NCBI RefSeq assembly: GCF_001524445.2
Contig: NZ_CP013417.1
Location: forward strand, 3,906,001 to 3,970,000
Length of the DNA stretch: 64,000 nucleotides
Source of the DNA: Burkholderia savannae
GTDB lineage: Bacteria; Pseudomonadota; Gammaproteobacteria; Burkholderiales; Burkholderiaceae
Direction: 5' to 3'
The notes below the pieces were generated by a model, which saw nothing but the letters and a program-made list of their open reading frames with translations, searched no databases and was not told the DNA's origin. Below are positions 1-64,000 of this stretch, piece by piece. Each line of letters starts with the position of its first letter. Position 1 is the first letter of the stretch. The position numbers and the translations under genes were made by a program.

Positions 1-51
1 AGGGCAGAAAGGGACAAAAAGCGAGCGCCGGCGGCCGGCACAGCCGGTTCG

Positions 52-90
52 CCGCCGCGAGGCGGCTGCCCGGCCACCGCCTCGCGGCGG
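52..90. repeat. perfect 14-bp inverted repeat
   Basis: Positions 52-65 and 77-90 are exact reverse complements around an 11-base loop, giving a strong GC hairpin about 200 bases before argB. No T-run follows on either strand, so it is not a classical terminator. It may belong to the end of a gene outside the window. I see no gene in 1-295. Confidence 0.6.
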
Positions 91-251
91 GCAGCCGAGC
101 ACCACGTGCCAAGCATAAGCGCCGCGCGCGGAATTTGCATGCGGATCGCGCAGGAAAACGTCACTTTTCCGGCGACGGCGCATGCTTGCGGCACCCGCGC
201 CGCCCATCGTCCGAACGGCCAAAAACCCCATGCTGCGGTGCGCCACTCCTG

Positions 252-257
252 TACAAT
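252..257 (+). promoter_or_regulatory. candidate -10 box for argB
   Basis: TACAAT lies 38 bases before the argB ATG and would give a leader of about 30 bases. No convincing -35 box is present at the right distance, so this is only a candidate. Confidence 0.35.
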
Positions 258-295
258 TCCGCCTGTTTCAACCGTTTCGCACCAGAGCCGCCGCC

Positions 296-1195
296 ATGTC
301 CGAGCCGATCGACCTCTCGCAGATCTCCCCCGTCCTGAAAGCCGAAATTCTCGCCGAAGCGCTGCCGTACATTCGCCGCTACCACGGCAAGACCGTGGTG
401 ATCAAATACGGCGGCAACGCGATGACGGAAGAGCGGCTCAAGCAAGGCTTCGCGCGCGACGTGATCCTGCTCAAGCTCGTCGGCATCAATCCGGTGATCG
501 TGCACGGCGGCGGCCCGCAGATCGACCAGGCGCTCAAGAAGATCGGCAAGCAGGGCACGTTCATTCAGGGGATGCGCGTCACCGACGAAGAGACGATGGA
601 AGTCGTCGAATGGGTGCTGGGCGGCGAGGTGCAGCAGGACATCGTCACGCTGATCAACCACTTCGGCGGCCATGCGGTCGGCCTGACGGGCAAGGACGGC
701 GGCCTCATCCACGCGCGCAAGCTGATGATGCCGGACCGCGACAACCCGGGCGAGTACGTCGATATCGGCCAGGTCGGCGAGGTCGAGGCGATCAACCCGG
801 CCGTCGTGAGGGCGCTGCAGGACGACGCGTTCATCCCGGTGATCTCGCCGATCGGCTTCGGCGAGGACGGCCTGTCGTACAACATCAACGCCGACCTCGT
901 CGCCGGCAAGCTCGCGACCGTGCTGAACGCCGAGAAGCTCGTGATGATGACGAACATCCCCGGCGTGATGGACAAGGAAGGCAACCTGCTGACCGACCTG
1001 TCCGCGCGCGAGATCGACGCCCTCTTCGAAGACGGCACGATTTCGGGCGGCATGCTGCCGAAGATCTCGTCCGCGCTCGACGCGGCGAAGAGCGGCGTGA
1101 AGTCGGTCCACATCGTCGACGGCCGCATCGAGCACTCGGTGCTGCTCGAGATCCTGACCGAGCAGCCGTTCGGCACGATGATCCGCTCGCATTGA
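296..1195 (+). CDS. argB: acetylglutamate kinase
   Basis: ArgB phosphorylates N-acetyl-L-glutamate with ATP in the second step of arginine synthesis, in the cytoplasm. The 299-residue product has the amino-acid-kinase fold landmarks: the N-terminal KYGGNAM loop, VHGGGPQI, the GKDGG stretch, and [10 protein letters not shown] followed by ISGGMLPK near the end. I chose the ATG at 296 because it gives the usual family length; an in-frame ATG at 182 would add 38 residues without family character. The reading frame ends in a TTGA overlap with the next gene, suggesting translational coupling. Confidence 0.95.
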
Positions 1196-1995
1196 GCGCG
1201 CGCCGTCAGCCGCCCCGCGCGGCCTTGCCGCCAGCCGGCGAGCAGACGCCCGGACGCCGTCGCGCGCGGCGCGCCCGTCCGCACGCGGGCAGCCCCGTCT
1301 GGCTCTTCGATCTCGACAACACGCTGCATCACGCGTCGCACGCGATCTTCCCGGTGATCAACCAGGCGATGACGCAATACATCGCCGACACGCTGAAAGT
1401 CGAGCGCGCGCACGCCGATCACCTGCGCACCTACTACTCGCGCCGCTACGGCGCGGCGCTCCTCGGCCTCGCGCGCCATCATTCGATCGATCCGCACGAT
1501 TTCCTGAAGGTCGTCCACACGTTCGCCGACCTGCCGTCGATGGTGCGCGCCGAGCGCGGGCTCGCGCGGCTCGTCGCGGCGCTGCCCGGCCGCAAGATCG
1601 TGCTGACGAACGCGCCCGAGGCGTACGCGCGCGCGGTGCTGCGCGAGCTGAGGATCGAGCGCCTGTTCGAGCGCGTGATCGCGATCGAGCACATGCGCGA
1701 CCGCCGCGCGTGGCGCGCGAAGCCCGACGCGACGATGCTGCGCCGGGCGATGCGCGCCGCGCACGTGCGCCTGTCCGACGCGATCCTCGTCGAGGATACG
1801 CGCGGCCACCTGAAGCGCTACAAGCGGCTCGGCATCCGAACGGTCTGGATCACGGGGCACCTGCCCGGTCATCTGCCAAGCTACGGGCGGCCGCACTATG
1901 TCGATCGTCGCATTGGTTCGCTAAAATCGCTGCGATTGGGCACTCGATCGGGGCGACGAAAATGCAGCCGACTCACCCGCAGGACCCGGCAGTAA
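1192..1995 (+). CDS. HAD-family pyrimidine 5'-nucleotidase
   Basis: A HAD-superfamily hydrolase of the pyrimidine 5'-nucleotidase (SDT1-like) type, expected to remove phosphate from pyrimidine nucleoside monophosphates. Motif I is DLDNTL with the nucleophilic Asp; motif II is LTNAP; a Lys follows in WRAKPD; motif IV is LVEDT. No ATG lies between the argB stop and motif I. The best start is TTG at 1192, whose last two bases fall in the argB TGA (TTGA overlap); a TTG at 1225 is the alternative. The N-terminal 38 residues are Arg/Ala/Pro-rich and look disordered. The 3' end overlaps slmA by 34 bases. Confidence 0.82.
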
Positions 1996-2663
1996 CCGCA
2001 GCGGCGGAAGACGAACGCAATCCCGCCTCCCGCACCCGCGTGCGCCTGAAGCCGGGCGAGCGTCGCGTGCACATTCTGCAGACGCTCGCGTCGATGCTCG
2101 AATCGCCGAAGAGCGAGAAGATCACGACCGCGGCGCTCGCCGCGCGTCTCGACGTGTCGGAGGCCGCGCTCTACCGGCATTTCGCGAGCAAGGCGCAGAT
2201 GTTCGAAGGCCTCATCGAATTCATCGAGGAGACGTTCTTCGGGCTCGTCAACCAGATCGCCGCGAACGAGCCGAACGGCGTGCTGCAGGCGCGCTCGATC
2301 GCGCTGATGCTGCTCAATTTTTCGGCGAAGAATCCCGGCATGACCCGCGTGCTGACGGGCGAGGCGCTCGTCGGCGAGCACGAGCGCCTCGCCGAGCGCG
2401 TCAATCAGATGCTCGAGCGGATCGAGGCGTCGATCAAGCAGAGCCTGCGCGTCGCGCTTCTCGAAGCGAGCGCGCGCGCCGACGCCGCCGCTGCCGCCGC
2501 GCCGCCGCCCTCCGTGCCGCTGCCGGACGACTACGATCCGGCGCTGCGCGCGAGCCTCGTCGTCAGCTATGTGCTCGGCCGCTGGCACCGCTATGCGAAG
2601 AGCGGCTTCACGAAAGCGCCGGGCGAACACGCCGACGCGCAGTTGCGGCTGATCCTGCAGTAG
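1962..2663 (+). CDS. slmA: nucleoid occlusion factor SlmA (TetR family)
   Basis: A TetR-type DNA-binding protein of 233 residues. SlmA binds sites scattered over the chromosome and blocks FtsZ assembly over the nucleoid. The N-terminal helix-turn-helix is visible in the stretch TTAALAARLDVSEAALYRHF, followed by SKAQMFEGLIEFIEE, both typical of SlmA/Ttk. An Ala/Pro-rich loop lies at about residues 168-182. The ATG at 1962 is inside the end of the preceding HAD gene, so the two are probably co-transcribed with argB. Assignment rests on the HTH sequence and on this gene order; the DNA-binding target is inferred from the family. Confidence 0.85.
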   Translation: MQPTHPQDPAVTAAAEDERNPASRTRVRLKPGERRVHILQTLASMLESPKSEKITTAALAARLDVSEAALYRHFASKAQMFEGLIEFIEETFFGLVNQIAANEPNGVLQARSIALMLLNFSAKNPGMTRVLTGEALVGEHERLAERVNQMLERIEASIKQSLRVALLEASARADAAAAAAPPPSVPLPDDYDPALRASLVVSYVLGRWHRYAKSGFTKAPGEHADAQLRLILQ

Positions 2664-2697
2664 CGCTGCAGCGGCGCAGGCGCGAAGCCGCCGCGAA

Positions 2698-2722
2698 CAT
2701 GGAGAACATGGAGAACATGGAG
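2698..2722. repeat. short 9-bp direct repeat
   Basis: CATGGAGAA is repeated almost three times directly after slmA. It is noncoding by context: an ORF read through it also crosses the metX riboswitch. Confidence 0.6.
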
Positions 2723-2828
2723 GACGCGGCGAGCACGAGGGAAACGGCGGGCATTACCGCGCTTCCGCGCCCGAAGCCAAACGCCTGGCGCTCGGCACGC
2801 CCTCGCCGCGACGCCGAAGTTTTTCCGT

Positions 2829-2834
2829 TATACT
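2829..2834 (+). promoter_or_regulatory. candidate -10 box for the metX leader
   Basis: TATACT stands 44 bases before the first helix of the riboswitch, so transcription from it would include the complete aptamer. The -35 region is weak. Confidence 0.45.
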
Positions 2835-2877
2835 TGCGCGATTGTTGTTGTCGTCGCTTCGCGGCGATGCTCGGAAA

Positions 2878-3029
2878 GCGCGCCGATTTGCTGACTCGAT
2901 TGCGGGCGCGCGAACCGGCCGGGGCTCCGTCCCGGCGGTTCAGTACAAATGCGGCTAAAGAGGTCGTCAGCCGGCTCCCCGCTTCCCGCGCACGCCCGAC
3001 AACCATTTAGCCGCCCAGTCATAAGGCGG
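2878..3029 (+). promoter_or_regulatory. SAM-II (SAM-alpha) riboswitch controlling metX
   Basis: The aptamer spans 2878-2960. A 7-bp helix is formed by GCGCGCC (2878-2884) and GGCGCGC (2905-2911), enclosing the conserved GATTTG (2885-2890) and TTGC (2900-2903); the downstream pseudoknot strand GCGGCTAAAG is at 2951-2960. An extra hairpin, GAACCG (2912-2917) with CGGTTC (2936-2941), sits in the loop. Downstream, TTTAGCCGC (3006-3014) is an exact complement of GCGGCTAAA (2951-2959), and CCGCC (3011-3015) can instead pair with GGCGG (3025-3029), which is the metX ribosome binding site. With SAM bound, the RBS would be hidden. SAM-II is known before metX in proteobacteria; the switching scheme is my inference. 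Confidence 0.8.
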
Positions 3030-3034
3030 AACGA

Positions 3035-4180
3035 ATGGAATCGATCGGCATCGTCGCTCCACAAACCATGCATTTCGCCGAACCGCTGCGCCTGCAAAGC
3101 GGCAGCGTGCTCGGCAACTATCAGCTCGTCGTCGAGACCTACGGCGAGCTCAACGCCGCGCGCTCGAACGCGGTGCTCGTCTGCCACGCGCTCAACGCGT
3201 CGCACCACGTCGCGGGCGTCTACGCGGACGATCCGCGCAACACCGGCTGGTGGGACAACATGGTCGGCCCCGGCAAACCGCTCGACACGACCCGCTTCTT
3301 CGTGATCGGCGTCAACAATCTCGGCTCGTGTTTCGGCTCGACCGGGCCGATGAGCATCGATCCCGCAACGGGCACGCCGTACGGCGCGCGCTTTCCGGTC
3401 GTGACGGTCGAGGACTGGGTGCATGCGCAGGCGCGCGTCGCCGACGCGTTCGGCATCGAGCGCTTCGCCGCGGTGATGGGCGGCAGCCTCGGCGGAATGC
3501 AGGCGCTCGCGTGGAGCCTCCTGTATCCGGAGCGGGTCGCGCATTGCATCGACATCGCGTCGACGCCGAAGCTGTCCGCGCAGAACATCGCGTTCAACGA
3601 GGTCGCGCGCTCGGCGATCCTGTCGGACCCCGATTTCCACGGCGGCGACTACTACGCGCATGGCGTGAAGCCGCGGCGGGGCCTGCGCGTCGCGCGGATG
3701 ATCGGCCACATCACGTATCTGTCCGACGACGACATGGCCGAGAAATTCGGCCGGGCGCTGCGCCGCTCGGACGGCGCGCTCGACGCGTACAACTTCAACT
3801 TCGACGTCGAGTTCGAAGTCGAGTCGTACCTGCGCTACCAGGGCGACAAGTTCGCCGACTACTTCGACGCGAACACGTACCTGCTCATCACGCGCGCGCT
3901 CGACTACTTCGATCCGGCGAAGGCGTTCGACGGCAACCTGACGGCGGCGCTCGCGCATACCAAGGCGAAGTATCTCGTCGCGGGCTTCACGACCGACTGG
4001 CGCTTCGCGCCCGCGCGCTCGCGCGAGATCGTGAAGGCGCTGCTCGACAACCGGCGCGCGGTGTCGTACGCGGAGATCGATGCGCCGCACGGGCACGACG
4101 CGTTCCTGCTCGACGACGCGCGCTATCACAACCTGGTGCGCGCCTATTACGAACGAATTGCCGAGGAGGTGGGCGCATGA
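3035..4180 (+). CDS. metX: homoserine O-acyltransferase MetX
   Basis: An alpha/beta-hydrolase that acylates L-homoserine, the first committed step of methionine synthesis. In Burkholderia, MetX-fold enzymes are thought to use succinyl-CoA (MetXS); acetyl-CoA cannot be excluded from sequence. The triad is visible: Ser151 in the GGSLGG elbow, Asp321 in TTDWRF and His354 in HGHDAF. Length is 381 residues, normal for the family. AAGGCGGA lies just before the ATG and is part of the riboswitch platform. The TGA overlaps the metW ATG (ATGA), the usual metXW arrangement. Confidence 0.95.
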
Positions 4181-4791
4181 ACCAACAGGCGCTGAACACG
4201 CTGTCCGCACGCGCGGACTTTCGCGCGATCGCGCGCTGGGTCGAGCCGCGCTCGACAGTGCTCGATCTCGGCTGCGGCGACGGGTCGCTGCTGTCGCTCC
4301 TCTCCGAGGAGCTCGAAGTATCGGGCTACGGCGTCGAGATCAACGATGCCGGCGTGCTCGCGAGCGTGAAGAACGGCATCAACGTGATCCAGCAGAATCT
4401 CGAGGACGGCCTGCGCCTCTTCGAGGATCACAGCTTCGATTTCGCGATCCTGTCGCAGACGCTGCAGACGATCCACCAGACGGCCGCGATCTTGCGCGAG
4501 ACCGCGCGCGTCGGCCGCGAATGCATCGTGTCGTTCCCGAACTTCGGCTATTGGGCGCACCGGCTGTCGGTGCTGCGCGGCCGCATGCCGGTATCGAAAT
4601 CGCTGCCTTACCAGTGGCACAACACACCGAACGTGCGGGTGCTGACGATCAAGGATTTCGAGGCGCTCGCGCCCGAAGTCGGCGTCGAGATTCTCGACCG
4701 CGCGGTGCTGCACGAAGGGCAGCCGATTCGATGGGGAGTGAACTGGCGTGGTAGTCTTGCGGTCTACCGCGTCAAGCGGAGACAACCCTAG
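4177..4791 (+). CDS. metW: methionine biosynthesis protein MetW
   Basis: A 204-residue methyltransferase-like protein that works with MetX in proteobacterial methionine synthesis. It has a class I SAM-binding motif, [11 protein letters not shown], at about residues 29-39, then GYGVEIND and the MetW-typical [12 protein letters not shown] and [11 protein letters not shown] segments. The start overlaps the metX stop by four bases. Its exact biochemical role is not fully settled in the family. Confidence 0.93.
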
Positions 4792-4802
4792 TATTTAGTT
4801 CG

Positions 4803-6116
4803 ATGACCAAACCACCGCACGACGCGCCCGCCCTCAACGCCCACGAGGACCACCCGGGCTGGCGCGCGTTTCTGAACACGCACATGCTGATCTGCGTCTT
4901 TCTCGGCTTCACGTCGGGACTGCCGCTCTTCACCCTCGTCTACCTGGTGCAAGCCTGGCTGCGCTCGGAAGGCGTGAACCTGAAGGAGATCGGCCTCTTC
5001 GCGCTCATTCAGTTCCCCTACACGTGGAAGTTCCTGTGGGCGCCGCTGATGGACCGCTTCATCCCGCGCCTGCCCGGCTGGCGGCCGGGGCGGCGGCGCG
5101 GCTGGATGCTCGTCACGCAGTTGCTCGTCGCCGTTGCGATCGCGGCGCTCGGCTTCGTGTCGCCGCGCGAATCGATCTGGACGGTCGCCGCGCTGACGAC
5201 GCTCGTCGCGTTCTTCGGCGCGAGCGCCGATATCGTGATCGACGCATACCGCCGCGAATTGCTGCGCGATACCGAGCAGGGCCTGGGCAACGCGGTGCAC
5301 GTGAACGCGTACAAGGTCGCGGCGCTGATTCCCGGCTCGCTGTCGCTGATCCTGTCCGATCACCTGCCGTGGGACGCCGTGTTCGCGCTCACGGCCGCGT
5401 TCATGCTGCCCGGCATCTTGATGACGCTCGTCGTGCGCGAACCCGACGTGCACGGCGCGCCGCCGAAGAGCCTGTCGGACGCGGTGGTCCTGCCGTTTCG
5501 CGAATTCATCGGCCGCGACGGCTGGCGCGGCGCGCTGCTCGTGCTCGGCTTCATCTTCCTCTACAAGCTCGGCGACACGATGGCGACGACGCTGTCGACG
5601 TCGTTCTTCCTCGACCTCGGCTTCAACAAGACGCAGATCGGCGTGATCGCGAAAACGACCGCGTTCTGGGCGAGCCTCGCGGGCGGCATCATCGGCGGCG
5701 TGTGGCTCGTGAAGATCGGCATCGCGCGCGGGCTGTGGATCTTCGGGGTCCTGCAGATCGTGTCGACGCTCGGCTTCGCGTGGCTCGCGAAGGCGGGCCC
5801 GGACGCCGTGCTGATGGCGGCCATCTACGGCTTCGAGACATTTTCCACGGGCCTCACGCTCGCCGCGTTCACCGCGTACATCGCGAGCACGACGGACCCG
5901 CGCTACACGGCGACGCAATTCGCGCTGTTCACGAGCCTCGCGTCGGTGCCGCGCACGCTCGCGTCGGCGTCGAGCGGCTTCATCGTGTCGCAGATCGGCT
6001 GGTTCGACTATTTCCTCGTCTGCGCGGCGCTCGGCATCCCCGGCATGCTGCTGCTGTTCAAGATCGCGCCGTGGAACGGCAGCATGCCCCGCAACGAGGC
6101 CGCCCGTGCAGGCTAA
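4803..6116 (+). CDS. ampG: AmpG-like muropeptide permease (MFS)
   Basis: A 437-residue inner-membrane protein with about 12 hydrophobic segments and the AmpG signature early on: FLGFTSGLPLF, then FKFLWAP-like text (TWKFLWAPLMDR). AmpG imports anhydro-muropeptides released from the wall for recycling. GRRRGWM after the third segment is an MFS cytoplasmic loop. It starts 11 bases after metW and its end overlaps the next gene by 11 bases, so metX, metW, ampG and the M48 gene likely form one transcript. The substrate is inferred from family similarity. Confidence 0.85.
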   Translation: MTKPPHDAPALNAHEDHPGWRAFLNTHMLICVFLGFTSGLPLFTLVYLVQAWLRSEGVNLKEIGLFALIQFPYTWKFLWAPLMDRFIPRLPGWRPGRRRGWMLVTQLLVAVAIAALGFVSPRESIWTVAALTTLVAFFGASADIVIDAYRRELLRDTEQGLGNAVHVNAYKVAALIPGSLSLILSDHLPWDAVFALTAAFMLPGILMTLVVREPDVHGAPPKSLSDAVVLPFREFIGRDGWRGALLVLGFIFLYKLGDTMATTLSTSFFLDLGFNKTQIGVIAKTTAFWASLAGGIIGGVWLVKIGIARGLWIFGVLQIVSTLGFAWLAKAGPDAVLMAAIYGFETFSTGLTLAAFTAYIASTTDPRYTATQFALFTSLASVPRTLASASSGFIVSQIGWFDYFLVCAALGIPGMLLLFKIAPWNGSMPRNEAARAG

Positions 6117-7149
6117 GCTGCGCGCCGCCCGCGCCGCGCTCACGTTCGCGGGCGGCGTCGCGCTCGGCGTAGCCGGCCCGGCGCTCGGGCTCGAGCTGTG
6201 CATGGCCGAGCCGGTCATCGTCGCCGACAACGGCGCGCCGTCCGCGCCGCCGCCGAGCGCGCCGCTCGTCGCCACGCCCGCGGCTCCGGCCGCGGCGCCC
6301 GCAGCCGGCAGCCCGCAGCCGTACGGGCTCGGCGATCAGCAGGTGCGCTACGGCAATGCGATCGTGTTCCGCAGCCTGATTCCGTCGCCGCTGCTCGAGC
6401 AGCTGACCGACAACGAATACCGGCAGACCGTGCAGGACGCCGCGCAGCGCGACCGCCTGCTGCCGCCGAACAGCGCGCGCGTGAAGCGGCTGCGCGCGAT
6501 CGTCACGCGGCTCGCGCCGTATGCGGTCAAGTGGAGCGAGCGCGTGAAGGGCTGGGGCTGGGAAATCGAGGTGCTGCGCTCGCGCTCGATTCGCGCGTTC
6601 TGCCTGCCGGGCGGCAAGGTGCTCGTCGACAGCGGGCTGCTCGACCGGCTGCGCCTCACCGACGACGAACTCGGCGTGCTGTTCGCGCACGAGATCGCGC
6701 ACGCGCTGCGCGAGCACGCGCGCTCGAGCCTCGGCGAGCAGCAGGCCGCGTCGCTCGGCACCGGCGCGACGCCGCTGCCGCCGCTCTTCGGACTGTCGGA
6801 CCCGCTGCCCGCGCCGCTCGGCGTCGTCGAGCGCTTCGCATCGGTCCGCTACGATCCGACCGACGAAACCGAAGCCGACGTGATCGGCGGCGACATCGCC
6901 GCGCGCGCGGGCTTCGATCCGCGCGCGGCGATCACGCTGTGGGACAAGCTCGCGGTCGCGACGCGCGCCGACAAGGAAAACGGCTTCATCTACGCGCATC
7001 CGTACGATACGCGACGCCGCAACGATCTGCGCAAGCGCCTTGCGGACCTGATGCCGCTCTACAAGAAAGCGCTCGACAAGCATGCCGACGCGAACGCCGC
7101 GGGCGCGGACGGCGCGAAGCAGCGCGGCACCGCGGCGGGAAATCGCTAG
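6106..7149 (+). CDS. M48-family zinc metalloprotease, exported
   Basis: A 347-residue protein with a hydrophobic N-terminal segment (about residues 8-35, likely a signal or anchor), an Ala/Pro-rich linker (to about 70) and a peptidase M48 domain. HEIAH at residues 195-199 supplies two zinc His ligands and the catalytic Glu; the later ETEAD (about residues 256-260) carries the third, Glu, ligand. It resembles the LoiP/BepA-like envelope quality-control proteases. The start overlaps ampG by 11 bases. Substrate unknown. Confidence 0.85.
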   Translation: MQAKLRAARAALTFAGGVALGVAGPALGLELCMAEPVIVADNGAPSAPPPSAPLVATPAAPAAAPAAGSPQPYGLGDQQVRYGNAIVFRSLIPSPLLEQLTDNEYRQTVQDAAQRDRLLPPNSARVKRLRAIVTRLAPYAVKWSERVKGWGWEIEVLRSRSIRAFCLPGGKVLVDSGLLDRLRLTDDELGVLFAHEIAHALREHARSSLGEQQAASLGTGATPLPPLFGLSDPLPAPLGVVERFASVRYDPTDETEADVIGGDIAARAGFDPRAAITLWDKLAVATRADKENGFIYAHPYDTRRRNDLRKRLADLMPLYKKALDKHADANAAGADGAKQRGTAAGNR

Positions 7150-7383
7150 GCGATGAATCGCCGAACGGTGAATCGCCAGACGGCAAAGGTTGAACCGCGA
7201 AAGTTGAACGGCCGCGGCTGATCGGCGAAGGCCGGGCAACGCGCCTCACGAACTCTCCCGCACCGCGTCGCGCCCGCGGTCGGCTCCGCGGTTTGCGCCC
7301 GCAGCCCGGGCCGGCAGACCGCCTTGGTCGAGCCGCTTGCGCGAGTCCCCCAGCGCGTTCGCGCCGCCCGTCACGCCCCTCCG

Positions 7384-8328
7384 TCATTCCCCCGCCTCGA
7401 GCGCGATCGGCTGCCGGCCGCCCGCCTGCACCCAGCGCACTTCGTCGCTCGGGCTGCGTCCGAACAGCCGCTTGAACTCGCGGCTGAACTGCGACGCGCT
7501 CGCATAGCCCACCCGCGCCGCCGCCGCGCCCGCGCTCAATCCGTCCTGCACCATCATCAGCCGCGCATGATGAAGCCGCGTCGCCTTCACGTACTGCATC
7601 GGCGAGCTCGCCGTCACGCTCTTGAACTGCGCATGAAACACGGCGACGCTCATCCCCGCTTCGCTCGCGAGCGTCTCCACGTCGAGCTCGCCGCTCAGAT
7701 CCGCGTGAATCCGCCGCAGCGCCTTCGCGACGCGGCCGAAGTGATGTTGCTGCGCGAGCGCCGCGCGAATCGCGTCGCCTTGCGCGCCCGTCAACACGCG
7801 GTAGCCGATCTCGCGCATGATCGCCGGGCCGAGCACGCGCGTGTCGGCGGGCGACGCGAGCGTCTCGAGCAGGCGCAGCACCGCGTCCGCGAGCGGCGCG
7901 TCGAGCGGCGTCGAGTAAACGCCGCGCGGCTCGCTGATCGACGCGCCGTGCGTCTCGTCGAGCAGGATCGCGAGCTCGGCGATCACCGCGAGATCGATGC
8001 GAATCGACAGCGCGAGGAACGGCTCCTCCGGCGTCGCGAACGTCTCGCATTCGAACGGCAGCGGCACCGACAGCACCAGATACTGCTGCGCGTCGTAGAC
8101 GAAGGTCTGCTCGCCGACATAGCCGCGCTTGCGCCCCTGGCAGACGACGACGATGCTCGGCTCGTACAGCACCGGCATTCGCGGCACCGGCCGGTTCGAG
8201 CGAATGAAGCGCACGCCGTCGATCGCGGCGTGCGTATAGCCTTCGTTCGGCGCGAGCCGGTCGAACAGCGCGAGGATGCGACGCCGCAGATGCGCGCCGC
8301 CGTCGTGGAAAAGGGGTTCGAAGCTCAT
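7384..8328 (-). CDS. AraC-family transcriptional regulator
   Basis: A regulator of 314 residues. The N-terminal part matches the AraC_N ligand-type domain (VVCQGRKRGYVGEQTF, followed by a beta-rich segment), and the C-terminal third holds two HTH motifs (LASEAGMSVAVFHAQFK and AARVGYASASQFSREFKRLFG). I chose the ATG at 8328 because GAAGGAAG stands just before it; a start seven codons upstream is possible. It is divergent from the alcohol dehydrogenase gene, and regulators of this group often control such oxidoreductases, so it probably responds to an alcohol or aldehyde and acts in the 218-base gap between them. Confidence 0.88.
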   Translation of the reverse strand: MSFEPLFHDGGAHLRRRILALFDRLAPNEGYTHAAIDGVRFIRSNRPVPRMPVLYEPSIVVVCQGRKRGYVGEQTFVYDAQQYLVLSVPLPFECETFATPEEPFLALSIRIDLAVIAELAILLDETHGASISEPRGVYSTPLDAPLADAVLRLLETLASPADTRVLGPAIMREIGYRVLTGAQGDAIRAALAQQHHFGRVAKALRRIHADLSGELDVETLASEAGMSVAVFHAQFKSVTASSPMQYVKATRLHHARLMMVQDGLSAGAAAARVGYASASQFSREFKRLFGRSPSDEVRWVQAGGRQPIALEAGE

Positions 8329-8546
8329 CGGACTTCCTTCGGACTGCAAGAGAATCAGGCTTGCAATCTAGCACCGGACAAGCCTTTTTTCCGCACTTTG
8401 CCCGGCATTCGAGAGAAATAGGCAAACGTTCGAGATCTTCAGGTATTCCGCGCGCGTACCCCCGTGCTTACGATGTGCCCCGTGCCGCTGCGCCGCCGCA
8501 TTCCGCGGCCGCGCGCGGCGCGTGTCTTTTCGAGTCAGGAGCCTTC

Positions 8547-9611
8547 ATGAGCACGACTTACGCTTACGCGGCAACGAGCGCCACGACGCCGCTCGCGCCG
8601 TTCGAATTCCAGCGCCGCGCGCTGCGCGATCTCGACGTGCAGATCAAGATCCTCTACTGCGGCGTCTGCCATTCCGATCTCCACCAGGCCCGCAACGAAT
8701 GGAAGAACACGACGTACCCGGTGGTGCCGGGCCATGAGATCGTCGGCCGCGTGACGGCCGTCGGCCCGCAGGTCACGCGCTTCAAGGCGGGCGAGCTCGT
8801 CGGCGTCGGCTGCCTCGTCGATTCGTGCCGCACGTGCCCGAGCTGCGCGGAAGGGCTCGAGCAGTATTGCGAGAACGGTTTCGTCGGCACGTACAACGGC
8901 CGCGACCGCGCGACGGGCGACATCACGTACGGCGGCTACTCGACGCAGGTCGTCGTCGACGAGGCGTTCGTGCTGCGCGTGCCCGACACGCTCGATCCGG
9001 CGGGCGCGGCGCCGCTCCTCTGCGCGGGGATCACCACGTATTCGCCGCTGCGCCAGTGGGGCGCGGGGCCCGGCAAGAAGGTCGGCATCGTCGGCCTGGG
9101 CGGCCTTGGCCACATGGGCGTGAAGCTCGCGCGCGCGATGGGCGCGCACGTCGTGCTGTTCACGACATCGCCGCCGAAGATCGAGGACGGCAAGCGGCTC
9201 GGCGCGCACGAAGTCGTCATTTCGAAGAACGAAGCGCAGATGAATGCGCATCTGAACAGCTTCGACTTCATTTTGAACACGGTCGCCGCGCAGCACGATC
9301 TGAATCCGTTCCTCCACCTGCTGAAGCGCGACGGCACGATGACGCTCGTCGGCGCGCCGGAGCACGATCATCCGTCGCCGCGGGTCTTCAACCTGATCTA
9401 CAAGCGCCGCCGCCTCGCGGGCTCGCTGATCGGCGGCATCGCCGAGACGCAGGAGATGCTCGATTTCTGCGCGCGGCATGGAATCACGTCGGACATCGAA
9501 GTGATTCCGATGTCGCAGCTCAACGCAGCGTACGAGCGGATGCTGAAGAGCGACGTGAAGTACCGCTTCGTGATCGACATCGGGTCGATCAAGCCGAAGC
9601 TCGCGGCGTGA
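8547..9611 (+). CDS. zinc-dependent NAD(P) alcohol dehydrogenase (YahK-like)
   Basis: A 354-residue medium-chain dehydrogenase. Catalytic-zinc ligands are in YCGVCHSDLH and GHE; the structural zinc cysteines follow the pattern C-x2-C-x2-C-x7-C (CRTCPSCAEGLEQYC); the nucleotide loop is GLGGLGHMG. The sequence is of the cinnamyl-alcohol/YahK subgroup, which reduces a broad range of aldehydes, usually with NADPH. I placed the start at 8547 (AGGAG 8 bases upstream); the longer reading frame lacks family similarity. Confidence 0.92.
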   Translation: MSTTYAYAATSATTPLAPFEFQRRALRDLDVQIKILYCGVCHSDLHQARNEWKNTTYPVVPGHEIVGRVTAVGPQVTRFKAGELVGVGCLVDSCRTCPSCAEGLEQYCENGFVGTYNGRDRATGDITYGGYSTQVVVDEAFVLRVPDTLDPAGAAPLLCAGITTYSPLRQWGAGPGKKVGIVGLGGLGHMGVKLARAMGAHVVLFTTSPPKIEDGKRLGAHEVVISKNEAQMNAHLNSFDFILNTVAAQHDLNPFLHLLKRDGTMTLVGAPEHDHPSPRVFNLIYKRRRLAGSLIGGIAETQEMLDFCARHGITSDIEVIPMSQLNAAYERMLKSDVKYRFVIDIGSIKPKLAA

Positions 9612-9695
9612 CGAGCGGCTGCTCGCCCGACCGGCGCGCCGGCGCGTAGCGGAATCGATCCGGCGCGTCGCGCGCCGTTCGAGACGCCGGGCGCG

Positions 9696-9811
9696 GTGCG
9701 TCGTGCGTCGTGCGTCGTGCGTCGTGCGTCGTGCGTCGTGCGTCGTGCGTCGTGCGTCGTGCGTCGTGCGTCGTGCGTCGTGCGTCGTGCGTCGTGCGTC
9801 GTGCGTCGTGC
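9696..9811. repeat. heptamer array GTGCGTC x16
   Basis: Sixteen exact copies of GTGCGTC plus four bases. It lies between the 3' ends of the alcohol dehydrogenase and xthA. Seven is not a multiple of three, so each array is open in several frames and yields false ORFs. The rest of 9612-9956 holds only the terminator. Confidence 0.97.
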
Positions 9812-9850
9812 AGCATCGCCCCCATCTCACCACAACGCAAGCCGCAAAAA

Positions 9851-9877
9851 AACGGGCCGCACGCGCGGCCTGTTTTT
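9851..9877. terminator. bidirectional rho-independent terminator
   Basis: A 10-bp stem (9851-9860 with 9865-9874, one G-T pair) around ACGC, with a T-run on the right and an A-run on the left, so it can stop transcripts from both converging genes. Confidence 0.85.
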
Positions 9878-9956
9878 CTTTCCGTCGTCGCCACCCGCTC
9901 GCGACGATCGCCCGGCCCGCTCTCGCAGAAGCGAGCCGGCGCGACCGCCCGCCGCG

Positions 9957-10727
9957 TCACTTGTAGTCGTAATCGACCGTGAGCGGCGCGTGATCGCTGA
10001 ACTTGACGTCGCGGAAGATCGACGTGCTTTTCGCCGTGCCGGCAATGCCCGGCGTCGCGATCTGGTAATCGATCCGCCACCCGACGTTCTTCGCGTACGC
10101 CTGGCCGCGATTGCTCCACCACGTGTACTGCTCGGGCCGCGAATCGAGCGTGCGGAACACGTCGACATAGCCGACTTCGTCGAACAGCTGCGTGAGCCAC
10201 GCGCGCTCCTCCGGCAGGCAGCCGGAGTTCTTCTGATTGCTCTTCCAGTTCTTGATGTCGATTTCCTTGTGGACGATGTTCACGTCGCCGCACAGGATCA
10301 CTTCGCGCTTCGCCTTCAGCTCGGCGAGGTGCGGCATGAACTCGTCCATGAAGCGGTACTTCGCCTGCTGGCGCTCGTCGCCGCTCGAACCGGACGGCAC
10401 GTACACCGACACCACCGACAGCTTGCCGAAGCGCGCCTCGACATAGCGGCCCTCCGAATCGAACTCGCTGCTGCCGTAGCCGATGATCACGTCGTCGGGC
10501 TCGCGGCGCGAGTAAAGGCCCGCGCCGCTGTAGCCCTTCTTCTCCGCGTGGTGGAAGTAGCTCCTGAAGCCGTGCGGCCCGACGAACTCGGCGGGCAGAT
10601 CGTCCGCCGACACCTTGATTTCCTGCACGCAGACGCAATCCGCGTTCTGCTCGCCAAGCCAGTCGAAGAAGCCCTTTTTCGCGGCCGAGCGGATGCCGTT
10701 CAGATTCGCGGTGATGACACGCAGCAT
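9957..10727 (-). CDS. xthA: exodeoxyribonuclease III
   Basis: A 256-residue AP endonuclease/3'-5' exonuclease for base excision repair. Motifs of the exonuclease-endonuclease-phosphatase fold are all present: ITANLNGIRSA, QEIKV (catalytic Glu), YSGAGLYS, CGDVNIVHKEID, WRIDYQ and SDHAPL. Length is normal. It is 31 bases downstream of the PPK2 gene, which may share its transcript. Confidence 0.94.
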   Translation of the reverse strand: MLRVITANLNGIRSAAKKGFFDWLGEQNADCVCVQEIKVSADDLPAEFVGPHGFRSYFHHAEKKGYSGAGLYSRREPDDVIIGYGSSEFDSEGRYVEARFGKLSVVSVYVPSGSSGDERQQAKYRFMDEFMPHLAELKAKREVILCGDVNIVHKEIDIKNWKSNQKNSGCLPEERAWLTQLFDEVGYVDVFRTLDSRPEQYTWWSNRGQAYAKNVGWRIDYQIATPGIAGTAKSTSIFRDVKFSDHAPLTVDYDYK

Positions 10728-10758
10728 GGTGAATTCCGTCCAGTGATTTCGTTGCGGT

Positions 10759-11598
10759 TTATTGGATTCTGATGCCGGCGAGCTCGGGCTTCGCGGGCGG
10801 ATATTCGAGCTTCATCGCGGTCAGCTCGCGCTGCAGCAGCTCGGCGATCATCACGTTGCGATGCGTCTTCGAATCGGCCGGAATCACGTACCACGGCGCA
10901 TGCTCGGCCGACGTCGCGACGAGCGCGTCGCGGTACGCGGCCTGATACGCGTCCCAGTGCTTGCGCGCTTCGAGATCCGAAATATCGAACTTCCAGTGCT
11001 TGTTCGGATCGTCGATGCGCGCCTGCAGCCGAGCGCGCTGCTCGTCCTTCGAGATGTGCAGGAAGCATTTGACGACCCGCGTGCCGGATTCGGCGAGCAT
11101 CTCCTCGAACTGCCGGATCTGCTTGTAGCGCCGCTCGCACTCGGCCTTGTCGATCGCGCCCGTCACGCGGGGCACGAGGACATCCTCGTAATGGCTGCGA
11201 TTGAAGATCGTCAGCTCGCCCGCGGCGGGCACCTGCGCGTGGACGCGCCACAGGAAATCGTGCGCGAGCTCGACCGACGTCGGCGCCTTGAACGACACGA
11301 TGCGCAGCCCGAGCGGATCGACTTCGTGGAACACCGCGCGCACGGTGCCGTCCTTGCCGCTCGTGTCCATCCCTTGCAGCACGAGCAGCATCCGCTTGTG
11401 CCGCTGCGTATGCAGGCGCTCCTGCAGCGCGTCGAGCTGCAACGCGACGGCGGAGAGCCGCTCGCGGTCGGTTTCCTTCGCCCCGCTCGAAAACGGCTTC
11501 GCGGCCGGATCGAACGCGTCGAGCGCGAATGCGGCGGCTTCTTTTTCGCGCGTGTGATACGGCACGCAGTAGTCGTCAAGCGACGGTTGCTTGGCCAT
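10759..11598 (-). CDS. polyphosphate kinase 2 family protein
   Basis: A 279-residue PPK2-type enzyme that transfers phosphate between polyphosphate and nucleotides. The Walker A-like GMDTSGKDGTV (about residue 76) and Walker B-lid region with NRSHYEDVLVPRV are typical; HWKFDISDLEAR and PWYVIPADSK follow. Its length and the YKQIRQFEEML block fit the single-domain PPK2 class. I chose the ATG at 11598, preceded by AGGAGGTG; an upstream GTG lies inside that ribosome site. Whether it works on AMP, ADP or GDP cannot be told by eye. Confidence 0.9.
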   Translation of the reverse strand: MAKQPSLDDYCVPYHTREKEAAAFALDAFDPAAKPFSSGAKETDRERLSAVALQLDALQERLHTQRHKRMLLVLQGMDTSGKDGTVRAVFHEVDPLGLRIVSFKAPTSVELAHDFLWRVHAQVPAAGELTIFNRSHYEDVLVPRVTGAIDKAECERRYKQIRQFEEMLAESGTRVVKCFLHISKDEQRARLQARIDDPNKHWKFDISDLEARKHWDAYQAAYRDALVATSAEHAPWYVIPADSKTHRNVMIAELLQRELTAMKLEYPPAKPELAGIRIQ

Positions 11599-11651
11599 CG
11601 GCACCTCCTTTCGTGTTGCACGAAGCGCGGCCCGGCGCTTCGCGAAACGCG

Positions 11652-11690
11652 AGCGGGCCGCCCCGAACGCCGGTTCGGCGGCGGCCCGCT
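11652..11690 (-). other. hairpin after gatB
   Basis: AGCGGGCCGC (11652-11661) pairs with GCGGCCCGCT (11681-11690) 35 bases after the gatB stop. It has no T-run, so termination would be weak or the hairpin may protect the mRNA end. Confidence 0.5.
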
Positions 11691-11724
11691 TGCTTCAGTT
11701 CGGCTTCAATCCGGCGCCGCCCGC

Positions 11725-13197
11725 TCAGCCGAGCTTCTTTTTCAGGAGCTCGTTGACCTGCTGCGGGTTCGCCTTGCCCTTCGTCGCCTTCATCGCCTGG
11801 CCGACGAGCGCGTTGAACGCCTTTTCCTTGCCCGCGCGGAATTCCTCGACCGATTTCGCGTTCGCGGCGAGCACCTCGTCGATGATCGCCTCGAGCGCGC
11901 CCGTGTCGGAAATCTGCTTCAGGCCCTTCGCGTCGATGATGCGGTCGGCCGCGCCTTCGTCGGCCGCCTTCTCGTCCCAGATCGTCACGAAGATTTCCTT
12001 CGCGATCTTGTTCGAGATCGTGCCGTCGGCGATCCGCTGCAGCACGAGCGCGAGCTGCGCGGCCGACACCGGGCACGCATCGATTTCGATGCCGTCGCGG
12101 TTCAACTGCGACGACACGTCGCCCATCAGCCAGTTCGCGGCGATCTTCGCGTTCGCCGCGCCGGCCTTCGCGACCACCGCCTCGAAGTACGCGGCCATCG
12201 CCTTGCTCGACGTCAGCACGCCCGCGTCATAGGCGGACACGCCGTACTGCTCGACGAAGCGCTGCTGCATCGCGGCCGGCAGCTCGGGCATCTCGCCCCT
12301 CACGCGCTCGACCCAGTCCGCGCCGATCACGAGCGGCATCAGGTCCGGATCGGGGAAGTAGCGGTAGTCGTGCGCGTCTTCCTTGCTGCGCATCGAGCGC
12401 GTCTCGCGCTTGTCCGGGTCGTACAGGCGCGTTTCCTGCACGACTTCGCCGCCGTCCTCGATCAGCTCGATCTGGCGGCGCACCTCGAAGTTGATCGCTT
12501 CCTCGAGGAAGCGGAACGAGTTCAGGTTCTTGATCTCGGCGCGCGTGCCGAACTTCTCCTGGCCGACCGGGCGCACCGACACGTTCGCGTCGCAGCGAAA
12601 CGACCCTTCCTGCATGTTGCCGTCGCAAATGCCGAGCCACACGACGAGGCCGTGCAGCGCCTTCGCATACGCGACCGCTTCAGCCGCGCTCCTCATTTCC
12701 GGCTCGGTGACGATTTCGAGCAGCGGCGTGCCCGCGCGGTTCAGGTCGATGCCCGTCATCCCCGCGAAGTCCTCGTGCAGCGACTTGCCCGCATCTTCTT
12801 CCAGATGCGCGCGGGTCAGGTTGACCGTCTTCGAATACGCGTCCTTGCCGGCCTTTTCGTTGGCGGGCACCTGGATCGTGATCTGGCCGCCCTGCACGAC
12901 CGGGATCTCGTACTGGCTGATCTGATAGCCCTTCGGCAGATCCGGGTAGAAGTAATTCTTCCGCGCGAAGATGCTGCGCGGCGCGACCGTCGCGCCGATC
13001 GCGAGGCCGAAGCGGATCGCCCGCTCGACCGCGCCGCGGTTCAGCACGGGCAGCACGCCCGGCAGCGCGAGGTCGACCGGGCAAGCCTGCGTGTTCGGTT
13101 CCGCGCCGAACTGCGTCGACGCGCCCGAGAAAATCTTCGAGACGGTCGACAGCTGCGCGTGCGTCTCGAGGCCGATAACGACTTCCCACTGGGTCAT
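11725..13197 (-). CDS. gatB: Asp/Glu-tRNA amidotransferase subunit B
   Basis: GatB activates mis-acylated Glu-tRNA(Gln) or Asp-tRNA(Asn) by phosphorylation and binds the tRNA. The 490-residue protein starts [13 protein letters not shown] and contains [13 protein letters not shown], the zinc-site region, [27 protein letters not shown] and the C-terminal YqeY-like tail. The ATG at 13197 lies two bases after the gatA stop with GGAG eight bases before it; an upstream GTG at 13203 overlaps gatA. Confidence 0.96.
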
Positions 13198-13199
13198 GC

Positions 13200-14684
13200 T
13201 CACACTCCTGCCGGTTTCTGTTTATGCCAGTCGGTCGCGCGCTGGAACGCGTCGGCCACCTGCAGCATCCGGGCCTCGTCGAAATAGTTGCCGATGATCT
13301 GCAGACCGACCGGACGCTTCGCGTTCGCGCCGAAGCCGCACGGCACGCTCATGCCGGGCAGGCCCGCGAGGCTCACCGACAGCGTGTAGATGTCCGCGAG
13401 ATACATCTGGACGGGGTCGTCGCCCTTCGCGCCGATGTCCCATGCGACGGTCGGCGACGCCGGGCCCATGATCACGTCGCAGGACTTGAACGCTTCCTGG
13501 AAATCCTGAGCGATGATGCGCCGGATCTTCTGCGCCTGCAGGTAATACGCATCGTAGTAGCCGTGCGACAGCACGTACGCGCCGACCAGAATCCGGCGCT
13601 TCACCTCAGGGCCGAAGCCTTGCGCGCGCGACTTCTTGTACATGTCGAGCAGGTCGCGGTATTCCGCCGCGCGGTGGCCGTAGCGCACGCCGTCGAAGCG
13701 CGACAGGTTCGACGACGCCTCGGCGGGCGCGATCACGTAATAGACGGGAATCGACAGCTCCGTCTTCGGCAGCGACACCGGCACGAGCGTCGCGCCGAGC
13801 GCTTCGTAAGCCTTGAGCGCCGCGTCGATCGCCGCGCGCACGTCGTCGGCGAGACCCGCGCCGAAATACTCGTTCGGCAGGCCGATGCGCAGGCCGGCGA
13901 GCGGCTTGCCCGCATCGCCGCCGGCCGACCAGGTCTTGCCGAGGTGGCGCGCGAAATCCTCGCCATCGCGCTCGAGGCTCGTCGAGTCGCGCTCGTCGAA
14001 GCCCGCCATCGCGTTCAGCATGAGCGCGCAGTCGGCGGCCGTCTGCGCCATCGGGCCGCCCTGATCGAGCGACGACGCGAACGCGATCATTCCGTAGCGC
14101 GACACGCGCCCGTACGTCGGCTTGATGCCCGTCACGCCGGCGAACGACGCCGGCTGGCGGATCGAGCCGCCCGTGTCGGTGCCCGTCGCGGCGGGCGCGA
14201 GGCGCGCGGCGACAGCGGCCGAGCTGCCGCCCGAGCTGCCGCCCGGCACCGCGCTCGTGTCCCACGGGTTCTTCACCGGGCCGAACGCCGAGTTCTCGTT
14301 CGACGAGCCCATCGCGAACTCGTCCATGTTGGTCTTGCCGAGCGTGACCATGCCCGCCTTCGCGAGGCGCTCGACGACGGTCGCGTCGAACGGGCTCGTG
14401 TAGTTCGCGAGCATCTTCGAGCCGGCGGTCGAGCGCCAGCCGCGCGTGACGAACACGTCCTTGTGCGCGATCGGCAGCCCCGTCAGCGGGCCGGCCGCGC
14501 CCTGCGCGAGCGCGGCGTCGGCGGCCTTCGCCTGCGCGAGCGTGAGATCCGCGTCGACGTGGACGAACGCGTTCAGATCGCGCGCGGCGTCGATCCGTTT
14601 CAAATAGTGCTGCGCCAGCTCGACGGCCGAGCATTCCTTGGCGTCGAGCGCGGCGCGCAGTTCGGTCAGGCTTTTTGCGTGCAT
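13200..14684 (-). CDS. gatA: Asp/Glu-tRNA amidotransferase subunit A
   Basis: The amidase-signature subunit that releases ammonia from glutamine for the amidotransferase. The Ser-cisSer-Lys triad is visible: Lys75 in AHKD, the Ser pair in GGSSGGSS (150-155) and the nucleophile Ser174 in TGGSIRQP. Length of 494 residues is normal. It is the middle gene of gatC-gatA-gatB; 137 bases separate it from gatC. Confidence 0.96.
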
Positions 14685-14821
14685 TGCGTGGGTTTCCTGG
14701 ATTCTTCGGCGCGCGGCGAGAAGCGCGCGCCCGGGCGAACAAGCTGGCGAATCGGGCGGCCGGGCCGAAGGCGCGATTGCGGTTGCGGTTGCGGCGACGG
14801 ATGCGGCCCGAATTCGAGCGT

Positions 14822-15121
14822 TTACTCGATCACCTTCGGCACGAGGTACAGGCCGTCCTGGACGGCCGGGGCCGGGCGCTGATTGTCGTCGCGATTCACG
14901 CGCTCCGTGACGGCGTCGTCGCGCAGCCGCTGCGCGACGGCCTGGATCTGCTCGATCGGGTGCGCGAGCGGCGCGATGCCCGTCGTGTCGACAGCCTGCA
15001 TCTGCTCGACGAGGCCGAAGAACTCGTTGAGCTGGGCCAGCGTGTGCTCGGCGTCGGCGTCGGCCATTTCGAGCCGCGCGAGGTGCGCGATGCGTTTCAC
15101 ATCGGTCAGGGTCAAAGCCAT
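14822..15121 (-). CDS. gatC: Asp/Glu-tRNA amidotransferase subunit C
   Basis: A 99-residue subunit that wraps around and stabilises GatAB. It begins [17 protein letters not shown] and contains [16 protein letters not shown] and the closing [11 protein letters not shown], all typical of GatC. The start at 15121 fits the family; the upstream in-frame extension does not. It is the first gene of the operon and faces away from mreB. Confidence 0.94.
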
Positions 15122-15256
15122 GCGGTCACCGGAAAACAAGGGCTTGGCGCAGCGTGAAACTTGCGTTGCGTCAGGGGTTGGAAGGCTCGATCGAACCCTC
15201 AAAAATCGGGGGCGAAGCGGCGAAAATACAGCCTGTTTCGGTTCAAATACAGCGAA

Positions 15257-15262
15257 ATTATA
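15257..15262 (-). promoter_or_regulatory. candidate -10 box for gatCAB
   Basis: A consensus TATAAT reads on the minus strand 136 bases before gatC. A clear -35 is missing. The rest of the 362-base gatC/mreB gap is lower in GC and shows no gene; mreB promoters must also lie here but I cannot place them firmly. Confidence 0.45.
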
Positions 15263-15483
15263 AGGTATCATTACGCGTTCGACCCAGACCCGGACTGCCC
15301 TTGCCGCGCCGCCGCCGCTTTGACGAAGCCGCGCGGGCCTCGCGCCGGTCCCGGAAGATTTCATTCGCAGCTTCGCGGTTTTCAGGCGGCCGCTCCCGCC
15401 CGATCCGAGGCTGTTATTTTTCCGCTGCCGCCCTTCGCGCCATGTCCGCATGGGGCCGGCCCCAGAGCGAAACAGGATTCTGA

Positions 15484-16527
<1,044 letters not shown>

Positions 16528-16646
16528 TCGTCTAGGCATCCGTATGTCGCTCGTGCGGCGTGGCAGGCTCGCTCGTTTAGAACGAACCGCCGCGCCGTTC
16601 GCGCGTCTGAGCAACATCTAAATCGATCACGCGCCCGGCGCCGACC

Positions 16647-17732
16647 ATGGAATACAGTCCGCCGCCCCTCTTCAAACAAGGTCCGTCCGCACTGGCGCGG
16701 CTGATCTTCTTCGTCGTCCTGGCGATCGCGCTCCTCGTCTCGGACGCGCGCTTCAACACGCTCGAAATCGTCCGCGGCGTACTCGGCACCGTGCTTTATC
16801 CGCTGCAGCGCGCGGCGCTCGTGCCGCGCGATCTGTTCGTCGGCGCCACCGAGCTCGCGACGACGAGCTCGGCGCTGCGGCACGAGAATCAGCAATTGCG
16901 CGACCGCAACCTGAAGCTGTCGCTGCAGGCGAACCAGGCGGGCCAGCTCGCCGCCGACAACGCGCACCTGCGCGCGGTGCTCGAGCTGCGCCAGCAGATC
17001 GCCGCGCAGGCGACGCCCGTCGAGATCCAGTACGACACGGGCGATCCGTTCTCGCAGAAGATCATCATCGGCCACGGCTCGCAGGCGGGCATCCAGGACG
17101 GCGCGCCCGTCGTCAACGAGGACGGCGTGATCGGCCAGGTCACGCGCGTGTTCCCGCTGCAGTCGGAAGTCACGCTCGTCACCGATCGCGACCTCGCGAT
17201 TCCCGTCCAGGTGCTGCGCACGGGCCTGCGCAGCGTGATCTACGGCACCCCGAAGGGCGATGCGCTCGATCTGCGCTTCGTGCCGACGAGCGCCGATCTG
17301 CTCGCCGGCGACGAGCTCGTGACGAGCGGCCTCGACGGCGTCTATCCGCCCGGGCTGCCGGTCGCGAAGGTGGTGCGCGTCGACAAGCTCGCCGATACGG
17401 CCTTCGCGCACGTCGTCTGCGCGCCGATCGCGGCGGTGCGCGGCGCGCGCGAGATGCTCGTGCTGCACTACCGCAACGACATCCCGCCGCGGCCCGCCAC
17501 CGACGACGCCGCGAGCGACGCGAAGCCGGCGAAGGGCAAGAAGGCGGCGAAGGGCGCGGACAAGAACGCGAAGGCCGCCGATAAAAGCGCGGACAAGGGC
17601 AAGGGCACGGACAAGGGCGCGAAGCCTGCGGTGCCGCCGCCCGCGGCCGCCCAGAATCGCCCGGCCGGCGCGGCGCAGCCCGCCGCGCCGCTCAAACCCG
17701 CGGCCGCGCCGTCGCAAGGAGCGCCGCGATGA
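16647..17732 (+). CDS. mreC: rod-shape protein MreC
   Basis: A 361-residue bitopic inner-membrane protein linking MreB to PBP2. One transmembrane segment (about residues 17-36) is followed by a coiled coil rich in Leu/Gln (about 70-115) and the periplasmic beta-domain. The last 75 or so residues are a low-complexity tail of Lys, Ala, Asp and Pro that is not part of the E. coli protein. The stop overlaps mreD (ATGA). Confidence 0.95.
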   Translation: MEYSPPPLFKQGPSALARLIFFVVLAIALLVSDARFNTLEIVRGVLGTVLYPLQRAALVPRDLFVGATELATTSSALRHENQQLRDRNLKLSLQANQAGQLAADNAHLRAVLELRQQIAAQATPVEIQYDTGDPFSQKIIIGHGSQAGIQDGAPVVNEDGVIGQVTRVFPLQSEVTLVTDRDLAIPVQVLRTGLRSVIYGTPKGDALDLRFVPTSADLLAGDELVTSGLDGVYPPGLPVAKVVRVDKLADTAFAHVVCAPIAAVRGAREMLVLHYRNDIPPRPATDDAASDAKPAKGKKAAKGADKNAKAADKSADKGKGTDKGAKPAVPPPAAAQNRPAGAAQPAAPLKPAAAPSQGAPR

Positions 17733-18241
17733 GCCGCCCTCAGTACATCCTGCAGCCCGTCAACCCGTACTTCATCGTCTTCAGCCTCGCGGCCGCGTTC
17801 CTGCTGAACCTGATGCCGTGGGGGCGGATTCCGGGCGTGCCCGATTTCGTCGCGCTCGTCGTGCTGTTCTGGAACATCCATCAGCCGCGCAAGGTCGGCA
17901 TGGGCGTCGCGTTCATGCTCGGCATCCTGATGGACGTCCACGACGCGGGCCTGCTCGGCGAGCACGCGCTCGCGTACACGCTGCTGTCGTACGGCGCGAT
18001 CACGATCCACCGGCGCGTGCTGTGGCTGCCGCTTGGCGTGCAGATCTTCTACGTCGCGCCGCTGCTCGTGATCGCGCAGCTCGTGCCGTTCGTGATCCGG
18101 CTGCTGATGGGCGCCGCGTTCCCCGGCTGGAGCTATCTCGTCGACGGCTTCGTCGAAGCTGCGCTGTGGCCGATCGCGAGCCAGCTGCTGCTGATGCCGC
18201 AGCGCCGCCCGGTCGACCCGGACGACACGCGGCCGATCTGA
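17729..18241 (+). CDS. mreD: rod-shape protein MreD
   Basis: A 170-residue, very hydrophobic inner-membrane protein with about five membrane segments. It contains PDFVALVVLFW and GVAFMLGILMDV, usual for MreD, and completes the MreBCD complex. Coupled to mreC by a four-base overlap. Confidence 0.93.
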   Translation: MSRPQYILQPVNPYFIVFSLAAAFLLNLMPWGRIPGVPDFVALVVLFWNIHQPRKVGMGVAFMLGILMDVHDAGLLGEHALAYTLLSYGAITIHRRVLWLPLGVQIFYVAPLLVIAQLVPFVIRLLMGAAFPGWSYLVDGFVEAALWPIASQLLLMPQRRPVDPDDTRPI

Positions 18242-18437
18242 CGCGCCGCGCCGCCAGGATTTTCGCGTTGAACGCCCGCCGACCAACCGCCCGCCCGCTC
18301 GCCGCCTGCGCACCGCGGCCGCAGCGCGCCGGCCCGGCGGCTCGCGCAGGCCTGGCGGGCGCACCGCGCCGGCCGTGTTCGGCAATGTCCGGCGCGCCGG
18401 CGCGGAGGCGAAAGCGCGCCCCTTCATCCGTAATCGC

Positions 18438-20783
18438 ATGACCGAATTCAAGGACACTCAACAGCAGCTCTCGAAGTTCCGCCTGCGCGTCGCGGCGGCG
18501 GGCGTGTTCGTGTTCGTCTGCTTCGGCTTGCTCGCCGCGCGATTCTTCTACCTGCAAGTCTGGCAGCACGGCAAGTACGCGCTGCAGGCCGAGGAGAACC
18601 GGATCTCGGTCGCGCCGATCGTCCCGAACCGCGGAATCATCACCGACCGCAACGGCGTCGTGCTCGCGAAGAACTACTCCGCGTACACGCTCGAAATCAC
18701 GCCGTCGAAGCTCACGGACACGCTCGAAAACACGATCAACGCGCTCTCCGAAGTCGTGCAGATCGACGCGCGCGACCGCCGCCGCTTCAAGAAGCTGCAG
18801 GAAGACTCGAAGAACTTCGAGAGCCTGCCGATCCGCACGCGCCTGAGCGACGACGAAGTCGCGCGCTTCACCGCGCAGCGCTGGCGCTTCCCGGGCGTCG
18901 ACGTGCGCGCGCGCCTGTTCCGCCAATATCCGCTCGGCCCGACGGCCGCGCACGTGATCGGCTACATCGGCCGGATCTCGAAGCGCGACCAGGACAAGAT
19001 CGACGCGATGAGCGACGAGAACGACAGCGATCCGGAAACCTACGATCCGCGCCGCGACGCGAACAACTACAAGGGCACCGACTACATCGGCAAGGTGGGC
19101 GTCGAGCAGAGCTACGAGACGGAACTGCACGGAATCACGGGCTTCGAGGAAGTCGAGGTGACGGCAGGCGGGCGGCCCGTGCGCACGCTGTCGCGCACGC
19201 AGGCGACGCCCGGCAGCAACCTCGTGCTGTCGATCGACATCGGGCTGCAGCAGGTCGCCGAGCAGGCGTTCGCCGGCAAGCGCGGCGCGCTCGTCGCGAT
19301 CGAGCCGAAGACGGGCGACGTGCTCGCGTTCGTGTCGTCGCCGAGCTTCGATCCGAATTCGTTCGTCGACGGCATCGACCAGCAGACCTGGGACGAGCTC
19401 AACAACTCGCCCGACAAGCCGCTGCTGAACCGCCCGCTGCACGGCACCTATCCGCCCGGCTCGACGTACAAGCCGTTCATGGCGCTCGCGGGCCTCTCGC
19501 TCGGCAAGCGCACGCCCGGCTGGGGCTTCCAGGACCCCGGCTACTTCACGTTCGGCGGCCACACGTTCCGTAACGACGTGCGCTCGGGCCAGGGCTGGGT
19601 CGACATGAACAAGGCAATCATGGTGTCGAACGACACATACTTCTACATGCTCGCGCGCGATCTCGGCGTGACCGCGATCGCGAACTTCATGAAGCCGTTC
19701 GGCTTCGGCCAGCTGACGGGCATCGATGTCCAGGGCGAGGCGCGCGGAATTCTGCCGTCGCCCGAATGGAAGAAGAAGACGTTCAAGAAGGCCGCGCAGC
19801 AGAAGTGGTTCGACGGCGAGACGATCAGCCTCGGGATCGGCCAGGGCTACAACTCGTTCACGATCCTGCAGCTCGCGCACGCGACGGCGACGCTCGCGAA
19901 CAACGGCGTCATCATGAAGCCGCACCTCGTGAAGGAGATCGAGAACCCGATCTCGCGCGCGCGGCACCTGACCGTGCCGAAGGAAAGCGGCGTGATCCCG
20001 CTCAAGCAGAACGATCTCGACGTCGTGAAGCGCGGGATGGAGAACGTGGTCGAGAGCCCGTCCGGCACCGCGTACAAGGTGTTCCGCGGCGCGCCGTATC
20101 TCGCTGCGGGCAAGACCGGCACCGCGCAGGTGTTCTCGCTGCAGGGCGGCAACTACCGCGGGCACCTGCTCGCCGAACATCTGCGCGACCACGCGCTCTT
20201 CATCGCATACGCGCCCGTCGACCATCCGCAGATCGCCATCGCGCTGATCGTCGAGAACGGCGGCTGGGGCGCGCAGTCCGCGGGCCCGATCGCGCGGCGG
20301 GTGCTCGATTTCCATCTGCTCGACCGCAAGAATCCGGCGACGGAAGCGGCGGCCGTCGCGGCGGCCGCGTCGGCGACCGAGCCCGTCAACGCGCCCGTGA
20401 TCGGCGACGCGACGAGGCCCGTCGGCGTCGCGGCCGGTTTCAGGGCGCTGCCGCTGCCGGCGCCCGCGGCGGCGAGCGGGGCGGACTCGACGTCGGGCGC
20501 GAGCGGGACGGATGTCGGCCAAGGGAGCGCGAGCGGACGCACAACGGGCGCGATGGGCGCAGCAAGCGCCGTCGGCGGTGCGTCGAGCGCGGCCGCCACG
20601 GCCGGCAGCGCCGCGAGCGCGCCGCCCGCGCCCCGCCGGCTGCCGCCGCGCAAGCCGCGCCGCGCGCCGGCGAGCGACGCCGCGACCACCGCCGCCGCGC
20701 CAGCCGACCAACGGAAGTCCCCGAGGGACGACAACCGCGCCGCCACCGCCGCCAAGCCGGCGGCGGGCGGCATCGACGAGTAA
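18438..20783 (+). CDS. mrdA: penicillin-binding protein 2 (PBP2)
   Basis: The transpeptidase of the elongasome. A membrane anchor lies at about residues 16-40, the pedestal domain follows, and the transpeptidase has its nucleophile Ser342 in GSTYKPF, an SND-like VSNDTYFY and AAGKTGTAQ. At 781 residues it is about 150 longer than E. coli PBP2. The extra length is a C-terminal Ala/Ser/Gly-rich, then Arg/Pro-rich tail after about residue 640, predicted disordered and periplasmic. The start at 18438 removes 21 uncharacteristic residues; an upstream start is possible. Confidence 0.95.
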   Translation: MTEFKDTQQQLSKFRLRVAAAGVFVFVCFGLLAARFFYLQVWQHGKYALQAEENRISVAPIVPNRGIITDRNGVVLAKNYSAYTLEITPSKLTDTLENTINALSEVVQIDARDRRRFKKLQEDSKNFESLPIRTRLSDDEVARFTAQRWRFPGVDVRARLFRQYPLGPTAAHVIGYIGRISKRDQDKIDAMSDENDSDPETYDPRRDANNYKGTDYIGKVGVEQSYETELHGITGFEEVEVTAGGRPVRTLSRTQATPGSNLVLSIDIGLQQVAEQAFAGKRGALVAIEPKTGDVLAFVSSPSFDPNSFVDGIDQQTWDELNNSPDKPLLNRPLHGTYPPGSTYKPFMALAGLSLGKRTPGWGFQDPGYFTFGGHTFRNDVRSGQGWVDMNKAIMVSNDTYFYMLARDLGVTAIANFMKPFGFGQLTGIDVQGEARGILPSPEWKKKTFKKAAQQKWFDGETISLGIGQGYNSFTILQLAHATATLANNGVIMKPHLVKEIENPISRARHLTVPKESGVIPLKQNDLDVVKRGMENVVESPSGTAYKVFRGAPYLAAGKTGTAQVFSLQGGNYRGHLLAEHLRDHALFIAYAPVDHPQIAIALIVENGGWGAQSAGPIARRVLDFHLLDRKNPATEAAAVAAAASATEPVNAPVIGDATRPVGVAAGFRALPLPAPAAASGADSTSGASGTDVGQGSASGRTTGAMGAASAVGGASSAAATAGSAASAPPAPRRLPPRKPRRAPASDAATTAAAPADQRKSPRDDNRAATAAKPAAGGIDE

Positions 20784-20794
20784 CGGAGACAGGC

Positions 20795-21943
20795 ATGCAA
20801 TTCGACAAGCGCGCCTCGCTCGACAAGATCAAGCAGATGTTCGAGGGCTTCGACCGGCCGCTCGCGCTCATCGTGTTCCTGCTGCTGTGCGTCGGCATCG
20901 TCACGCTCTACAGCGCGAGCATCGACATGCCCGGCCGCGTCGAGGACCAGCTGCGCAACATCATGCTGACGTTCGTGCTGATGTGGGTGATCGCGAACAT
21001 CCCGCAGCAGACGCTGATGCGCTTCGCGGTGCCGCTCTATTCGTTGGGCGTCGCGCTTCTCGTCGCGGTCGCGCTATTCGGGATGACGAAGAAGGGGGCG
21101 AAGCGCTGGCTGAACGTCGGCGTCGTGATCCAGCCGTCCGAGATCCTCAAGATCGCGACCCCGCTGATGCTCGCGTGGTACTACCAGCGCCGCGAAAGCA
21201 GCCTGCGCTGGTACGACTTCGTCGTCGCGTTCGTGATCCTGATGGTGCCCGTCGGGCTGATCGCGAAGCAGCCGGACCTCGGCACCGCCGTCCTCGTATT
21301 CGCGGCGGGCCTCTTCGTGATCTATCTGGCGGGGTTGTCGTTCAAGCTGATCGTGCCGGTGCTCGTTGCCGGCGTGATCGCGGTCGGCTCGATCGCCGTG
21401 TTCGAGGAGCGCATCTGCCAGCCCGACGTCGTCTGGCCGCTGATGCACGACTACCAGAAGCACCGCGTCTGCACACTGCTCGACCCGACGTCCGACCCGC
21501 TCGGCAAGGGCTTCCACACGATCCAGGCGGTAATCGCGATCGGCTCGGGCGGCCCGCTCGGCAAGGGCTATCTGAAGGGCACGCAGGCGCACCTCGAATT
21601 CATTCCGGAAAAGCACACCGACTTCATCTTCGCGGTGTTTTCCGAGGAATTCGGGCTCGTCGGCGGGCTCGTGCTGCTCACGCTCTACATGGCGCTGATC
21701 GTGCGCGGGCTCTACATCGCCGCGCAGGGCGCGACGCTGTTCGGGCGGCTGCTCGCCGGCTCGCTCACGCTCGCGTTCTTCGTCTACGCGTTCGTCAACA
21801 TCGGGATGGTGAGCGGCGTGTTGCCCGTCGTCGGCGTGCCGCTGCCGTTCATGAGCTACGGCGGCACCGCGCTCACGACGCTCGGCATCGCCGTCGGGCT
21901 CATCATGAGCGTCGGACGGCAGAAACGGCTGATGAAAAGCTGA
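20795..21943 (+). CDS. rodA: peptidoglycan glycosyltransferase RodA
   Basis: A SEDS-family polymerase of lipid II that pairs with PBP2. The 382-residue protein has about ten membrane segments, LYSAS near the first, KQPDLGTA (catalytic Asp region) and PFMSYGGTALT at the end. GGAGACAGGC precedes the ATG. Last gene of mreBCD-mrdA-rodA, 11 bases after mrdA. Confidence 0.96.
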   Translation: MQFDKRASLDKIKQMFEGFDRPLALIVFLLLCVGIVTLYSASIDMPGRVEDQLRNIMLTFVLMWVIANIPQQTLMRFAVPLYSLGVALLVAVALFGMTKKGAKRWLNVGVVIQPSEILKIATPLMLAWYYQRRESSLRWYDFVVAFVILMVPVGLIAKQPDLGTAVLVFAAGLFVIYLAGLSFKLIVPVLVAGVIAVGSIAVFEERICQPDVVWPLMHDYQKHRVCTLLDPTSDPLGKGFHTIQAVIAIGSGGPLGKGYLKGTQAHLEFIPEKHTDFIFAVFSEEFGLVGGLVLLTLYMALIVRGLYIAAQGATLFGRLLAGSLTLAFFVYAFVNIGMVSGVLPVVGVPLPFMSYGGTALTTLGIAVGLIMSVGRQKRLMKS

Positions 21944-21946
21944 TCG

Positions 21947-21973
21947 AAGCGGCGCGCGATGCGCCGCTTTTTT
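21947..21973 (+). terminator. rho-independent terminator of the mre-rodA operon
   Basis: AAGCGGCGC and GCGCCGCTT form a 9-bp stem around five bases and are followed by a T-run, directly after the rodA stop. Confidence 0.92.
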
Positions 21974-22121
21974 ATGTGCCGCTTCGGTTCGGGCTGGCGC
22001 TGGGCGCGGCGCTCGGCGCGGTGAATGGGGCGGCTCGAGGCGATGTACGGCCGCTGGACGGCGTGCCGTTGCCGTCGGCGTGTCGCGATGTCGAACGGGT
22101 AAGCCTCGAAGTCGAGCGGAC

Positions 22122-22205
22122 CTCGGTTCTCGGTTCTCGGTTCTCGGTTCTCGGTTCTCGGTTCTCGGTTCTCGGTTCTCGGTTCTCGGTTCTCGGTTCT
22201 CGGTT
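22122..22205. repeat. heptamer array CTCGGTT x12
   Basis: Twelve exact copies in the gap between the converging rodA and Sel1-repeat genes. The array is followed by three imperfect heptamers (22206-22226) and then by a second array in the same 7-base register. Confidence 0.97.
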
Positions 22206-22226
22206 CGTCGTTCGCGGGTTCGCGGG

Positions 22227-22303
22227 TTCGCCGTTCGCCGTTCGCCGTTCGCCGTTCGCCGTTCGCCGTTCGCCGTTCGCCGTTCGCCGTTCGCCGTTCG
22301 CCG
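22227..22303. repeat. heptamer array TTCGCCG x11
   Basis: Eleven exact copies, exactly in register with the preceding CTCGGTT array (105 bases from its start). It ends 37 bases before the 3' end of the Sel1-repeat gene. Confidence 0.97.
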
Positions 22304-22340
22304 GTTCGAATGCTCTGTCGATTCGCGGTTCCCCGCGCGA

Positions 22341-23132
22341 TCAATTCGACGGAGCCGGCGCCTTCGGCGCCGACGCGCCGCCCGGCCCCGCCTTCAGCAC
22401 GGCCGTCAGCTCGCGGTACTTGAGCGCCGCGGCGTCGTCGCCTTGCGCGGCGGCCGCCGCGTAGTACGCGCGCGCGATGTTGAGATTGCGCACGACGCCG
22501 TCGCCGCCGCGCTCGTAGAACGACGCGGTCACGTATTGCGAGACCGGCTCGCCCGCATCGGCCGCGCGCTTGTACCATTCGAACGCCTGGCGGTTGTCGC
22601 GCGGCGTGCCGCGCCCGTCGAGAAACTGGTTCGCGAGCGCGAGCTCCGCCTGTACGTGCCCTTGCCGCGCGGCCTTCAGGAACCAGCCGTGCGCGGCCGC
22701 CGGATCGCGCGCGACGAACTCGCCGTCGTCGAGCATCCGGCCGTACACGTACTGCGCCTGCGACATGCCCGCGTCGGCCGCGCGCTTGAGCCAGCGCAGC
22801 CCTTCCGGCACGTTCGCCGTCACGCCTTCGCCCGTGATCAGCATCATCGCGTAATCGAACGCGGCGAGGCGGTTGCCGCGCGTCGCCGCGTCGTGAAACT
22901 GCACGAGCGCGGCGCGCAGATTGCCCGCGTTGTAGTCGGCGACCGCCGATTCCGTCTCGCGCTCCGGATTCGGCCGCTTCTGCGCGCCCGACGCCTGCGC
23001 GAACGCGCCGCCCGCCGCCGCGCCGAACGCCGCGCCGAACGCCGCGGCGACGACGAGCGAGCCGACCGCCGCGCCGCGATGCGCATGCCGCGTGCGCGCG
23101 AACCACGGCGCGCCGCGACGCTTCCCGTTCAT
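22341..23132 (-). CDS. Sel1-repeat (TPR-like) exported protein
   Basis: A 263-residue protein with an N-terminal signal-like segment (about residues 20-46, ending AFAQA) and at least four Sel1-type repeats, seen as A-x-x-G-x2-x-A-x3-L/Y with WLKRAADAG, WFLKAARQG and WYKRAADAG. Such repeats bind other proteins; many members sit in the periplasm. The ATG overlaps the stop of the aldolase gene (ATGA) and has AGGAGGTG before it. Specific function unknown. Confidence 0.85.
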   Translation of the reverse strand: MNGKRRGAPWFARTRHAHRGAAVGSLVVAAAFGAAFGAAAGGAFAQASGAQKRPNPERETESAVADYNAGNLRAALVQFHDAATRGNRLAAFDYAMMLITGEGVTANVPEGLRWLKRAADAGMSQAQYVYGRMLDDGEFVARDPAAAHGWFLKAARQGHVQAELALANQFLDGRGTPRDNRQAFEWYKRAADAGEPVSQYVTASFYERGGDGVVRNLNIARAYYAAAAAQGDDAAALKYRELTAVLKAGPGGASAPKAPAPSN

Positions 23133-23914
23133 CCCCGCACCTCCTGCAATGCCTGCCGCGTCGCGCGCAGCAGCCACACGACGTCCGCCGACAGCGCGAT
23201 CACGCGAAAGCCGGCTTCGAGATACTGGCGCGCGCCCGCCGCGTCGGCGGCGAAGATGCCGGCCGGCACGCCGGCGCGCCGTCCGGCCGCGAGCACGTGT
23301 TCGAGCGCCGCCGCGACGTCCGGATGCTTCGTATCGCCGAGATGCCCGAGGCTCGCCGACAGATCGGCAGGCCCGACGAACACGCAGTCGACGCCCGGCG
23401 TCGCCGCGATCCGCTCGGCGTCGTCGATCCCGCGCGCCGATTCGATCTGCACGATCGTCGCGATCTGCGCGTTCGCGGTCTGCACATAATCGCGCCGCAT
23501 CCCGTACGCGGCCGCGCGGACGATACCCGCGACGCCGCGCAGCCCGTCCGGCGCATCGGGCGCCTGAAAGCGGGTGAGCCGCACCGCGTGCGCGGCCTCG
23601 TCGGCCGTCTCGACGTTCGGAAACATCAGCGTGCGCGCGCCCGCGTCGAGCGCCCGCTTGACGAGCCACGGCTCGCGCGCCGGCACCCGCACGACGGGCT
23701 CGCTCGGCAAATGCGCGGCGGCGAGCGCGCGCAGCTGCGCGGCGACGTCGCGGCTATCGTTCGGCGCATGCTCCATGTCGATGCACAGCCAGTCGAAGCC
23801 TGCATGCGCGAGCGCCTCGGTCGCCGCCGCGCTCGCGAGCGTGAGCCAGAGGCCGAGCAGCGGCTCGTCGCCGTCGCGCAGGCGCGCCTTGAGGGAATTG
23901 GTGAGCGTGCTCAT
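23129..23914 (-). CDS. HpcH/HpaI-family aldolase
   Basis: A 261-residue class II (metal-dependent) aldolase that cleaves or forms 2-keto-4-hydroxy acids. Family landmarks are GLWLTLAS, DWLCIDMEHAPND, the metal-binding Glu in IVQIESARGI and the FVGPADLSASLG loop. Could be 4-hydroxy-2-oxovalerate/HKHD aldolase-like or a citrate-lyase-beta relative; the substrate cannot be read. It is coupled to the Sel1 gene. Confidence 0.88.
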   Translation of the reverse strand: MSTLTNSLKARLRDGDEPLLGLWLTLASAAATEALAHAGFDWLCIDMEHAPNDSRDVAAQLRALAAAHLPSEPVVRVPAREPWLVKRALDAGARTLMFPNVETADEAAHAVRLTRFQAPDAPDGLRGVAGIVRAAAYGMRRDYVQTANAQIATIVQIESARGIDDAERIAATPGVDCVFVGPADLSASLGHLGDTKHPDVAAALEHVLAAGRRAGVPAGIFAADAAGARQYLEAGFRVIALSADVVWLLRATRQALQEVRG

Positions 23915-24239
23915 CGGCGGCCTCCTGTCGTGCTGCGCACGAGCGGACTGCGATTCGGAAGAGGGGGCAAGCGGCCGCCGGGCGGGGCGCTGCGCCGCAA
24001 CAGGCGGGGGCGCGGCTCGTTCGTCGCGGCGGACGATTCACGAGTCGATCATACCGTGATCGCGGCCCGCACGCGGATTCGGAGAATATCGGCGCAAGAC
24101 CGGGCGACTCGCGGCGGAATCGGAGAAGCCGACAGGTTCGGCGAAGAAAAGGATACGCGCGGCGCAATCGGCCGCCGCGCGGTGCGGCATGCATGTCGAA
24201 GCGCGCGCAACGGCGCAATCGCGCCGCGCGCCGCCCGCA
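23915..24239. other. gap between queD and the aldolase gene
   Basis: No gene is supported in these 325 bases. It must carry the aldolase promoter. ORFs across it have no recognisable content. Confidence 0.5.
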
Positions 24240-24692
24240 TCACGCGCGCGATTCGCGCTCGACGTCGGCCCAGCAGTTCGGCGTCTCGTACAGACGCACG
24301 CGCTCGAGCCGCAAATTCACGCCGTAATGCGCGTCATACACGTTCGCGAGGATGTCGAACGCGATCGCCGCGAGATTCTCGACGGTCGGAATCCGGTCGA
24401 GAACGACCGTCTTGTGATCGGCCATCTTCTCGAGGAACGAGCGCACGACCTCGTCGCGCGCATAGACGAGGAACGCGTGATCCCACTTGCTGACGAGGTG
24501 CTCCATCGCGAGCGCCTTCACGTCGGCGAAATCCATCACCATCCCGCGGTCGGGCGCGCCCTCGGTCTCGACGAGATCGCCGCGCAGCGTGACTTCGAGC
24601 ACGTAGCGATGCCCGTGCAGATTGCGGCACTGGCTGCGGTGATCGGGAATGCGGTGGCCCGCGTCGAATTCGAGTTTTCGGGTAATCAGCAC
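24240..24692 (-). CDS. queD: 6-carboxy-5,6,7,8-tetrahydropterin synthase
   Basis: QueD converts 7,8-dihydroneopterin triphosphate to carboxytetrahydropterin in the pathway to queuosine. The 150-residue protein has the zinc histidines in DAGHRI and NLHGHRY, the catalytic region KWDHAFLV, and TVENLA. Third gene of queC-queE-queD. Confidence 0.94.
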   Translation of the reverse strand: MLITRKLEFDAGHRIPDHRSQCRNLHGHRYVLEVTLRGDLVETEGAPDRGMVMDFADVKALAMEHLVSKWDHAFLVYARDEVVRSFLEKMADHKTVVLDRIPTVENLAAIAFDILANVYDAHYGVNLRLERVRLYETPNCWADVERESRA

Positions 24693-24711
24693 GATGAATG
24701 AGGCGTATGGC

Positions 24712-25344
24712 TCAAGGAATGTTCAGGTACTTGTGCGTCTGCATCGACAACCGCCACTGCGGATGGCGCTTGCACCAGTCGATCGCGAGCTTCGTGTTGA
24801 GCTCGCGCGACGGGCCGTCCATCGGCTGCACGAGGAAATGGTCGAAGTCGAGCTTCGCGTAATCGGCAAGGCGCTGGTTGTCCTGCGGCACCACCACCTT
24901 CAATTCGTTGCCCTTCGTGACGACGAGGGGCGCGTCCGCCTTCGGGCTCACGCAGACCCAGTCGATCGATTCGAGCACGGGCAGCGAACCGTTCGTCTCG
25001 ATCGCGATCGTGAAGCCCGCCGCGTGAAGCGCGTCGACGAGCGGCTGATCGAGCTGCAACATCGGCTCGCCGCCCGTACAGACGACGAAGCGATGCGCCT
25101 CGCCTGGCGGCCACAGCGACGCGATCTTCGCCGCGAGCGATTCCGCATCCTTGAACTTGCCGCCGTTCTCGCCGTCGGCGCCGACGAAATCGGTGTCGCA
25201 GAAACGGCACACCGCGCCGTCGCGATCCTCTTCGCGCCCCGTCCACAGATTGCAGCCGGCAAACCGGCAGAACACGGCCGGACGGCCGGCGTTCGCGCCC
25301 TCGCCCTGCAACGTATAGAAGATTTCCTTGACCGTGTACGTCAT
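24712..25344 (-). CDS. queE: 7-carboxy-7-deazaguanine synthase (radical SAM)
   Basis: QueE rearranges carboxytetrahydropterin to CDG. Its iron-sulfur ligands are Cys31, Cys46 and Cys49, a C-x14-C-x2-C spacing instead of the usual C-x3-C-x2-C; this variant is known for Burkholderia QueE. TLQGEG at the start and VCTGGEP are typical. 210 residues; 19 bases before queD. Confidence 0.94.
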   Translation of the reverse strand: MTYTVKEIFYTLQGEGANAGRPAVFCRFAGCNLWTGREEDRDGAVCRFCDTDFVGADGENGGKFKDAESLAAKIASLWPPGEAHRFVVCTGGEPMLQLDQPLVDALHAAGFTIAIETNGSLPVLESIDWVCVSPKADAPLVVTKGNELKVVVPQDNQRLADYAKLDFDHFLVQPMDGPSRELNTKLAIDWCKRHPQWRLSMQTHKYLNIP

Positions 25345-25431
25345 GCCGCTTCGTTCCAGCTTGCGCCGTTCGCCTTCCGTTACTCGATGAATCCCACCGG
25401 CACCCGCGCACCCACGCGAGCGCCGCGCGCC

Positions 25432-26166
25432 TCAGACGGGCGCCTCCGTCACGCTTTCGCCGCGCAGATACGCCTCGTAGCCGCGCTTGCGCAGCTTGCA
25501 CGCCGGGCACTCGCCGCAGCCGAAACCCCAGTCGTGCAGCTCCGAGCGCTCGCCGACATAGCACGTGTGCGTCTCGACGCGAATCAACTCGACGAGCGGC
25601 TGGCCGCCGAGCTGCTCGGCAAGCCGCCATGTATCGGCCTTGTCGAGCCACATCAGCGGCGTCTCCAGCACGAAGCGCGCATCCATGCCGAGATTGAGCG
25701 CGACCTGCAGCGCCTTCATCGTGTCGTCGCGGCAATCCGGGTAACCGGAGAAATCGGTCTCGCACATGCCGCCGACGAGCGCGCGCAGCCCGCGCCGATA
25801 CGCGATCGCCGCGCCGATCGTCACGAACAGCAGATTGCGGCCCGGCACGAACGTGTTCGGCAGGCCGTTCGACGCCGTCTCGATCTCGATCGCGCGCGTC
25901 ATCGCGGTGTCGCTGATCGCGCCCAGCACCGACAGATCGATCATGTGATCGTCGCCGAGCTTGTGCGCCCACTGCGGAAAACGCCGCTTCAGCGCGTCGC
26001 GCACGCCCTCGCGGCACTCGAGCTCGACGCGATGACGCTGGCCGTAATCGAAGCCGAGCGTCTCGACGCTCTGATAGCGCTCGAGCGCCCAGGCAACGCA
26101 CGTGGCCGAATCCTGGCCGCCGGAAAACAATACGAGCGCGCCGTTCTTAGCGTCTGTCCGAATCAC
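25432..26166 (-). CDS. queC: 7-cyano-7-deazaguanine synthase
   Basis: QueC makes preQ0 from CDG, ammonia and ATP. The PP-loop SGGQDSAT is at residues 15-22 and the zinc cysteines are at the end in [12 protein letters not shown]. 244 residues. First gene of the queuosine operon; no queF is in the window. Confidence 0.95.
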
Positions 26167-26235
26167 CGTGATACTCCGTGAATGATGAGCGAGCGCGCCG
26201 GCGGCCCGACGCGCGCCGGCAGTGCCGGCCCACCC

Positions 26236-26241
26236 AGTATA
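26236..26241 (-). promoter_or_regulatory. candidate -10 box for queCED
   Basis: TATACT on the minus strand 70 bases before queC; TTTCGG 16 bases further upstream is a weak -35. The remainder of the gap from 26242 to the tRNA terminator shows nothing else. Confidence 0.4.
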
Positions 26242-26460
26242 GGCAGCAGCGCGCGGCCCGAAACGGCGCGGCGCTTATGTCGCTCATCGCGCCGCGCTGC
26301 GGCGGCGCACGCTCTCGCGCCGTGCTCGGGCGCCGAAACAAAAAAGGACTTGCGGCGCCGCTCGGGCGCGCCCTCAAGCCCTCTAAGTCTTTGAGTCGAC
26401 GGAGATTTTATCACGCCGCCCCAAAATCGGCCGAAGGCCGGACATGCCGCTCCACAAACG

Positions 26461-26491
26461 AAAAACCCCAAGAATCTGGCGATTCTTGGGG
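26461..26491 (-). terminator. rho-independent terminator of tRNA-Phe
   Basis: A perfect 11-bp stem (26466-26476 with 26481-26491) around TGGC, followed on the minus strand by five T, 12 bases after the tRNA end. Confidence 0.93.
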
Positions 26492-26502
26492 TGGAATACT
26501 GC

Positions 26503-26578
26503 TGGTGGCCTGGGGCGGAATCGAACCACCGACACGCGGATTTTCAATCCGCTGCTCTACCAACTGAGCTACCGGGCC
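26503..26578 (-). tRNA. tRNA-Phe (GAA)
   Basis: A 76-base cloverleaf with encoded CCA. D arm GCTC/GAGC, anticodon stem GCGGA/TCCGC with loop TTGAAAA giving anticodon GAA, T loop TTCGATT. The acceptor stem GGCCCGG/CCAGGCC has one C-A mismatch at pair 5-68. Confidence 0.97.
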
Positions 26579-26591
26579 ACGAAGAAAAAAG

Positions 26592-26620
26592 ATTATAGCA
26601 ATGCGCAAAACACCGATCAA
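26592..26620 (-). promoter_or_regulatory. promoter of tRNA-Phe
   Basis: TTGATC (26615-26620) and a consensus TATAAT (26592-26597) are 17 bases apart on the minus strand, just upstream of the tRNA. Confidence 0.88.
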
Positions 26621-26637
26621 GCCCTTTGCGCAAAAAT

Positions 26638-27324
26638 TTATACCGCGCCTTCGGCCGGCTTCTTGCCGAGCTCGACGCCGAGCTGCTTCAGCTTCCGGTA
26701 CAAGTGCGTGCGCTCGAGGCCCGTCTTCTCCGCGACGCGCGTCATGCTGCCGTTCTCGCGCGCGAGGTGATATTCGAAGTACGCGCGCTCGAACGCGTCG
26801 CGCGCCTCGCGCAGCGGAATGTCGAACGGAATCGCGGCTGTCGTCTGGCCCTCGAACGCCGCGGACGCGTCGTCGTTGAACGTCGGCAGCGCGGCCGCGG
26901 ACGCGACCGACGACGGCCCCGCCGCCGGCTTCGCCGCCGTGCTCGCGGGCAGCGGCGCCGCGCCGCGCGCGAGGCCGTGCTCGACCGACTTCAGCAGCTT
27001 CTGCAGCGTGATCGGCTTCTCGAGGAAATCGAGCGCGCCGATCTTCGTCGCCTCGACGGCCGTGTCGATCGTCGCGTGCCCCGACATCATGATGACGGGC
27101 ATCGTCAATTGTCCTTGGCTCGCCCACTCCTTCAGCAACGTGACGCCGTCGGTATCGGGCATCCAGATGTCGAGCAGCACGAGATCGGGCGCATGCCGCA
27201 GCCGGTAGTCGCGCGCGGCCTGCGCGTTCTCCGCTACGTCGACGACATGCCCTTCGTCGCTGAGGATCTCCGAGAGCAATTCCCGGATGCCCATTTCATC
27301 ATCTACCACCAGGATGGTTGCCAT
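26638..27324 (-). CDS. NtrX-type response regulator lacking the AAA+ domain
   Basis: A 228-residue regulator. The receiver domain has Asp8/Asp9, the phospho-acceptor Asp52 in LLDIWMPD, and Lys103. The C-terminus (about 175-222) is a Fis-type HTH with EKTGLERTHLYRKLKQLG, as in NtrX. Between them is a 55-residue Ala/Pro/Ser linker in place of the sigma-54 ATPase domain of standard NtrX. It directly abuts the kinase gene (no gap), so it is surely its partner. It probably cannot activate sigma-54 promoters itself. Confidence 0.9.
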   Translation of the reverse strand: MATILVVDDEMGIRELLSEILSDEGHVVDVAENAQAARDYRLRHAPDLVLLDIWMPDTDGVTLLKEWASQGQLTMPVIMMSGHATIDTAVEATKIGALDFLEKPITLQKLLKSVEHGLARGAAPLPASTAAKPAAGPSSVASAAALPTFNDDASAAFEGQTTAAIPFDIPLREARDAFERAYFEYHLARENGSMTRVAEKTGLERTHLYRKLKQLGVELGKKPAEGAV

Positions 27325-29733
27325 TTACGCTGCCTTTGTCTGCACAGTTGCTCTTGTCTTGGCGGGTGCCGTGCCGCCGTTCGCTCCGCCCCCGGCGCCC
27401 GCCGCATCGTCCGCGAGTTGCAGGAACAGGATCGAGACCTGCGCGCCTTCCACGACGTCGCCGTGCATGCGATTGCGCAAATCGATCCGCGCGCCATGCT
27501 CGTCGACGATCTTCTTCACCGTCGCGAGACCGAGCCCCGTACCCTTCGCCTTCGTCGTCACGTAAGGCTCGAACGCGCGCGTCAGGATGCGCGCCGGAAA
27601 ACCCGGACCGTTGTCCGAGACGGTCAACCGAACCGCGACCCGCGTTTTGCCGTCCGCGTCGGGATCGCCATATTCTACTGTCTTGGTTTCGAGCAACACA
27701 CGGGGATGCTCGACGTCGGCGACCGAATCCTGCGCGTTCTGCAGCAGATTGTGGATCACCTGACGCAGTTGCGTCGCATCGCCGCGGATCACGGGAAGCG
27801 GCGCCTGCTCGACGACGATCGTGTTCTTGCCTTCGCCGACGCCGTAGAGCGTCAATACTTCGCTCACCAGATCGTTGAGCTGCAGATTGACGAGCACCGC
27901 GGGCGGCGTGCGCGCGTAATCGCGGAAATCGTCGACCATCCGCTTCATCGCGGCCACCTGATTGACGATCGTCGTCGCGCCGCGCTTGAGCACGTCGGCG
28001 TCGGGCGGCGCGAGCTTGTCGGAAAGCTTCATCTGCAGGCGCTCGGCCGACAGCTGGATCGGCGTGAGCGGATTCTTGATCTCGTGCGCAAGCCGCCGCG
28101 CCACCTCGCCCCATGCGACCGAACGCTGCGCGGAGATCACGTCGGAGATGTCGTCGAACACGACGACGTAGCCGGACGTCTGCGGATCGTCGGGCTGCCC
28201 CGGAGCGGCCGCCGTCGACACGAGCCGCGTGCCGCGCACGAGCAGCGTCAGCGGATCGGCCTCGCCCGGCACCTCGACCGCGAACTGCTGCTGCCAGTGG
28301 CCGCGATCCTCGCCGCTGCCCCGGCCCGCCGCCTCGCGATCGGCGAACGCCTTTCTCACCATCGCGCCGAATTCCGCGACGACGCCGACCTGATCGAGCG
28401 TCGTGCCGATCAGCGAATTGAACGGCTGACGGAAAATCCGCTCGGCGCCGCGGTTCGCGGTCGTCAGGCGGAACTGGCGGTCGAGCACGAACACGCCCGC
28501 CGTCAGGTTCGCGAGAATGCTCTCGAGGTAGGTCTTCGAATGCTCGAGCGCGACGCGGTTCTTCTCGACCGCGAGGCGCGCCTCCGACAACTGCCGCGTC
28601 ATCGCGTTGAACGACTGCGTGAGGAAGCCGAGCTCGTCGCGCGTCTTGATTTCGCGCTTCGGCGTGTAATCGCCTTCCGCGACCTCCTTCGTGCCCTGCG
28701 CGAGCAGGAACAACGGCCGCGCGAGCTGGTTGCCGAGCGCGAGCGCGATCATCATCGCGATGAACGTCGCGAGGAAGAGCGCGAGCGTGAGCGTGCCGAT
28801 GTACATCTTGCGCAGCCCGCTGCGGCCAAGCGCCTTCTCCTGATATTCGCGATACGCGCGTTGCACCGCGTCGGCGTTGCGCGCAAGCGTCGGCGACACC
28901 GGCTGCGTGAGCTGCAGGAAGCGCTCGTCGGGCTGCAGCAGCGACGTCGACGAATCGGGAATGCGCTGCACGACGCGCAGGCGCAGCGCGCCTTTCGAGC
29001 CGTGCGCGTGCGGATCGCCGTCCACTTCGCCTTCGATCGCCGCATAGCCGCCATGCTCGCGCGCCTGGCTCAGCATCAGCGGCGTCGGCATGTCGTCCGG
29101 GATCAGCGCGGCGAAGTTGCCCGACGCCTGCGCGACGATGTGCACGTCGGGCGACGCGCCCGTGCTGCGCCCCGGCTCGACGATCGTCGCGTCCTGCACG
29201 CCGATCTGCTCGCGCAGCCGCAGAAGCGTGAGCGTCGTGCCGTTCGTGTTGGTGTCGGCGCTCGCGAGCTGCTCGGCCATCAGGCGCGCCTTCGTCTGCA
29301 AATCCGCGAGCGACGTGTCGAGCATCCCGCGGCCGAGATTCAGGCCCGCGGTGAGCGCCGTCTCGACGTTCACGTCGAACCACGACTCGATGCTGCGCGA
29401 CACGAACTGATACGACACGATATAGATGATCCCGCCCGGCACGACGCCGACGAGCGTGAAGAACACCGCGAGCTTCGCGAGCAGCCGCGTGCCGAACTTG
29501 CCTTTCCTCAGCCGCGCGACGATCATCCCGACGAGCCCGAGCACGACGAGCATGAACACGAGCGCGACGATGATGTTCGCCGAGTAGAGCCACGAGTAGT
29601 AGCGATCGAAGAACTCGGTGTTCGCGCTCGCGGCCGCGAGCAGCACGAGCAACAGAATCGCCGTGATCGCGACGGTCGACACGATCACGCGTATGAGGAG
29701 GCTCTTTCCGCTCGTCGCGCGGCGGACGCGCAT
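27325..29733 (-). CDS. NtrY-type sensor histidine kinase
   Basis: An 802-residue membrane kinase. Three hydrophobic segments lie near the N-terminus (about 10-35, 45-70, 85-110), a large extracytoplasmic region follows, a fourth membrane segment at about 320-345, then HAMP, PAS (VFVLDRQFRLTTAN), HisKA with phospho-His in RRLAHEIKNPLTPIQ, and the ATPase with HNLLQNAQDS, DNGPGFP and KGTGLGLATVKKIV. The family links it to nitrogen or redox signals. The ATG at 29733 is one base after the previous stop; a GTG at 29745 is an alternative. Confidence 0.92.
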   Translation of the reverse strand: MRVRRATSGKSLLIRVIVSTVAITAILLLVLLAAASANTEFFDRYYSWLYSANIIVALVFMLVVLGLVGMIVARLRKGKFGTRLLAKLAVFFTLVGVVPGGIIYIVSYQFVSRSIESWFDVNVETALTAGLNLGRGMLDTSLADLQTKARLMAEQLASADTNTNGTTLTLLRLREQIGVQDATIVEPGRSTGASPDVHIVAQASGNFAALIPDDMPTPLMLSQAREHGGYAAIEGEVDGDPHAHGSKGALRLRVVQRIPDSSTSLLQPDERFLQLTQPVSPTLARNADAVQRAYREYQEKALGRSGLRKMYIGTLTLALFLATFIAMMIALALGNQLARPLFLLAQGTKEVAEGDYTPKREIKTRDELGFLTQSFNAMTRQLSEARLAVEKNRVALEHSKTYLESILANLTAGVFVLDRQFRLTTANRGAERIFRQPFNSLIGTTLDQVGVVAEFGAMVRKAFADREAAGRGSGEDRGHWQQQFAVEVPGEADPLTLLVRGTRLVSTAAAPGQPDDPQTSGYVVVFDDISDVISAQRSVAWGEVARRLAHEIKNPLTPIQLSAERLQMKLSDKLAPPDADVLKRGATTIVNQVAAMKRMVDDFRDYARTPPAVLVNLQLNDLVSEVLTLYGVGEGKNTIVVEQAPLPVIRGDATQLRQVIHNLLQNAQDSVADVEHPRVLLETKTVEYGDPDADGKTRVAVRLTVSDNGPGFPARILTRAFEPYVTTKAKGTGLGLATVKKIVDEHGARIDLRNRMHGDVVEGAQVSILFLQLADDAAGAGGGANGGTAPAKTRATVQTKAA

Positions 29734-29734
29734 T

Positions 29735-30325
29735 TTACTTAGCACGTTCGGCCGCCGTGAAAGTGAAGCGCTTCCAATCGGAAACGAGGTTCCAGTCGCG
29801 GTTGTTCACCGCGTCGACCTGGAACGGCTTCGGCATCAGCGCGGTGTCGAGCTGCATCCGCACCGACGCCGTGTACGTTTCGCCCGGGCGCACCTGGCTC
29901 TTGTCGATCACATGCCAGGACGTCACGTGCTTGACCACCGCGAGCGCCTCCTTCAGCGTCGGAAAGCCGAGCTGCAAGCCGCCCGTCGACACGCGATATT
30001 CGCGCGTGAGCGGCTGAAACGACAGACGGATCGTCTGCGACACCGACACCGGCTGCTCGTCGAACCAATACCAGCGCGCGCGGCTCAGTTCGAAATCGGT
30101 CGTGAAATAAAGCGGGATGGCTTTGTTGACCGCATCCTCCAGGCTGCTGTTGAGCTCGAAGTCGAAACGCGCGTCGAGACTCCAGCCGTTGCCGTCCGAC
30201 TGCAGCGACGCGCGCTGCACGGCGATCGGATCGGCGTGCGCGGAGGGAACGGCAGCGAGACACAGCGTCAGCGCGGCCCAGAGCACGGCCGCGAGCCGGA
30301 GTGGAAAGAAGCGTTTGATCGTCAC
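29735..30325 (-). CDS. DUF4390-family exported protein
   Basis: A 196-residue protein with a signal peptide (hydrophobic core about residues 9-24, then SAHA). It has the DUF4390 pattern: a beta-rich body with FDFELNSSLEDAVNKAIPLYF, LSFQPLTREYRVS and the MQLDTALMPKPFQ segment. The start is a GTG that overlaps the rsmB stop (GTGA). This gene is regularly between rsmB and ntrY in betaproteobacteria and may be a periplasmic partner of the kinase; that is inference. Confidence 0.85.
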   Translation of the reverse strand: MTIKRFFPLRLAAVLWAALTLCLAAVPSAHADPIAVQRASLQSDGNGWSLDARFDFELNSSLEDAVNKAIPLYFTTDFELSRARWYWFDEQPVSVSQTIRLSFQPLTREYRVSTGGLQLGFPTLKEALAVVKHVTSWHVIDKSQVRPGETYTASVRMQLDTALMPKPFQVDAVNNRDWNLVSDWKRFTFTAAERAK

Positions 30326-31734
30326 CGTTTCTGAAAGCGCGCGTAGAAAAATCCGTCGTGATCGACATGCCGGCCGGGCTCGCCCGATCCCCCGACGGCC
30401 GGCGCCCCGCCTGACGCCCCCTGCGGCAGCAACTGCCCGGGCGCGTCCAATCGTACCGCATCTTGATGGGCGTCTCCAAACCAGCGCGCCTGCTGCTCGC
30501 CCTCTTCCGGAAAGATCGAGCAGGTTGCATACAGCAGCTCGCCGCCCGGTTTCAGGAGCGGCCAGAGCGCGGCGAGAATGCGGCGCTGCTCGGCGACGAG
30601 CGCGGGAATGTCGGCCGCGCGGCGCAGCCAGCGAATGTCCGGATGACGGCGCACGATGCCCGACGCGGAACACGGCACGTCCGCGAGAATCCGGTCGAAC
30701 GGGCGGCCGTCGTGCCATTGCGCGGGATCGCCCGCATCGCCGACGCGCACGTCGGCCACGAGCGACAGTCTCGCGAGATTTTCGCCGATGCGCGGCGCGC
30801 GCGCCGAATCGCTTTCGAGCGCGACGACTTCGACGTCCGCGAGCTCGAGAAGATGGCCCGTCTTGCCACCGGGCGCCGCGCACGCGTCGAGCACGCGCAT
30901 GCCGTCGCGCGCGCCGAGCGATTCGGCCGCGAGCTGCGCGCCCGCATCCTGCACCGACACGACGCCGTCCGCGAAGCCCGGAATGCGCTCGACCGGCAGC
31001 GGCGACGCGAGTCGTATTGCGTGCCGGCCGATCCTCTCGGCGTCGATCCGCTCGGCGCGCAGCAGATCGAGATACGCGTCGGCCGTCATGCGGCGCGCGT
31101 TCACGCGCAGCGTCAGCGGGCCGGGGGCGTCGCCCGCGGCGAGAATGCGCTGCCACGCGTCGGGCCATGCGCGCTCGACCGCGTCGATCCACCACGTCTC
31201 GTAGTTCCAGCGTGCGCGGCGATCGGACTGCATCCGCTCGAGCCACGCGGCCCGTTCGCGCAGGAACCGGCGCAGCACCGCGTTGACGAGCCCCTTCGCG
31301 AACGAGCACTCGCGGCGCGCGCCGATCGCGCTCACCGCCTGATCGACGACGGTGAAAGGCGCGTACGCGGCGTGTTCGTCGTCGTCGACGAGGAGCGCGA
31401 ACGCGCAGACGAGAAGCGCATGCACATGCGCATGCGGCGCCTTCGCGACGAATTGCGCGATCAGCCATTCAGCCGTGCCGCGACGGCGCACCGCGCGATA
31501 CGCGATGTCCTGGATCGCGCCGCGCGCCGCCGCTTGCGCCCCGTCGGCAAACGACGCCTGGACGGCGGCGAGCGCGGCGGGCAGCGCCGCGCCGCGACTG
31601 ACCGCGTCGACCGCTTGCGCGGCGCCGTCGAGCGCGAAGCCGAGCGAATCGGGGACGAGATGCAGCATCGACAGGCGCGGGGCGCGAGCGGGCGCGCCGG
31701 ATGCGCGGGAACGAGAAGGGCGAGTCTGGGTCAT
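30322..31734 (-). CDS. rsmB: 16S rRNA m5C967 methyltransferase
   Basis: RsmB methylates C967 of 16S rRNA with SAM. The 470-residue protein has the NusB-like N-terminal domain (about 30-180) and the methyltransferase with [25 protein letters not shown] (motif IV Cys) and [12 protein letters not shown] (motif VI catalytic Cys). The start ATG is the only good one; C-terminus is Gly/Pro-rich. First gene of rsmB-DUF4390-ntrY-ntrX. Confidence 0.94.
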
Positions 31735-31850
31735 CGGATCAGCAGTGTCCGCAGCGCGCGATGGCGCCGGGCGATGGTAGGGAGGTGCCGGTGGCCGGCT
31801 CTGGGCCGGTCAGCGGGATATTGTAGCGTGCCGGGGGAGTGGGACTCGGG

Positions 31851-32093
31851 TTGGTGCGGTTGGTGCGGTTGGTGCGGTTGGCGCGGTTGGCGCGGTTGGC
31901 GCGGTTGGCGCGGTTGGCGCGGTTGGCGCGGTTGGCGCGGTTGGCGCGGTTGGCGCGGTTGGCGCGGTTGGCGCGGTTGGCGCGGTTGGCGCGGTTGGCG
32001 CGGTTGGCGCGGTTGGCGCGGTTGGCGCGGTTGGCGCGGTTGGCGCGGTTGGCGCGGTTGGCGCGGTTGGCGCGGTTGGCGCGGTTGGCGCAG
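31851..32093. repeat. nonamer array TTGG(T/C)GCGG, 27 copies
   Basis: Three copies of TTGGTGCGG, then 23 of TTGGCGCGG and a last variant TTGGCGCAG. Nine bases is a multiple of three, so all frames stay open and give artefact ORFs such as repeated Thr-Ala-Pro. It lies 117 bases upstream of the rsmB start, between it and htpX. Confidence 0.97.
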
Positions 32094-32168
32094 TATCGAC
32101 ACAATCCTCGGCCGCTCGCAAGGCGCTCTTTGCGGCATCGACCAAGCAGCCATCTCGCCGAAAACGAC

Positions 32169-32198
32169 AAACCCCGCAGCTCAAGGCATGCGGGGTTT
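32169..32198 (-). terminator. probable terminator of htpX
   Basis: A perfect 10-bp stem (AAACCCCGCA with TGCGGGGTTT) 88 bases after the htpX stop; a broken T-run follows on the minus strand. Confidence 0.65.
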
Positions 32199-32286
32199 GC
32201 CCGATCGTCCGACGCGCGAAAGCGCGTCAGGAATTGCTACCGCCGCGACGCCCCTTCGCGAGTGCGTCGCCGCGCGATGACGGTCG

Positions 32287-33144
32287 TCAATCGAAGCGGC
32301 CGGTGCGCGCCATTTCCATCAGCCGCGCGATCCGCTCCTCGGTGGCCGGGTGCGTCGAGAACAGGTTCTGCAGCCCGCCCCCCGACAACGGATTCATGAT
32401 CATCATCTGCGCGGTGGCCGGATGCTGTTCCGCCGTCTGGAACGGAATGCCCGACGCATAGCGATGGATCTTGTCGAGCGCCGAAGCAAGCGCCTGCGGA
32501 TCGCCCGAAATCTGCGCGCCGCCGCGGTCCGCCTCGAACTCGCGCGCCCGCGAAATCGCCATCTGGATCAGCGCGCCAGCAATCGGCGCGAGGAGCGCGA
32601 CTGCGATGCCCGCGATCGGATTGGCCGGACGCCCGTTCTCGTCACGCCCGCCGAAAAACATCGCGAAGTTCGCGAGCGCCGAGATCGCGCCCGCCATCGT
32701 CGCGGAGATCGTCGAAATCAGGATGTCGCGGTGCTTCACGTGTGCGAGCTCATGCGCCATCACGCCGCGCATCTCGCGCTCGGACAGCACGCGCAGGATG
32801 CCTGTCGTCGCGGCAACAGCCGCATGCTCGGGATTGCGGCCGGTCGCGAACGCGTTCGGCTGGGCTTCGTCGATCAGGTAGACGCGCGGCATCGGCAGAT
32901 TCGCGCGCGTCGCGAGCTCGCGCACCATCCGATAGAACTGCGGCGCCGTGGTCTCGTCGACTTCCTGCGCGTTGTACATGCGCAGCACCATCTTGTCCGA
33001 GAACCAGTACGAGAAGAAATTCATACCGAGCGCGATCAGCAGCGCGATCATCATCCCGCGCGATCCGCCGATCATCCCGCCGATCACGATGAACAGGGCC
33101 GTGATCGCGGCCATCAGCATCGCCGTTTTGACCCAATTGAACAT
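32287..33144 (-). CDS. htpX: membrane zinc protease HtpX
   Basis: An M48 membrane protease of 285 residues that degrades damaged membrane proteins. Two N-terminal membrane segments (about 5-24, 31-48), the zinc motif HELAH at 131-135, two further hydrophobic segments at about 145-195, and the third ligand in [15 protein letters not shown] precedes the ATG at 33144; a GTG three codons upstream is less likely. Confidence 0.95.
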
Positions 33145-33218
33145 GTTTCCCACTCCTTATCCGTCTGCGGGGATCGCGCCGCACGCTCATCGGCGGCGCG
33201 TGATTGTAAGCGATTTGT

Positions 33219-33246
33219 TAGATAAGAGCGTTTCGAGAAAATTCAA
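33219..33246 (-). promoter_or_regulatory. candidate promoter of htpX
   Basis: TTGAAT (33241-33246) and TATCTA (33219-33224) are 16 bases apart on the minus strand. It fits sigma-70 better than the heat-shock consensus. Confidence 0.55.
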
Positions 33247-33249
33247 TCC

Positions 33250-33888
33250 TTAGCGCGTCGACGTCGCGAGCTTGACGCCGAGGCCCACGAACGCACTGCC
33301 GACGCCGCGGTCGAGCCATTTCTTCACACCAGGCTTGCCGGCGAAGCGCCGCGTGACGGTGCCCGCGACCCACGCCACGGTACACGACCACACCGTGCTC
33401 ATCGCGAGGAACACCGCGCCGAGCGTGAGGAAGGCGAGCACCTTGTGGTCGCTGTCCGCCGACACGAACTGTGGGAAGAAGGACACGAAGAACAGCACCA
33501 CCTTCGGATTCAGCACGTTGGTCAGGAACCCTTGCGTGAACAGCTGGCGCAGCGATTTGTCCGCGCCGCGCCGCGCGGCGGACTGCTCGGCCGCCGGTTC
33601 CTGCTTCGAGAAAATGAGGCGCACGCCGAGGTAGACGAGATAGGCCGCCCCGACGATCTTGATGACCGTAAACGCGGTAGCCGACGCGGCAAGCACCGCC
33701 GTCAGGCCAAATGCGCATGCGAGCACATGCACGCAGCAGCCGGCCGAAATGCCGAGCGCGGACATGAGCCCCGCGCCGCGCCCTTGCGCGACGCTGCGGC
33801 CGACGATGTACGCGGTATCGGGCCCCGGCGTGACGTTCAACAGGAAGACTGCCGCCACGAACAAGCCAAGATGGGTGATGCCGAACAT
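33250..33888 (-). CDS. LysE/RhtB-family amino-acid exporter
   Basis: A 212-residue inner-membrane protein with about six membrane segments and the family signature TPGPDTAYIVGRSVAQGRGAG near the N-terminus, then GAAYLVYLGVRL and FLTNVLNPKVVLFF. LysE/RhtB proteins export amino acids such as homoserine, threonine or leucine; this one's substrate is unknown. Confidence 0.9.
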   Translation of the reverse strand: MFGITHLGLFVAAVFLLNVTPGPDTAYIVGRSVAQGRGAGLMSALGISAGCCVHVLACAFGLTAVLAASATAFTVIKIVGAAYLVYLGVRLIFSKQEPAAEQSAARRGADKSLRQLFTQGFLTNVLNPKVVLFFVSFFPQFVSADSDHKVLAFLTLGAVFLAMSTVWSCTVAWVAGTVTRRFAGKPGVKKWLDRGVGSAFVGLGVKLATSTR

Positions 33889-34008
33889 GCCGATCCCTCG
33901 ATGCTGATGTCAAAGAATTCTACGCGTGCGCCCGACGCCGCGCGACCTGGCCGTTCGGCCGATTGCGCGGCGCGCGCGATTCCGATGGAATGTTCTCGGG
34001 CGACGAAA

Positions 34009-34992
34009 TTACGCGGCGTCGGGCAATACGAAGCGCTGCCCGGCCACGAGCGGCGCGCCCGCGAGAAACTCGCGCACAGGCAAGCGCTTGCCGCCCGGTT
34101 TCTGCAGTTGCGTGACGCGCAGCGCGCCGTCGCCGCATGCGATCACGACGCCGTCCGGCCCCGCTTCGACGATCGTGCCGGGCGCCGCGCCGCCATGCGC
34201 CGGCACCGCATCGGCCGCCCACAGCTTGAGCGCCGCGCCGTCGAGCGTGCCCGCGCCGCCCGGGAACGGGTCGAATGCGCGCACCTGCCGCGCGAGCACG
34301 GCGGCCGGCTTGCGCCAGTCGAGCGCCGCCTCGTGCTTGCCGATCTTCTCGGCATAGGTGACGCCGCCGGCGGGCTGCGGCGTGGACACGAGCGAGCCTG
34401 CGCGCTCGAGCTCGGCGAGCGCATCGACGATGAGGCGCGCGCCCGACGCCGCAAGCTTGTCGTGCAGCGTCGCCGTCGTGTCGTCGGCCGCGATCGCGAC
34501 GCGCGCGTCGTGCAGCATCGCGCCCGTGTCGAGGCCCGCGTCCATCTGCATCAGCGTGACGCCGGTTTCGGCGTCGCCCGCCTCGATCGCGCGATGGATC
34601 GGCGCCGCGCCGCGCCAGCGCGGCAGCAGCGACGCGTGGATGTTGATGCAGCCGTGGCGCGGCAGGTCGAGCACTTCCTGCGGCAGCAAAAGGCCGTATG
34701 CGGCGACAACCATCACGTCGTGCGGCGTCGCGCGCAGCAAATCGAGCGCGGCGGCGGCTTCGGCCGGATACTTGCCCGCGCGGCGCAGCGACGGCGGCTG
34801 CGCGACCGCGATGCCGTGCTCGAGCGCATAGCGCTTCACCGCGCTTGCCTGCAGCTTCATCCCGCGCCCGGCCGGGCGATCGGGCTGCGTCAGCACGAGC
34901 GGCACCGGGAAGCCGGCGTGATGGATCGCGGCGAGGGCCGCCGCGGCGAATTCCGGCGTGCCGGCGAAAATGACTCGCAGTGAATGTGTCAT
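34009..34992 (-). CDS. fmt: methionyl-tRNA formyltransferase
   Basis: Formylates initiator Met-tRNA using 10-formyl-THF. The 327-residue protein has [11 protein letters not shown], the folate-site Asn-His-Asp pattern in [19 protein letters not shown] and [15 protein letters not shown]. The ATG at 34992 gives the usual length. It follows def by 31 bases, the common def-fmt pair. Confidence 0.96.
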
Positions 34993-35023
34993 GTGCAAAT
35001 GAATCGGGAAGCAGCCGCGCGCG

Positions 35024-35527
35024 TCACATCGCGCGTTCGAGTTTCTTCATCTTCGTCTTGATCCGGTTCTGCTTGAGCGGCGACAGATACTGGACGAACA
35101 CGCGGCCCATCAGGTGATCCATCTCGTGCTGGATGCACACCGCGAGGAGCCCTTCGCAATCGACCTCGAACAGCTCGCCTTTCTCGTCGAGCGCGCGCAC
35201 GCGCACCCGGTCCGGCCGCTCGACTTCGTCGTAGACGCCGGGCACCGACAGGCAGCCCTCCTCGTAAATCTGCTTGCCGTCGCTCGTCCAGACGATTTCC
35301 GGATTGATGAAAACGCGCAGCTCGTTCTTCTCGTCGGACACGTCGATCACGATCACGCGCTCGTGCACGTCGACCTGCGTCGCCGCGAGACCGATTCCGG
35401 GCGCTGCGTACATCGTCTCGGCCATGTCGGCGACGAGCTTGCGGATGCGATCGTCGACCTTGTCGACCGGCTTGGCCACCTTGTGCAGCCGTTTGTCGGG
35501 GTAATGAAGGATGTTCAGCAAAGCCAT
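35024..35527 (-). CDS. def: peptide deformylase
   Basis: Removes the N-formyl group from new proteins. All three motifs are present: GIGLAATQ (44-51), EEGCLSVPG with the metal ligand Cys92, and HEMDH (134-138) with two His ligands and the catalytic Glu. 167 residues. Confidence 0.97.
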
Positions 35528-35759
35528 GATGTTCAGTGTTGAGAGACGAACGACTCGCGCGCATCGGCCGTTCGGCCGACTGCCGCGGCGCGCGCGCCGG
35601 CCTCAAGATGGATTCTGCGACGCGCGGAATGCGCCGCGCGCCGCGATGACCGGCCAATCGCCGCGCGCCTGCGCGCGTGGCATTCGTTTTATTTCGGATG
35701 ATGAAAATTTTATCACGGCACCACGCGGCCCGCTGGCCGCGCTTCTGGAGGGTTTCATC

Positions 35760-36947
35760 ATGTCGCCGCTGACGCTAACGCGGGCCGAGCTCGCCGGCTG
35801 GCTGCGGCTTGCCGGCGCGTCGGGCGTGCCGGCCGCGGCCTGCGCTGCGCTCCTCGGCGCATTCGCGTCGCCCGAAGCGCTCTTCTCCGCGTCGCACGCG
35901 GAATTGGCGGCGCTCGCCGGCGACGCGGCGGCCCGCGCGCTGCTCGCGCCGCCCGCCGACGATTTCGAGCCGCGCGTCGACGCGGCGCTCGCCTGGCTCG
36001 CCGAACCCGGCAACGCGCTCGTGACCCGGCACGATCCCGCCTATCCCCGCTCGCTCGCCGAACTCTACGATCCGCCGCCGCTGCTATATATAAAGGGGCG
36101 CGTTGCGCTGCTCCATGCGCGCGCGGTCGCGATCGTCGGCAGTCGCGACGCCACGCCGCAAGGGCTCGCCGACGCGACACGCTTCGCGCGCGAGATGTCG
36201 GACGCCGGCCTTTCGATCGTGTCCGGCCTCGCGCGCGGCATCGACGGCGCCGCGCACCGAGGCGGGCTCGACGGCGCAAGCGGCACGGTCGCCGTGATCG
36301 GCACCGGCGCCGACCTCGTCTATCCCGCTCGCCACCATGCGCTCGCCCACGAAATCGCCGAGCGCGGCGCGCTCGTCTCCGAGTGGCCGCTCGGCACGCC
36401 CGCGCGATCCGCGCATTTTCCGCAACGCAACCGGCTGATCGCCGCGCTATCGGGCGGCGTGCTGATCGTCGAGGCGGCGCCGCGCTCCGGCTCGCTCATC
36501 ACCGCGCGACTCGCGAACGAGATGGGACGCGACGTGTTCGCGATCCCCGGCTCGATCCACGCGCCGCTGTCGCAAGGCTGCCATGCGCTGATCCGCGACG
36601 GCGCGAAGCTCGTCGAGACCGCCGCCGACGTGCTCGAGGAATTCGGCCTCGACCCCGCCCGGCCTGCCGTCAAGCCGTGCGACGCGCGCGCCGGCGCGTC
36701 GGCCGACGCCGCGCTCGACGACGACGCACGCCGCCTGCTAGACGCGATCGGCTACGGCCCCGTGCCGCCCGAGCTGCTCGCTCAGCGCACGTCGCTCGCG
36801 AGCGACTCGCTGCACCGGCTGCTGCTGCAACTGGAGCTTGCCGGACGCATCGCGGCGCTGCCGGGCGGCCGCTACACCCGCATCGACGGCGCGCAGGCGT
36901 GCGCTCAAGCGCGCGGAACGGGCGGCGTGCTACATTCCGGCGAATAG
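35760..36947 (+). CDS. dprA: DNA-processing protein DprA
   Basis: Loads RecA on incoming single-stranded DNA in natural transformation. The 395-residue protein has a short N-terminal helical domain, the Rossmann-like DprA core (AIVGSRDATPQG, SGLARGIDGAAHRG, VIGTGADLVYPA, FPQRNRLIAALS, EAAPRSGSLITA) and a C-terminal winged-helix (about 320-380). I chose the ATG at 35760, with GGAGGG upstream; the longer frame runs into the def promoter region. Confidence 0.93.
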   Translation: MSPLTLTRAELAGWLRLAGASGVPAAACAALLGAFASPEALFSASHAELAALAGDAAARALLAPPADDFEPRVDAALAWLAEPGNALVTRHDPAYPRSLAELYDPPPLLYIKGRVALLHARAVAIVGSRDATPQGLADATRFAREMSDAGLSIVSGLARGIDGAAHRGGLDGASGTVAVIGTGADLVYPARHHALAHEIAERGALVSEWPLGTPARSAHFPQRNRLIAALSGGVLIVEAAPRSGSLITARLANEMGRDVFAIPGSIHAPLSQGCHALIRDGAKLVETAADVLEEFGLDPARPAVKPCDARAGASADAALDDDARRLLDAIGYGPVPPELLAQRTSLASDSLHRLLLQLELAGRIAALPGGRYTRIDGAQACAQARGTGGVLHSGE

Positions 36948-37007
36948 GCGTCCCGCTCGCGCGTTCGCCCGAGCCGCCGCCACCTTACGATTCAAGGAAA
37001 TCCACCA

Positions 37008-37379
37008 ATGCCCGCGCTGAATCTCGACACCGACGAAGATCGGATCGCCGAGCGCCTCCGGAATCCCGACACGCTACTCGTCGCCTGCCTGTGCGCCGAG
37101 TGGTGCGGCACCTGCCGCGAATACCGCGTTGCGTTCGACAGGCTCGCCGACGCGCACCCCGACGCCTGCTTCGCGTGGGTCGACATCGAAACGCACGCCG
37201 ATCGGCTCGACGAGCTCGACGTCGAGAACTTCCCGACGCTCCTTATCGAAGACGCGAACTCGGTTCGCTTCTTCGGCACCGTGCTGCCGCATGCGGCAAT
37301 CGTCGAACGAATGCTGTCCGACCTGACCGCGCTGCCGGGCGCGCCGCATGCACCGAAGCTGCGCAATTTGTTCGACTAG
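37008..37379 (+). CDS. thioredoxin-family protein
   Basis: A 123-residue thioredoxin fold with the redox motif WCGTC (32-36) in place of WCGPC, and the cis-Pro in NFPTLLI. No signal peptide, so cytoplasmic. AAGGAA precedes the ATG. It lies 60 bases after dprA and may be co-transcribed. Partner unknown. Confidence 0.88.
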   Translation: MPALNLDTDEDRIAERLRNPDTLLVACLCAEWCGTCREYRVAFDRLADAHPDACFAWVDIETHADRLDELDVENFPTLLIEDANSVRFFGTVLPHAAIVERMLSDLTALPGAPHAPKLRNLFD

Positions 37380-37590
37380 CGCCATTCGGCCCCAAAATAT
37401 CGATCGCGAAATGCGGCTTTACCGCTGGTTTACGCGAGAGGGCGTGCGACAGGCTTGCCGCCGCCCTTGCCCCCACTTATGATGACCCGCTTTTTGCTCG
37501 CGCCGGCCGCCGTTTGGGCGCCGTGTGCTATAAAGCCGTCGTAAAAGGGCCCGCACTCGGGCTCGCCCGGTCTACCAATACACACTTGTC

Positions 37591-40200
37591 ATGTCGAAAG
37601 CACTCATCATTGCGGAAAAGCCTTCTGTCGCGAACGACATCGCGCGCGCTTTGGGCGGCTTTACCAAGCATGACGAATATTACGAAAGCGACGATTACGT
37701 GCTGTCGTCGGCGGTCGGCCACCTGCTCGAAATTGCCGCGCCCGAGGAATACGAGGTCAAGCGCGGCAAATGGAGCTTCGCGCACCTGCCCGTCATTCCC
37801 CCCCATTTCGATCTGAATCCGATCGCGAAGAGCGAGTCTCGCCTCAAGGTGCTGACGAAGCTGATCAAGCGCAAGGACGTCGAGCGCCTGATCAACGCAT
37901 GCGACGCGGGGCGCGAGGGCGAGCTGATCTTCCGCCTGATCGCGCAGCACGCGAAGGCGAAGCAGCCGGTCCAGCGCCTGTGGCTGCAGTCGATGACGCC
38001 CGCCGCGATCCGCGACGGCTTCGCGCGCCTGCGCACCGACTCGGACATGCAACCGCTCGCCGACGCCGCCCGCTGCCGCTCGGAGGCCGACTGGCTCGTC
38101 GGCATCAACGGCACGCGCGCGATGACGGCGTTCAACAGCAAGGGCGGCGGCTTCTTCCTGACGACCGTCGGCCGCGTACAGACGCCCACGCTGTCGATCG
38201 TCGTCGAGCGCGAAGAAAAGATTCGCCGCTTCGTGCCGCGCGACTACTGGGAAGTGCGCGCGGAATTCGTCTGCGCGGGCGGCTTCTACGAAGGCCGCTG
38301 GTACGATCCGAAGTTCAAGAAGGACGAATTCGACCCCGAAAAGCGCGACTCGCGCCTCTGGAGCCTGCCCGCCGCAGAGACGATCGTCGCCGCGTGCCGC
38401 GACCAGATCGGCACCGTCACCGAGGAATCGAAGCCGTCGACGCAGCTGTCGCCGCTGCTGTACGACCTGACGAGCCTGCAGCGCGAGGCGAACAGCCGCT
38501 TCGGCTTCTCCGCGAAGAACACGCTCGGCCTGGCTCAGGCGCTGTACGAGAAGCACAAGGTGCTCACCTATCCGCGTACCGACGCGCGCGCGCTGCCGGA
38601 GGACTACCTCGACACGGTGAAATCGACGCTCGAGATGCTCAAGGAAAGCAACAACTACCTGCCGCACGCGAAGCAGGTGCTCGACAAGAACTGGGTAAAG
38701 CCGAACAAGCGGATCTTCGACAACTCGAAGATCAGCGACCACTTCGCGATCATCCCGACGCTGCAAGCGCCGAAATCGCTGTCCGAGCCTGAGCAAAAGC
38801 TCTACGACCTCGTCGTCAAGCGCTTCCTCGCCGTGTTCTTCCCGGCCGCCGAGTACAAGGTGACGACGCGGATCACCGAAGTCGCCGGCCACCACTTCAA
38901 GACGGAAGGCAAGGTGCTCGTCGAGCCGGGCTGGCTGCAGGTGTACGGCCGCGACGCCGAGGGCGCCGACGCGAACCTCGTGCCGGTGCAGAAGGAAGAG
39001 AAGGTCAAGACCGACAAGATCGCCGCGCACGGCCTCACGACGAAGCCGCCCGCGCGCTATTCGGAAGCGACGCTGCTGTCGGCAATGGAAGGCGCGGGCA
39101 AGCTCGTGGAGGACGACGAGCTGCGCGAAGCGATGGCCGCGAAGGGCCTCGGCACGCCGGCGACGCGCGCGGCCATCATCGAAGGCCTCCTCGGCGAGAA
39201 GTACCTCGTGCGCGAAGGCCGCGAACTGATCCCGACCGCGAAGGCGTTCCAGCTGATGACGCTCTTGCGCGGCCTCGGCGTGAAGGAGCTGACCGCCCCC
39301 GAGCTGACGGGCGAGTGGGAATACAAGCTGTCGCAGATGGAGCGCGGCAACCTGCAGCGCGACGCGTTCATGCAGGAAATCGCGCGGATGACGCAGACGA
39401 TCGTCAAGCGCGCGAAGGAATACGACTCCGACACGATCCCGGGCGACTACGCGACGCTCGAGACGCCGTGCCCGAACTGCGGCGGCCAGGTGAAGGAGAA
39501 CTACCGGCGCTTCGCCTGCACGAAGTGCGATTTCTCGATCTCGAAGATCCCGGGCAGCCGGCAGTTCGAGGTCGCCGAAGTCGAGGAGCTGTTGCAGAAG
39601 AAAGAGATCGGGCCGCTGTCGGGCTTCCGCAGCAAGATGGGCCGCCCGTTCTCCGCGATCCTCAAGCTCACGTTCGACGACGAGACGAAGAACTACAAGC
39701 TCGAGTTCGACTTCGGCCAGGACCAGGGCGGCGAAGAGGGCGAGGCGCCCGATTTTTCCGCGCAGGAGCCGGTCGGCGCATGTCCGAAGTGCAAGGGCCG
39801 CGTGTTCGAGCACGGGATGAGCTACGTCTGCGAGCATGCGGTCGCGAACCCGAAGACTTGCGACTTCCGCTCCGGCAAGGTGATCCTGCAGCAGGAGATC
39901 ACCCGCGAACAGATGGCGAAGCTCCTCGAGAACGGCCGCACCGATCTGCTGCCGAACTTCAAGTCGTCGCGCACCGGACGCAACTTCAAGGCGTACCTCG
40001 TCAAGCAGGCAGACGGCAAGATCGGCTTCGAGTTCGAGAAGAAGGAGCCGAAGCCCGCGGCGGCGAAGAAGACCGCGTCCAAGTCGACGGCCGCGGCCGA
40101 AGACGCCGCGACGGACGGCGACGAAAAAGCCGAGAAGAAGGCGGCGCCCGCTCGAAAGACGGCCGCGCGCAAGACGCCCGCCCGCAAGACGGGTTCGTAA
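37591..40200 (+). CDS. topB: DNA topoisomerase III
   Basis: A type IA topoisomerase of 869 residues that decatenates replication and recombination intermediates. Toprim domain: LIIAEKPSVA and ACDAGREGELI (104-114); active-site Tyr327 in LTYPRTDARAL. After the core come a zinc-ribbon-like segment with CPNCGG and CTKC, a topo_C_Rpt-type stretch, a second CPKCKG motif with two later Cys, and a Lys/Ala-rich tail (about 815-869) resembling histone H1. Confidence 0.95.
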   Translation: MSKALIIAEKPSVANDIARALGGFTKHDEYYESDDYVLSSAVGHLLEIAAPEEYEVKRGKWSFAHLPVIPPHFDLNPIAKSESRLKVLTKLIKRKDVERLINACDAGREGELIFRLIAQHAKAKQPVQRLWLQSMTPAAIRDGFARLRTDSDMQPLADAARCRSEADWLVGINGTRAMTAFNSKGGGFFLTTVGRVQTPTLSIVVEREEKIRRFVPRDYWEVRAEFVCAGGFYEGRWYDPKFKKDEFDPEKRDSRLWSLPAAETIVAACRDQIGTVTEESKPSTQLSPLLYDLTSLQREANSRFGFSAKNTLGLAQALYEKHKVLTYPRTDARALPEDYLDTVKSTLEMLKESNNYLPHAKQVLDKNWVKPNKRIFDNSKISDHFAIIPTLQAPKSLSEPEQKLYDLVVKRFLAVFFPAAEYKVTTRITEVAGHHFKTEGKVLVEPGWLQVYGRDAEGADANLVPVQKEEKVKTDKIAAHGLTTKPPARYSEATLLSAMEGAGKLVEDDELREAMAAKGLGTPATRAAIIEGLLGEKYLVREGRELIPTAKAFQLMTLLRGLGVKELTAPELTGEWEYKLSQMERGNLQRDAFMQEIARMTQTIVKRAKEYDSDTIPGDYATLETPCPNCGGQVKENYRRFACTKCDFSISKIPGSRQFEVAEVEELLQKKEIGPLSGFRSKMGRPFSAILKLTFDDETKNYKLEFDFGQDQGGEEGEAPDFSAQEPVGACPKCKGRVFEHGMSYVCEHAVANPKTCDFRSGKVILQQEITREQMAKLLENGRTDLLPNFKSSRTGRNFKAYLVKQADGKIGFEFEKKEPKPAAAKKTASKSTAAAEDAATDGDEKAEKKAAPARKTAARKTPARKTGS

Positions 40201-40306
40201 TCGGCGTCGACGCCGAGCCCGCGCGGCGCGCCGGGCGCGGCGCCACGCGGCGTGCGCCGTGCCGTGCGATCGAGCGGCATGAACGCCTCGACGCGTCGGT
40301 CCAAAC

Positions 40307-40339
40307 AAAAGCGCGGGCTCCCGACGAGCCCGCGCTTTT
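40307..40339. terminator. bidirectional terminator between topB and the LysR gene
   Basis: A perfect 14-bp stem (40307-40320 with 40326-40339) around CCGAC, ending in a T-run on the right and A-rich on the left. Confidence 0.93.
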
Positions 40340-40411
40340 GCTTTTTGCGGTGGAGATCCGGCGCACAGCGGCGTGCGCGCCGGACAAGGACGCGCGCGGC
40401 GCCGGCGCGCG

Positions 40412-41470
40412 TTACAGCGGAGACGGCACGACGGTGCGCGCCCGCGGCGCGCGCGGCAGGCGCGGCGACAGCGCCGGATCGGCGGCGCTCGGGCGCTCGG
40501 CGAGCGCGTCGGCGGGCAGCGCCTCGACGGGCTGGCCGAAGCCGCCCTGCGCGGCCCACTGCTCGCCCAACATCGTGTCCGGCAATTGGCTGAAGTGCTC
40601 GACGAGGTGATCGATGAACGTGCGCACCTTCGCCGGCAGGTGACGGCGGCTCGGATACGCGATGTTGATCTCGACCTGCGGCAGCCGGTACTCGCTCAGC
40701 AGGCGCACGAGCTTGCCGCGCGCGATGTCGCTGCCGATCAGGTAGCTCGGCAGGATCGCGACGCCCATGCCGAGCATCGCGAACTGGCGCAGCATTTCGG
40801 TGTTGTTCGCGACGACGACGTTCGACGGCCGCACGCGCACCTCGCCGTCCGGGCCGGTGAACACGCGCTCGTCGCCCCAGTATTCGGACGGCAGGCTGAG
40901 GCACGGGTGCTCGACGAGCTGCTCGGGATGCGTCGGCATGCCGTGCTTCTCCAGATAGCTCGGCGTCGCGCAGACCACCATGCAGCCCGTCGTCAGCCGG
41001 CGCGTGACGATGCTCGCGCTGCGCATCTGCCGCGTGATCACGACGCCGACGTCGAACCCTTCCTCGACGAGATCGACCTGTCGATCGACGAGGGTCAGAT
41101 CGGGAATGACCTTTGGAAAGCGCTGCGTGTATGTCTGCAGCACCGGCGCGAGGTTATGCAGGCCGAACACGACGGGCGCGACGATCCGCAACGTGCCGAC
41201 GGGCTCGTGGTTGCGCGCGACGACCATCTGCTCGACATCTTCGAGCTCGTCGAGGATCTGGCGCGCCCGCTCCAAATAGACCTGGCCGGATTCGGTCAGC
41301 GAGAGGCTACGGGTGGTGCGATTCAGAAGGCGGGTGCCGAGCCGGCCTTCGAGGTCGGCGACGTGGCGCGTCGCGACCGCGTTCGAGATGTCCATCGCGC
41401 TCGCCGCCCGGGCGAAACTGCCGAGATCCGCGACCTTGACGAACACTCGCATCGACTGCAAATGATCCAT
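40412..41470 (-). CDS. LysR-family regulator
   Basis: A 352-residue regulator of the DsdC/CrgA-like group. HTH at about residues 17-45 (FARAASAMDISNAVATRHVADLE in part), then the substrate-binding domain. A 50-residue Ala/Pro/Arg tail extends the C-terminus beyond the usual 300-310. It is divergent from the D-2-hydroxyacid dehydrogenase, its likely target. Confidence 0.9.
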   Translation of the reverse strand: MDHLQSMRVFVKVADLGSFARAASAMDISNAVATRHVADLEGRLGTRLLNRTTRSLSLTESGQVYLERARQILDELEDVEQMVVARNHEPVGTLRIVAPVVFGLHNLAPVLQTYTQRFPKVIPDLTLVDRQVDLVEEGFDVGVVITRQMRSASIVTRRLTTGCMVVCATPSYLEKHGMPTHPEQLVEHPCLSLPSEYWGDERVFTGPDGEVRVRPSNVVVANNTEMLRQFAMLGMGVAILPSYLIGSDIARGKLVRLLSEYRLPQVEINIAYPSRRHLPAKVRTFIDHLVEHFSQLPDTMLGEQWAAQGGFGQPVEALPADALAERPSAADPALSPRLPRAPRARTVVPSPL

Positions 41471-41908
41471 ACTCCACTCCTACCGCTGTTACCGCTTCAA
41501 AAATATGAAGCAAATGAGTAATTTTCCTACGACAGCGAAAAAGATGCAGAGTTGCTCAACTTCGCGCGGAATCTCGATAAAAACCTTCGAACTTGCTCAG
41601 CCCGCCTAGCTGGAAAGACCAATTGTTCTTGAGAATGAAATAATTGAGCAATCTCCCTGCGCAAATCGCCCAATTGAGAAACGGCGGAATCGCCGTCCGG
41701 CCGGCATCGAGCGGGGCCCGAACAGCATGATTTCCGCCCGGACGCAAACGCTTGCCGCGCCGCGTAACAAGCTGTTAAAAAGAGATACACCTGTTGCCGC
41801 GCCGCCATAGGATCATTACGGCCCCCAAACCGGGCCGGACCGGCGCGCGACGAAGCGCGACGGCCACCACCTGACATCGCTCATCCCGCGCGAATCCCGA
41901 AACACGCC
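41471..41908. promoter_or_regulatory. divergent control region with TTGCTCA repeats
   Basis: A 438-base, lower-GC gap between LysR and the dehydrogenase. It contains TTGCTCAA (41552-41559), TTGCTCAG (41593-41600) and the inverted TTGAGCAA (41644-41651), 41 and 51 bases apart, which could be operator sites. No gene is supported here. Confidence 0.45.
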
Positions 41909-42925
41909 ATGAAAATTGCCATCCTCGACGACTACCAGGACGCCGTCCGCAAGCTCAACTGCTTCGAGATGCTCGCCGACCATGAAGTGAAGATCTTCAA
42001 CAACACGGTGCGCGGCCTCGGGCAGCTCGCGAGCCGCCTGGCGGAAGTCGAAGCGCTCGTGCTGATTCGCGAGCGCACCCACATCACGTCGCAACTGCTC
42101 GGCAAGCTCCCGCATCTGCGCATGATCAGCCAGACGGGGCGCATCTCGACCCACATCGACCTCGACGCATGCACGGAGCGCGGCGTCGCCGTGCTCGAGG
42201 GCACGGGCTCGCCGATCGCGCCCGCCGAGCTGACCTGGGCGCTCATCATGGCCGCGCAGCGCCGCATTCCGCAGTACGTCGCGAACCTGAAGCAGGGCGC
42301 ATGGCAGCAGTCGGGCCTGAAGACGTCGGCGATGCCGCCGAACTTCGGGCTCGGCCAAGTGCTGCGCGGGCAGACGCTCGGGATTTGGGGCTACGGCAAG
42401 ATCGGCCGGCTCGTCGCCGGCTACGGCAAGGCGTTCGGGATGAACGTGATGATCTGGGGCCGCGAGCATTCGCTCGAAGCGGCGCGCGCCGACGGCTACG
42501 CGACCGCCGAGAGCCGCGAGGCGCTCTTCGAGCAGTCCGACGTGCTGTCGCTGCACCTGCGCCTGCACGACGACACGCGCGGCATCGTCAAGCTCGACGA
42601 TCTGCTGCGGATGAAGCCGACGTCGCTCTTCGTCAACACGAGCCGCGCGGAGCTGCTCGAAGAAAACGCGCTCGTCTCCGCGCTCGCGCGCAACCGGCCG
42701 GGGATGGTCGCGATCGACGTCTACGAGAGCGAGCCGATCCTGCAGGGTTACAGCCTGCTGCGGATGGAGAACGTGATCTGCACGCCGCACATCGGCTACG
42801 TCGAACGCGAAAGCTACGAGCTCTACTTCAGCGCCGCGTTCAAGAACATCCTCGCGTTCGACGCGGGCGACCTGTCGAGTGTCGCGAATCCCGAGGCGCT
42901 CACTCAGGGACGGATTCGCCGCTGA
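41909..42925 (+). CDS. D-2-hydroxyacid dehydrogenase family protein
   Basis: A 338-residue NAD-dependent dehydrogenase of the phosphoglycerate-dehydrogenase group. Nucleotide loop GIWGYGKIGRLVAGYG (about 150-165); the catalytic Arg is in NTSRAELLE, Glu in VYESEP and His in CTPHIGY. No ACT domain. The substrate is not evident; SerA-like or glyoxylate/hydroxypyruvate-type activity is possible. Confidence 0.9.
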   Translation: MKIAILDDYQDAVRKLNCFEMLADHEVKIFNNTVRGLGQLASRLAEVEALVLIRERTHITSQLLGKLPHLRMISQTGRISTHIDLDACTERGVAVLEGTGSPIAPAELTWALIMAAQRRIPQYVANLKQGAWQQSGLKTSAMPPNFGLGQVLRGQTLGIWGYGKIGRLVAGYGKAFGMNVMIWGREHSLEAARADGYATAESREALFEQSDVLSLHLRLHDDTRGIVKLDDLLRMKPTSLFVNTSRAELLEENALVSALARNRPGMVAIDVYESEPILQGYSLLRMENVICTPHIGYVERESYELYFSAAFKNILAFDAGDLSSVANPEALTQGRIRR

Positions 42926-43024
42926 GCGTCGGCGGGACGGCGGCGGCGGCGGCGGGAGGAAGCGAGGTGCGCGGCGGCCGCGCGCCTCGCGCCCGATTCA
43001 GCGGTTCGCTGCATTCCGCAAGTT

Positions 43025-43108
43025 GCCTCTCGCCTCTCGCCTCTCGCCTCTCGCCTCTCGCCTCTCGCCTCTCGCCTCTCGCCTCTCGCCTCTCGCCTCT
43101 CGCCTCTC
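43025..43108. repeat. heptamer array GCCTCTC x12
   Basis: Twelve exact copies between the converging dehydrogenase and patatin genes, immediately joined in register to the next array. Confidence 0.97.
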
Positions 43109-43171
<63 letters not shown>

Positions 43172-43215
43172 AAGTCCCGGGCCCCGCATTCCGCACACCG
43201 CAGCCCCGCCCAGCC

Positions 43216-44085
43216 TTAACACCCCGCACCGGTTTCGCCGACGAGCGTCGGCGCTGAAGTGAGGAAGCGCTCACCATCGCGCCGGCCGAGATCGTACGCA
43301 TGCTGCATCTGGTGCGGACTCGTGTAGTCCCAGCTCGAGATCGGCACCTTGCGCGAAGGCTGCACGTAAAGCCGCCGCTGGCCGCCGCGCTCGACGACGA
43401 ATGTCTGCGGCCTCGGGTAGAGCCGCGTCACCATCACGAGCACGAGCCCGGGCGACGCATCGAGCGCGCCGACCGGCACGTTGTCGACCATCCCGCCGTC
43501 GAGCACCGGCCGGCCGTTGCGGCGCAGAACGGGTGTAAATGGCGGCGTGCACGAAGACTGGAGAACAAGATCGGCGAGCTCGTCGGCGCGCGTGCAATCC
43601 TGCGCGCGGACGAATTCGGGGCGGAAACCGAGCGAACGGCCGAGCGTCGGGTGCAGCGCCTTGCGAACGTACTTCTCGATGTTGTACGCGATGAGTCCCG
43701 CCGCGACCGCGCTGCGCGCGCCGAGCCAGCGCGGCACGTGCGACACGCCGATGCGGATCTCCGGCGCGCCGGCGAGTTTCGCGAACGGCTCGCCGTAGAT
43801 GTCGAGAAGCGCCTGCCGATAGATCCGGTAATGCGGAAAGACCGGTTCGGCGCGCAGCAGATTGCCCCAGTAGACGTTCCTGCGGTTGTGCTTGAGCGTC
43901 TCTTCGTAATAGCGCATCACCCAGCGCGAATCGCGCGTGTAGAGCATGCACGCGGTCGCCGCGCCGGCCGAAATGCCGGCGATCACGCGCGGCCGCACGT
44001 CGAGCGCGGGCCGCACGACGTCCCAGAATCCCGCCTGCCACCAGCAGCGATTGCCGCCGCCCGCGAATACGACTTGGTCGAACAT
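43216..44085 (-). CDS. patatin-like phospholipase
   Basis: A 289-residue patatin-fold lipase/acyl hydrolase. The oxyanion motif is AGGGNRCW, the nucleophile Ser is in GISAG (about residue 42) and the dyad Asp in LDGGMVDNVP. No signal peptide. The start at 44085 puts the oxyanion loop at residue 8 as usual. Substrate unknown; it is 38 bases downstream of the thioesterase gene. Confidence 0.9.
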   Translation of the reverse strand: MFDQVVFAGGGNRCWWQAGFWDVVRPALDVRPRVIAGISAGAATACMLYTRDSRWVMRYYEETLKHNRRNVYWGNLLRAEPVFPHYRIYRQALLDIYGEPFAKLAGAPEIRIGVSHVPRWLGARSAVAAGLIAYNIEKYVRKALHPTLGRSLGFRPEFVRAQDCTRADELADLVLQSSCTPPFTPVLRRNGRPVLDGGMVDNVPVGALDASPGLVLVMVTRLYPRPQTFVVERGGQRRLYVQPSRKVPISSWDYTSPHQMQHAYDLGRRDGERFLTSAPTLVGETGAGC

Positions 44086-44123
44086 CGGATGCGCTCCTCG
44101 TTGCCGCCTGCCGCTGCCGGCGC

Positions 44124-44528
44124 TCAGGAAACGAGCGCGTAGGTCGACGTGGCGTGGACGGCCATCTTGCCGTCCTCGTCGAACAGCTCGATTTCGCCGA
44201 ACACGAGATTGCGGCCCATCCGCAGCACGCGAGCGGTGACGAGCACGTCGCCCTTGCGGACCGGGCGCATGAAATGGGTGTTGAGCGCGACGGTCGTCAT
44301 CGGTCGGAATTCGCCGAGCGCGGCGGAGATCGCGACGACCATCGCGGTGTCGGCGGCCGCCATGAACACCTGACCGCAGATCACGCCGCCCGAGTGGCGC
44401 AGCTCGCCGGAGAACGGCAGCCGCAAGGTGACGCGCTCCTCCGAAACCGATACGGGAGTGAGGGAAAGGGAGCGGACCCACGGAGCAAGGAGCCGATCCA
44501 GCAAATCACGGACAGTGTTTTCGTCCAT
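44124..44528 (-). CDS. PaaI-family hotdog thioesterase
   Basis: A 134-residue hotdog-fold protein with HSGGVICGQVFMAAADTA in its central helix region and the typical MTTVALNTHFMRPVRKGDV strand. Such enzymes hydrolyse acyl-CoA esters. The start at 44528 fits the family length. It may be co-transcribed with the patatin gene, suggesting a lipid or acyl-CoA role. Confidence 0.86.
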   Translation of the reverse strand: MDENTVRDLLDRLLAPWVRSLSLTPVSVSEERVTLRLPFSGELRHSGGVICGQVFMAAADTAMVVAISAALGEFRPMTTVALNTHFMRPVRKGDVLVTARVLRMGRNLVFGEIELFDEDGKMAVHATSTYALVS

Positions 44529-44678
44529 CGTCGTACGCCCAGAAAGAGCCGCGCGCCCGCCGCGCGACAGGGTTTGGGCGACATCATACCGGGAGCGCGC
44601 GAGAAGCGACGGATCGTGCGAACTCGACACAGCAGCGCGGGCCGCGCGCGAATTTTTCGAGAAAAAAGCAAAAAGGGC

Positions 44679-44707
44679 TAGACATGGTTCAAAAGCCCAT
44701 GCATAAT
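44679..44707 (+). promoter_or_regulatory. promoter of tRNA-Lys
   Basis: TAGACA (44679-44684) and CATAAT (44702-44707) are 17 bases apart, 12 bases before the tRNA. Confidence 0.85.
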
Positions 44708-44719
44708 TTCACTTCTGTC

Positions 44720-44795
44720 GGGGCGTTAGCTCAGTTGGTAGAGCAGCGGACTCTTAATCCGTAGGTCGAGTGTTCGAGTCACTCACGCCCCACCA
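44720..44795 (+). tRNA. tRNA-Lys (CTT)
   Basis: A 76-base cloverleaf with encoded CCA: acceptor GGGGCGT/ACGCCCC, anticodon loop CTCTTAA giving CTT, T loop TTCGAGT. Complete and unbroken. Confidence 0.97.
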
Positions 44796-44804
44796 AAGAA
44801 TTCG

Positions 44805-44837
44805 AAGGGTTACAGGCTAGTCGCTTGTAACCCTTTT
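44805..44837 (+). terminator. terminator of tRNA-Lys
   Basis: A 10-bp stem (44805-44814 with 44826-44835) followed by TTTT, nine bases after the tRNA. Confidence 0.92.
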
Positions 44838-45817
44838 CTGTTTTTGGCGCGCCCATCGATCACCTCGCCTTCCGCGGCAGCCGAATCCACCAGTCTATTT
44901 TCCCTCGATGCCGGCATCGCGTCGGCGCAAGCGAGTGCGAAGCGGCATCCCATCGCGCATTCCGCTGACAGCGCACGCCCCGAAGATTTGTCGCCCCTTC
45001 GAGTCGAAAGCCCGACGTGTCCCGCAGCCGCGCCAATTCCGTCATTTCATCGCCGTACCGCGCGCTTGCCGGCTCCGCGCGCTAGAAGCCGAGTCGACGC
45101 GTTCGAACCGGTTCGCGCTTGCGCCGCCGACATTCCACGCCCCCTTCGCTCACGACGTGCATGTTCGCTCTCGATTATTCGGATCGCCCCGCCGTTTCGT
45201 TTGGCAATATCCGGAAAGCGTCGCAGGCTCTCGACATCGGATAATCCGAATCCGCTCGCTCGCTGAATAAATCCGATCCAAATCGACTATTCGATGCGGT
45301 TTGCACAAGCCCCCGCTTCGATTAATCGATTGCCGCGCCGCCGGCATACGCAATACCGGCTACGCAAAATGCAACGAATGTCCGCGCGCCACACAATTCG
45401 ATCAACGCCCCGGGAAATCAACGCGTGAATGCGGTGCGACGCACGCTTATCGGCCACTCCCGGCCGGTCGCCTCGCAAGTGCGGCATCCGGAGTTCCGCC
45501 TTCCATCGCATGTCACCGTCGCGCGCGACGCAACCGATATCCCCTTCCGAAGCGCCGTTCATTCCATTTGAAGCGGCACATTTTCCATTGCGTCCGTTCC
45601 AAAATCACCTTCCTAGCAAAGATTCTCAATTACTCGACGATCCTCGAAAATAAAGCGCCCCAATTCGAATCCGCAAGGAGAATCGCCTCCATGGAATTCC
45701 TGCTCGATAAAGGGAAGTGATCTCGGCAGCACGTATGACATTCGGTTTTCCGTCACCGAGAATCGCTTTCTGCCGCATCAAATTCATCTCCTCGATCGCG
45801 GCCGCGTGCTCGCCGCG
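44838..45817. other. gene-poor lower-GC region after tRNA-Lys
   Basis: Almost 1 kb with no supportable gene. Open frames here have random-looking composition. A nine-codon ORF (45691-45720, MEFLLDKGK) has AAGGAG ten bases before its ATG and could be the stump of a lost gene. I found no copy of the tRNA 3' end that would mark an integration, so an island scar is only a suspicion. Confidence 0.5.
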
Positions 45818-46693
45818 TCATCGCGAACGATCCGCCGCCTCTACGCTCAAGATCCGATAGCACTCCGGCCGCCGATCGCGAAACACGCCCCAGCAGCGGC
45901 GTCGATACGCGAGCGCGTCGAGATCGAATTCGGCCGTCGCGATCGCTTCGCCGTCGCGATCGCATTCGACGATCTTCTCGCCGTCCGCGCCCGCGATGAA
46001 CGAACTGCCGTAGAACACGATCTCGCCCGATTCGCCGCGCTCGACGCCGATCCGGTTGCTCGCGACGAGCAGCATCAAGTTCGCGGCCGCATGCCCGCGC
46101 TGCGTGTTCTGCCAATGCGCGCGCGAATCGATCGACGCATCGTGCGGCTCGCTGCCGATCGCCGTCGGATAGAGCAGGATCTCCGCTCCCGCAAGCGCCA
46201 TCGCCCGCGCGCATTCCGGAAACCATTGGTCCCAGCAGATCCCGACGCCGATCCTGCCGTACGCGGTGTCCCATACGCGAAACCCCGTGTCGCCCGGCGT
46301 GAAATAGTATTTCTCCGCGTAGCCCGGGCCGTCCGGAATGTGCGTCTTGCGATAAACGCCGAGCGCGCGGCCGTCGGCGTCGAAGACCGCGACCGAATTG
46401 AATTGCGTCTGGCCGGCGCGCTCGAAGAAGCTCACGGGCAGCACGACCTCGAGTTCGCGCGCGAGCGACGCGAAGCGCGCAAGCCACGGATGGCCTTCGT
46501 ACGGCTTCGCGAGCGCGAGGTGCGCGGGATTCTGGTCGATGCAGAAATACGGCGTCTCGAACAATTCCTGCAGCAGCACGATCTGCGCGCCGCGCGCGGC
46601 CGCGTCGCGCACGACGCGTTCGGCGCGCGACAGGTTCGCTTCGATATTCCAATCGCACGCCATTTGCGTGGCGGCCACGATCGTCTTTCTCAT
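45818..46693 (-). CDS. aguB: N-carbamoylputrescine amidase
   Basis: A nitrilase-superfamily enzyme that hydrolyses N-carbamoylputrescine to putrescine. The Glu-Lys-Cys triad is Glu43 (LLQELFE), Lys116 (YRKTHIP) and Cys153 (GICWDQWFPE); the last motif and EKYYFTPGDTGF are typical of AguB. 291 residues. Last gene of a three-gene operon, ten bases after the deacetylase. Confidence 0.92.
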   Translation of the reverse strand: MRKTIVAATQMACDWNIEANLSRAERVVRDAAARGAQIVLLQELFETPYFCIDQNPAHLALAKPYEGHPWLARFASLARELEVVLPVSFFERAGQTQFNSVAVFDADGRALGVYRKTHIPDGPGYAEKYYFTPGDTGFRVWDTAYGRIGVGICWDQWFPECARAMALAGAEILLYPTAIGSEPHDASIDSRAHWQNTQRGHAAANLMLLVASNRIGVERGESGEIVFYGSSFIAGADGEKIVECDRDGEAIATAEFDLDALAYRRRCWGVFRDRRPECYRILSVEAADRSR

Positions 46694-46703
46694 CTCGTTC
46701 TCC

Positions 46704-47816
46704 TCATGATTGGCTCAGCGTCGGCCAATACGGCGCCAGCGCGTTGCGGGCGGCCTTCACCGCGTTGCGCTCGCCGTCGCCGAGCGGATGCTGGACGAAC
46801 AGGTGCGGATCGTCGAACGGGGCGTTCCAGCCGACGAGCCCCTCGAGCACGCCGAGCGTCGCGATCGGCAGATACGGCAGGCTGTAGCCGCCTTCCTGCA
46901 ACATCGCGATGCGTCCGCCGCACACGCTGCCCGCCGCTTGCCGGAGCGCGCGCGCCATTTGCCGGAACCCGTCGCGCTGCACGCGCATTCTGCCGAGCGG
47001 ATCGAATGCGTTCGCGTCCTGCCCCGCGGATACGAGAATCAGTTGCGGCGAAAACGCGTCGATGAGCGGCAGCACCAGCTCTTCGAACGCATGCAGATAG
47101 CCGGCATCGCCCGTGCCGGAAGGCAGCGGCACGTTCACGTTGTAGCCCGCGCCCGCGCCGCCGCCCGTTTCACGCGCCTCGCCGCCGTCGACGGGGAAAT
47201 TCTCTGCCTCGTGCAGCGAGACGAACAGCACCGACGGATCGTCGTAGAACACTTGCTGCGTGCCGTTGCCGTGATGCACGTCCCAATCGACGATCGCGAC
47301 GCGTTCGATGCCGTGCACGGCCTGCGCATGCCGTGCGGCGATCGCGACGTTGTTGTAGTAGCAGTAGCCCATCGCGAAATCCGCGCCCGCGTGATGGCCC
47401 GACGGCCGGATCAGCGCGTACGCCTGCCGCAGCGGCCCCGTCACGACCGCATCGACCGCCGCGCATGCGGCGCCCGCCGCAAGCCGCGCGACGCGCTCGG
47501 TCAGCGCGCTGCCCGCCGCGTCCTCGCCGAGCTGCACGACTTGCGCGCCCGCCACCGCGCACGCTTCGGCAAGCTGCCGCAGATACTCGGGCCGATGCAC
47601 GCGCAGCAACTGCTCGTCGGTCGCGCCGTCGAACGCAATTCGCGTGAGGCGCTCGGTCATGCCCACCGCGTCGAGCAGCTGCTTCGTGTACGCGAGCCGC
47701 AGCGGGCTGTCGAAATGCTCGCCGAAATTCAGCGTGCCGCGCGGAACGACATACACGAGATCGCCTTGCCGATGCGTGAGGAATGCGGGGTCGAACAGCA
47801 GTCCGGTGGGAATCAC
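46704..47816 (-). CDS. histone-deacetylase-family (acetylpolyamine) amidohydrolase
   Basis: A 370-residue class II HDAC-like zinc hydrolase. The catalytic His pair is His141-His142 (RPSGHHA); zinc ligands Asp179 and His181 are in DWDVHHGNGT, with the third Asp in SAGQDAN. In bacteria such proteins deacetylate acetylpolyamines or similar amines. Its place between aguB and a polyamine-binding protein makes acetylpolyamine the best guess. Confidence 0.88.
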   Translation of the reverse strand: MIPTGLLFDPAFLTHRQGDLVYVVPRGTLNFGEHFDSPLRLAYTKQLLDAVGMTERLTRIAFDGATDEQLLRVHRPEYLRQLAEACAVAGAQVVQLGEDAAGSALTERVARLAAGAACAAVDAVVTGPLRQAYALIRPSGHHAGADFAMGYCYYNNVAIAARHAQAVHGIERVAIVDWDVHHGNGTQQVFYDDPSVLFVSLHEAENFPVDGGEARETGGGAGAGYNVNVPLPSGTGDAGYLHAFEELVLPLIDAFSPQLILVSAGQDANAFDPLGRMRVQRDGFRQMARALRQAAGSVCGGRIAMLQEGGYSLPYLPIATLGVLEGLVGWNAPFDDPHLFVQHPLGDGERNAVKAARNALAPYWPTLSQS

Positions 47817-47844
47817 TTCGGTCTCCTCGTCAAAATGAAGCCGC

Positions 47845-48939
47845 TCAGTAACCGGTCTTGAACCGGGTCCAGTAGCGCGTCTGCATGCGCATCGCCTGCG
47901 GCGGCATCGGGCGCTTCACCCAGAGCGTGCGCATCGTCGCGGCGTCCGGGTAGATCGCCGGATTCGACGTGAGCCGCCTGTCCACGAGCGGCGTCGCCGC
48001 GCGGTTCGGATTCGGATACATCACCTTGTTGCTGATCTTCGCGACGACGTCGGGCCGCAGGATGTAATCGATGAAGCGCAGCGCGTTGTCCGCGTGCGCG
48101 GCGCCCTTCGGAATCGCCATGCTGTCGAACCAGAACGGTGCGCCGCCCGCCGGCAGGCTGTAGACGATCCGCTGCCCGTTCTTCGCGTCGGCCGCGCGCA
48201 GCGCCGCGACGAGCACCGCCCCCGAGTAGCCGGTGACGACGCACACGTCGCCCGTCGCGAGATCGTTCATCACGGGCGTCGCGATGAACTGGCGGATCGT
48301 CGGCCGGATCTTCTTCATCATGTCGAGCGCCGCTTCGTAGTCGCGCGGATCGGTCGTGTTCGGATCGCGGCCGATGTAGCGCGGCGCAAGCGGAAACACT
48401 TCGCTGCCCGCATCGTTGAACGCGATTCCGCAGCCCTTGAGCTTCGCTGCGTACGCGGGATTGAAGATCAGCTCGAGCGTGTTCGCGGGCAGCGGAACGC
48501 CGAGCGCCTGCTTCACCTTCGCGACGTTGAGCCCGAGCCCGAACGTGCCCTGCATGTACGGCACGCTGTACTGGTTGCCGGGGTCGGCTTCGGCCGCGCG
48601 CGCGACGATCGCCGGATCGAGATTCTTCAGGTTCGGCAGCCTCGATCGGTCGAGCTTCTGGTAGAGGCCCGCCTGAATCTGCCGCGCGAGAAAGTCGTTC
48701 GACGGAAACACGAGATCGTAGCCGCTGTTGCCCGTCGTCAGCTTCGTCTGCAGCGCTTCGTTGCTGTCGTAGACGTCGAGCCGCACCTTGATGCCGGTCT
48801 CCTTCTCGAAGCCCGGGATCGTATCGGGCGCGAAATACTCGGCCCAGTTGTAGACGTTGAGCACGTTGCCGTCGGCCGCGCGCGCGGCGAAACACGCAAG
48901 CGATGCGAGCACGACGACGATCCACGCGATGCGCTTCAT
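47845..48939 (-). CDS. putrescine/spermidine ABC transporter substrate-binding protein
   Basis: A periplasmic binding protein of 364 residues, PotF/PotD family. Signal peptide MKRIAWIVVVLASLACFAARA, then NVYNWAEYFAPDTIPGFEKE, typical of PotF. GGAGG stands just before the ATG at 48939. First gene of the operon; no permease or ATPase genes are nearby, so it either uses a distant transporter or serves as a sensor. Confidence 0.92.
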   Translation of the reverse strand: MKRIAWIVVVLASLACFAARAADGNVLNVYNWAEYFAPDTIPGFEKETGIKVRLDVYDSNEALQTKLTTGNSGYDLVFPSNDFLARQIQAGLYQKLDRSRLPNLKNLDPAIVARAAEADPGNQYSVPYMQGTFGLGLNVAKVKQALGVPLPANTLELIFNPAYAAKLKGCGIAFNDAGSEVFPLAPRYIGRDPNTTDPRDYEAALDMMKKIRPTIRQFIATPVMNDLATGDVCVVTGYSGAVLVAALRAADAKNGQRIVYSLPAGGAPFWFDSMAIPKGAAHADNALRFIDYILRPDVVAKISNKVMYPNPNRAATPLVDRRLTSNPAIYPDAATMRTLWVKRPMPPQAMRMQTRYWTRFKTGY

Positions 48940-49081
48940 CGATCCCTCCTTTGACGACGCCGAACGAAATGGCGGCCGCTCGACGGCTGCGCCGCCGAAC
49001 GTTTCGCTTGTGAAGCGTAAGTAGAGAAAAAAATCGATTCGTGATCTTATTACGCACATCGCTTGTGCCTTTGAGGAAAGA

Positions 49082-50050
49082 ATGCGGCGAATCGATCTGC
49101 TGTCCGCGCTCGAAACCTTCGTCTGCGCGGTCGAAGAGGGCAGCCTCAGCCAAGCGGCGCGCCGGCTCGCGAAGACGCCGTCGGCGGTGACGAAAGCGAT
49201 CGCCGGGCTCGAAGAGACGCTCGGCGTGCAACTGCTCGAACGCACGACGCGCAAGCTCGTGCTGACCGAAGGCGGGCGGCTCTATCTCGCGACCGCGACC
49301 GACGTGCTGCGCCGGCTCGCGGACGGCGCGCGACAACTCTCCGAGCACGACGACGAGCCGCGCGGCCTGCTGCGCGTCACCGCCGCGCACTCGTTCGGGC
49401 ACGCGATCCTCGCGCCGCTCTGCCTGCCGTTCACGCGGGCGTTTCCGCGCGTGCGCATTGAGCTGTCGCTGTCCGATCATTACGTCGACATCGTCGGCGA
49501 AGGCTACGACCTCGCGCTCAGGATGGGCAACTACGATCTGCCGAGCCAGATCGTCAAGCCGATCGGCTCGAACCGCAGCCTGCTGTGCGCGAGTCCCGGC
49601 TACCTCGCGCAGCGCGGCCGGCCCGTCGCGCCCGCCGATCTCGCGCGGCACGACTGCGTGATCTACCGCCACCCGACGCTCGCCAACACGTGGGCCTTCG
49701 ATCGCGACGGCACGCGCGAACGCATCGAGCCGAAAGGCCCGCTCGCGACCGACAATTACGGCCTCGCGCTCGCGGCGACGCTCGACGGCGCGGGCATCCT
49801 GCCGTGTCCGCAATGGAGCATCGTCGACGCGCTCGAAGCGGGGCGGCTCGTGCCGCTTCTCGTCGAATGGCGCTTCGAGAGCGCGTCGTTCGGCGAGGAG
49901 CGGATCTGCGCCGCCTATCCGTCGAGCCGGCGCGGCTCGACAAAGATCCGCCGTCTCGTCGAACGCGTCGAGGCGAAGCTCGCCGACAGCGAAGCGCGCA
50001 TCGCGCGGGCGCTGGGGGAGGCGATCGGCTCCGATCTCGTGCTTCGTTGA
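49082..50050 (+). CDS. LysR-family regulator, divergent from the polyamine operon
   Basis: A 322-residue LysR regulator with HTH at about residues 18-37 (SQAARRLAKTPSAVTKAIAG) and a substrate-binding domain containing the DLALRMG block of the CrgA-like group. It faces the polyamine-binding protein gene across 142 AT-richer bases and probably regulates it in response to a polyamine. Confidence 0.9.
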   Translation: MRRIDLLSALETFVCAVEEGSLSQAARRLAKTPSAVTKAIAGLEETLGVQLLERTTRKLVLTEGGRLYLATATDVLRRLADGARQLSEHDDEPRGLLRVTAAHSFGHAILAPLCLPFTRAFPRVRIELSLSDHYVDIVGEGYDLALRMGNYDLPSQIVKPIGSNRSLLCASPGYLAQRGRPVAPADLARHDCVIYRHPTLANTWAFDRDGTRERIEPKGPLATDNYGLALAATLDGAGILPCPQWSIVDALEAGRLVPLLVEWRFESASFGEERICAAYPSSRRGSTKIRRLVERVEAKLADSEARIARALGEAIGSDLVLR

Positions 50051-50737
50051 CGAGAATCGACAGGCCGCTTTCCACGTTTCCTGCAGTCGCCGCGCAACGC
50101 GCGTACGCCGGCACGAAGTCAAGGAGAGCGCGATGAAGGTCGAACGGCATTCGAAGGGGTGAGCAATCGCTGCGCTGCCGGCTGCACTGCGGCCGGTCGA
50201 CGCACGCGTCCGACGAGTAGGCGCGATCGCCGTGCGGCAGCGGTCGCGGCTACGGCTACAGCTACGGAATGGGCCCGTGCAACGCGTGGCCGGTCTCGTC
50301 AGGATGAGTGTGTCCCCTTATCGTTGTTGACGCCGCGTTATCGGTCTGCCGACGCGTGAGCACGATCGGATCGACGCGCCGCGGCGCCGCGCTCCCTCAG
50401 CTGGCAGGCAAGCCGCCGGACACGCCCGCTCCGTCGCATCAGCCGTCGCGCGGCGCCAGGCAAGCGCCGCATCCGCCGGCCGTCCCCAACTCACGCACGA
50501 TTCGACACGTCCCAGGTCGCCCAGCCGCGCTCCTCCGTTGACGTGCGTCAATCCGCATCGGCGGCCCGCGTGCAGATTGGATACCCTTGTATGCATGCCG
50601 TGCCGCATCCGACGCGGCGAGCGCGTCGACGCAGCCGCGTTTCGATCTCGCACGCCGCGCAGCGCGATGCGCGCCCGCCGCCGCACGCTCGCCGAGCGCG
50701 CGGCATGCGGCACGGCCATCCGCCCGGAGGCACCGTC
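50051..50737. other. 687-base gap before the acidic protein gene
   Basis: No gene with recognisable content. It holds the FNR-like box at 50538-50551, close enough to serve the next gene. Several small ORFs cross it but lack a ribosome site or family character. Confidence 0.5.
50538..50551. promoter_or_regulatory. FNR/Anr-like palindrome
   Basis: TTGACGTGCGTCAA, a perfect 6-2-6 palindrome that fits the TTGAY-N4-RTCAA pattern of CRP/FNR-family sites, 186 bases before the acidic protein gene. GGATAC at 50579-50584 is a possible -10 box. Confidence 0.6.
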
Positions 50738-51322
50738 ATGGAAGACGCTTACGCACGGCGCGCGCTGCTGCTACACCTCGGCAGCGTGCTGCAAATCCTG
50801 AGCCGCCTCGAAGAGCAGAAGCGCGACGATCTGTCGATCGAAGCGCTCCTTGCGACGAACGGCATGCTCGCCGACGTGCCGCTCGTCGAGTACGTCGTGC
50901 AGGACATGACCATGCGCGAGTTCGAGGCTCGCGCGCTGCGCTCGTTCTGCCTGTGGCCGCAGTTGCTGCTCGAAGATCCGCTCGACTACGACGCGCTTGC
51001 GCTGCCCGTTCGCAAGCACCTGTTCGCAGGCAACGACACCGGGTGGAAAGCTTACGCGGCGGCGCTGCGCGAAGCCGCACCGGGCTTCGGCACGGCGGGC
51101 TCGTACACGGCCGAGCCGCACGAGGCAGAGCCCGACGACTCCGGCTACCCCGACGACGAGCGCGACGTGCGCGACGAAGCGGCCCGCGACATCTCCGTCG
51201 AACGCGACGAAGACGAAGGCGAAGACGACGCGGACGACGCCCGCTTGCGCGAGCGCGCCGCCGCCGGCGTCGAGAGCGCGAGCCCCGACGCAGCGCGCGT
51301 TCGCCGCGAATCGTATGAATAG
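50738..51322 (+). CDS. uncharacterised acidic protein
   Basis: A 194-residue soluble protein I do not recognise. Residues 1-115 are a mixed, likely helical domain (HLGSVLQILSRLEEQ, EYVVQDMTMREFEARAL); residues 125-170 are strongly acidic with Asp/Glu runs, and the end is Arg-rich. GGAGG stands eight bases before the ATG. It precedes the sigma factor gene by 248 bases on the same strand. It might bind the sigma factor or a basic partner, but nothing in the sequence proves it. Confidence 0.7.
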   Translation: MEDAYARRALLLHLGSVLQILSRLEEQKRDDLSIEALLATNGMLADVPLVEYVVQDMTMREFEARALRSFCLWPQLLLEDPLDYDALALPVRKHLFAGNDTGWKAYAAALREAAPGFGTAGSYTAEPHEAEPDDSGYPDDERDVRDEAARDISVERDEDEGEDDADDARLRERAAAGVESASPDAARVRRESYE

Positions 51323-51570
51323 CCACGCGTTTCATGACGCCGTGCCGACACGCAATCACGATCAATAAGGCTTCCGAACCTGTTTCGGCCGCGCGGCGGC
51401 GCGCGTCTCGCCGATCGGAAAGCGCAGCTCGCCATTGAAATTTCGCGATCCGCCACAAGATGCACGGCTGTAAGGCTCATCGGCGCGGACGGGCGTTCGC
51501 GACGAGCCGACGGGCCTGGCTCGACGGATTCGCTCCGTCACGACGTACCGCGGCCCGATCCGCGTTTGCC

Positions 51571-53022
51571 ATGAAAGTCTCAGAGCGCGAAGTGCGCTAC
51601 GAACAGGGCATCGACCGATTGCTCGAACTTGCCGGCGCCCACGACGACGCGGCTTTTGCCGAGTTGGGCGACGAGCCCGCCCGCGCGCCCTCCGGCGCGC
51701 TCGAGCACGACTTCGGCGAGCTCGATCCTCTCGACCACCACCCATCCGAAGAAAGCGGCGGCGACGCGCCGTCGCACGGCAAGCCGGCGCGGTCCGCGCA
51801 CGCCGGCGCCGATTGGCGCGACGACACCAACGCTCCGTTGTCCGAACAAAGCGACGACGCGACGGGCGACGCCGCCGCCTCGACCGATCCGCTCACGCTC
51901 TTCGTGCGCCGGATGCACGCGGTGCCGCTTCTGAACCACGCGCAGGAAATCGCGCTCGCAACCGAAATCGAAGCCGGCCGCACGCAGGTGCTGCACGCGC
52001 TCGCCGATGCGCTCGATCTTCTCGCGCTCGCGTCGTTGCCGGACGATCCGGCGCTCGCCCACGCGCGCGCCGCGCTGCAACGCGCACGCGCCCGCGGCGA
52101 CGAAGGTGCGCGCGCGTTCGCCCGCGCGCGCAAGCGGGCGTACGCCGCGCTCGACGCATACGGCTGGCCGTCGGCCGAAATCAACGCGGTGCGGCGCGCG
52201 ATGCAGCGCCCGCCGGCGTCGCCGGCGAAGGGCGGCTCGAACGCGCTGCGCGCCGCCGCGAGCGCGTTTGCCGAAGGCGAAGCGCGCATCTCGACCGCGA
52301 CCACCAGGATGGCCGAGGCGAACCTGCGGCTCGTGCTGTCGATCGCGCGCAGGTATGCGTCGCGCGGGCTGGATCTCGCCGATCTGCTTCAGGAAGGCAA
52401 TCTCGGCCTGCTGCGTGCGATCGAGAAATTCGAATATCAACGCGGCTTCAAGTTCTCGACGTACGCGACATGGTGGATTCGTCAGGCGATTTCGCGCGCG
52501 ATCGCGGACCGCGCCTGCACGATCCGCCTGCCGGTTCACGTCGGCGACCAAGCGCGCCGCGTGCGCAAGGCCGCCGATCGGATCAGGCAGCGCAGCGGCG
52601 CGCGCGCGTCGCTCGCCGAGCTCGCGGCGGCGACCGAGCTGTCGGCCGAGCGGCTGCGCGCGATGCTGACGCTGCCGCACGAGCCGCGCTCGCTGAACGC
52701 GCCGCTTGGCGACGACGAGCACGCCGAATTCGGCGATCTCGTCGAGGACGCGTCGACGCCGAGCCTGTTCGATGCGCTCGCCGACGCGCAGATGCGCGAC
52801 GTCGTCGCGTCGCTGCTGAAGACGATGTCGGCGCAGGAAGCCGATATTCTCCGCCTGCGCTTCGGGATCGGCGGCGGCGAGCCGTGCAGCTACGAGCAGA
52901 TCGCCGCGCAATCGGGCGTGTCGCGCGAACAGATCCGCCGCATCGAGAAGCGCGCGCTGCAGACGCTGCGCGTGAGCGCCGAAGCGTGCAACGCGCGCGA
53001 CTTCCTCGACGTGCAGCCGTAA
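51571..53022 (+). CDS. alternative sigma-70-family RNA polymerase sigma factor
   Basis: A 483-residue RpoD/RpoS-like sigma factor. After an acidic, variable N-terminal 100 residues comes region 1.2 ([16 protein letters not shown]), a long insert, region 2 ([33 protein letters not shown], then [15 protein letters not shown]), region 3 and region 4 with the [27 protein letters not shown]. It is much shorter than RpoD of this group and differs from RpoS at the N-terminus. The start is uncertain: no clear ribosome site, and an ATG at 51460 is possible. Confidence 0.88.
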
Positions 53023-53092
53023 CCGCCGCGCGCCGCCAGCGAAGCGCAACCACGCGCCGCGCCGGCTTCTGCGCGGCGCATCGCCGCATCGC

Positions 53093-53106
53093 TTGATCTG
53101 AGTCAA
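53093..53106. promoter_or_regulatory. FNR/Anr-like box upstream of nadE
   Basis: TTGATCTGAGTCAA matches TTGAT-N4-RTCAA. CACACT at 53127-53132 is a possible -10 at about the class II spacing. It lies 127 bases before the nadE ATG. Confidence 0.6.
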
Positions 53107-53233
53107 CGGTGTGGCCGATGCGCGCCGCACACTGTCGGCAAACGCGGCTTCGCCCGCCACGCGTCGCCGCACCTCGCGCGCATGTCGCGCTGCACCGCAT
53201 TGGGCGCAGCGCGCGAGTCTCGCACACGGCACC

Positions 53234-55324
53234 ATGGCCTTCTTCAATCTCTACCGGCACGGCTTCGCGCGCATCCGCGTCGCGACGCCGCGCGTGCGCG
53301 TCGCCGATCCGGCGTTCAATGCGGCGCAGGTGATCGCCGCGCTGCGCGAGGCCGAAGACGACGGCACGCTTCTCACGCTCTTTCCGGAGCTATGCCTGTC
53401 CGCATACACGTGCGACGATCTTTTTCTCCAGCAGGCGCTCCTCGACGGATGCGTCGCGGCGCTCGAGGACGTGCTCGCCGCATCGCGCGCGCTGGGCTCG
53501 ATCGCGGTCGTCGGCGTGCCGCTGCAATTCTGCTCGATGCTGTTCAACTGCGCGGCCGTGATCCATCGCGGCCGCCTGTGCGGCATCGTTCCGAAAACCT
53601 ACCTGCCGAACTACCGCGAGTTCTACGAAGCGCGGCAGTTCGCGTCCGGCGACGCGCTGCCGCGCGCCGCCGTCGATCTGCCCGGCCATTCCGGCGTGCC
53701 GTTCGGCAGCGCGCTGCTGTTCGAGATCGGCGCGCAGCCGCGCTTCACGTTCCACGTCGAGATCTGCGAGGACCTGTGGGTGCCGATCCCGCCGTCGTCG
53801 TTCGCCGCGCTCGCGGGCGCGACGGTGCTGCTGAACCTGTCGGCGTCGAACGCGACGGTCGGCAAGGCCGAATACCGGCAGGCGCTCGTCGCGAACCAGT
53901 CGGCGCGCTGCCTCGCCGCGTATGCGTATGCGAGCGCCGGCGCCGGCGAATCAACGACCGATCTCGCCTGGGACGGGCACGCGATGATCCACGAGGACGG
54001 CGTGCAACTCGCCGAGAGCCGGCGCTTTCTCGACGCCGCGCAGGCGATCAGGGCCGACATCGACCTCGATCGCCTCTGTTGCGAGCGCGCGCGCCAGACA
54101 AGCTTCGCGCAATCGGCGCAGCGGCATCGCGACGTCTGCGCGACGTTCCGCACCGTGCGCATCGACGCGCCGATCGACCGCGATCGCCGCCTGCCGCTCG
54201 CGCGCACGTACGAGCGCTTTCCCTATGTGCCGTCGGACCCTGCGCTGCGCGACCGGCGCTGCGGCGAGATCTATGACATTCAGGTGCAGGGGCTCGTCAC
54301 GCGAATGCGCGCGGCGCACGTCGACAAGCTCGTGATCGGCGTATCGGGCGGGCTCGATTCGACGCACGCGCTGCTCGTCTGCGCGCGCGCGATGGACGTG
54401 CTGCGCCTGCCGCGCGGAAACATCGTCGCGTGCACGCTGCCCGGCTTCGCGACGAGCAAGAAGACGAGCCGCCAGGCGCGGCAGTTGATCGCCGCGCTCG
54501 GCTGCGCCGCGCTCGACATCGACATCCGCACCGCCTGCCTGAAGATGTTCGCCGACATCGGCCATCCGTTCGCGCGCGGCGAGCGGATCTACGACGCGAC
54601 CTTCGAGAACGTGCAGGCAGGCATGCGCACGAGCTATCTGTTCAGGCTTGCGAACCTGCATCGCGGGCTCGTCGTCGGCACGAGCGACCTGAGCGAGCTC
54701 GCGCTCGGCTGGTGCACATACGGCGTCGGCGATCACATGGCGCATTACGGCGTCAATGCGAGCGTGCCGAAGACGCTGATCCGCTACTTGATCCGTTGGG
54801 CGGCGCAATCGACGCTGTTCGATCCGGCGCTCGCGCCGGTGCTGCAAGCCGTGCTCGACACGGCGATCAGCCCGGAACTGATTCCGGGCAACGCCGGCAA
54901 CGAGCCGGAACAGCGCTCGGAGGACGTCGTCGGGCCGTTCGAATTGCAGGACTTCGCGCTTTATTACGTGTCGCGGTTCGGCTACCGGCCGTCGAAGCTC
55001 GCGTTCATCGCGTGGCACGCGTGGCGCGACGCGACGCTCGGCGCATGGCCCGATCCGGGACAGGAACGGCACCAGTACACGCTGCGCGAAATCAAGCACT
55101 GGCTGCGCGTGTTCGTGCGGCGCTTCTTCGAGGAATCGCAATTCAAGCGCAGTTGCGTGCCGAATGCGCCGAAGGTGGGATCGGGCGGATCGCTGTCGCC
55201 GCGCGGCGACTATCGCGCGCCGAGCGACGCGTCGGCGGCCGTCTGGCTCGCGGATCTCGAGACCGTGCCGGATGAAGAGAGCGCCGCCGGCGAGGCGCGG
55301 CCCGGCGGCCGCGATCCGCTCTGA
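53234..55324 (+). CDS. nadE: glutamine-dependent NAD+ synthetase
   Basis: Converts nicotinic acid adenine dinucleotide to NAD+. The N-terminal glutaminase (nitrilase fold) has its triad in FPELCLS (Glu), PKTYLPNYREFYE (Lys) and VEICEDLW (Cys); the synthetase domain has the PP-loop VIGVSGGLDST and GTSDLSELALGWCTYG. 696 residues, the long two-domain type. The ATG at 53234 is chosen for family length. It follows the sigma factor by 211 bases. Confidence 0.93.
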   Translation: MAFFNLYRHGFARIRVATPRVRVADPAFNAAQVIAALREAEDDGTLLTLFPELCLSAYTCDDLFLQQALLDGCVAALEDVLAASRALGSIAVVGVPLQFCSMLFNCAAVIHRGRLCGIVPKTYLPNYREFYEARQFASGDALPRAAVDLPGHSGVPFGSALLFEIGAQPRFTFHVEICEDLWVPIPPSSFAALAGATVLLNLSASNATVGKAEYRQALVANQSARCLAAYAYASAGAGESTTDLAWDGHAMIHEDGVQLAESRRFLDAAQAIRADIDLDRLCCERARQTSFAQSAQRHRDVCATFRTVRIDAPIDRDRRLPLARTYERFPYVPSDPALRDRRCGEIYDIQVQGLVTRMRAAHVDKLVIGVSGGLDSTHALLVCARAMDVLRLPRGNIVACTLPGFATSKKTSRQARQLIAALGCAALDIDIRTACLKMFADIGHPFARGERIYDATFENVQAGMRTSYLFRLANLHRGLVVGTSDLSELALGWCTYGVGDHMAHYGVNASVPKTLIRYLIRWAAQSTLFDPALAPVLQAVLDTAISPELIPGNAGNEPEQRSEDVVGPFELQDFALYYVSRFGYRPSKLAFIAWHAWRDATLGAWPDPGQERHQYTLREIKHWLRVFVRRFFEESQFKRSCVPNAPKVGSGGSLSPRGDYRAPSDASAAVWLADLETVPDEESAAGEARPGGRDPL

Positions 55325-55497
55325 GCAACCGTCTGCCGAGTCAAGCGGAACGCAGCAAAGCGTCTCGGAGGGCGTTGGCTCCAATCATGGCGTTGAGCGC
55401 GGCGAGGCGTGTGCGCATGCAGGTAAGCCGCGCGACCTTCGGCGGTTTATCGGCGGCGCTCAGGCGTTGGCGGAGGGTCGCAATGGACGGGGACGTT

Positions 55498-55545
55498 GCG
55501 AAGCGGCGAAGCGGCGAAGCGGCGAAGCGGCGAAGCGGCGAAGCG
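55498..55545. repeat. octamer array GCGAAGCG x6
   Basis: Six exact copies in the gap between nadE and gshA. Confidence 0.95.
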
Positions 55546-55614
55546 GCGGCAAGCATAGCCGCAACACGCATACGCACCAACACGCCGCCCGTCGACATCA
55601 TGCCCTCGCGCCGC

Positions 55615-55650
55615 ACACGCACACGCACACGCACACGCTCACGCTCACGC
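55615..55650. repeat. hexamer array (A/T)CACGC x6
   Basis: Four ACACGC followed in register by two TCACGC, ending 32 bases before the gshA stop. Confidence 0.9.
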
Positions 55651-55681
55651 GCGTGCCGGCCTGGCGCGCGCCCGCGCTCCC

Positions 55682-57295
55682 TCACACGCTGAACCGATTC
55701 AACGTATAAGCGCGATACGCGGCGACGAACGCGTCGAACGATCCGGCGTTCTTCCCTTCGAGTTCCGTCTGCTCGTCGAGCGAGCGCTCGGCGAGCGCCT
55801 GCGCATCGCGCATCGCGGCCTCGTCGAGCGGACGGCCGCGGAAATACGCGGCATGCGCTTCGCTTTGCGCGCGCGCAAACTCGAGGAACGACTGGCCGTT
55901 CTCGCGCATCGCGCGCAGCACGCGGGCGGAAGGCGTGCGCTCCGGATCGTCGAGCTTCGCGCGCTGCGCGGCGATCGCGCGCGCATGCGCATCGCCGCCC
56001 CGAATGTCGTCGAGCACGCGGCCCGCCGCTTCGATCTGCGCGAAGATTTCGTCGGCCCAAGCGCGCATCGGCACGGCCGCGCCGTCGCGCGTCAGTTCGA
56101 GCCCCGGCTTGCGCCCCTCCATCGTCACGCGGCCGAAGTTCGCATTCGATTCGCGATACGTGTCGCACGTGAGCGGCGCGCTCTCGGCGAGCGCGCAGAC
56201 GAGCAGATACGCGTCGATGAAGCGCGCGGTGTCGAGCGAGATGCCCGTCGGCTCGAACGGATCGATGTCGAGGCAGCGCACTTCGATGTACTGGACGCCG
56301 CGCGACGCGAGCGCGTGCAGCGGCCGCTCGCCCGAGTACGTAACGCGCTTCGGCCGGATCGTCGAGTAGAACTCGTTCTCGATCTGCAGCACGTTCGTGT
56401 TGATCTGAATCCACTCGCCGTCGCGGTGCGTGCCGATCGCCTCGTACGGCGGGTACTGCTCGCTGACCGCCTTCGACAGTGCGTCGAGGTAGCCCTGCAG
56501 CGTGTTGTAGTCGGCTTCCAGCGCGGCCTGCGCGGTCGTGTTCGAGTAGCCGAGGTCGCTCATCCGCAGGCTCGTCGCATGCGGGCGATACAGCGTCGCG
56601 GCGTCGAACGTGTCGAGCTTGTGCGGGTGGCCGCGCAGGAAACCGAGATCGAGCGCGGGCGACGCGCCGAACAGGTACATCAGCAGCCAGCTCGTGCGGC
56701 GGAAATTGCGGATCTGCGCGAGGTAGCGCTCGGACTGATAGTCGACCATGTTCGCGGTCGAGCCGTCCTCCGCGTGCAGCCGCCGCCAGACTTCCTCGCT
56801 CAGCGAATAGTTGTAGTGAATTCCCGCGATGCACTGCATCGTGCGCCCGTAGCGATACGCGAGGCCGCGCCGGTAGACGGTCTTCAGGCGTCCGATGTTC
56901 GACGTGCCGTAGTAAGCGATCGGGATTTCGTCGTCGGCGGGCAAAAGGCCCGGCATCGAATCCGTCCACAGCATTTCGTCGCCGATCGACGCGTAGACGT
57001 AGCGATGCAGTTCGTCGAGCCGCTCGAGCGTCGTCGCAGCGTCGCGCTCCGCGGGCGTGATCAGCTCGACGAGCGCTTCCGAATAGTCGGTCGTGAGCGA
57101 CGGATGCGTGAGCGCCGAGCCGAGCGCGCGCGGATGCGGCGTGAACGCGATCATCCCGTCGCGCGTCACGCGCAGGCTTTCCTTCTCGATGCCGCGCAGG
57201 CCGTCAGGTAGCTGCTCGCGCGTCGGGCTCGTGCTCAACACGGCGAGGCGTTGCTGCAACAAGTCTGTCTGTCGGGAAGTCATGTTGTTCGGCAT
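55682..57295 (-). CDS. gshA: glutamate-cysteine ligase
   Basis: First step of glutathione synthesis. The 537-residue protein is of the E. coli GshA type, with GIEKESLRV near the N-terminus, TDYSEALVELITP, IHYNYSL, and RGVQYIEVRCLDIDPF. I chose MPNN (57295); MTSRQ four codons later is an alternative. Confidence 0.94.
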   Translation of the reverse strand: MPNNMTSRQTDLLQQRLAVLSTSPTREQLPDGLRGIEKESLRVTRDGMIAFTPHPRALGSALTHPSLTTDYSEALVELITPAERDAATTLERLDELHRYVYASIGDEMLWTDSMPGLLPADDEIPIAYYGTSNIGRLKTVYRRGLAYRYGRTMQCIAGIHYNYSLSEEVWRRLHAEDGSTANMVDYQSERYLAQIRNFRRTSWLLMYLFGASPALDLGFLRGHPHKLDTFDAATLYRPHATSLRMSDLGYSNTTAQAALEADYNTLQGYLDALSKAVSEQYPPYEAIGTHRDGEWIQINTNVLQIENEFYSTIRPKRVTYSGERPLHALASRGVQYIEVRCLDIDPFEPTGISLDTARFIDAYLLVCALAESAPLTCDTYRESNANFGRVTMEGRKPGLELTRDGAAVPMRAWADEIFAQIEAAGRVLDDIRGGDAHARAIAAQRAKLDDPERTPSARVLRAMRENGQSFLEFARAQSEAHAAYFRGRPLDEAAMRDAQALAERSLDEQTELEGKNAGSFDAFVAAYRAYTLNRFSV

Positions 57296-57464
57296 CGATG
57301 CAAGTGCGGGCTCGGCAGCCGCGCGACGCGCGCGGACCACCTGGCGGGATTGATGGTAGCGGGCACTTTAACATCTCGCCGAAAGGCTCGCTTGACCTGC
57401 CCTCGGGCGTTGCCGGACGATTCACGCCCACCGCGTCCGGCGGGCGTCGGCGTCTGGTCGGCGG

Positions 57465-58406
57465 CTATCCGCCGCGCGCCGCGCCGGCACGCTCGGCGAT
57501 CTCGTTCCACAGATGCATCGCCGCATACGCGCGCCACGGGCGCCACGCATCGGTGCGGCGGCGCTGGCTCGCCGGACGGTCGAGCGCCGGGTCGCGCGCG
57601 ACGATCGCCTGCATCAGCACGAGATCGGTCGCGGGCCACGCGTCGGCGTCGCGCCACGCGCGCATCGCGACGTATTCGACGGTCCACGGGCCGATCCCCG
57701 GCAGCGCGAGCAGCGCGGCGCGCACACCGGCCGGATCGGCCGCGTACGCGTCGAGCGGCACGTCGCCCGCGGCGACCGCGCGCGCAACGCCCTGCAGCGC
57801 CGCGACGCGCTTGCCCGGCATCCCGATGCGCGACAGATCGCACGCGGCGAGCGCGGCGGGTTCGGGAAAACGCCAGCCGGTCGCGCGTTGCGGGTGATCG
57901 GCGAGCCGCTCGCCCGCGCGCTCGACGAGTCGCCCGACGATCGTCGTCGCGGCCTTCACGCTCACCTGCTGGCCGACGATCGCCCGCACGATCAGCTCGA
58001 AGCCCGACCACGCGCCCGGCACGCGCAAGCCGGGCGCCGCATCGACGAGCGGCGCGAGCCAGGCGTCGCGCGCGAGATGCGCGCCGATCGCGGCGGGATC
58101 GGCGTGCAGATCGAGCATCGTCGCGAGCCGCTCGGCGAACGCGGCGTCCGCGCGCCGCGCCGCGTCGCCTTCGACGAGCGCGACGAGACAGCGCTTACGC
58201 GGATGCTTGCGCACCGTCAGCGCGCCCGTCACGCCGCGATAGTCGATCGTACGCAGATACGCGTCGCCCTCCACCGCTTCGACGCCCGGAATCGCGCGCC
58301 CGGCGAAGAAGCGCAGCACGCGGCGCCAATCGTAGGGCGATTTGAACGGCAGTTCGAGCGCGACGCTGCCGGGCCGCGGAGCGGCTGGTCGAACCGCGGC
58401 GCTCAA
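57465..58406 (-). CDS. alkA: DNA-3-methyladenine glycosylase (AlkA-like)
   Basis: An HhH-GPD base-excision glycosylase of 313 residues for alkylated purines. It has an N-terminal AlkA_N-like domain (about 15-125), then IVGQQVSVKAA, the hairpin LLALPGIGPWTVEYVAMRA and the catalytic Asp in WPATDLVLMQA. The only plausible start is a TTG whose last two bases lie in the ada stop (TTGA), so it is translationally coupled to ada. Confidence 0.88.
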   Translation of the reverse strand: MSAAVRPAAPRPGSVALELPFKSPYDWRRVLRFFAGRAIPGVEAVEGDAYLRTIDYRGVTGALTVRKHPRKRCLVALVEGDAARRADAAFAERLATMLDLHADPAAIGAHLARDAWLAPLVDAAPGLRVPGAWSGFELIVRAIVGQQVSVKAATTIVGRLVERAGERLADHPQRATGWRFPEPAALAACDLSRIGMPGKRVAALQGVARAVAAGDVPLDAYAADPAGVRAALLALPGIGPWTVEYVAMRAWRDADAWPATDLVLMQAIVARDPALDRPASQRRRTDAWRPWRAYAAMHLWNEIAERAGAARGG

Positions 58407-59500
58407 GCTGCGTCGTCCACGGCGAGCGCGGCGGCGGACTCGCCCGCCGCGCGTTGCGCCTCCGCATCGAGGAGCGCCGCCTTGCGCGGCAGGCCCCATC
58501 GATAGCCGGCGAGCGAGCCGCCCTTTTGCACGACGCGATGGCACGGAATCGCGAGCGCAACCGGGTTCGACGCACACGCGCTCGCGACCGCCCGCACGGC
58601 GCGCGGCGCGCCGAGCGCCTCGGCGATCTGCGTGTAGCTGCGCGTCTCGCCGTAAGGAATCCGACGCAACGCATCCCACACGCGCTGCTGGAACTCGGTC
58701 GCGGCGAGATCGAGCGGCAACTCGAAACGCCGGCGCGCGCCGTTCAAATACGCGTCGATCTGCTCGACGAAAGGCGCGATCCGCTCGGCCGACTCGACGA
58801 TTCGCGCATTCGCGAACGCCGCTTTCAGCTCGTCGACGAGCGGCGTCGCAGCGTCGCCGAATGCAATCCTGCAGATGCCCTTGCTCGTCGCCGCGACGAG
58901 CACGACGCCGAGCCGCGTGTCGGCCGTCGCGTAGTCGATCTCGAGCCCGGCGCCCTTGCGGCGAAACGCAGACGGCGACATGCCGAGCTCGCGCGGCACC
59001 GATTCGTAGAGCCGAGACGGCGAATTGAAGCCCGCGTCGACGGCCGCTCGCGTGACGGCGACGCCGCTTTGCAACGCGTCGCGCAGCGCCGCGCCGCGCT
59101 GCGCGGCCTGATACTGGCGCGGCGACACGCCGACGACGCGCTTGAAGAGCCGCTGCAGATGAAACGGGCTCACGTGAACGGCATCGCTTAGTTGCGCAAG
59201 CGTGAACCGGTCCTGGCGATGGGTGTCGAGCACCGCGCACGCGCGATGGACGATCTCGAGCTCGCGCGGCAACCCCTCGGGCCGGCAACGCTTGCACGAG
59301 CGATAGCCGGCCGCGCGCGCGGCGCCCGTATCGGCAAAGAACGACACGTTTTCGCGCTTCGGCAGCCGCGACGCGCACGACGGCCGGCAGAACACGCCCG
59401 TCGTCCTGACCGCGTAGCAGAACGCGCCGTCGGCGTCGGCATCGCGCGCGACGAGCGCGGCCCAGCGCGCGTCGTCGGTCGAATAGGCTGGCTTCTTCAT
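58403..59500 (-). CDS. ada: bifunctional Ada: methylphosphotriester sensor/activator and O6-methylguanine methyltransferase
   Basis: Adaptive-response protein. The N-terminal zinc cysteines fall at 38, 42, 69 and 72, with Cys38 the phosphotriester acceptor as in E. coli; an AraC-type HTH follows (about 95-185), and the methyltransferase has Cys320 in IPCHRV. 365 residues. Coupled to alkA, which it should activate after methylation. Confidence 0.96.
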   Translation of the reverse strand: MKKPAYSTDDARWAALVARDADADGAFCYAVRTTGVFCRPSCASRLPKRENVSFFADTGAARAAGYRSCKRCRPEGLPRELEIVHRACAVLDTHRQDRFTLAQLSDAVHVSPFHLQRLFKRVVGVSPRQYQAAQRGAALRDALQSGVAVTRAAVDAGFNSPSRLYESVPRELGMSPSAFRRKGAGLEIDYATADTRLGVVLVAATSKGICRIAFGDAATPLVDELKAAFANARIVESAERIAPFVEQIDAYLNGARRRFELPLDLAATEFQQRVWDALRRIPYGETRSYTQIAEALGAPRAVRAVASACASNPVALAIPCHRVVQKGGSLAGYRWGLPRKAALLDAEAQRAAGESAAALAVDDAA

Positions 59501-59720
59501 GATGACCTCGCAAAGACGGAACGGATGCCTGTCACTGTAGACGCCGCTCCCGCCGCCTACGCGCTGTTTCTTGCGCTCTCATTCGAATCATCGTCACACG
59601 AATGACACACAATCGTTCGCTTCGTTGCGCCAACTATCGCGCGAGCGTCGCCTCTGCCCCATTTTGTTGCGGTGCGGATGCGACAGATTGCCGTCCTGAC
59701 GTTTTTTTACACTAGGAATA
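59501..59720. other. gap upstream of ada and the sRNA
   Basis: No gene. It should hold the ada promoter; a long T-run lies at 59702-59708. Confidence 0.5.
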
Positions 59721-59749
59721 TTGCGTCGCACCATCCGGATGTGTATAGT
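59721..59749 (+). promoter_or_regulatory. sigma-70-like promoter of the small RNA
   Basis: TTGCGT (59721-59726) and TATAGT (59744-59749) are exactly 17 bases apart. Transcription should begin near 59756. Confidence 0.8.
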
Positions 59750-59755
59750 TGGAAC

Positions 59756-59818
59756 TGTCTCCTCCATGTCTCCTCCTGATATGGATTAAGCCCGTTCAAT
59801 TGCGAACGGGCTTTTTTT
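59756..59818 (+). ncRNA. putative small regulatory RNA with two CUCCUCC motifs
   Basis: A transcript of about 63 bases is bounded by a good promoter and a strong terminator. CTCCTCC occurs at 59759-59765 and again at 59770-59776; both are complementary to Shine-Dalgarno GGAGG. A 5-bp stem TCCAT/ATGGA (59763-59767, 59781-59785) places the second motif in an open 13-base loop. No ORF with a ribosome site fits. It probably represses translation by covering ribosome sites; this is inference from structure. Confidence 0.72.
59788..59818 (+). terminator. rho-independent terminator of the small RNA
   Basis: AAGCCCGTTC (59788-59797) and GAACGGGCTT (59804-59813) form a 10-bp stem followed by a run of seven T. 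Confidence 0.94.
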
Positions 59819-59902
59819 CGTCCATCGATTTTGCACCGCCCGCTCGTGCGCCGCACGGACCGTCTACACTCGGTAGGACTCCCCCCGAAGGAGACGTCCC
59901 CG

Positions 59903-60319
59903 ATGAAATTCCACATCCACGAGATCGATCACGTGGTGCTGCGCGCCGCCGATCTGGCGGCGATGACCCGTTTCTATTGCGAAGTGCTCGGCTGTCATGT
60001 CGAGAAGGAGCAGCGGGAATTGGGGCTCGTCCAATTGCGTGCGGGGCGCTCGCTGATCGATCTGCTCGCGGCCGGCGCGCCGATCGACCGTGCGGACAGC
60101 GGGACGCCGGGAAAGGGGCGGAACATGGATCATCTGTGCCTGCGCATCGAGCCGTTCGACGCTGCCGCGCTGCACGCGCATCTCGCCGCGCACGGCGCGC
60201 GGCCGGGCGACGCCGCGCGGCGCTACGGCGCGGACGGCTACGGGCCGTCGATCTACCTGTTCGATCCGGAAGGCAATATGGTCGAGCTCAAAGGGCCGCC
60301 TGAAGCCGTCGCGTGCTGA
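59903..60319 (+). CDS. VOC-superfamily (glyoxalase/dioxygenase-like) protein
   Basis: A 138-residue vicinal-oxygen-chelate protein. It starts IHEIDHVVLRAADLAAMTRFY with the first metal His, has DHLCLRI in the middle and YLFDPEGNMVELK at the end (Glu ligand). Substrate unknown; could be a glyoxalase or antibiotic-resistance relative. GAAGGAGAC precedes the ATG at 59903. Confidence 0.88.
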   Translation: MKFHIHEIDHVVLRAADLAAMTRFYCEVLGCHVEKEQRELGLVQLRAGRSLIDLLAAGAPIDRADSGTPGKGRNMDHLCLRIEPFDAAALHAHLAAHGARPGDAARRYGADGYGPSIYLFDPEGNMVELKGPPEAVAC

Positions 60320-60390
60320 GCGCCACGACACGGCGCCGGCGCAAGGCGGGCAATTCTCCTCCCGAACGCGGGAACCTGAAATCCGGAATC

Positions 60391-60516
60391 GGCGGACGGC
60401 GGACGGAGGACGGCGGACGGCGGACGGCGGACGGAAAGCGGAAAGCGGAAAGCGGAAAGCGGAAAGCAGAAAGCAGAAAGCAGAAAGCAGAAAGCAGAAA
60501 GCAGAAAGCAGAAAGC
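60391..60516. repeat. three fused heptamer arrays, 18 units
   Basis: GGCGGAC x6 (60391-60432, one variant), then GGAAAGC x5 (60433-60467), then AGAAAGC x7 (60468-60516), all in one 7-base register, between the converging VOC and yaeQ genes. Confidence 0.97.
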
Positions 60517-60582
60517 AGAGCAGGCTAACCGCCCCGGCTGGCAAGCTGCAACGCGCGGCCGCCTGCGCCGCCAACCACCCGC

Positions 60583-61137
60583 TCAAGCGTCTTCGCGAGC
60601 CTTCAGCGTCGTCCACTCGATCGCGACCGGATCGTGCGTCGCGCTCGACAGCCACGCGGCGCCGTCCTGAATCATGCACTGCAAACGCATCGTGCGCTCG
60701 GCGAAACCGCCCAACGCCGCCGCGACGCCCTCCGCGAGCGACGTCACCTGCACGTTGCGCAACCGCTCGACCTTGCCGCGCACGCCTTGCCACCAGATGT
60801 CGGACGTGCGCCCGCCGTACGCGATGACGTTCACCCGCTCGGCGCGGCCGCTCGCTTTCGCGATGCGGCGCTCATCCGGCTGGCCAACGTCGATCCAGGT
60901 CTCGATCGCCCCGGTCAGGTCCTTTTGCCAGAGATCGGGCTCGTCGATATCCGACAGCCCCTTGCAGAACTCGAGCCGCTCATGCGCGAACAGCGCGAAC
61001 GCGGCGATGCGCACCATCATCCGCTCGTCCGTTTCGGACGGGTGACGGGCGACGGTGAGCGAATGATCGGCATAATAGTGCCGGTCCATGTCGGCGATTT
61101 GCAGCTCCGCCTTGTAGATCGTCGATTTGAGCGCCAT
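60583..61137 (-). CDS. yaeQ: YaeQ-family protein
   Basis: A 184-residue protein that begins MALKSTIYKAELQIADMDR and has LARHPSETDERMMVRI-like and WIDVGQPDERRIAKAS segments of YaeQ. The fold is related to PD-(D/E)XK nucleases, with Glu/Asp/Lys in the right places, but the biochemical role is unproven. Start at 61137 gives the usual length. Confidence 0.9.
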   Translation of the reverse strand: MALKSTIYKAELQIADMDRHYYADHSLTVARHPSETDERMMVRIAAFALFAHERLEFCKGLSDIDEPDLWQKDLTGAIETWIDVGQPDERRIAKASGRAERVNVIAYGGRTSDIWWQGVRGKVERLRNVQVTSLAEGVAAALGGFAERTMRLQCMIQDGAAWLSSATHDPVAIEWTTLKAREDA

Positions 61138-61329
61138 TCGGCATCGGGGCCCGCACGGGCCGTTGATTCGGGTCGGGGCGTGATGATACCGAATGCGCGA
61201 TGCTCGCGCGACCGCTCGCACGCGTCGCCGCCGACGGCGGCCGTAAACGCGCAACGGCCCGACATGCACCGGGCCGTACGAACTCGGCGCGCTCGGCCCG
61301 TGCCGAACGCGCCGCCGAAAGCGAACGCG

Positions 61330-61677
61330 TTACTGCTTGATGAAGCGCGCGTCGGTCCAGAGGCCTTGCTGGTCGCTGTTCTCGGCGCTCACGAACTGCA
61401 CGTCGCCCTCGTCGACGCTCACGACCCGGAAGCGCTGTCCCTCCGGCACCGACAGGCAGCGATAGTCGTCGAAATACTGCTGCCTCGCCTGAGACTGGCC
61501 GTCGCGCTCGTGGCTCAGTACGGAATCCAGATTGTCTTTCGACAGGCATCCCCAAGCGTTCTTCGTCAGCTGGATTTCCTGCTGCGGCTTGAGCGGCGCA
61601 TCGCCATTGGCCTGCGCCACCGAAAATGCAACGATGCCGCTCGTCAGTGCCAGTAAAAGACCGGTTCGCTTCATCAT
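61330..61677 (-). CDS. uncharacterised exported protein
   Basis: A 115-residue protein with a signal peptide (positive MMKR, hydrophobic core, cleavage near VAQA). The mature part has two Cys that may form a disulfide (WGCLSK and YRCLSV) and a beta-rich end with FRVVSVDEGDVQFVS. No family recognised. GGGAGA precedes the first of two adjacent ATGs. Confidence 0.75.
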   Translation of the reverse strand: MMKRTGLLLALTSGIVAFSVAQANGDAPLKPQQEIQLTKNAWGCLSKDNLDSVLSHERDGQSQARQQYFDDYRCLSVPEGQRFRVVSVDEGDVQFVSAENSDQQGLWTDARFIKQ

Positions 61678-62064
61678 GTCGTGTCTCCCAATCGCTCGGG
61701 TCATGAGCTCGGGTTAGGTATGTATTTAAAGGCTTGCGTCGACCCGCGTCTTCTCATGCTAGGAAAAGCGAAGGCGATCGCAAGCACATTCGTTGTGCGA
61801 CCGCAATAGCGACGGATTGCCGCACCCGCTCCGCAGCCCTGTTCGCGCAGCCTGCCGCTGCGCTCCGCCACGGCGCAAATCCGTATTCCCGATTTTTCGG
61901 ATGCCCAAAAGTCTTGCGCTGCAAGCCTTCCGGTCGCACGGGTTTTCTCACGATGAACGAGTTGGATAATTCAAAAGGCGCCGCTTATCGATTTGATGCG
62001 CCGCACATAAATTCGTCAAGAAATTTCGCACCGCCACATGAGAATCTTCTGATCAGCGAAATTC
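61678..62064. other. gap between the exported protein and speG terminator
   Basis: Lower in GC than the neighbours; no gene supported. It must hold the promoter for the exported protein. Confidence 0.5.
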
Positions 62065-62097
62065 AAAAAAAATGCCAGGTGCGTTCGCACCCGGCAT
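62065..62097 (-). terminator. terminator of speG
   Basis: ATGCCAGGTG.. and ..CACCCGGCAT pair with one mismatch (62072-62097); eight T follow on the minus strand. Confidence 0.88.
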
Positions 62098-62163
62098 CCG
62101 TTCCGTCGCCAGCCTTCAAGCGCCCCGGCTGGCGCGGCGCGCCGCCGTACACGCCGGCCGGCT

Positions 62164-62724
62164 TTATTCGCCCCCGTGTAATTCCGCACCCTGTTGGGTC
62201 TCGAAATAATCGCGCTGGAAAATGCACATTCTCAATGCGTTGTGATATTGGCCGTTGCCGAAAAACTCTTCGATCAATTCGGCTTCGTGCTTGAAACCAC
62301 ATTTCTCGTAAACCCGAATCGCCGCGGCATTCGATTTGTCGACGATCAAATACAGCTTGCGCAGGTTCAGCACCTTGAACGCATATTCGACGGCGAGCCG
62401 GGTCGCGCGCGTCGCGTAGCCGCGGCCCTGACGGTTCGGCGCGATGATGATCTGGAACTCGCCGCGGCGATGAATGTAGTCGAGCTCGATCAGTTCGACG
62501 AGACCGACAAGTTCGTCATCCGAATCGAACGCGACGAAGCGGCGCTCGCGCTGGTCATGCACGTGCTGGTCGTACAGTTGCGACAGCTCGGTGAACGTTT
62601 CGTACGGCTCTTCGAACCAGTAACGCATGATCTTCGCGTCGTTGTTCAGTTCGTGCACGAAACGCAGGTCCTGACGCTCGAGCGGCCTCAGTGCGAGCGT
62701 GTGTTGTTCGTTCTGGATTTGCAT
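62164..62724 (-). CDS. speG: spermidine N1-acetyltransferase
   Basis: A GNAT enzyme of 186 residues that acetylates spermidine and spermine and so limits polyamine toxicity. The acetyl-CoA loop is [11 protein letters not shown], with [24 protein letters not shown] and [12 protein letters not shown] typical of SpeG. AAGGA precedes the ATG. It may work opposite the deacetylase at 46.7 kb. Confidence 0.92.
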
Positions 62725-62884
62725 GTTGATTGTCCTTGAGTCATTCGAGGGGCGGCGTGGGGGCGGCATGGACACCCGTACAAGCGCGGAGTGCGTCGAA
62801 GAAAGCATCGACGGAAAATGACTGTGGGCTTTGGTACAGAGTCTAAAATTAAGCGAGGGTTCCCGCCCCGCGATGGAGACTATC

Positions 62885-63055
62885 GTGATCGAGCAAGTGA
62901 TACTGGGCGTTTTTCTCGTACTCCCGCTTCTCATCGTCGCGGTGCTGTATTCGGACGAACTCTGGCAGGAACATCGCCTGCAGCATCCGCGCGACGAGCA
63001 CGCACCGCATGTCGATTGGCGCCACCCGTGGCGGCTCCTGCGGCGAGGGCACTGA
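62885..63055 (+). CDS. small membrane protein
   Basis: A 56-residue protein: one membrane helix ([21 protein letters not shown] in part) followed by a His/Arg/Asp-rich cytoplasmic tail. GGAG lies six bases before the GTG at 62885, so I prefer it over the ATG at 62873 (60 residues). No known family. Confidence 0.62.
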
Positions 63056-63350
63056 CGGCGTCGAGACGTCCGCGCACCAGCCGCGCGCGGATTGGCCGCA
63101 TACGAGGACATCCGCCGCGCCGCCGCTCGGCGAAAGCGGCAAGTACGCGCCGCATCGGCGCTCCTGCCACGCACGCGTGATTCGTTCGACGCGCCATTCC
63201 CGTCGCACGTCAGGCCGCGAGCTTGCCGCCGAGGCGCTGCGCGCCGTGCGTCACGTGCCGCGCTTCGCTTCACGCGCGCATCGAAACACGCCGATCCGAG
63301 TCGAACCGCCGCACATCCCGCCAATCCTCGATACCCCGCGTTCGGACACG
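63056..63350. other. gap after the small membrane protein
   Basis: High-GC DNA with no supportable gene; overlapping ORFs lack ribosome sites or family features. Confidence 0.5.
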
Positions 63351-63373
63351 AAAAAGGCGCCCGAAGGCGCCTT
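63351..63373 (-). terminator. terminator of the small lipoprotein gene
   Basis: A perfect 8-bp stem AAGGCGCC/GGCGCCTT around CGAA, with a T-run on the minus strand. Confidence 0.88.
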
Positions 63374-63393
63374 GGTACACGTGCTCGCGAGAC

Positions 63394-63549
63394 TCAGCAA
63401 TTTCCCTTCTTCGCTTGTCCCGGCGGGCAGAAGCCATTGCCCGGGCCGCCTTGCGGCGCCATGATGACGCCCGGCTGATCCGGCACGTAGACTGCGCAGC
63501 CGCTCAGGACACCTGTGGAAACCGCCAGCGCGATGATGATTTTCTTCAT
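63394..63549 (-). CDS. small lipoprotein
   Basis: A 51-residue lipoprotein precursor. The signal peptide ends in the lipobox LSGC; the short mature part is Gly/Pro-rich with FCPPGQAKKGNC at the end, whose two Cys may form a disulfide. GGGGAA precedes the ATG. Function unknown. Confidence 0.78.
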   Translation of the reverse strand: MKKIIIALAVSTGVLSGCAVYVPDQPGVIMAPQGGPGNGFCPPGQAKKGNC

Positions 63550-63613
63550 GTTGTTTCCCCGTTTGTGATGAAGGCGGAAGGAGCAGCGCCCCTTCCGTTC
63601 GTATTGCCGACGA

Positions 63614-64000
63614 TTAGAACCCGAAATTGACGTTCGCGACCGAGCCTGCGGCGATGTTCGCCGGCTGCTGCTGCGTCGCGCCGTTCGCCGCATCGGCTTC
63701 GATCGTGTACTGGCCGGCAGCGCTCAGCGCCGCGCTCATCGCGACGGGCAGCGAACCCGAATACGTGCCGACGATCGGCGCCGCGGTCGGCAGCGTCAGC
63801 GCGTAGGCGCCCGTGTCGAGATTCGCGTTCGTCGATGCAACCTCGTACGGCAGCGAGTTCACCATCTGCAGCGCACGGAGGATCGCGTCGGCGCTCGCCG
63901 TGACCGTGCCGCTCACGACGTTCATCGTCGATGCGGGCAGGGTGATCGGCACGGATGAAGTCGACACCGACGTCGTCGTGTTCACGACGACGGGCACCGA
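63614..64000 (-). CDS. C-terminal part of an exported Ala/Thr/Ser-rich protein (partial)
   Basis: At least 128 residues, running off the window end with no reliable start inside it. The sequence is rich in Thr, Ser, Ala and Val with beta-strand alternation (VASTNANLDTGAYALTLP), like Ig-like or DUF4382 C-terminal domains of exported proteins. It ends in NFGF. Family uncertain. 64 bases lie between it and the lipoprotein gene. Confidence 0.65.
   Translation of the reverse strand, partial: SVPVVVNTTTSVSTSSVPITLPASTMNVVSGTVTASADAILRALQMVNSLPYEVASTNANLDTGAYALTLPTAAPIVGTYSGSLPVAMSAALSAAGQYTIEADAANGATQQQPANIAAGSVANVNFGF

What the first reader, a model, noticed from the sequence alone, without database searches (positions are those of the whole stretch)
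59721..59818. Short RNA with duplicated anti-Shine-Dalgarno motif
A TTGCGT-N17-TATAGT promoter, a roughly 63-nt unit and a strong terminator are packed into 98 bases with no ORF. CTCCTCC occurs twice, the second copy displayed in a 13-base loop by a TCCAT/ATGGA stem. This is the plan of a translational repressor that could hit many GGAGG ribosome sites. I know of no described RNA at this locus, though anti-SD sRNA families exist in other bacteria.
Basis: partly seen in the sequence, partly recalled or inferred. Interest (0 to 1): 0.75.

Follow-up and report, generated by a model that had tools for sequence, protein, structure and literature searches.

The report
Known double-hairpin growth-slowing small RNA
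This is a 63-base regulatory RNA with two copies of a sequence that can stick to the ribosome-landing sites of other messages, probably those for nutrient uptake and breakdown; it looks like a real gene, but it belongs to an RNA family already catalogued and partly worked out in related bacteria.

Summary
Window 59756-59819 (+) matches Rfam RF02278, 'Betaproteobacteria toxic small RNA', end to end at 80.5 bits (threshold 50). These are the 'double-hairpin RNAs' ncS03, ncS05, ncS27 and ncS62 of Burkholderia cenocepacia (passages). This copy is most likely the ncS05 orthologue: it lies between ada (67 of 71 contigs) and a glyoxalase-fold gene (66 of 71), and its B. cenocepacia counterpart is 67 nt, as ncS05 is. 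The genome holds four copies. In 48 members the first CU motif is almost invariant, the second nearly so, and the stems covary. Of 10 genomic GGAGGAGACA sites outside the RNA copies and 23S rRNA, 9 precede an ATG at ribosome-site distance, against 3 of 30 plain GGAGGAG sites. Best explanation: a base-pairing repressor covering ribosome sites of uptake and catabolism genes, shown for relatives and inferred here. 'No described RNA at this locus' is wrong. A modest extra: 20 of 24 places found by the Neisseria NmsRb model are also RF02278 places, suggesting one superfamily.

The parts
59721..59726 (+). -35-like hexamer TTGCGT
   Evidence: TTGC in 71 of 72 orthologues, window included
59744..59749 (+). 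-10 hexamer TATAGT
   Evidence: TATAGT in 70 of 72 orthologues, window included
59756..59818 (+). 63-nt sRNA, RF02278 (the model match runs to 59819), probable ncS05 orthologue
   Evidence: the 5' end fits ncS05: the B. cenocepacia unit counted the same way is 67 nt, as published
59756..59765 (+). first anti-Shine-Dalgarno unit TGTCTCCTCC, its first 7 bases single-stranded
   Evidence: CUCCUCC columns invariant or over 90% in 48 members
59767..59776 (+). second anti-Shine-Dalgarno unit TGTCTCCTCC, UCCUCC in the loop of hairpin 1
   Evidence: 6 of 7 CUCCUCC columns at 90% or more in 48 members
59763..59785 (+). hairpin 1: 8-pair stem, 7-nt loop
   Evidence: the 5 pairs tested are 100% paired, 2 of them with changes on both sides
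59788..59818 (+). intrinsic terminator hairpin and U tail
   Evidence: 7 of 9 pairs with changes on both sides
58403..59500 (-). neighbour: ada (bifunctional regulator and O6-methylguanine-DNA methyltransferase), divergent
   Evidence: NF011964, 395.8 bits, cut-off 345; beside the sRNA in 67 of 71 contigs
59903..60319 (+). neighbour: VOC/glyoxalase-fold protein, downstream, same strand
   Evidence: PF00903, 50.9 bits; beside the sRNA in 66 of 71 contigs

Best explanation
The locus encodes a member of Rfam RF02278, the Burkholderia double-hairpin RNAs, and is most likely the ncS05 orthologue. Sequence shows a conserved promoter-like pair of hexamers, a 63-nt RNA, two CU-rich anti-Shine-Dalgarno units (one in the 5' tail, one in a loop) and a U-tailed terminator. 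Inferred here and shown for relatives: the units pair with GGAGGAGACA-like ribosome sites, block ribosome loading and lower translation of uptake and catabolism genes, mainly when nutrients are short. Excess RNA slows growth in some hosts. Hfq dependence is inferred from the relative S17.
For: RF02278 match, full length, 80.5 bits. Four copies in the genome, three over threshold. Matches in 137 of 150 same-family genomes, own included, 133 over threshold; 0 of 14 control genomes. Syntenic with ada in 67 and VOC in 66 of 71 contigs that hold the exact 39-nt core. Motifs conserved and stems covarying: 95.6% of cells paired, 91 cells with changes on both sides against 23.8 in shuffles. 9 of 10 exact-complement sites lie before an ATG against 3 of 30 control sites; the frames are three MFS transporters, a GlcD-like FAD oxidase, an acyl-CoA dehydrogenase, OmpW, an Mpo1-like protein, a metal hydrolase and one 79-aa ORF without a family. 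Published for relatives (passages): ncS05 rises in biofilm, starvation and glucose medium, ncS27 excess slows planktonic growth; mutation and compensation between S17 and BP2158; mutating either anti-SD motif of NmsRA abolishes control of all targets but GltA.
Against: No expression or target data from this organism. S17 overproduction did not impair exponential growth of E. coli BL21 and only modestly impaired entry to stationary phase; ncS27 had no significant effect in biofilms. So growth inhibition is not universal. The ncS05 assignment rests on orientation, length and folding energy; I could not see what BCAL0436 and BCAL0437 encode (one search found only the paper I had). The target test used exact complements only. 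Its distance window and 75-aa limit were set after a first look, three of nine starts overlap the last A of the pattern, and one frame is a 79-aa ORF of no family. If GTG and TTG are allowed the control rises to 7 of 30. Plain GGAGGAG is not over-represented in the genome (433, against 608 for the reversed pattern).
Confidence: 0.93

Rival explanations
1. It encodes a toxic micropeptide (a 7-codon ATG frame inside the RNA) and the RNA is an mRNA.
For: The frame exists in the window and in the 71 orthologues, the latter by construction since the search pattern contains it. The family was named for toxicity to E. coli (passages).
Against: 22 of 48 family members have no ATG there and only 6 of 48 encode the same 7 codons and stop. 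Conservation follows the CU motifs and stem pairing. No purine-rich SD precedes the ATG.
Confidence: 0.02
2. It acts only in cis, as a leader or attenuator of the downstream VOC gene or a regulator of the adjacent ada.
For: Conserved position beside both genes.
Against: Its own terminator run of T ends 84 nt before the VOC ATG. Four copies lie at unlinked places. The Pandoraea copy L064 has no ada or VOC match in the 8 kb held, of which only 937 bases lie upstream. An antiterminator was not tested for.
Confidence: 0.03
3. It is a conserved intrinsic terminator with a fortuitous CU-rich upstream stretch.
For: The terminator is the strongest structural element.
Against: The first CU motif is more conserved than the terminator stem, the promoter is conserved, and the probable B. 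cenocepacia counterpart has a mapped start site.
Confidence: 0.01

Closest known systems
Rfam RF02278, Betaproteobacteria toxic small RNA; double-hairpin RNAs ncS03/ncS05/ncS27/ncS62 of B. cenocepacia (PMC5688073, PMC4603805, passages seen)
   Same: Full-length model match, two hairpins, two CU-rich anti-SD stretches, U tail, several copies per genome; ncS05 has the length and orientation expected of this locus.
   Different: Only the terminator loop and its length were seen to differ from the B. cenocepacia counterpart L089.
S17/S17S of Bordetella pertussis (PMC11722255, passages seen)
   Same: Two anti-SD sites and a terminator in a ~67-nt RNA; represses at a ribosome site, supported by compensatory mutations.
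   Different: S17S is cut from a 190-nt precursor by RNase E; the window copy has its promoter directly upstream. The sequence common in other families (ACC/GGTGG stem) is carried here by L002; that S17S is of this type is inferred, as its letters were not in the text I saw.
NmsRA/NmsRB (RF02877), also NgncR_162/163, of Neisseria (PMC5362039, PMC9973317, passages seen)
   Same: Two anti-SD motifs, one between stems and one in a loop, then a terminator; represses metabolic genes. Sub-threshold RF02877 match at this locus (30.6 bits).
   Different: NmsRs have an extra 5' stem-loop, diverged motifs (L140) and occur as tandem siblings.
anti-hemB (RF02837) of Burkholderia
   Same: CU-rich loop plus terminator; sub-threshold match (26.5 bits).
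   Different: 81-position model with a 21-position stretch absent here.
Alphaproteobacterial CcsR / cuckoo RNAs (PMC10253847, passages seen; the CU motif itself is recalled)
   Same: Recalled: CCUCCUCCC anti-SD motifs in small hairpin RNAs.
   Different: Made in an operon with a DUF1127 protein and processed by RNase E; neighbours here are ada and VOC.

Membership tests
Rfam RF02278 | Covariance-model score above the gathering threshold over the full model | tested here: met
   80.5 bits vs 50, model positions 1-64 of 64
Rfam RF02278 | Two hairpins with CU-rich anti-SD stretches in the 5' tail and loop | tested here: met
Rfam RF02278 | Slows growth when overproduced | not testable with these tools
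   Published for ncS27, not for this copy
ncS05 orthologue | Same neighbourhood orientation and transcript length as in B. cenocepacia | tested here: met
   Orientation as in the PMC4603805 table; 67-nt unit in L089, fold -30.9 vs published -30.3. Identity of BCAL0436/0437 not established
NmsRb RF02877 | Score above the gathering threshold (52 bits) | tested here: not met
   30.6 bits; no match at E 0.001 in G000
NmsRb RF02877 | Shared ancestry with RF02278 | tested here: inconclusive
   20 of 24 RF02877 places in 120 order genomes coincide with RF02278 places, including all 8 over threshold (compared by eye); convergence not excluded
CcsR / cuckoo RNA | Co-transcription with a DUF1127 gene | tested here: not met
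   Neighbours are ada and VOC; own promoter conserved

The most novel reading that the evidence does not exclude
RF02278, S17 and NmsR are one old superfamily that has kept two anti-Shine-Dalgarno units across the order (GTDB sense) as a shared 'metabolic brake'. The ada-VOC copy is a Burkholderiaceae branch in which hairpin 1 changed with its partner bases while the pairing units stayed fixed.
Probability: 0.6. Interest if true: 0.35.

Novelty: already known. Interest (0 to 1): 0.17.

Why it matters
An unaided reading of raw sequence recovered what looks like a real RNA gene and its likely mechanism, but one already in Rfam and in print. What is added: this locus is placed as the conserved ada-VOC copy, candidate targets are listed in its own genome, and there is some quantitative support for treating RF02278 and the Neisseria NmsR family as one group, which would let target data be carried between Burkholderia, Bordetella and Neisseria.

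Tried and rejected
Coding gene (mini-ORF): rejected because 22 of 48 members lack the ATG. Cis leader of VOC: disfavoured by the terminator and the unlinked copies. Fixed-consensus promoter scan: found nothing; conservation was used instead. The palindrome CATCCGGATG in the promoter spacer looked like an operator, but in the rows I saw it only in the window and L047. Duplex energies (-26.8 to -38.9 kcal/mol) were not used as evidence because the model ignores the RNA's own fold and gives long gapped pairings. Literature searches that found no paper; one search gave one relevant alphaproteobacterial paper; only a paper already seen.

Full report
What is there. The repeat is in fact ten bases, TGTCTCCTCC, at 59756 and 59767. 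The 63-nt unit folds into two hairpins (-27.1 kcal/mol, z -8.1, 0 of 200 shuffles as low). Unit 1 has its first seven bases free and its last three in the stem; unit 2 shows UCCUCC in a 7-base loop closed by 8 pairs.

Identity. The Rfam scan of the window gives RF02278, Betaproteobacteria toxic small RNA, 59756-59819, 80.5 bits (threshold 50), full model. Two other families of the same plan score below threshold at the same place: NmsRb 30.6 (52) and anti-hemB 26.5 (49.5). So the thing is a catalogued RNA.

Copies and spread. The window's genome (7.43 Mb, 3 contigs) holds four matches: this one, L002 (74.9), L003 (72.7) and a weak one, L004 (39.4, below threshold). Among 150 genomes of the family, own included, 137 match and 133 exceed the threshold; 0 of 14 control genomes match. 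Among 120 genomes drawn over the order, own included, 80 match and 49 exceed the threshold. The 13 family genomes without a match include several with genomes of 0.2-1.2 Mb.

This copy. The exact 39-nt core occurs in 71 named contig stretches of Burkholderia, Paraburkholderia, Pandoraea and Trinickia (exact matches only). ada lies divergently upstream in 67 of 71 and the VOC gene downstream in 66 of 71. L064 (Pandoraea) has neither. The other ada misses (L053, L062, L087) and three of the other VOC misses (L044, L048, L102) have the core near the end of the stretch held; L056 lacks a VOC match although 6 kb follow. -35 TTGC is kept in 71 of 72 and -10 TATAGT in 70 of 72, window included. The B. 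cenocepacia counterpart L089 measures 67 nt from TGTC to the last of seven T and folds at -30.9 kcal/mol. Published ncS05 is 67 nt and -30.3, and lies in the orientation expected. The other three published homologues are 59 (58 in the earlier paper), 92 (processed to a shorter form) and 57 nt. I did not see what the genes flanking ncS05 encode.

A second copy. L002 has TATAAT at L002:1458-1463, 43 bases before its TGTCTCC. A start about seven bases on would give a transcript of about 92 nt, the published length of ncS27; this suggests, but does not show, that L002 is the ncS27 counterpart.

Conservation and structure. In 48 members the first CUCCUCC has six invariant columns and one over 90%; the second has six of seven columns at 90% or more. 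With two helices named by me, 95.6% of 612 cells pair (44 distinct rows). Nine of 14 pairs have changes on both sides (19 of 500 shuffles reach that), with 91 such cells against a shuffle mean of 23.8 (0 of 500); sliding partners by 1-3 columns drops pairing to 42.2% or less. One measure does not exceed the shuffles (further pair types, 21 vs 21.6). Two pairs of helix 1 never vary and say nothing either way; the structure was drawn from a fold of one of these sequences, and related rows inflate such scores. Most of the units taken from other families carry a stem of the form ACC/GGTGG or ATC/GGTGG, L002 the former; this locus carries ATG/TATGG.

Targets. The exact complement GGAGGAGACA occurs 17 times in the genome against 1 for the reversed pattern. 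Three are the RNA copies themselves (L108, L114, L115). Four share one identical context (L105, L107, L110, L120), of which L105 is shown by Rfam to lie in 23S rRNA. Of the remaining ten, nine have an ATG 2-7 nt after GGAGGAG that opens a frame of 75 aa or more; the tenth (L117) has only a TTG further on. Control: 3 of 30 plain GGAGGAG sites pass the same test, 7 of 30 if GTG and TTG count (the first 30 of 433 sites). The distance window (2-8) and the 75-aa limit were set. The nine frames: OmpW (L106), a GlcD-like FAD-linked oxidase (L109), an Mpo1-like protein (L111), a 79-aa ORF of no family (L112), three MFS transporters (L113, L119, L121), an acyl-CoA dehydrogenase (L116) and a metal-dependent hydrolase (L118). 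Uptake and catabolism fit the published roles of ncS27 and S17. These are predictions; anti-SD units fit ribosome sites by nature, so position alone does not prove regulation. Plain GGAGGAG is not over-represented (433 against 608 for the reversed pattern).

What is known. Passages of PMC4603805 and PMC5688073: four RF02278 RNAs in B. cenocepacia with mapped starts; expression by Northern blot in four strains credited to Kimelman 2012 (not held); three to five homologues in other Burkholderia genomes; ncS05 up in biofilm (3.5x), stationary phase (2.2x), starvation (3.9x), glucose medium (6.9x) and osmotic stress (2.9x); ncS27 excess slows and silencing speeds planktonic growth, without significant effect in biofilms; 55-80% of predicted pairings near gene starts; a stated likeness to NmsRs. 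PMC11722255 (passages): S17 of Bordetella, Hfq-dependent; 70 genes raised in its absence carry matching sequences near their ribosome sites; mutation and compensation for BP2158; homology to RF02278 noted; exponential growth of E. coli BL21 not impaired. PMC5362039 (passages): mutating either anti-SD motif of NmsRA abolishes control of all targets but GltA; NmsR expression impairs E. coli. PMC7011215 (passages): four RF02278 RNAs in Herbaspirillum. PMC10987360 (passages): review naming NcS27 as balancing metabolic shutdown under nutrient deprivation.

A modest addition. RF02877 (NmsRb) finds 24 places in 20 of 120 order genomes. Comparing lists by eye, 20 of the 24, including all 8 over threshold, coincide on the same strand with RF02278 places; the four that do not are in G252 (3) and G236 (1), which have no RF02278 match. 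The reverse is not so: most RF02278 places are not hit by RF02877. One genome carries a tandem pair of NmsRb matches (L140). This supports one superfamily; convergence on 'CU motif plus terminator' is not excluded, and Sass et al. already noted the likeness. One search for papers holding at least two of the names NmsR, RF02278, NcS27, toxic small RNA, NgncR_162 and S17S gave five papers.

Verdict. Very probably real and functional, well explained, already known. Low interest as a discovery, fair as a confirmation.

Noticed in passing
L105:1501-1510 and three sites of identical context (L107, L110, L120): The 10-mer TGTCTCCTCC of the sRNA also occurs in the sense strand of 23S rRNA (shown for L105); probably chance.
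   Followed up: partly
L002:217-628 and 1458-1562: The second copy of the sRNA in this genome lies about 0.9 kb from the RNase P RNA gene; a TATAAT 43 bases upstream would give a transcript of about 92 nt, the length of ncS27.
   Followed up: partly
L004:1501-1570: Fourth copy on contig C2, below threshold (39.4 bits); first anti-SD motif intact, second degenerate.
   Followed up: no
window 60390-60525: Short tandem repeats (GGCGGAC, then GAAAGCG/GAAAGCA) between the VOC gene and the yaeQ gene (PF07152).
   Followed up: no
window 59732-59741: Palindrome CATCCGGATG in the promoter spacer, seen also in L047 (Burkholderia sp. TSV86) and in no other row that I noticed.
   Followed up: partly
L064:938-976: The Pandoraea nosoerga copy has the identical 39-nt core but no ada or VOC match in the stretch held, and its -10-like TATACT lies a base nearer.
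   Followed up: no
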